A DNA stretch of 12,771 nt, from contig JAGCBE010000365.1 of the NCBI GenBank assembly GCA_017652345.1, positions 1-12,771 of the forward strand, given 5' to 3'. The DNA comes from Methanobrevibacter sp. (GTDB lineage Archaea > Methanobacteriota > Methanobacteria > Methanobacteriales > Methanobacteriaceae). A model generated the notes under the pieces. The model had not been told where the DNA came from. It was given only the letters and a program-made list of their open reading frames with translations, and did not search any database. The position numbers and the translations under genes are program-made. Below are positions 1 to 12,771 of the stretch, piece after piece. The first letter of the stretch is position 1. Each line of letters begins with the position of its first letter.

Positions 1-68
1 AACAAGTGCCTGTGTAAAGGAGTTGTAAGTTTTAATGAGAAACTCACACCAACATTTTACATTTGCGT

Positions 69-1976
69 TCACGCATTTACAACATTGTTCTTGTAGATGT
101 TTTCATACTTCTTCTGTATGCCCATTTCTTTCTCTTGAAAGACAATTAGAGTGCCACCTTTACATCTAAAGGCTCTCTGCACTTTGAATTTAGAAGAAAT
201 GATATTTATTTCATCATAAGGGATTTGATATTTATCTATCATTTCATCTCTTTCTTCATCAGATACAATTCTCGCCTCTTTAGTAAGCAAGTCATCCACC
301 TTTTGCTCTTTAAACTTATTGAAGTTAATTCCACCTGCTTTAATGGTAGTTTTACCAAAGGCTTCTGTTTTGTATCTCTTTGGGGCTGTAAATTGTGCTC
401 TTGAAAGTGTTTCTTCTAAAGCCCAACCACCTAAATAGTCAATGTGAGAGATTTGCTCGTTCCAAACTTTCATTGTTTGGTAGTCTTTAAGCACAAATAT
501 GCTATCTGTATCAAAGTATAGGATTTTCTCCCAACCAAAGAGCAAAGCAGTCTCTATGAGCATAACTCTTGAATAAGCAGGAATACAACTTCCAACAGGT
601 ATGTAGGTGTATTTTGCGTTAAGTTCTAACTCTTGAGGTGGTTTATCATAGATGTCGCTATCAATAATCCCCTCTTCATTGATGATATTCGCATAGACTT
701 GATTATGTGGTTTCTCCAATAACTTTCCATAACTGGAGTTGTTAAGCAATTTGTAATACAAAACATTAAAATCATCATTTTTCAAACGGGCTTTTATTCG
801 CTCATCATAGTTAACTGCATAATATTTACGCCAAGGAAGTGGCCTTTGATCATAAGCATAGCCATCTATATACTCAATTTGAAGATTTACATAAACCTTT
901 TTCATTGTCGGAATTTCAAAATTCCAAACAACTAACTCCCTATCTTGTGTAAAATCTTGACCAATTAAAGAAATTACAGAATGAAGTCTGACATCATCAT
1001 AAGAAATTCTTATACGACACGCAGAAATCTTGGCCATTGGAGGCTTGCCTGTGAAGTATTCTCCTTTGCCATAAGGGAACATTTTGAAGTAGGCTTGTGA
1101 TGGGTGCATTTGATGAGCGTCAATGTGCAAAATGTCGTGTTTAATGTCCTTAAATTGCCACCTACTTGGTGCATAAGTAATGCCTCCACCAACGCCTTTT
1201 CTTAAAAAATCAGTCTCTTTGTCATCAAGTTCGGGATACATTTTTCTAAATTCTTTGTATGGCTTTGTCGCTCTTGGGAAGCCTATTTTCATCATCTTTT
1301 TCATTGAATAGGTGGCCATAGAGACTGCATTGAAGAATTCTTTATCTCCTTTGTTTATCATTGCTTGCAGAATATCCACAATAATTCTCGTGTCATTAAA
1401 GCAATATTCTTTCTCTTCTTTAGTGACTATGTGATTATGTAAGCGATTAAGCGTGTAATCAATTTCGCCTTTTTGCGTAGGCAAATTAAAGGCTTTGGCT
1501 ACTTTCCCCAAGCCACCTCCAAAAATCTTCGCTAAATCCCTAAAATTGACTATTCCCGACTTTTTATGGAATTTAATCTGTGCACACCAAACTGATGAAC
1601 AGGTTTTTGTAGAAACGGAGTTGTAAACAAATTCATCATCTTTGTCTATTTTTTCCTTAAACTTAAAGCCCTTTTGAATAAGCACTGGAAGTATAAATGA
1701 CCATTCAAAAGAGAAGTTATAAACATAGACTGCTACATTTTTAATTGGGATGTTTTCGTTGTGATGTCTTACTGGAGTGCTTTCTCTTTCTAATCTCTCC
1801 AATAATTCATCAATTGAATATAAGTAGGAAGTAGGGTCATCAATTTTAGAAGTTTCATCAAGAAAACAACCAAGCCACATCCCTGTTGTCTTGTTTGCTA
1901 TGCTCTCGCTATCGTTGTGACTTTCAAGGTCAAAAGCGAAAACTTTGTGTTTCTTTCTTCCTATTCTATGTATCAT
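69..1976 (-). CDS. Protein-primed family B DNA polymerase (phi29 gp2-like)
   Basis: Replicates the linear phage genome from a protein primer, with 3'-5' proofreading and strand displacement. The product is 635 aa (phi29: about 575). Exonuclease motifs: Exo I FDLE (D16, E18), Exo II NFSFEW (N87-E91) and Exo III YCFND (Y191, D195). A GVGGG segment (261-265) sits where phi29 has its YxGG linker. Polymerase motifs: A is DAHQMHP (D286-P292), B is KLLNNSSYG (K409-G417), C is YFDTDS (catalytic D489, D491), and KxY is KRY (K533-Y535). Two deviations stand out: Exo II has Glu where phi29 has Asp66, and motif A has His291 where phi29 has the sugar-selecting Tyr254. The ATG at 1976 follows GGGAG at 6-nt spacing. 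It lies 34 nt downstream of the candidate terminal-protein gene, the usual pairing in protein-primed phages. The family call is firm. Confidence 0.97.
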   Translation of the reverse strand: MIHRIGRKKHKVFAFDLESHNDSESIANKTTGMWLGCFLDETSKIDDPTSYLYSIDELLERLERESTPVRHHNENIPIKNVAVYVYNFSFEWSFILPVLIQKGFKFKEKIDKDDEFVYNSVSTKTCSSVWCAQIKFHKKSGIVNFRDLAKIFGGGLGKVAKAFNLPTQKGEIDYTLNRLHNHIVTKEEKEYCFNDTRIIVDILQAMINKGDKEFFNAVSMATYSMKKMMKIGFPRATKPYKEFRKMYPELDDKETDFLRKGVGGGITYAPSRWQFKDIKHDILHIDAHQMHPSQAYFKMFPYGKGEYFTGKPPMAKISACRIRISYDDVRLHSVISLIGQDFTQDRELVVWNFEIPTMKKVYVNLQIEYIDGYAYDQRPLPWRKYYAVNYDERIKARLKNDDFNVLYYKLLNNSSYGKLLEKPHNQVYANIINEEGIIDSDIYDKPPQELELNAKYTYIPVGSCIPAYSRVMLIETALLFGWEKILYFDTDSIFVLKDYQTMKVWNEQISHIDYLGGWALEETLSRAQFTAPKRYKTEAFGKTTIKAGGINFNKFKEQKVDDLLTKEARIVSDEERDEMIDKYQIPYDEINIISSKFKVQRAFRCKGGTLIVFQEKEMGIQKKYENIYKNNVVNA

Positions 1977-2010
1977 TGATGTCTCCCTACTTACATCACT
2001 AATTTCTAAT

Positions 2011-2646
2011 TTATGAAATAATTGCTTTTATTCTTCTTGCACACTCTTGGCCTGTAATTGAGCCTTTTTCCCACTCATAAACTGCCTCATAGCAGTGAGA
2101 AATCCACTCTTCTCTGAATACCATCAATTTGTTTTCAATAAGCGATACAACTCGCTCCATATCTTCATCATACTCAATTGATAAGTCATTTTGAATTCTA
2201 TTGATTAAGTGAAGAACATTGTCAATGTATGCGTAGCCTTGTGAGTATCTGTAAGACTTATCTAACGACTGGAGTGTTGCCTCCGTTCCATAAGTTCTCA
2301 AATACCATCTGACATTTTTCATTGAAGCAGTGCCTCTTATGTCGGGATGTTTCTTTCTCCAACTTCTTTGAACCTTACGAAGAGCACGCTTGACTTCATC
2401 AGGCACTTCTTGGAGTTTCTTGGCTCTCGTTCCTTTAGGCGTTCTAATTCGTGCAAGTTGCACTTGTCTTGCCTGTGAAAGAGTTGCTCCAACCATCCTA
2501 CGAGCGAAAGCATTGCCAGTTTTTCCCGAGAAATGTTGGCCATCAATTTTTCTGATAATATAGCCACCATCTTGTCTCTTTGTATATTCAATTTTATGCG
2601 CTTGGCTTTCTAATTCTTTAATAATTTCTAATATGGTTAAATTCAT
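2011..2646 (-). CDS. Candidate genome terminal protein (replication primer)
   Basis: A 211-aa protein immediately upstream of the polymerase in the same unit, the place and approximate size of phi29 terminal protein (gp3, 266 aa). It would provide the hydroxyl that primes DNA synthesis and stay bound to the 5' genome ends. Residues 31-110 are strongly basic, with many Arg/Lys, as expected for DNA contact. A Tyr/Ser-rich stretch SYRYSQGYAY (131-140) precedes an amphipathic helical region and a C-terminal helical part (160-211). I see no sequence motif that proves the function or fixes the priming residue. I place the start at 2646 because GAGG lies 8 nt upstream. The in-frame ATGs at 2721 and 2712 have no ribosome binding site and fall within the predicted structured RNA. 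It could instead be another DNA-binding replication protein; the call rests on context. Confidence 0.55.
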   Translation of the reverse strand: MNLTILEIIKELESQAHKIEYTKRQDGGYIIRKIDGQHFSGKTGNAFARRMVGATLSQARQVQLARIRTPKGTRAKKLQEVPDEVKRALRKVQRSWRKKHPDIRGTASMKNVRWYLRTYGTEATLQSLDKSYRYSQGYAYIDNVLHLINRIQNDLSIEYDEDMERVVSLIENKLMVFREEWISHCYEAVYEWEKGSITGQECARRIKAIIS

Positions 2647-2654
2647 ATTTTTAT

Positions 2655-2658
2655 CCTC
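2655..2658 (-). promoter_or_regulatory. Ribosome binding site fixing the start of the candidate terminal protein
   Basis: GAGG on the minus strand, 8 nt before the ATG at 2646 and just downstream of the 3' end of the structured RNA. The longer reading frame up to 2721 has no comparable site, so this decides the 211-aa start over a 236-aa one. Confidence 0.7.
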
Positions 2659-2664
2659 TAATAA

Positions 2665-2798
2665 AAGTGGGAGATACTGCTTTAATAATTCGGCAGAGTA
2701 GTCTTGCGACATCCGAGCCATAGGTGGTGCAAACTAATGCCCTCTATCCACTCTACTATCTATGGCTTTTAATTAAAGTTGTTCAGTATCTCCGACTT
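2665..2798 (-). ncRNA. Candidate packaging RNA (pRNA-like, about 134 nt)
   Basis: Numbering from the predicted transcript start (nt 1 = 2798). AAGU 1-4 pairs with ACUU 131-134, then there is a C5/C130 mismatch. GGAGAUACUG 6-15 pairs perfectly with CAGUAUCUCC 120-129. AACAA 16-20 bulges on the 5' strand, and CUUUAAU 21-27 pairs with AUUAAAG 113-119. Two arms follow: a large one (AGCCAUAG 32-39 with CUAUGGCU 76-83, then a 17-nt 5' bulge and GGGCA 57-61 with UGC-A-CC 68-73) and a small one (CGG 84-86 with CCG 106-108, enclosing GUC-GCAA-GAC). AGAGUGG 45-51 in the large arm can pair with CUACUCU 98-104 in the small arm. phi29 pRNA has the same order of parts: a 5'/3' helix, a CCA bulge at 18-20, a three-way junction, a large arm with the right-hand loop at 45-48, and a small arm with the left-hand loop. 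The base pairs are seen in the sequence; the pRNA role is inferred. UUUUAUU after the closing helix could release the RNA. The alternative is a regulatory leader for the downstream replication genes. Confidence 0.65.
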
Positions 2799-2804
2799 AA
2801 TTTG

Positions 2805-2834
2805 ATTATAACAGTTAAAATGGAAGCGTGTCAT
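2805..2834 (-). promoter_or_regulatory. Strong sigmaA-type promoter for the structured RNA and the terminal-protein/polymerase genes
   Basis: Minus strand: -35 ATGACA (2834-2829, one mismatch to consensus), 18-nt spacer, extended -10 TGTTATAAT (2813-2805, perfect). The seventh base after the -10 is 2798, the first base of the closing helix of the structured RNA. The -35 lies inside the end of ssb and the -10 just past its stop. In phi29 a strong dedicated early promoter (A1) likewise drives pRNA. Read-through would also transcribe the terminal protein and polymerase. Confidence 0.75.
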
Positions 2835-3222
2835 CTTCTATTTCTTCATAAGTGAGTTCATCATCTTCACTAAACACAAGCTTTGGCTCTTCTTCCTGTT
2901 TGCGTTTCTCTGACAAGAATTCAACGCCACTAACGACTAATTTAATCATACTCGCTTTTGAACCATCTTTGCGAGTATATTTGGCCTGCTCCAAGTGACC
3001 CGAAAGACCAACTTTGTCTCCCTTTTTACAGACTTCATAAATCCTGTCTGCGACTTTATCCCAACTCTCGCACTCAATGAAGTATGTGTCTTTCACTCCA
3101 TCCGTTTTTCTTGTCCTGTTATCAAAGGCAAGGGCGAAGCGAACAACATTTTTATTAAATTTGTCAATTGGGAATTTTAATGGCTCGGAAGCAATGCGCC
3201 CTATGATATTAACGGAGTTCAT
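2815..3222 (-). CDS. ssb: Single-stranded DNA-binding protein, bacterial OB-fold type
   Basis: Coats single-stranded DNA displaced during strand-displacement replication. The product is 135 aa: N-terminal MNSVNIIGRI typical of bacterial SSBs, an OB fold over residues 1-105 (FIECESWDKVAD at 48-59, KKGDKVGLSGHLE at 67-78, the usual beta-strand landmarks), an acidic linker, and the tip DDTLPF (130-135), matching the bacterial DDDIPF tip that recruits partner proteins. phi29 gp5 is a different, smaller SSB without that tip as far as I know, so this gene looks acquired from a bacterial or other phage lineage. The frame extends upstream to 3306, but the family start is the ATG at 3222. The ribosome site there is weak (AAGAGA), and the gene overlaps the preceding Cys-rich gene by 14 nt, which suggests translational coupling. 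Confidence 0.95.
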   Translation of the reverse strand: MNSVNIIGRIASEPLKFPIDKFNKNVVRFALAFDNRTRKTDGVKDTYFIECESWDKVADRIYEVCKKGDKVGLSGHLEQAKYTRKDGSKASMIKLVVSGVEFLSEKRKQEEEPKLVFSEDDELTYEEIEDDTLPF

Positions 3223-3415
3223 ACGCTTTTCTCTTTTTTCTTCCTGCTTCAATGACTGCGACTTGAATAAAAGTTTTGAAGAAAGTGCATTTCTTATTCT
3301 CTGCATTTAATAATTTGCAAGTTCCATCTTCACAATACCAATTGCAATTGTGTCTCCTATCAACGCATTTAGGGTTCACAATTGGCTCTTTTCTTATTTT
3401 TGCTTTTTTACTCAT
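3209..3415 (-). CDS. Small Cys-rich protein, putative zinc-binding (68 aa)
   Basis: Function unknown. Five Cys (17, 24, 28, 33, 43) plus His22 lie in a compact N-terminal half, with NCNWYCEDGTC at 23-33 and KKCTFFK at 41-47, the kind of spacing seen in small zinc-knuckle or ribbon phage proteins. The C-terminus is basic (GRKKRK). The ATG at 3415 follows AAAGGA at about 8 nt and overlaps the stop of the ribbon-helix-helix gene as TAATG. A longer reading frame to 3487 exists but would run into that gene without its own binding site. It resembles the other two Cys-rich mini-genes of this operon in composition and in the C-x-FF ending of the Cys region. Metal binding is inferred from the Cys pattern only. 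Confidence 0.75.
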   Translation of the reverse strand: MSKKAKIRKEPIVNPKCVDRRHNCNWYCEDGTCKLLNAENKKCTFFKTFIQVAVIEAGRKKRKAYELR

Positions 3416-3603
3416 TATGCTTGTCCTTTCTTTTCTTTTTGCATTTCTTTTTGATGTCTGACAACATCTCCGATAAAGGTTAAACAAACCTCTTCAATAA
3501 ACTCGGATTTTGACTTTCCAATTGCTTTACAGAAAGTGTCTATAATTTGAACACTATTCTTATTAAGCGAAATGTCAATTCTTGCCTTGTTCTCGCTAAT
3601 CAT
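3415..3603 (-). CDS. Ribbon-helix-helix (Arc/CopG-like) putative transcription regulator (62 aa)
   Basis: The layout is that of a ribbon-helix-helix DNA-binding protein: a short beta strand ARIDISL (7-13), helix A from about residue 15 to 29, the turn GKSKSEF (29-35) with the typical Gly-x-Ser-x-Ser/Glu-Phe pattern, and helix B to about 55, then a basic tail. Such proteins bind operators as dimers with the paired strands in the major groove. As the only recognisable regulator here, it is the best candidate for controlling the early/late switch at 5063-5163, a job done in phi29 by the unrelated p4. AGGAGG lies in the end of the upstream gene. The stop overlaps the next start as TAATG. The target site is not known. 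Confidence 0.75.
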   Translation of the reverse strand: MISENKARIDISLNKNSVQIIDTFCKAIGKSKSEFIEEVCLTFIGDVVRHQKEMQKEKKGQA

Positions 3604-3604
3604 T

Positions 3605-3757
3605 TCATCTCCCTCCTTTCTTTTTATAAAAATTCTCCATAAAGAAATCGCAATTATTAAATCGTGTTCTGACTTTTTTTATTTCTTTTCCTTTCCAAAT
3701 CCAAAATTTAGAAAATGGACATGACAAGTTTTCGCAATTAACACATTTGTGTTTCAT
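3605..3757 (-). CDS. Small Cys-rich protein, putative zinc-binding (50 aa)
   Basis: A short gene easily missed by length cut-offs. The product begins MKHKCVNCENLSCPF and has Cys at 5, 8, 13 and 36 (CxxC-x4-C-x22-C), with NNCDFF at 34-39 and a basic C-terminus. Support for a real gene: AAGGAG sits 8 nt before the ATG, the ATG overlaps the upstream stop as ATGA, the end carries the AGGAGG of the next gene, and the gap to that gene is one base. The four Cys could form one zinc site. Function unknown. It belongs with the 39-aa and 68-aa Cys-rich products of the same operon. Confidence 0.72.
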   Translation of the reverse strand: MKHKCVNCENLSCPFSKFWIWKGKEIKKVRTRFNNCDFFMENFYKKKGGR

Positions 3758-4011
3758 CTCATTTTCTCCTTGAATTCTTCATCTAAATGCTCGCTCTTTT
3801 TTGCCCATCTTTTGAACGGAAGAATGACCCATTGCCTTAAATACTTATACGCAGTGAATTTACTTCCTCCGTGGATGTAATCTTCAAGCACAAGCATTAT
3901 GTAATGCCTTTGTTTTTCATCTTTCTCATACATCTCCATAACAATGTCAATGTATTCTTCATTATCGGGAAAGATGTCATTTCGTAGTAGTGTTTCATAG
4001 AAGATATTCAT
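3754..4011 (-). CDS. Hypothetical early protein (85 aa)
   Basis: Not recognised. Predicted mostly helical and soluble: the acidic N-terminal half is rich in Asp/Glu (residues 12-45), and the C-terminal half is basic and aromatic (YKYLRQWV at 56-63, PFKRWAKK at 65-72). No membrane segment, signal peptide or Cys. It is coupled on both sides by 4-base ATGA overlaps (with the 39-aa gene upstream and the 50-aa gene downstream), so it is almost surely translated in the early operon. The split charge could suit nucleic-acid or host-protein binding, but nothing proves it. Confidence 0.75.
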   Translation of the reverse strand: MNIFYETLLRNDIFPDNEEYIDIVMEMYEKDEKQRHYIMLVLEDYIHGGSKFTAYKYLRQWVILPFKRWAKKSEHLDEEFKEKMR

Positions 4012-4127
4012 TTTTTACGCCTTTCGCACTCAAAATATTTCTTTTCACAAACTTTGTCTTTGAAGTTCCACCAATAACAACTCTGACAAACTCGGTCATT
4101 TCGTTGCATTTTATTTGCTTGTTTCAT
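4008..4127 (-). CDS. Tiny Cys-rich protein, putative zinc ribbon (39 aa)
   Basis: Very short but well supported. GGAG lies 10 nt before the ATG, the start lies inside the end of the upstream 55-aa gene (17-nt overlap), and the stop overlaps the next start as ATGA. The product has four Cys at 14, 17, 27 and 34 (CQSC, then C-x6-C), two adjacent Trp (19-20) and a basic tail. CxxC-x9-C-x6-C is compatible with a single zinc site. An in-frame ATG three codons upstream (4136) is too close to the binding site. Function unknown. Confidence 0.7.
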   Translation of the reverse strand: MKQANKMQRNDRVCQSCYWWNFKDKVCEKKYFECERRKK

Positions 4128-4278
4128 CTTCAACATACTCCAAATCTTTGTATAATGCTTGATAATAGACTGGATAATCTCTATTTTTTAGTTGGCACTC
4201 TCCTGTGAGTTGGTCAATGGATAATAGTTCCATAATTACAGAGTGCTTGTTGTTCTTAAATTTAAAGTATCGTTTCAT
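4111..4278 (-). CDS. Hypothetical early protein (55 aa)
   Basis: Not recognised. The basic N-terminus (MKRYFKFKNNKH) is followed by a short hydrophobic patch (VIMELLSI, 14-21) and an acidic Tyr-rich C-terminus (YPVYYQALYKDLEYVEDE, 35-52). No membrane span or Cys cluster (one Cys, 28). Translation is supported by its start overlapping the preceding stop as ATGA (4278-4275) and by its 17-nt overlap with the next gene. The composition is consistent with a small folded or host-interacting protein. Confidence 0.7.
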   Translation of the reverse strand: MKRYFKFKNNKHSVIMELLSIDQLTGECQLKNRDYPVYYQALYKDLEYVEDETSK

Positions 4279-4478
4279 AACTCATCCCTCACATTGTCAG
4301 TAAGCCAATCTGCTACAAGTTCATAGGACTGGGCTTTTCCATCATAGAACGCCTTTAATAAATCGTACCCTCTCTCTTCCCAGTATTTCCCATCAGCCCT
4401 GTTTTGTTTGGCTAAATCTTCGCACAACTTAATTGTTGATTTTACATTTTCAATTTTCATTTCGTTTGTAAGTTTCAT
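4275..4478 (-). CDS. Hypothetical early protein (67 aa)
   Basis: Not recognised. Predicted almost wholly alpha-helical, with two helices (residues 5-27 and 32-62) rich in Lys/Glu on one face and Leu/Tyr/Trp on the other. No membrane segment. The ATG at 4478 is preceded by AGGAG at about 8 nt. A 54-nt gap separates it from the gene upstream, the largest gap among the small early genes, and the stop overlaps the next start as ATGA. Confidence 0.75.
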   Translation of the reverse strand: MKLTNEMKIENVKSTIKLCEDLAKQNRADGKYWEERGYDLLKAFYDGKAQSYELVADWLTDNVRDEL

Positions 4479-4532
4479 CTTTCTTCTCCTTTTTAAGATG
4501 GTGTTTTAAGTGTTATCGCCTCACTGCTCTTA

Positions 4533-4748
4533 TTAGTCTTGATTATCAAGAAACTCTTTGATTACATCATCTAAAGTGGTTTGTCCTACGACATAGGCGT
4601 AATCAATTGATTTACAACCATTATAGATAGTGCAAGAGCAAAGTTGCATTTTCTTGCCATCTTCGGTAGAGAAGAACGAAATCTCCATTTTGAGAGTAAT
4701 TCCGTTGTCCTCTGCCCACTTGTCAAGTTTGTAATAGCCTTTTCCCAT
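4533..4748 (-). CDS. Hypothetical early protein (71 aa)
   Basis: Not recognised. Looks like a small mixed alpha/beta fold: a basic start, beta-strand-like stretches (LKMEISFFST at 19-28, LCSCTIYNG at 36-44, YAYVVGQ at 50-56) and a C-terminal acidic helix (TLDDVIKEFLDNQD). Cys at 37, 39 and 45. AGGAGG stands about 6 nt before the ATG, next to the stop of the upstream gene. The last codons carry a perfect 15-nt palindrome (4537-4551). Confidence 0.78.
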   Translation of the reverse strand: MGKGYYKLDKWAEDNGITLKMEISFFSTEDGKKMQLCSCTIYNGCKSIDYAYVVGQTTLDDVIKEFLDNQD

Positions 4749-4759
4749 TTTTATCCTCC

Positions 4760-5062
4760 TTAATAAATTCTTCTATATTGTTTAAGACTTTCAAAACGCT
4801 TAATTTCTTCTTTTACTCCACAGAAATAACCAACTCTTAAACCCCAAACATATCTATTATTTATATGAACATATTCATCAAATTTGCCTTTGGTCATCTT
4901 GCCTGATAAATAACTTTTGTATTCTCTTGTATTTTGGAATAAGACAACAACATCTGTCTTGTCATAAATGTTCTCAAATACTGCTTGAATTAAAGTGTTT
5001 TCGTTGCAATTATAAAGTTTTCTAACTGCTTGAATTGTTTTTTCTAATCTTTGTTGTGTCAT
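4760..5062 (-). CDS. Hypothetical first gene of the early operon (100 aa)
   Basis: Not recognised; no clear likeness to phi29 p6 or p4. A helical N-terminal part (3-35) leads into beta-like stretches (VVVLFQNT at 38-45, WGLRVGYFCG at 73-82) and a basic, Tyr-rich end. As the gene next to the early promoter it would be the first made and likely among the most abundant, the usual place for host-takeover or switch proteins. GGAG lies 8 nt upstream of the ATG, beside the palindrome at 5075-5090. Confidence 0.8.
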   Translation of the reverse strand: MTQQRLEKTIQAVRKLYNCNENTLIQAVFENIYDKTDVVVLFQNTREYKSYLSGKMTKGKFDEYVHINNRYVWGLRVGYFCGVKEEIKRFESLKQYRRIY

Positions 5063-5074
5063 TTTTTATTCTCC

Positions 5075-5090
5075 TTGACCCCTTGGTCAA
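5075..5090. promoter_or_regulatory. Palindrome at the early transcript start, possible operator or RBS-masking hairpin
   Basis: TTGACCCCTTGGTCAA: perfect 6-bp arms with a 4-base centre. On the early strand it lies just downstream of the -10 (5098-5093), around the expected transcript start, and abuts the GGAG binding site of the first early gene. That suits either a repressor site or an RNA hairpin affecting translation. No protein can be assigned. Confidence 0.45.
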
Positions 5091-5092
5091 TA

Positions 5093-5123
5093 ATAGTATC
5101 GCACGAAGTCACGCACTTTGCAA
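5093..5123 (-). promoter_or_regulatory. Early operon promoter (leftward)
   Basis: Minus strand: -10 TACTAT (5098-5093) with -35 TTGCAA (5123-5118), 19-nt spacer. The -10 is good; the -35 and spacing are only fair, so activation or another -35 cannot be excluded. It lies about 30 nt upstream of the first early start codon. Confidence 0.5.
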
Positions 5124-5124
5124 G

Positions 5125-5144
5125 AAAATTTGAAAAAATTTTTT
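5125..5144. other. Phased A-tracts (predicted curved DNA) between divergent promoters
   Basis: AAAATTT (5125-5131) and AAAAAATTTTTT (5133-5144) have centres about 10.5 bp apart, one helical turn, which predicts intrinsic bending. The tract overlaps the late -35 and spacer. phi29 uses curved A-tract DNA at its equivalent early/late control region for p4 binding; the parallel here is inference. Confidence 0.5.
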
Positions 5145-5157
5145 ATTTATTTATAAT
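5130..5157 (+). promoter_or_regulatory. Late operon promoter (rightward)
   Basis: TTGAAA (5130-5135), 16-nt spacer, perfect TATAAT (5152-5157). The seventh base after the -10 is 5164, the A of the ATPase start codon, so the mRNA would begin at or next to the ATG. The -35 is 6 nt from the early -35, so the two promoters are back to back. Confidence 0.65.
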
Positions 5158-5163
5158 AAGTGT

Positions 5164-6234
5164 ATGGAATTAGATAATTTGCATTATAGTTTCAGAGCAA
5201 TAGATGGCCACGACAAGCCTTATAATTTTGTCATTTCTGCTCGTGAGCCGGGCAAGTCCACAATGTTTATGCTTACAAAACACTACTTTGCTTGGAAAAA
5301 GGATTTCGCTCCTTTGCTTTATCTTGTGAGAAATATCGTTGAAATTACAGAGGGCTTAATCACTACAATTCAAGATGTAATTCTTAATAAATTTACAGAT
5401 GATAAAGTCTTATTTGAATATACAAAAGCGAGTGTGCGTGATGGAATTGTTGACTTAAAGATAAATGGCAAACTCTTTTTGCGTATTGAAGCGCTCTCTA
5501 TCTCATTAAGAAAAATCAAGCAAACAATTCTTCACAATGTTCGTTGCATTGAATTTGATGAATTCATTATCAACCCAAGACAAAATGAAAGATATTTGCC
5601 AGATGAGGCTATGAAATTCAAAGAACTTTACACAACCAATAAAAGAGATAGATTTGACCAAAGTAAACCCTTAAAGGCTTATTTTCTTGGAAATCCTTAT
5701 TCATTGTATAATCCATATTTTGTGTGGCTTGGAATTGTTCCATCAAAATTGATATTTGGCAAAATGTTCGTGGGAGAGACTTTTGTTGTTGATTATTACA
5801 AAATGCTTGATGAACTCAAAGCAAAGATTTTGAAAGAAAATCCTGCTTATCAATTTGATCCTGAATATTGTGCTTATGCGTTGGAGGGAAAAGCAGTTCT
5901 TGATAAAAACATCAAACTTGCTAAACTTCCACAAAATTATCATCTTCAATTTGTTTTTAAGAGTGAAAACAAGTTTATTGGCGTATTCCAAAATAACTAT
6001 TGGATAGACCACGCAGACATTTACTTTTGCCAGTTCTTAACACAAAAGGACATTTCTTCAAGAAGAGTTGCTTATTGCTTTGACTTTAAAGAGTTAATTG
6101 CAGGCACTGAACTTTTATCAAAAGAAGAGCGAAATAAGTTCAATAAATTCAAAAATGCTATGCGTAGGAGACTTGTTGCTTTCCAGTCTATTGACTGCTA
6201 TTATCTTATAGAGGAGATTTATTACAACTTATGA
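5164..6234 (+). CDS. DNA packaging (encapsidation) ATPase, phi29 gp16-like
   Basis: Motor that pumps DNA into the prohead; in phi29 it sits on a ring of pRNA at the portal. The product is 356 aa (phi29: 332). The N-terminal YNFVISAREPGKS matches phi29 LNFVIGARGIGKS. The Walker A segment is SAREPGKS (25-32, Lys31), with Ser where the first Gly usually is. Walker B is CIEFDEF (D132, E133). Arg161 aligns with the phi29 arginine finger Arg146, counted from the shared YxPxE motif. LGNPYSLYNPYF (175-186) matches the phi29 sensor region SNAVSVVNPYF. The C-terminal part is less conserved. The ATG at 5164 is the only one upstream of Walker A, an in-frame stop lies at 5131, and there is no ribosome binding site, so a leaderless mRNA is likely. 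It overlaps the next gene as ATGA. Confidence 0.95.
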   Translation: MELDNLHYSFRAIDGHDKPYNFVISAREPGKSTMFMLTKHYFAWKKDFAPLLYLVRNIVEITEGLITTIQDVILNKFTDDKVLFEYTKASVRDGIVDLKINGKLFLRIEALSISLRKIKQTILHNVRCIEFDEFIINPRQNERYLPDEAMKFKELYTTNKRDRFDQSKPLKAYFLGNPYSLYNPYFVWLGIVPSKLIFGKMFVGETFVVDYYKMLDELKAKILKENPAYQFDPEYCAYALEGKAVLDKNIKLAKLPQNYHLQFVFKSENKFIGVFQNNYWIDHADIYFCQFLTQKDISSRRVAYCFDFKELIAGTELLSKEERNKFNKFKNAMRRRLVAFQSIDCYYLIEEIYYNL

Positions 6235-8552
6235 CATCTCAAATCACATTATATAATAATTGCAAAATTGTTCCCGACAAGAATTTTAAAGTTGATGATA
6301 TTGAAGTTTATCTTTCTAGTTTTGACCCAAGCGAAATATATTCGGGAATTGCTCAATATTTCAAACACGCTCTTGAAGTTAAATACAAATTTAATTTTAC
6401 ACAGGGTGCTTTAGAAATGCAGTCCGTTTTAAATTTGAATTATGCAAGGATTAAAGACCCAACACATCCATCACCGATTTTGGATAGAGGAAAAATTGTC
6501 TATTATTTCATTACTGATAAAAAATGGATTAGTGAAACTTGTATTGAATTAACTCTAAAGATGGATGTAGTCAATACTTTACTTACTGAATACATTGCAG
6601 GAAATATTCCAGAGCAATTGATTATTTCTCCAAAAACGACCATTTTAAGACAACATAAAAATCGTTGGAAACAAGGAACATCTCCCGAACTTTTTCTTCC
6701 TGTTATTGACTTATACTCCGAGGGTATAAATCCAGTCTTATTTAAGACAAAAGAGAAAACACTTTATGAAATTGTTGACTATACAGATTTTGTCCTTGGT
6801 TCTTTCTATTTGATTTATAGAAGTGACACTATTGAAAGTGAAGAAAATCCAAATCCTGCAGTTAATATTTATTTATGTGCAGATGGCGAAATGGATATTG
6901 ATGTTAAATATGCCAGTGGTTATTCTGGCAATATTACTTGGCGGGATTTAGATAGCAATTACGCAGGTGACACAATTATCATTTATGGTGGAGATTTGAC
7001 TTCCAATGTTGGAGCAAGTGTTCACTTTAAAAGGTGGGTGTCAAGAAATGAAACTACAAATGTTGACTGGGAAATTACAAGTTCAAGTCAAGCCATTTTA
7101 TTAGGAAGAAAAACCTGTGCTTTTGGCGAAATTACTCCTCGTGGCTTTATCGCTTCTATAACTTATAAAATTACTGGTATATCTGCAAAAGAATTTGATA
7201 ATTTCTATTTCCAAAATGTAAGAGTTGCAAGACAATTCGGGGGATTAACTCCTTATGCAGACTTAACTCCAGAGAATGTCATTACATACCACCCAATGAG
7301 TAAAATGAACGCAAACAATATTCTTGGGAAAATTGGAGCAATTACTGATATTGACAGAACAGACCCGAGACTATTGAAAATTGTCAAACTGCCTTATAGA
7401 CCTGTCGCTTTTGACTTTGATAGTGAGGGAGTTCTCGTTTCTCTTCCAACTGGATGGGTATATGAAACAAACATTGAAAACTTCCCAAATATGCTCCGTT
7501 ATTTAGGAATAGATGTGAACGCATTAAGAAATTCAATGTTTTTAGAAAGTGAGGACTTTGAAGATGGAAATCCTTATGACATTTTAGTTGGAGATACACT
7601 TTCAAATTTATCTGTAAGAGTTCCAAGAGATGACCAATTTGAAACAAAGTTGCTTCACTCTGATTATTTCGTTCAAAAATTCGTGTATGATAGTTTCACT
7701 TTTGACTTCAAAGCCGAGTTGATGGAAAGTGATGGAGGAGCACAAGCCTTTGCAATGGATTTTGCAGTGACACTTACAATGTCCTCAAAGTTTATGTTTA
7801 TCTTTCCATTTACTCAATTTCCAACTGGTTTAAAATTAGATAATCAGGACTATTCAGGATTTGTTTATGTAGCACGAAATAATGAAGTTCCTATTTTCAA
7901 TAGTGCTTATATGAATTATATTCGCACAGGCTACAACTTTGATATTAAGACAAGAAACAGACAACTCGCCTCTAATATTATTGGGGGGTCTTTGTCTCTT
8001 GTTGGGGCAGTTGCTTCTGCAGTTTCTTCTGTGGCCACTGGTGGCTTTGGTGTTGCAGGTGCTATTGGTCTTGGTATAAGTGCAGTCACTCAATTCACAA
8101 GAACTGCTATAAATACTGCACAAGCCGACCAAAACATTGCCGAGAAGTTAAGAAGTGCAGAAATGCAAGGCTTATCTGTTGCAGGTGCAGATGATGTTGA
8201 CTTAATGACTGAATACACAAACGACAACAAAGCAAAACTTGTTAAGTATGAAGTCAGTCCAAAGATGAAAAAGGCTCTTGCCGATATTTTCTACTATTGT
8301 GGATATGTTGCAGGTTTCCAAGGTGTTCCTGATTATCGTTCAAGACAATTCTTCAATTTTGTTCAAGCAGATGTTATCTTTGATAAAACTCCAAACACTC
8401 CAAAAGAGATTATTGAAGAATTAAGAAACAAGTTCAAAGATGGAATTACTTTCTTACATCATTATGACTGCAATACTTTAGAACCACCATATCACGCAAC
8501 TGGATGGGATTTTGAACAAATTTATGAAAACTGGGAAAACTTTGACTATTAA
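6231..8552 (+). CDS. Tail knob / distal tail tube protein, phi29 gp9-like
   Basis: Forms the end of the short tail and breaches the host membrane. The product is 773 aa against 599 in phi29. The N-terminal third has the family's beta-rich pattern, including KIVYYFITDKKW followed by a beta stretch and the MDVVNT motif, like WFYAFVTELEY...FEIDVLQTW in phi29. A glycine/alanine-rich hydrophobic stretch at about 583-622 (GAVASAVSSVATGGFGVAG and GAIGLGISAV) fits the membrane-active loops that plug the phi29 knob and insert into the membrane. The extra length lies mainly in a beta-rich, Gly/Asn/Thr-rich stretch around residues 195-320, perhaps an added surface domain. GAGGAG stands 14 nt before the ATG, rather far; coupling through the ATGA overlap with the ATPase gene probably helps. 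Confidence 0.9.
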   Translation: MTSQITLYNNCKIVPDKNFKVDDIEVYLSSFDPSEIYSGIAQYFKHALEVKYKFNFTQGALEMQSVLNLNYARIKDPTHPSPILDRGKIVYYFITDKKWISETCIELTLKMDVVNTLLTEYIAGNIPEQLIISPKTTILRQHKNRWKQGTSPELFLPVIDLYSEGINPVLFKTKEKTLYEIVDYTDFVLGSFYLIYRSDTIESEENPNPAVNIYLCADGEMDIDVKYASGYSGNITWRDLDSNYAGDTIIIYGGDLTSNVGASVHFKRWVSRNETTNVDWEITSSSQAILLGRKTCAFGEITPRGFIASITYKITGISAKEFDNFYFQNVRVARQFGGLTPYADLTPENVITYHPMSKMNANNILGKIGAITDIDRTDPRLLKIVKLPYRPVAFDFDSEGVLVSLPTGWVYETNIENFPNMLRYLGIDVNALRNSMFLESEDFEDGNPYDILVGDTLSNLSVRVPRDDQFETKLLHSDYFVQKFVYDSFTFDFKAELMESDGGAQAFAMDFAVTLTMSSKFMFIFPFTQFPTGLKLDNQDYSGFVYVARNNEVPIFNSAYMNYIRTGYNFDIKTRNRQLASNIIGGSLSLVGAVASAVSSVATGGFGVAGAIGLGISAVTQFTRTAINTAQADQNIAEKLRSAEMQGLSVAGADDVDLMTEYTNDNKAKLVKYEVSPKMKKALADIFYYCGYVAGFQGVPDYRSRQFFNFVQADVIFDKTPNTPKEIIEELRNKFKDGITFLHHYDCNTLEPPYHATGWDFEQIYENWENFDY

Positions 8553-8566
8553 AGGAGAAATAAATT

Positions 8567-9502
8567 ATGTCTAAAAAATACAATTCGTTAGCAAGTTGGA
8601 AAACACAAGGATGTTTTGAGAGAAGTCTTGCTTATCAATTCTATATCCAAAAGTTTTACAACTTATTTATGGGAGCATATAAATTCAATGGAATTACTCC
8701 AAGACAACAAGAATACATTTTGCGTAAACTATGGGCAGAGGGGAAAATTGCCTCTTTCATTGTTGAGGGCACAAAACTTGAAGAGGGAGAAGTTCCGACA
8801 AATGTCAACCAATATCCAAACGGACTAATTGCTTTCTGTCCTTTTGCTCCATTTACTTTTGATATTTATGACTGGCCTATTCAAGTTAATTTAATCAATG
8901 TGCGTGGTGCGAAGTTTATTCCAACCACTCCACAAGTTGTTAATAAGGATGTTGTTATTGGGTTTGCTCAACGCTCTAAAAAGTCAGTGCGTTCAGTCGT
9001 GGAGTTTTATGTTCAGAAGATAGTGGACACTGAAATGACAATTCGCCAACAACTTAAATCTCATAAAGTTCCATGGCTTATTGCAACTACTCCCGAAAAT
9101 GAAAGCAAGATGAAAGCATTGTTCGACAAGATTATGACAGATGATGATGTTCTTTATCTTTCTGCAAGTGAAATAGAGGCTCTCAAAGTTCTTGCCACTG
9201 GCAATGACTATAAAATTGATAAACTCTACTCATACAAGCAAGCACTGGAAAATGAACTTCTCACTTATCTTGGCATTGACAACATAGGCATTATGGAGAA
9301 GAAAGAGCACTTGATTACTGATGAAGTAAACTCAAACAACGACTTAATCAATGACCATAGCGACAATTTTATTGCTTGTTTAGAAAACTTCTGTGAAGCA
9401 ATAAGAAATGTATTTGGCTATCAAATATCAGTTGAAGCAACTTCAAGCCCTGTAAGTGCTAAAAATGAAGAAAACGAAAGCGAGGATGAAGAAGATGAAT
9501 AA
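8567..9502 (+). CDS. Portal / upper collar (connector) protein, phi29 gp10-like
   Basis: Dodecameric portal at the unique vertex: the gateway for DNA entry and exit and the docking site for the packaging ATPase and pRNA. The product is 311 aa (phi29: 309). The strongest match is near the C-terminus: YLGIDNIGIMEKKEHLITDE and the following VNSN, against [23 protein letters not shown] in phi29. The N-terminus shares the layout of a Tyr/Phe-rich helix (LAYQFYIQKFYNLF) after a basic start, then the INPSFLEK-like ITPRQQEYIL. It ends in an acidic tail (EENESEDEEDE, 301-311). AAAGGAG lies 9 nt upstream of the ATG. The end overlaps the lower collar start by 8 nt. Confidence 0.95.
   Translation: MSKKYNSLASWKTQGCFERSLAYQFYIQKFYNLFMGAYKFNGITPRQQEYILRKLWAEGKIASFIVEGTKLEEGEVPTNVNQYPNGLIAFCPFAPFTFDIYDWPIQVNLINVRGAKFIPTTPQVVNKDVVIGFAQRSKKSVRSVVEFYVQKIVDTEMTIRQQLKSHKVPWLIATTPENESKMKALFDKIMTDDDVLYLSASEIEALKVLATGNDYKIDKLYSYKQALENELLTYLGIDNIGIMEKKEHLITDEVNSNNDLINDHSDNFIACLENFCEAIRNVFGYQISVEATSSPVSAKNEENESEDEEDE
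9482..9485 (+). promoter_or_regulatory. Ribosome binding site fixing the lower collar start
   Basis: GAGG lies 9 nt before the ATG at 9495, inside the acidic tail codons of the portal gene. The earlier in-frame ATG at 9456 has no such site and would add a Lys-rich 13-residue start (MLKMKKTKARMKK) that simply mirrors the portal's Glu/Asp codons in another frame, so 9495 is preferred. Confidence 0.65.
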
Positions 9503-10247
9503 TTTTATGTTTGAAACAAAAACAATTCTCACTTATGAAGATATTCTTGAAAGAATTATCTCCGAAACTGGTGGAGCAGTGTTGCCACCTGCGAGAACAA
9601 GTGTTGACATCATTGAAATTCTCTACGCTTGTGGGCTTATCTTTTCCACAGGAGATAGACAAAATCCTTATGGCTTTAAGTTTTTAGTTAAAGAAGATGA
9701 AATCTTTGAACCAACGGAGTTGATGTTTGGCTTATATAACAAGATTTATTTGCGTTATAAAGACCACTTTGTCTGCTCCATTGATAAAGACAACGACCTT
9801 GAAAGATTAAACGCCTCAATTAAGTTCTTGAAAAAATTGTTCTTGATTATTGACTTCACTTATGATAAGTATTCAAAACTACTTTCTCTCTATGATGGGG
9901 AAAAAGACAAACTTCTTGATAAACTTTCAAGAGTTCGCTCGGGTTCTCGTGAAATTGCCTCATCTGGAGAAAATGAGAACAATGGAATTTCTCTCTTCAA
10001 TGATACTCCACAAAACACAGATGTCGTTGCAGATATTGAGGGAGACCAATATGTCTCTAATTTATCAAAAGACAAAACAACAGGCTCATCTTCATCCGAG
10101 GGAACTGATGAATTTGAAGAGACTGAAACATATGACACAATGACCATTATGTCTAAATTAGAAGAAATTGAAAAATATTACTCTATGATTTGGCTAAAAT
10201 GGTTAAATGAATTTGACAGATTATTTATTGAGGAGGCGAACTTTTAA
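9495..10247 (+). CDS. Lower collar protein, phi29 gp11-like
   Basis: Joins the portal to the tail knob. The product is 250 aa (phi29: 293), directly after the portal gene as in phi29. Residues 1-130 look folded and helical (LTYEDILERIISETGG and DRQNPYGFKFL fit the family's N-terminal layout). Residues about 140-215 are low complexity and rich in Ser, Thr, Asn and acidic residues, with FNDTPQNTD, a segment I associate with lower-collar proteins of such phages. A short C-terminal helix with several Trp follows. It shares one base with the next gene (TAATG). The call rests on gene order and general likeness. Confidence 0.8.
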   Translation: MNNFMFETKTILTYEDILERIISETGGAVLPPARTSVDIIEILYACGLIFSTGDRQNPYGFKFLVKEDEIFEPTELMFGLYNKIYLRYKDHFVCSIDKDNDLERLNASIKFLKKLFLIIDFTYDKYSKLLSLYDGEKDKLLDKLSRVRSGSREIASSGENENNGISLFNDTPQNTDVVADIEGDQYVSNLSKDKTTGSSSSEGTDEFEETETYDTMTIMSKLEEIEKYYSMIWLKWLNEFDRLFIEEANF

Positions 10248-10495
10248 TGAAAAATTTTAGATTTGACTACATCTTTGATGGTGTAGCATTATGGCTCGCA
10301 AGTATTCAAGCAGAAGCATTGCTTAAATACATCCAACTTGGATTAGGTATTCTTGCGACAATTATATCAATTTTGCTCTCTCTTTGGACTTGGTGGAAAA
10401 AGGCCAAAAAAGATGGTAAAATTACAGAAGATGAAGTCAAGGAGGCAATTGAAATTTTCAAAAAGCCTCTTGATGATAAAAATAAGGAGGAATAA
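10247..10495 (+). CDS. Small single-span membrane protein, candidate holin
   Basis: An 82-aa protein with a short N-terminal part, one hydrophobic segment (about 28-48, LGLGILATIISILLSLWTW) flanked by WWKKAKK, then a charged helical tail. This is the shape of many small phage holins and holin-like proteins, but phi29 gp14 has two spans and no lysin lies beside it here. KKDGKITEDEV (54-64) looks like the second half of an EF-hand loop (Asp-Gly-x-Ile, Glu at 12) without the first acidic ligands, so calcium binding is doubtful. AGGAGG stands 10 nt before the ATG. Its place between lower collar and scaffold leaves a structural or assembly role possible. Confidence 0.6.
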   Translation: MKNFRFDYIFDGVALWLASIQAEALLKYIQLGLGILATIISILLSLWTWWKKAKKDGKITEDEVKEAIEIFKKPLDDKNKEE

Positions 10496-10500
10496 ACAAA

Positions 10501-10788
10501 ATGAGTTTTAAAGAGACACTCAATGAAGTTAGGGATGAAGTCAAGAATTTAATGACCGAGGAAAACATCTCGGATGAAAAACTTTCAAAACTTACTTCAC
10601 TCAACGAGAAAATAAACGAACTTGATAAACAACATCAAACTCTCGTCGAAAATCACGCCAAAATGAAAAACAAATACATTGAAAGTGTGATGAATTATGG
10701 CACTTCTAAAGAGCCAAAAGATGAAACTGGAGGGGCAACAGGCAGAAGCCTTGAAGAAATTGCCAATTCCGTTCTTACTAAAAAATGA
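10501..10788 (+). CDS. Scaffold protein, phi29 gp7-like
   Basis: Small helical protein expected to guide prohead assembly and leave before or during packaging. The product is 95 aa (phi29 gp7: 98). A predicted coiled-coil region runs over about 20-62 (ENISDEKLSKLTSLNEKINE and on), with a flexible Gly/Thr-rich stretch (DETGGATGR, 74-82) and a short C-terminal helix ending in Lys-Lys (EEIANSVLTKK), as in gp7, which also ends in a short basic helix. AAGGAGG lies 10 nt upstream. It sits directly before the major capsid gene, as in phi29. Sequence likeness is low; size, shape and position carry the call. Confidence 0.8.
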   Translation: MSFKETLNEVRDEVKNLMTEENISDEKLSKLTSLNEKINELDKQHQTLVENHAKMKNKYIESVMNYGTSKEPKDETGGATGRSLEEIANSVLTKK

Positions 10789-10809
10789 TAACAGGAGGAA
10801 ATTAAATTT

Positions 10810-11928
10810 ATGAAATTATCATTTGAACAATTAAAAACTATTGTCTCTGCTTATATAGTTGAAAACAAAATTTCAATTGATACATTTGAAGTCACAAGAG
10901 ACAACACTGCTTTATTAGTTGACAAAATTGCCAAGATTTTCACACTTGACACTTCTTTCACTGATAAATTAGCAGAATTTGAGGGCGAAGAATTAAGTTT
11001 TGGAAAAACAATTGAAGAATGGCAACAAGACTTAATGCTTCCAGAAGAATATCAAGCAGATGGCACAGGTGCACTTGCTCCACACGACCCAACTTATAGA
11101 CCTGCTTTTTATTCTTACACTTTAGGAAGAAAAGTTATTCCTACAACAATTAGAAACAACGACATTGAAAGAGCAGTTCATTTTGTAGAACAATTCACCG
11201 AACTTATTTCAATGAAAACTAAACGCTTATATGATAGCGTTGCAGTTTGGCGTTATGGCGTTAAGAGAGAAATGCTCGCTCGCTTAATTGAAATGTGTGA
11301 CAATGTTGAAGATGGCGCAGAGGCTTATGCAACAAACAAATCCTTTGCAGTTGGCGATTACATTTCGGGTGGTTCTCCAACCATTTATGGTGTTGTTGTT
11401 AAACCAATTACTGCTTCTGCTTCTGACACTAACACTTGGGCAAAAGTTTTAGCAGGTGGTTATGCAATTCCACTTAATTTAGTTGAAGAAGTCTCAATTC
11501 CATCTGACACTGCTTCAGGCGAAGAATTCATCAAATCAGTCAAGAAAGATGTTGAAATTTCACAAGACATCTCCGAGGGGCACTCTTTAAACGGAAATAC
11601 CCTTGGAGCAAGTTCAGGACTTGTTCTTCTTGTCAAACAAGGCGTTATGCCTGTTATTGATGTTGATGTCATTGCAGGTGCTTTCCACGAACAAAAAGTG
11701 GCCGTTCCTGCCGAAGTTAAAGTCATTAAAGACTTTGGTTCAGATGACACTGATGTCTTTGCTATCCTTTTAGATAGAAGAGGCTTACGCTTACACAACA
11801 CATACAGAGCAGTTCGTGAGAACTTCAATGGTGCAGGCGATTATCTCAACTTGTTCTATCACTCTGAAGATACTGCTTTCATTTCTCGTAATACCTTTGT
11901 CAAGATTTACAGAAAAAAATCTGCTTAA
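10810..11928 (+). CDS. Major capsid protein, phi29 gp8-like (HK97 fold)
   Basis: Forms the prohead shell. The product is 372 aa (phi29: 448). Matches to gp8: FGKTIEEW near residues 64-71 (phi29 LGRTIEE) and MPVIDVDVIAGAF (phi29 AELDVDVLAKAF) in the C-terminal half, followed by the same pattern of Asp-Arg, a Tyr, YRAVREN (phi29 METVRNP) and a beta end with Phe-Ile/Val. The phi29 C-terminal Ig-like (BIG2) domain is absent; the protein stops where the HK97 core ends. Instead an insert at about 170-218 has the pattern FAVGDYI...Y...W..V..G, seen in small beta domains common on phage structural proteins. AGGAGG stands 11 nt before the ATG. Confidence 0.9.
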   Translation: MKLSFEQLKTIVSAYIVENKISIDTFEVTRDNTALLVDKIAKIFTLDTSFTDKLAEFEGEELSFGKTIEEWQQDLMLPEEYQADGTGALAPHDPTYRPAFYSYTLGRKVIPTTIRNNDIERAVHFVEQFTELISMKTKRLYDSVAVWRYGVKREMLARLIEMCDNVEDGAEAYATNKSFAVGDYISGGSPTIYGVVVKPITASASDTNTWAKVLAGGYAIPLNLVEEVSIPSDTASGEEFIKSVKKDVEISQDISEGHSLNGNTLGASSGLVLLVKQGVMPVIDVDVIAGAFHEQKVAVPAEVKVIKDFGSDDTDVFAILLDRRGLRLHNTYRAVRENFNGAGDYLNLFYHSEDTAFISRNTFVKIYRKKSA

Positions 11929-11957
11929 TAAATTCATTTTATTCTCTTCCCCTCTTA

Positions 11958-11984
11958 TTGTTTCTCTGGGTTAAGTAGAAACAA
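11958..11984 (+). terminator. Weak hairpin between capsid gene and next gene (possible attenuator or processing site)
   Basis: TTGTTTCT pairs perfectly with AGAAACAA (8 bp, 11-nt loop), followed by an A/T-rich but not T-only run. The stem is AT-rich, so it may only partly terminate or protect the mRNA 3' end. It fits a need for much capsid message and less of the downstream gene. Confidence 0.35.
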
Positions 11985-12011
11985 AATTTCTTTATTTAGG
12001 AGGAAAAAAAT

Positions 12012-12668
12012 ATGAAAAGAATGATAGATAGTGAAACAATTGAAAAATTGGATGAACTACTTAAAAAGGTCAATATTGTAAATGGCCTTGTTTCTTTTGA
12101 TGAAAGCATTGTAGTTGATGGAGTTCCACTTTATACAGATGAAGATAGTGGAGGCATTAAAAGGCTTGCTCTAAATGGTTTAGTTTCTAACGGAAATGTT
12201 GAAGTCAATTCAGATTTGACTGCTACAACATTACGACAGACTGAATCAAATTGGGAATTAGATATTGGCGAGTTGGTTTTAGCCAACAAATCTGGTATAA
12301 CTGCACATTCTTCTTTTAGTAAATTTCAACTTATCGGAAATTTGTTGATCGTGGCAATTAACGGATATTTAGAGAATACAACTGCAGAAGCAATCGCAAA
12401 TGTTGGCTTTAGTGAAATCCAATTTACACTTCCAGAACCTATTGCTAAAAAAATTATTGATGTTGATGGAAAAAGTTTAGATGAACTTGGAAGTTCTGTT
12501 GTAACTGGAGACACATTCATTCTTGATTATGCTTCAATTAGTTTTTTTAGATTAGTTAATGACACCCCAAAAGATGGAGGAAGATTATTAATTAATGCTT
12601 CTTTGAGTTCATTCCCTGCAGGTGCAAGAAGAGACTTTTCTGGAAGATTAATTTTAAGTATTTTGTAA
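12012..12668 (+). CDS. Putative head fibre or decoration protein, last late gene (218 aa)
   Basis: Not recognised by sequence. A short N-terminal helix (DSETIEKLDELLKKV, 6-20) is followed by a mostly beta protein with many alternating hydrophobic/Ser/Thr/Asn strands (for example LLIVAINGYLEN around 113-124 and GRLILSIL at the end). No signal peptide or membrane segment. A helix plus beta domain suits a trimeric fibre or decoration protein. In phi29 the head fibre gene 8.5 directly follows the capsid gene, as here, which is the basis for the guess. A receptor-binding role is the main alternative. AGGAGG stands 8 nt before the ATG, and an intrinsic terminator follows. Confidence 0.5.
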   Translation: MKRMIDSETIEKLDELLKKVNIVNGLVSFDESIVVDGVPLYTDEDSGGIKRLALNGLVSNGNVEVNSDLTATTLRQTESNWELDIGELVLANKSGITAHSSFSKFQLIGNLLIVAINGYLENTTAEAIANVGFSEIQFTLPEPIAKKIIDVDGKSLDELGSSVVTGDTFILDYASISFFRLVNDTPKDGGRLLINASLSSFPAGARRDFSGRLILSIL

Positions 12669-12686
12669 AATAATTAAGTTAAATAT

Positions 12687-12716
12687 AACACTCCATTCGT
12701 GGAGTGTTTTTCTTTT
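12687..12716 (+). terminator. Intrinsic terminator of the late operon
   Basis: AACACTCCA pairs perfectly with TGGAGTGTT (9 bp) around a TTCG tetraloop, followed by TTTCTTTT. It lies 18 bases past the stop of the last late gene, so this transcription unit ends here and any lysis or tail-appendage genes must be in another unit. Confidence 0.92.
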
Positions 12717-12771
12717 GCGAAGTAATAACTACTGCGACAAGTCAATTTTACCTCATATTGCTTGTATTTCT

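What the first reader, a model, noticed from the sequence alone, without database searches (positions are those of the whole stretch)
2665..2798. Candidate packaging RNA (pRNA) embedded between ssb and the terminal-protein gene
Direct: the minus strand carries four nested perfect complementarities (4, 10, 7 and 8 bp). They form a long 5'/3' helix with a 5-nt bulge on the 5' strand at nt 16-20, then a three-way junction with a large and a small arm. Known: phi29 pRNA has this same order (closing helix, CCA bulge at 18-20, large CE arm with a 5'-side loop, small D arm) and is essential for the gp16 ATPase motor. This window has a clear gp16-like ATPase and portal. Inference: this is the phage's pRNA, relocated from the genome end (its place in phi29), with a different primary sequence. 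Sequence searches would miss it because pRNAs conserve shape, not bases.
Basis: partly seen in the sequence, partly recalled or inferred. Interest (0 to 1): 0.95.

Follow-up and report, generated by a model that had tools for sequence, protein, structure and literature searches.

The report
Packaging-motor RNA in a tiny phage
A 12.8-kb phi29-like phage carries, between its single-strand-binding and likely terminal-protein genes, an apparently non-coding segment predicted to fold into the three-way-junction shape of phi29's DNA-packaging RNA; three distant relatives have the same predicted shape upstream of the matching gene or at the head of its operon, so such motor RNAs likely extend beyond the Bacillus phages where they are known.

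Summary
Observation confirmed; interpretation supported, function inferred. On the minus strand at 2665-2798 the stated complementarities fold into a closing helix with a 5-nt 5'-side bulge, a large arm and a small arm. The stretch looks non-coding: TP homologues start at 2646, and two relatives match it in a frame that is closed in the window. The strand's only 11/12 extended -10 promoter lies 6 nt upstream. Three diverged relatives each carry one such fold, upstream of TP or at the head of its operon. A signature (two large 5'-side bulges in the large arm), defined after seeing the folds, occurs once in each of 4 genomes and in 0 of 48 shuffled genomes. A phi29-type descriptor hits only the pRNA in the phi29 and B103 stretches (a looser version, missed phi29's). 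Not shown: expression, prohead binding, column-level covariation; loop-loop pairing is no better than chance; in two genomes the opposite strand folds more stably. Best reading: a relocated pRNA subfamily, not matched by Rfam's model. Five literature searches listed no description.

The parts
2665..2798 (-). candidate packaging RNA (predicted three-way junction); core 2670-2793
2784..2793 (-). outer closing helix 5' strand GGAGAUACUG, pairs with 2670-2679; further AAGU 2795-2798 pairs with ACUU 2665-2668
2779..2783 (-). 5-nt 5'-side bulge AACAA (place of the phi29 CCA bulge)
   Evidence: with the phi29 control in the same call
2772..2778 (-). inner closing helix CUUUAAU, pairs with 2680-2686
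2716..2767 (-). large arm (phi29 CE position): stem 2760-2767/2716-2723, 8-nt 5' bulge 2752-2759, stem 2748-2751/2724-2727, second 5' bulge 2743-2747, weak apical hairpin
2694..2715 (-). small arm (phi29 D position); CUAC at 2698-2701 could pair with GUAG at 2753-2756 of the large-arm bulge if the inner 3-bp hairpin opens
   Evidence: pairing not better than chance
2805..2834 (-). promoter-like ATGACA (2834-2829), 18 nt, TATAAT (2810-2805) with TG before; predicted start about 2798
2011..2646 (-). probable terminal-protein gene (label by position and homologues; no family hit); ORF part 2647-2721 is a likely spurious extension
2815..3306 (-). single-strand DNA-binding protein gene
69..1976 (-). 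type B DNA polymerase gene of phi29-like kind
5164..6234 (+). gp16-like packaging ATPase gene, expected partner of the RNA
   Evidence: 7jqq, profile E 1.6e-15
8567..9502 (+). gp10-like portal (connector) gene, expected partner of the RNA

Best explanation
The minus-strand segment 2665-2798 likely encodes this phage's packaging RNA, a short RNA that would bridge the portal and the gp16-like ATPase during DNA packaging, as phi29 pRNA does. It is predicted to be transcribed from its own extended -10 promoter starting near 2798, inside the early operon, and to fold into a closing helix with a 5'-side bulge and two unequal arms. Copies would then assemble into a ring on the portal, perhaps through contacts between large-arm and small-arm loops, and hold the ATPase while it pumps the genome in. 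Shown directly: the complementarities, the promoter-like sequence, the recurrence of the same predicted fold in three relatives, and the ATPase and portal genes. Inferred: non-coding status (from homologues), transcription, ring assembly and motor function.
For: Fold and energy. Double-5'-bulge signature: exactly one hit in each of 4 of 4 genomes, 0 in 48 shuffled genomes; 0 of 10 further loci, phi29 and B103 among them, so it marks this clade. phi29-derived descriptor: window, L002 and L004 one hit each, at this locus; 1 hit in 48 shuffled genomes. Controls: in the 6-kb phi29 and B103 stretches it hits only the pRNA. Location: upstream of TP in window, L002, L003; head of the operon in L004, before a PAPS-reductase homologue. 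All four lie on the early-gene strand. Promoter: the only site of at least 11/12 on that strand, with TG; shuffled strands give 0.255 such sites, 0.005 with TG; L004 has TATAAT 7 nt before its RNA. P0134 and P0146 N-extensions back-translate onto the RNA at 54.0 and 51.4 bits, 0 of 300 shuffles each. ATPase family profile matches gp16 structure 7jqq over positions 7-341. L002 has 107-nt terminal repeats, so a whole genome was scanned there.
Against: No expression or binding data. Only four DNA sequences; column-level covariation not shown. Loop pairing: longest runs 4 (window, after opening a 3-bp hairpin), 4 (L003), 3 (L004), 2 (L002), reached by 855, 552, 1958 and 1984 of 2000 letter shuffles; phi29's own 4 bp by 829, so the test has little power. 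The opposite strand folds more stably in window and L002, less so in L003 and L004, so the strand rests on arm order, bulge side, promoter and gene strand. L003 lacks the 5'-side closing-helix bulge, and a second L003 stretch (4711-4832) also meets the two arm rules. Of P0134 and P0146 only proteins were seen; in P0146 two outer small-arm pairs are not kept on back-translation (read). Rfam's pRNA model does not match. The signature was defined after seeing the folds. A looser descriptor missed phi29's pRNA and gave one other hit there. 15 of 22 loci gave no hit, the window itself among them because of the ORF mask.
Confidence: 0.82

Rival explanations
1. A cis-acting leader that controls expression of the terminal-protein and polymerase genes (attenuator, translational switch or mRNA stabiliser).
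For: In 3 of 4 genomes it lies directly upstream of TP; a promoter-like site precedes it; T-rich stretches follow the closing helix.
Against: In L004 the RNA is followed by a PAPS-reductase homologue, not TP, yet keeps the fold, though it could still be an operon leader. The fold has the pRNA layout and ends before the ribosome-binding sequence at 2654-2659 (read). No other signature hit that could serve the gp16-like ATPase was found in the four genomes.
Confidence: 0.11
2. A trans-acting phage RNA with another role (host takeover, replication, protein sequestration) that only resembles pRNA in outline.
For: Own promoter-like site; stretches of the loops kept in P0134 and P0146; loop pairing of pRNA type not established.
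Against: Bulge sides, arm order and arm sizes agree with phi29 and B103 pRNA.
Confidence: 0.05
3. Chance fold in an AT-rich spacer.
For: Energy z-scores of this size occur elsewhere in the window.
Against: Same signature in 4 of 4 genomes at early-operon positions and in 0 of 48 shuffles; sequence kept in P0134 and P0146 outside the window's TP frame.
Confidence: 0.02

Closest known systems
phi29 pRNA (Rfam RF00044; EU771092 201-318, minus strand)
   Same: Closing helix with a 5'-side bulge, three-way junction, large first arm with a 5'-side loop, small second arm, on the early-gene strand, in a genome with gp16-like ATPase and gp10-like portal.
   Different: No sequence match; locus between ssb and TP instead of near the left genome end; bulge of 5 nt rather than CCA; two large 5' bulges in the large arm rather than one; loop pairing not established.
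B103 pRNA (NC_004165 174-290; place inferred here, the record does not annotate it; it shares CUGAUUGAGUUCAGCCCACA with phi29's)
   Same: Same layout; also below the Rfam cut-off; only descriptor hit in that stretch.
   Different: Genome-end position; one large 5' bulge in the large arm; UAUC/GAUA loop pair.
Packaging RNA annotated in Actinomyces phage Av-1 (NC_009643 16295-16402)
   Same: A pRNA claim in a non-Bacillus phage whose early genes run ssb, TP, polymerase.
   Different: Near the genome end; the minimum-energy fold of the annotated stretch has no phi29-like topology on either strand, and no descriptor hit was found in that genome.

Membership tests
phage packaging RNA (pRNA) | 5' and 3' ends pair in a long helix interrupted by a small 5'-side bulge | tested here: met
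   met in window, L004 and L002; L003 has the helix without the 5' bulge
[quoted passage not shown]
   4 of 4 genomes, 0 of 48 shuffles for the double-bulge form
[quoted passage not shown]
   runs of 4, 4, 3 and 2 in window, L003, L004, L002; none better than letter shuffles; phi29's own loops are not either
phage packaging RNA (pRNA) | encoded with a gp16-type ATPase and gp10-type connector | tested here: met
phage packaging RNA (pRNA) | non-coding locus with its own promoter | tested here: met
   at sequence level only:
phage packaging RNA (pRNA) | bound to proheads and required for packaging | not testable with these tools
   needs RNA sequencing of proheads or a packaging assay
Rfam RF00044 Phage_pRNA | score above the family's gathering cut-off | tested here: not met
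   B103's pRNA also fails it, so the model is narrow
TP N-terminal coding sequence | protein-type conservation over 2647-2721 in the TP frame | tested here: not met

The most novel reading that the evidence does not exclude
RNA-geared packaging motors are an old and general property of protein-primed phi29-like phages, not a Bacillus-phage peculiarity: the RNA gene moves freely (genome end, ssb-TP spacer, operon leader, late spacer in an Eggerthella phage) and its sequence turns over completely while the fold and its ATPase partner stay.
Probability: 0.5. Interest if true: 0.85.

Novelty: new variant of a known kind. Interest (0 to 1): 0.73.

Why it matters
A 2024 review calls pRNA a feature unique to phi29 and related Bacillus phages (PMC11476376, passages), and the names in the tables of a 2025 structure-based search are, as far as I can recall, all Bacillus-type phages (PMC12670572, Results). 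A pRNA in an uncultured clade of 12-13 kb phages (587 related ATPases at E up to 0.001, 120 listed at 47-99% identity) would show that RNA-dependent motors are wider and evolve by relocation and sequence turnover. It would supply natural variants for the open questions of ring stoichiometry and of how RNA, portal and ATPase co-evolve, and new three-way-junction scaffolds for RNA nanotechnology.

Tried and rejected
More DNA relatives were sought with 8 viral-contig scans, 1 genome-contig scan, ATPase searches of 200, 395, 335 and 190 genomes (the only hit was L003's own genome) and tblastn of ATPase and polymerase in annotated phages and of polymerase in plasmids (28, 86 and 2 records, all under 60% identity). 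Usable near relatives were L002, L003 and L004 (L008 and L018 are L002 again); L005, L006, L009 and L017 are more distant. R-scape-type statistics were therefore out of reach. BLAST with the RNA stretch gave 6 records at E 2 or worse. Energy z-scores alone were rejected as a criterion. Sequence-only alignments misplace stems (0 shared pairs), so covariation is not claimed. L005 and L006 non-coding stretches were folded without a convincing pRNA. Back-translation of P0141 and P0154 was uninformative (194 and 67 of 300 shuffles as good). A search for further extended TP proteins returned only P0146 itself. A ribosomal marker search meant to place G001 found nothing. Loop pairing was tested and found without power.

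Full report
What the window is. The 12,771-base window looks like a near-complete phi29-like phage; no terminal repeat was found at its ends. Minus strand: type B DNA polymerase (69-1976), a probable terminal protein (TP, 2011-2646; label by position and homologues, no family hit) and an SSB (2815-3306). Plus strand: gp16-like ATPase (5164-6234), tail knob, portal (8567-9502) and a phi29-type capsid protein. The ATPase family profile (alignment A5) matches gp16-type structures 7jqq (E 1.6e-15, positions 7-341) and 5hd9; the portal matches 7pv4, 1h5w and two others. 587 related ATPases exist in the protein collection (120 listed), but the DNA collections held few relatives: L002, L003 and L004 (ATPase identity 36, 38 and 45%).

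The observation. The region folds better than all of 200 shuffles (2660-2800) and than 995 of 1000 (2662-2798). Energy alone is not exceptional in this genome, and the plus strand of the same place does better in the sliding scan. The plus strand of 2670-2793 folds at -40.2 against -35.0 kcal/mol, as a three-way junction with the arms reversed. The opposite strand is also the more stable one in L002 but the less stable one in L003 and L004. The strand is therefore argued from arm order, bulge side, promoter and gene direction, not from energy.

Not coding. The ORF that covers the RNA's 3' half (2647-2721) is a likely gene-calling artefact. Of the 114 TP homologues, one (P0121) has the window's own sequence; of the other 113, 101 are 209-218 aa, 6 shorter and 6 longer. 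Seventeen of them, aligned, start at or within a few columns of window residue 26, that is at 2646. The six longer ones were read: P0134, P0141, P0146 and P0154 have N-extensions unrelated to the window's TP-frame extension, P0227 and P0234 have none. P0134 and P0146, back-translated, match the window RNA from 2746 downward at 54.0 and 51.4 bits (0 of 300 shuffles each), but in a frame that in the window begins after a stop, ends at a stop and has no ATG, GTG or TTG. The sequence is thus kept where the window cannot translate it in that frame. Only the proteins of these two relatives were seen. The best-kept blocks lie in the apical part of the large arm and the centre of the small arm. P0141 and P0154 gave no significant match.

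Promoter. A scan of both strands gave 50 promoter-like sites against 44.1 expected; two reach 11 of 12 matches: one just before the ATPase gene (5130-5157) and one, with an extended -10 TG, at 2834-2805 on the minus strand. The second puts the start near 2798, the RNA's first paired base, 6 nt after the -10 box. Shuffled minus strands give 0.255 sites of at least 11/12 and 0.005 with TG (200 shuffles). L004 has TATAAT 7 nt before its RNA; L002 has TAAAAT 3 nt before; L003 only TCTAAT 10 nt before.

Relatives. L003 (162 nt between SSB and TP) and L002 (188 nt before TP; the gene upstream of that matched no family clearly) were folded because of synteny. L004 came out of the descriptor scan, at 53-197, ahead of a PAPS-reductase homologue that precedes TP and polymerase. 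All four have z-scores from -3.15 to -4.64, reached by 5, 0, 3 and 0 of 1000 shuffles for window, L004, L002, L003. Large-arm patterns (bp / 5' bulge / bp / 5' bulge / bp) for window, L002, L003, L004 are 8/8/4/5(3)/4, 7/7/4/7/4, 7/7/5/5/3 and 8/9/5/6/3+1. This double-bulge signature occurs exactly once in each of the four genomes, here, and in 0 of 48 block-shuffled genomes (12 per genome); it is absent from 10 further loci, phi29 and B103 stretches included. It was defined after the folds were seen. By energy per base alone, among 4, 3, 2 and 3 loose candidates in window, L002, L003 and L004, this RNA ranks first in window and L003, third in L002 and second in L004; the ones above it lie inside coding sequence. 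A descriptor taken from phi29 and B103 (closing-helix 5' bulge, one large 5' bulge in the first arm, abutting arms) hits window, L002 and L004 once each, at this locus; L003 fails the closing-helix bulge, and there a second stretch meets the two arm rules as well; the 48 shuffles give one full hit and six that meet the arm rules. L002 has 107-nt terminal inverted repeats and so is complete.

Controls. In a scan of 22 loci limited to stretches with at most 35% overlap with ORFs of at least 90 aa, the hits in the 6-kb phi29 and B103 stretches were their pRNAs only, with loop pairs AACC/GGUU and UAUC/GAUA. The phi29 place agrees with Rfam; the B103 place is inferred from shared sequence. L002, L003 and L004 gave only this RNA; L006 a weak one (two overlapping hits); L013 one other; 15 loci gave none, the window among them because the spurious TP extension masks it. 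An earlier, looser version that needs 7 unbroken pairs found B103's pRNA but missed phi29's and gave one other hit there. Rfam's pRNA model does not match the window, but it does not reach its cut-off on B103 either.

What is weak. Loop-loop pairing, a pRNA hallmark, has runs of 4 bp in the window (if a 3-bp hairpin opens), 4 in L003 (CGAC/GUCG), 3 in L004 and 2 in L002; 855, 552, 1958 and 1984 of 2000 letter shuffles do as well, and phi29's own pair is reached by 829, so the test cannot decide. Column-wise covariation was not shown: on a sequence-only alignment L002 and L003 share no pair in register. Nothing here shows that the RNA is made.

Literature. A 2024 review calls pRNA a unique feature of phi29 and related Bacillus phages (PMC11476376, passages). 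A 2025 study reports 12 new pRNAs found by structure search; the phage names in its tables are, by my recall, Bacillus-type (PMC12670572, outline, Results and Discussion read). The C. perfringens phage paper mentions pRNA in describing the encapsidation protein (PMC3362512, passages). The rumen phage paper describes phi29-like Ruminococcus phages (PMC5723332, passages). Av-1's record annotates a packaging RNA. Searches, in openly licensed PMC papers only, listed nothing on a pRNA in this clade or between ssb and TP; only the listings were seen for the other papers.

Verdict. A structured, apparently non-coding RNA is very likely. That it is the packaging RNA is the best-supported reading, by layout, by the motor genes beside it and by lack of a rival candidate with the same signature; its function is inferred. 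After checking, the confidence was lowered from 0.83 to 0.82 and the general reading from 0.55 to 0.5, because loop pairing proved uninformative and the opposite strand folds better in two of the four genomes.

Noticed in passing
L013 (Eggerthella phage LE1-1, MW679025.1) 12540-12636, + strand: Unannotated stretch that folds like a phi29-type pRNA: 9 bp, CAA 5' bulge, 6 bp, large arm with GGGCA 5' bulge, small arm with loop AACAGCCCC; GGGC/GCCC can pair (93 of 2000 letter shuffles as good); 2 of 1000 shuffles fold as well; GTGACA-17-TATGAT just upstream (read). Found only, not by the stricter scans, and a coding stretch of that genome had lower energy per base.
   Followed up: partly
L004 220-1128: A PAPS-reductase homologue sits between the RNA and the TP gene in this relative's early operon.
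   Followed up: no
L012 (Av-1, NC_009643) 16295-16402: The stretch annotated as packaging RNA shows no phi29-like topology in its minimum-energy fold on either strand.
   Followed up: no
L010 and L011 against Rfam RF00044: Rfam's pRNA model finds phi29 but not B103 at its gathering cut-off (100 bits), so Rfam annotation may under-report pRNAs.
   Followed up: no
window 2752-2759 (-) and the matching bulge in L002, L003, L004: The first large-arm bulge looks alike in sequence: AUAGUAGA, AUACACA, AUGCAGA, AAUAUAGAU, each followed by a G-containing strand; possible contact motif, not tested.
   Followed up: no
Host unknown; binning errors possible.
   Followed up: partly
window 5130-5157 (+): The other 11/12 promoter-like site lies just before the ATPase gene, possibly a late promoter.
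   Followed up: no
L002 1-107 and 12890-12996: 107-nt perfect inverted terminal repeats, far longer than phi29's 6 bases.
   Followed up: no
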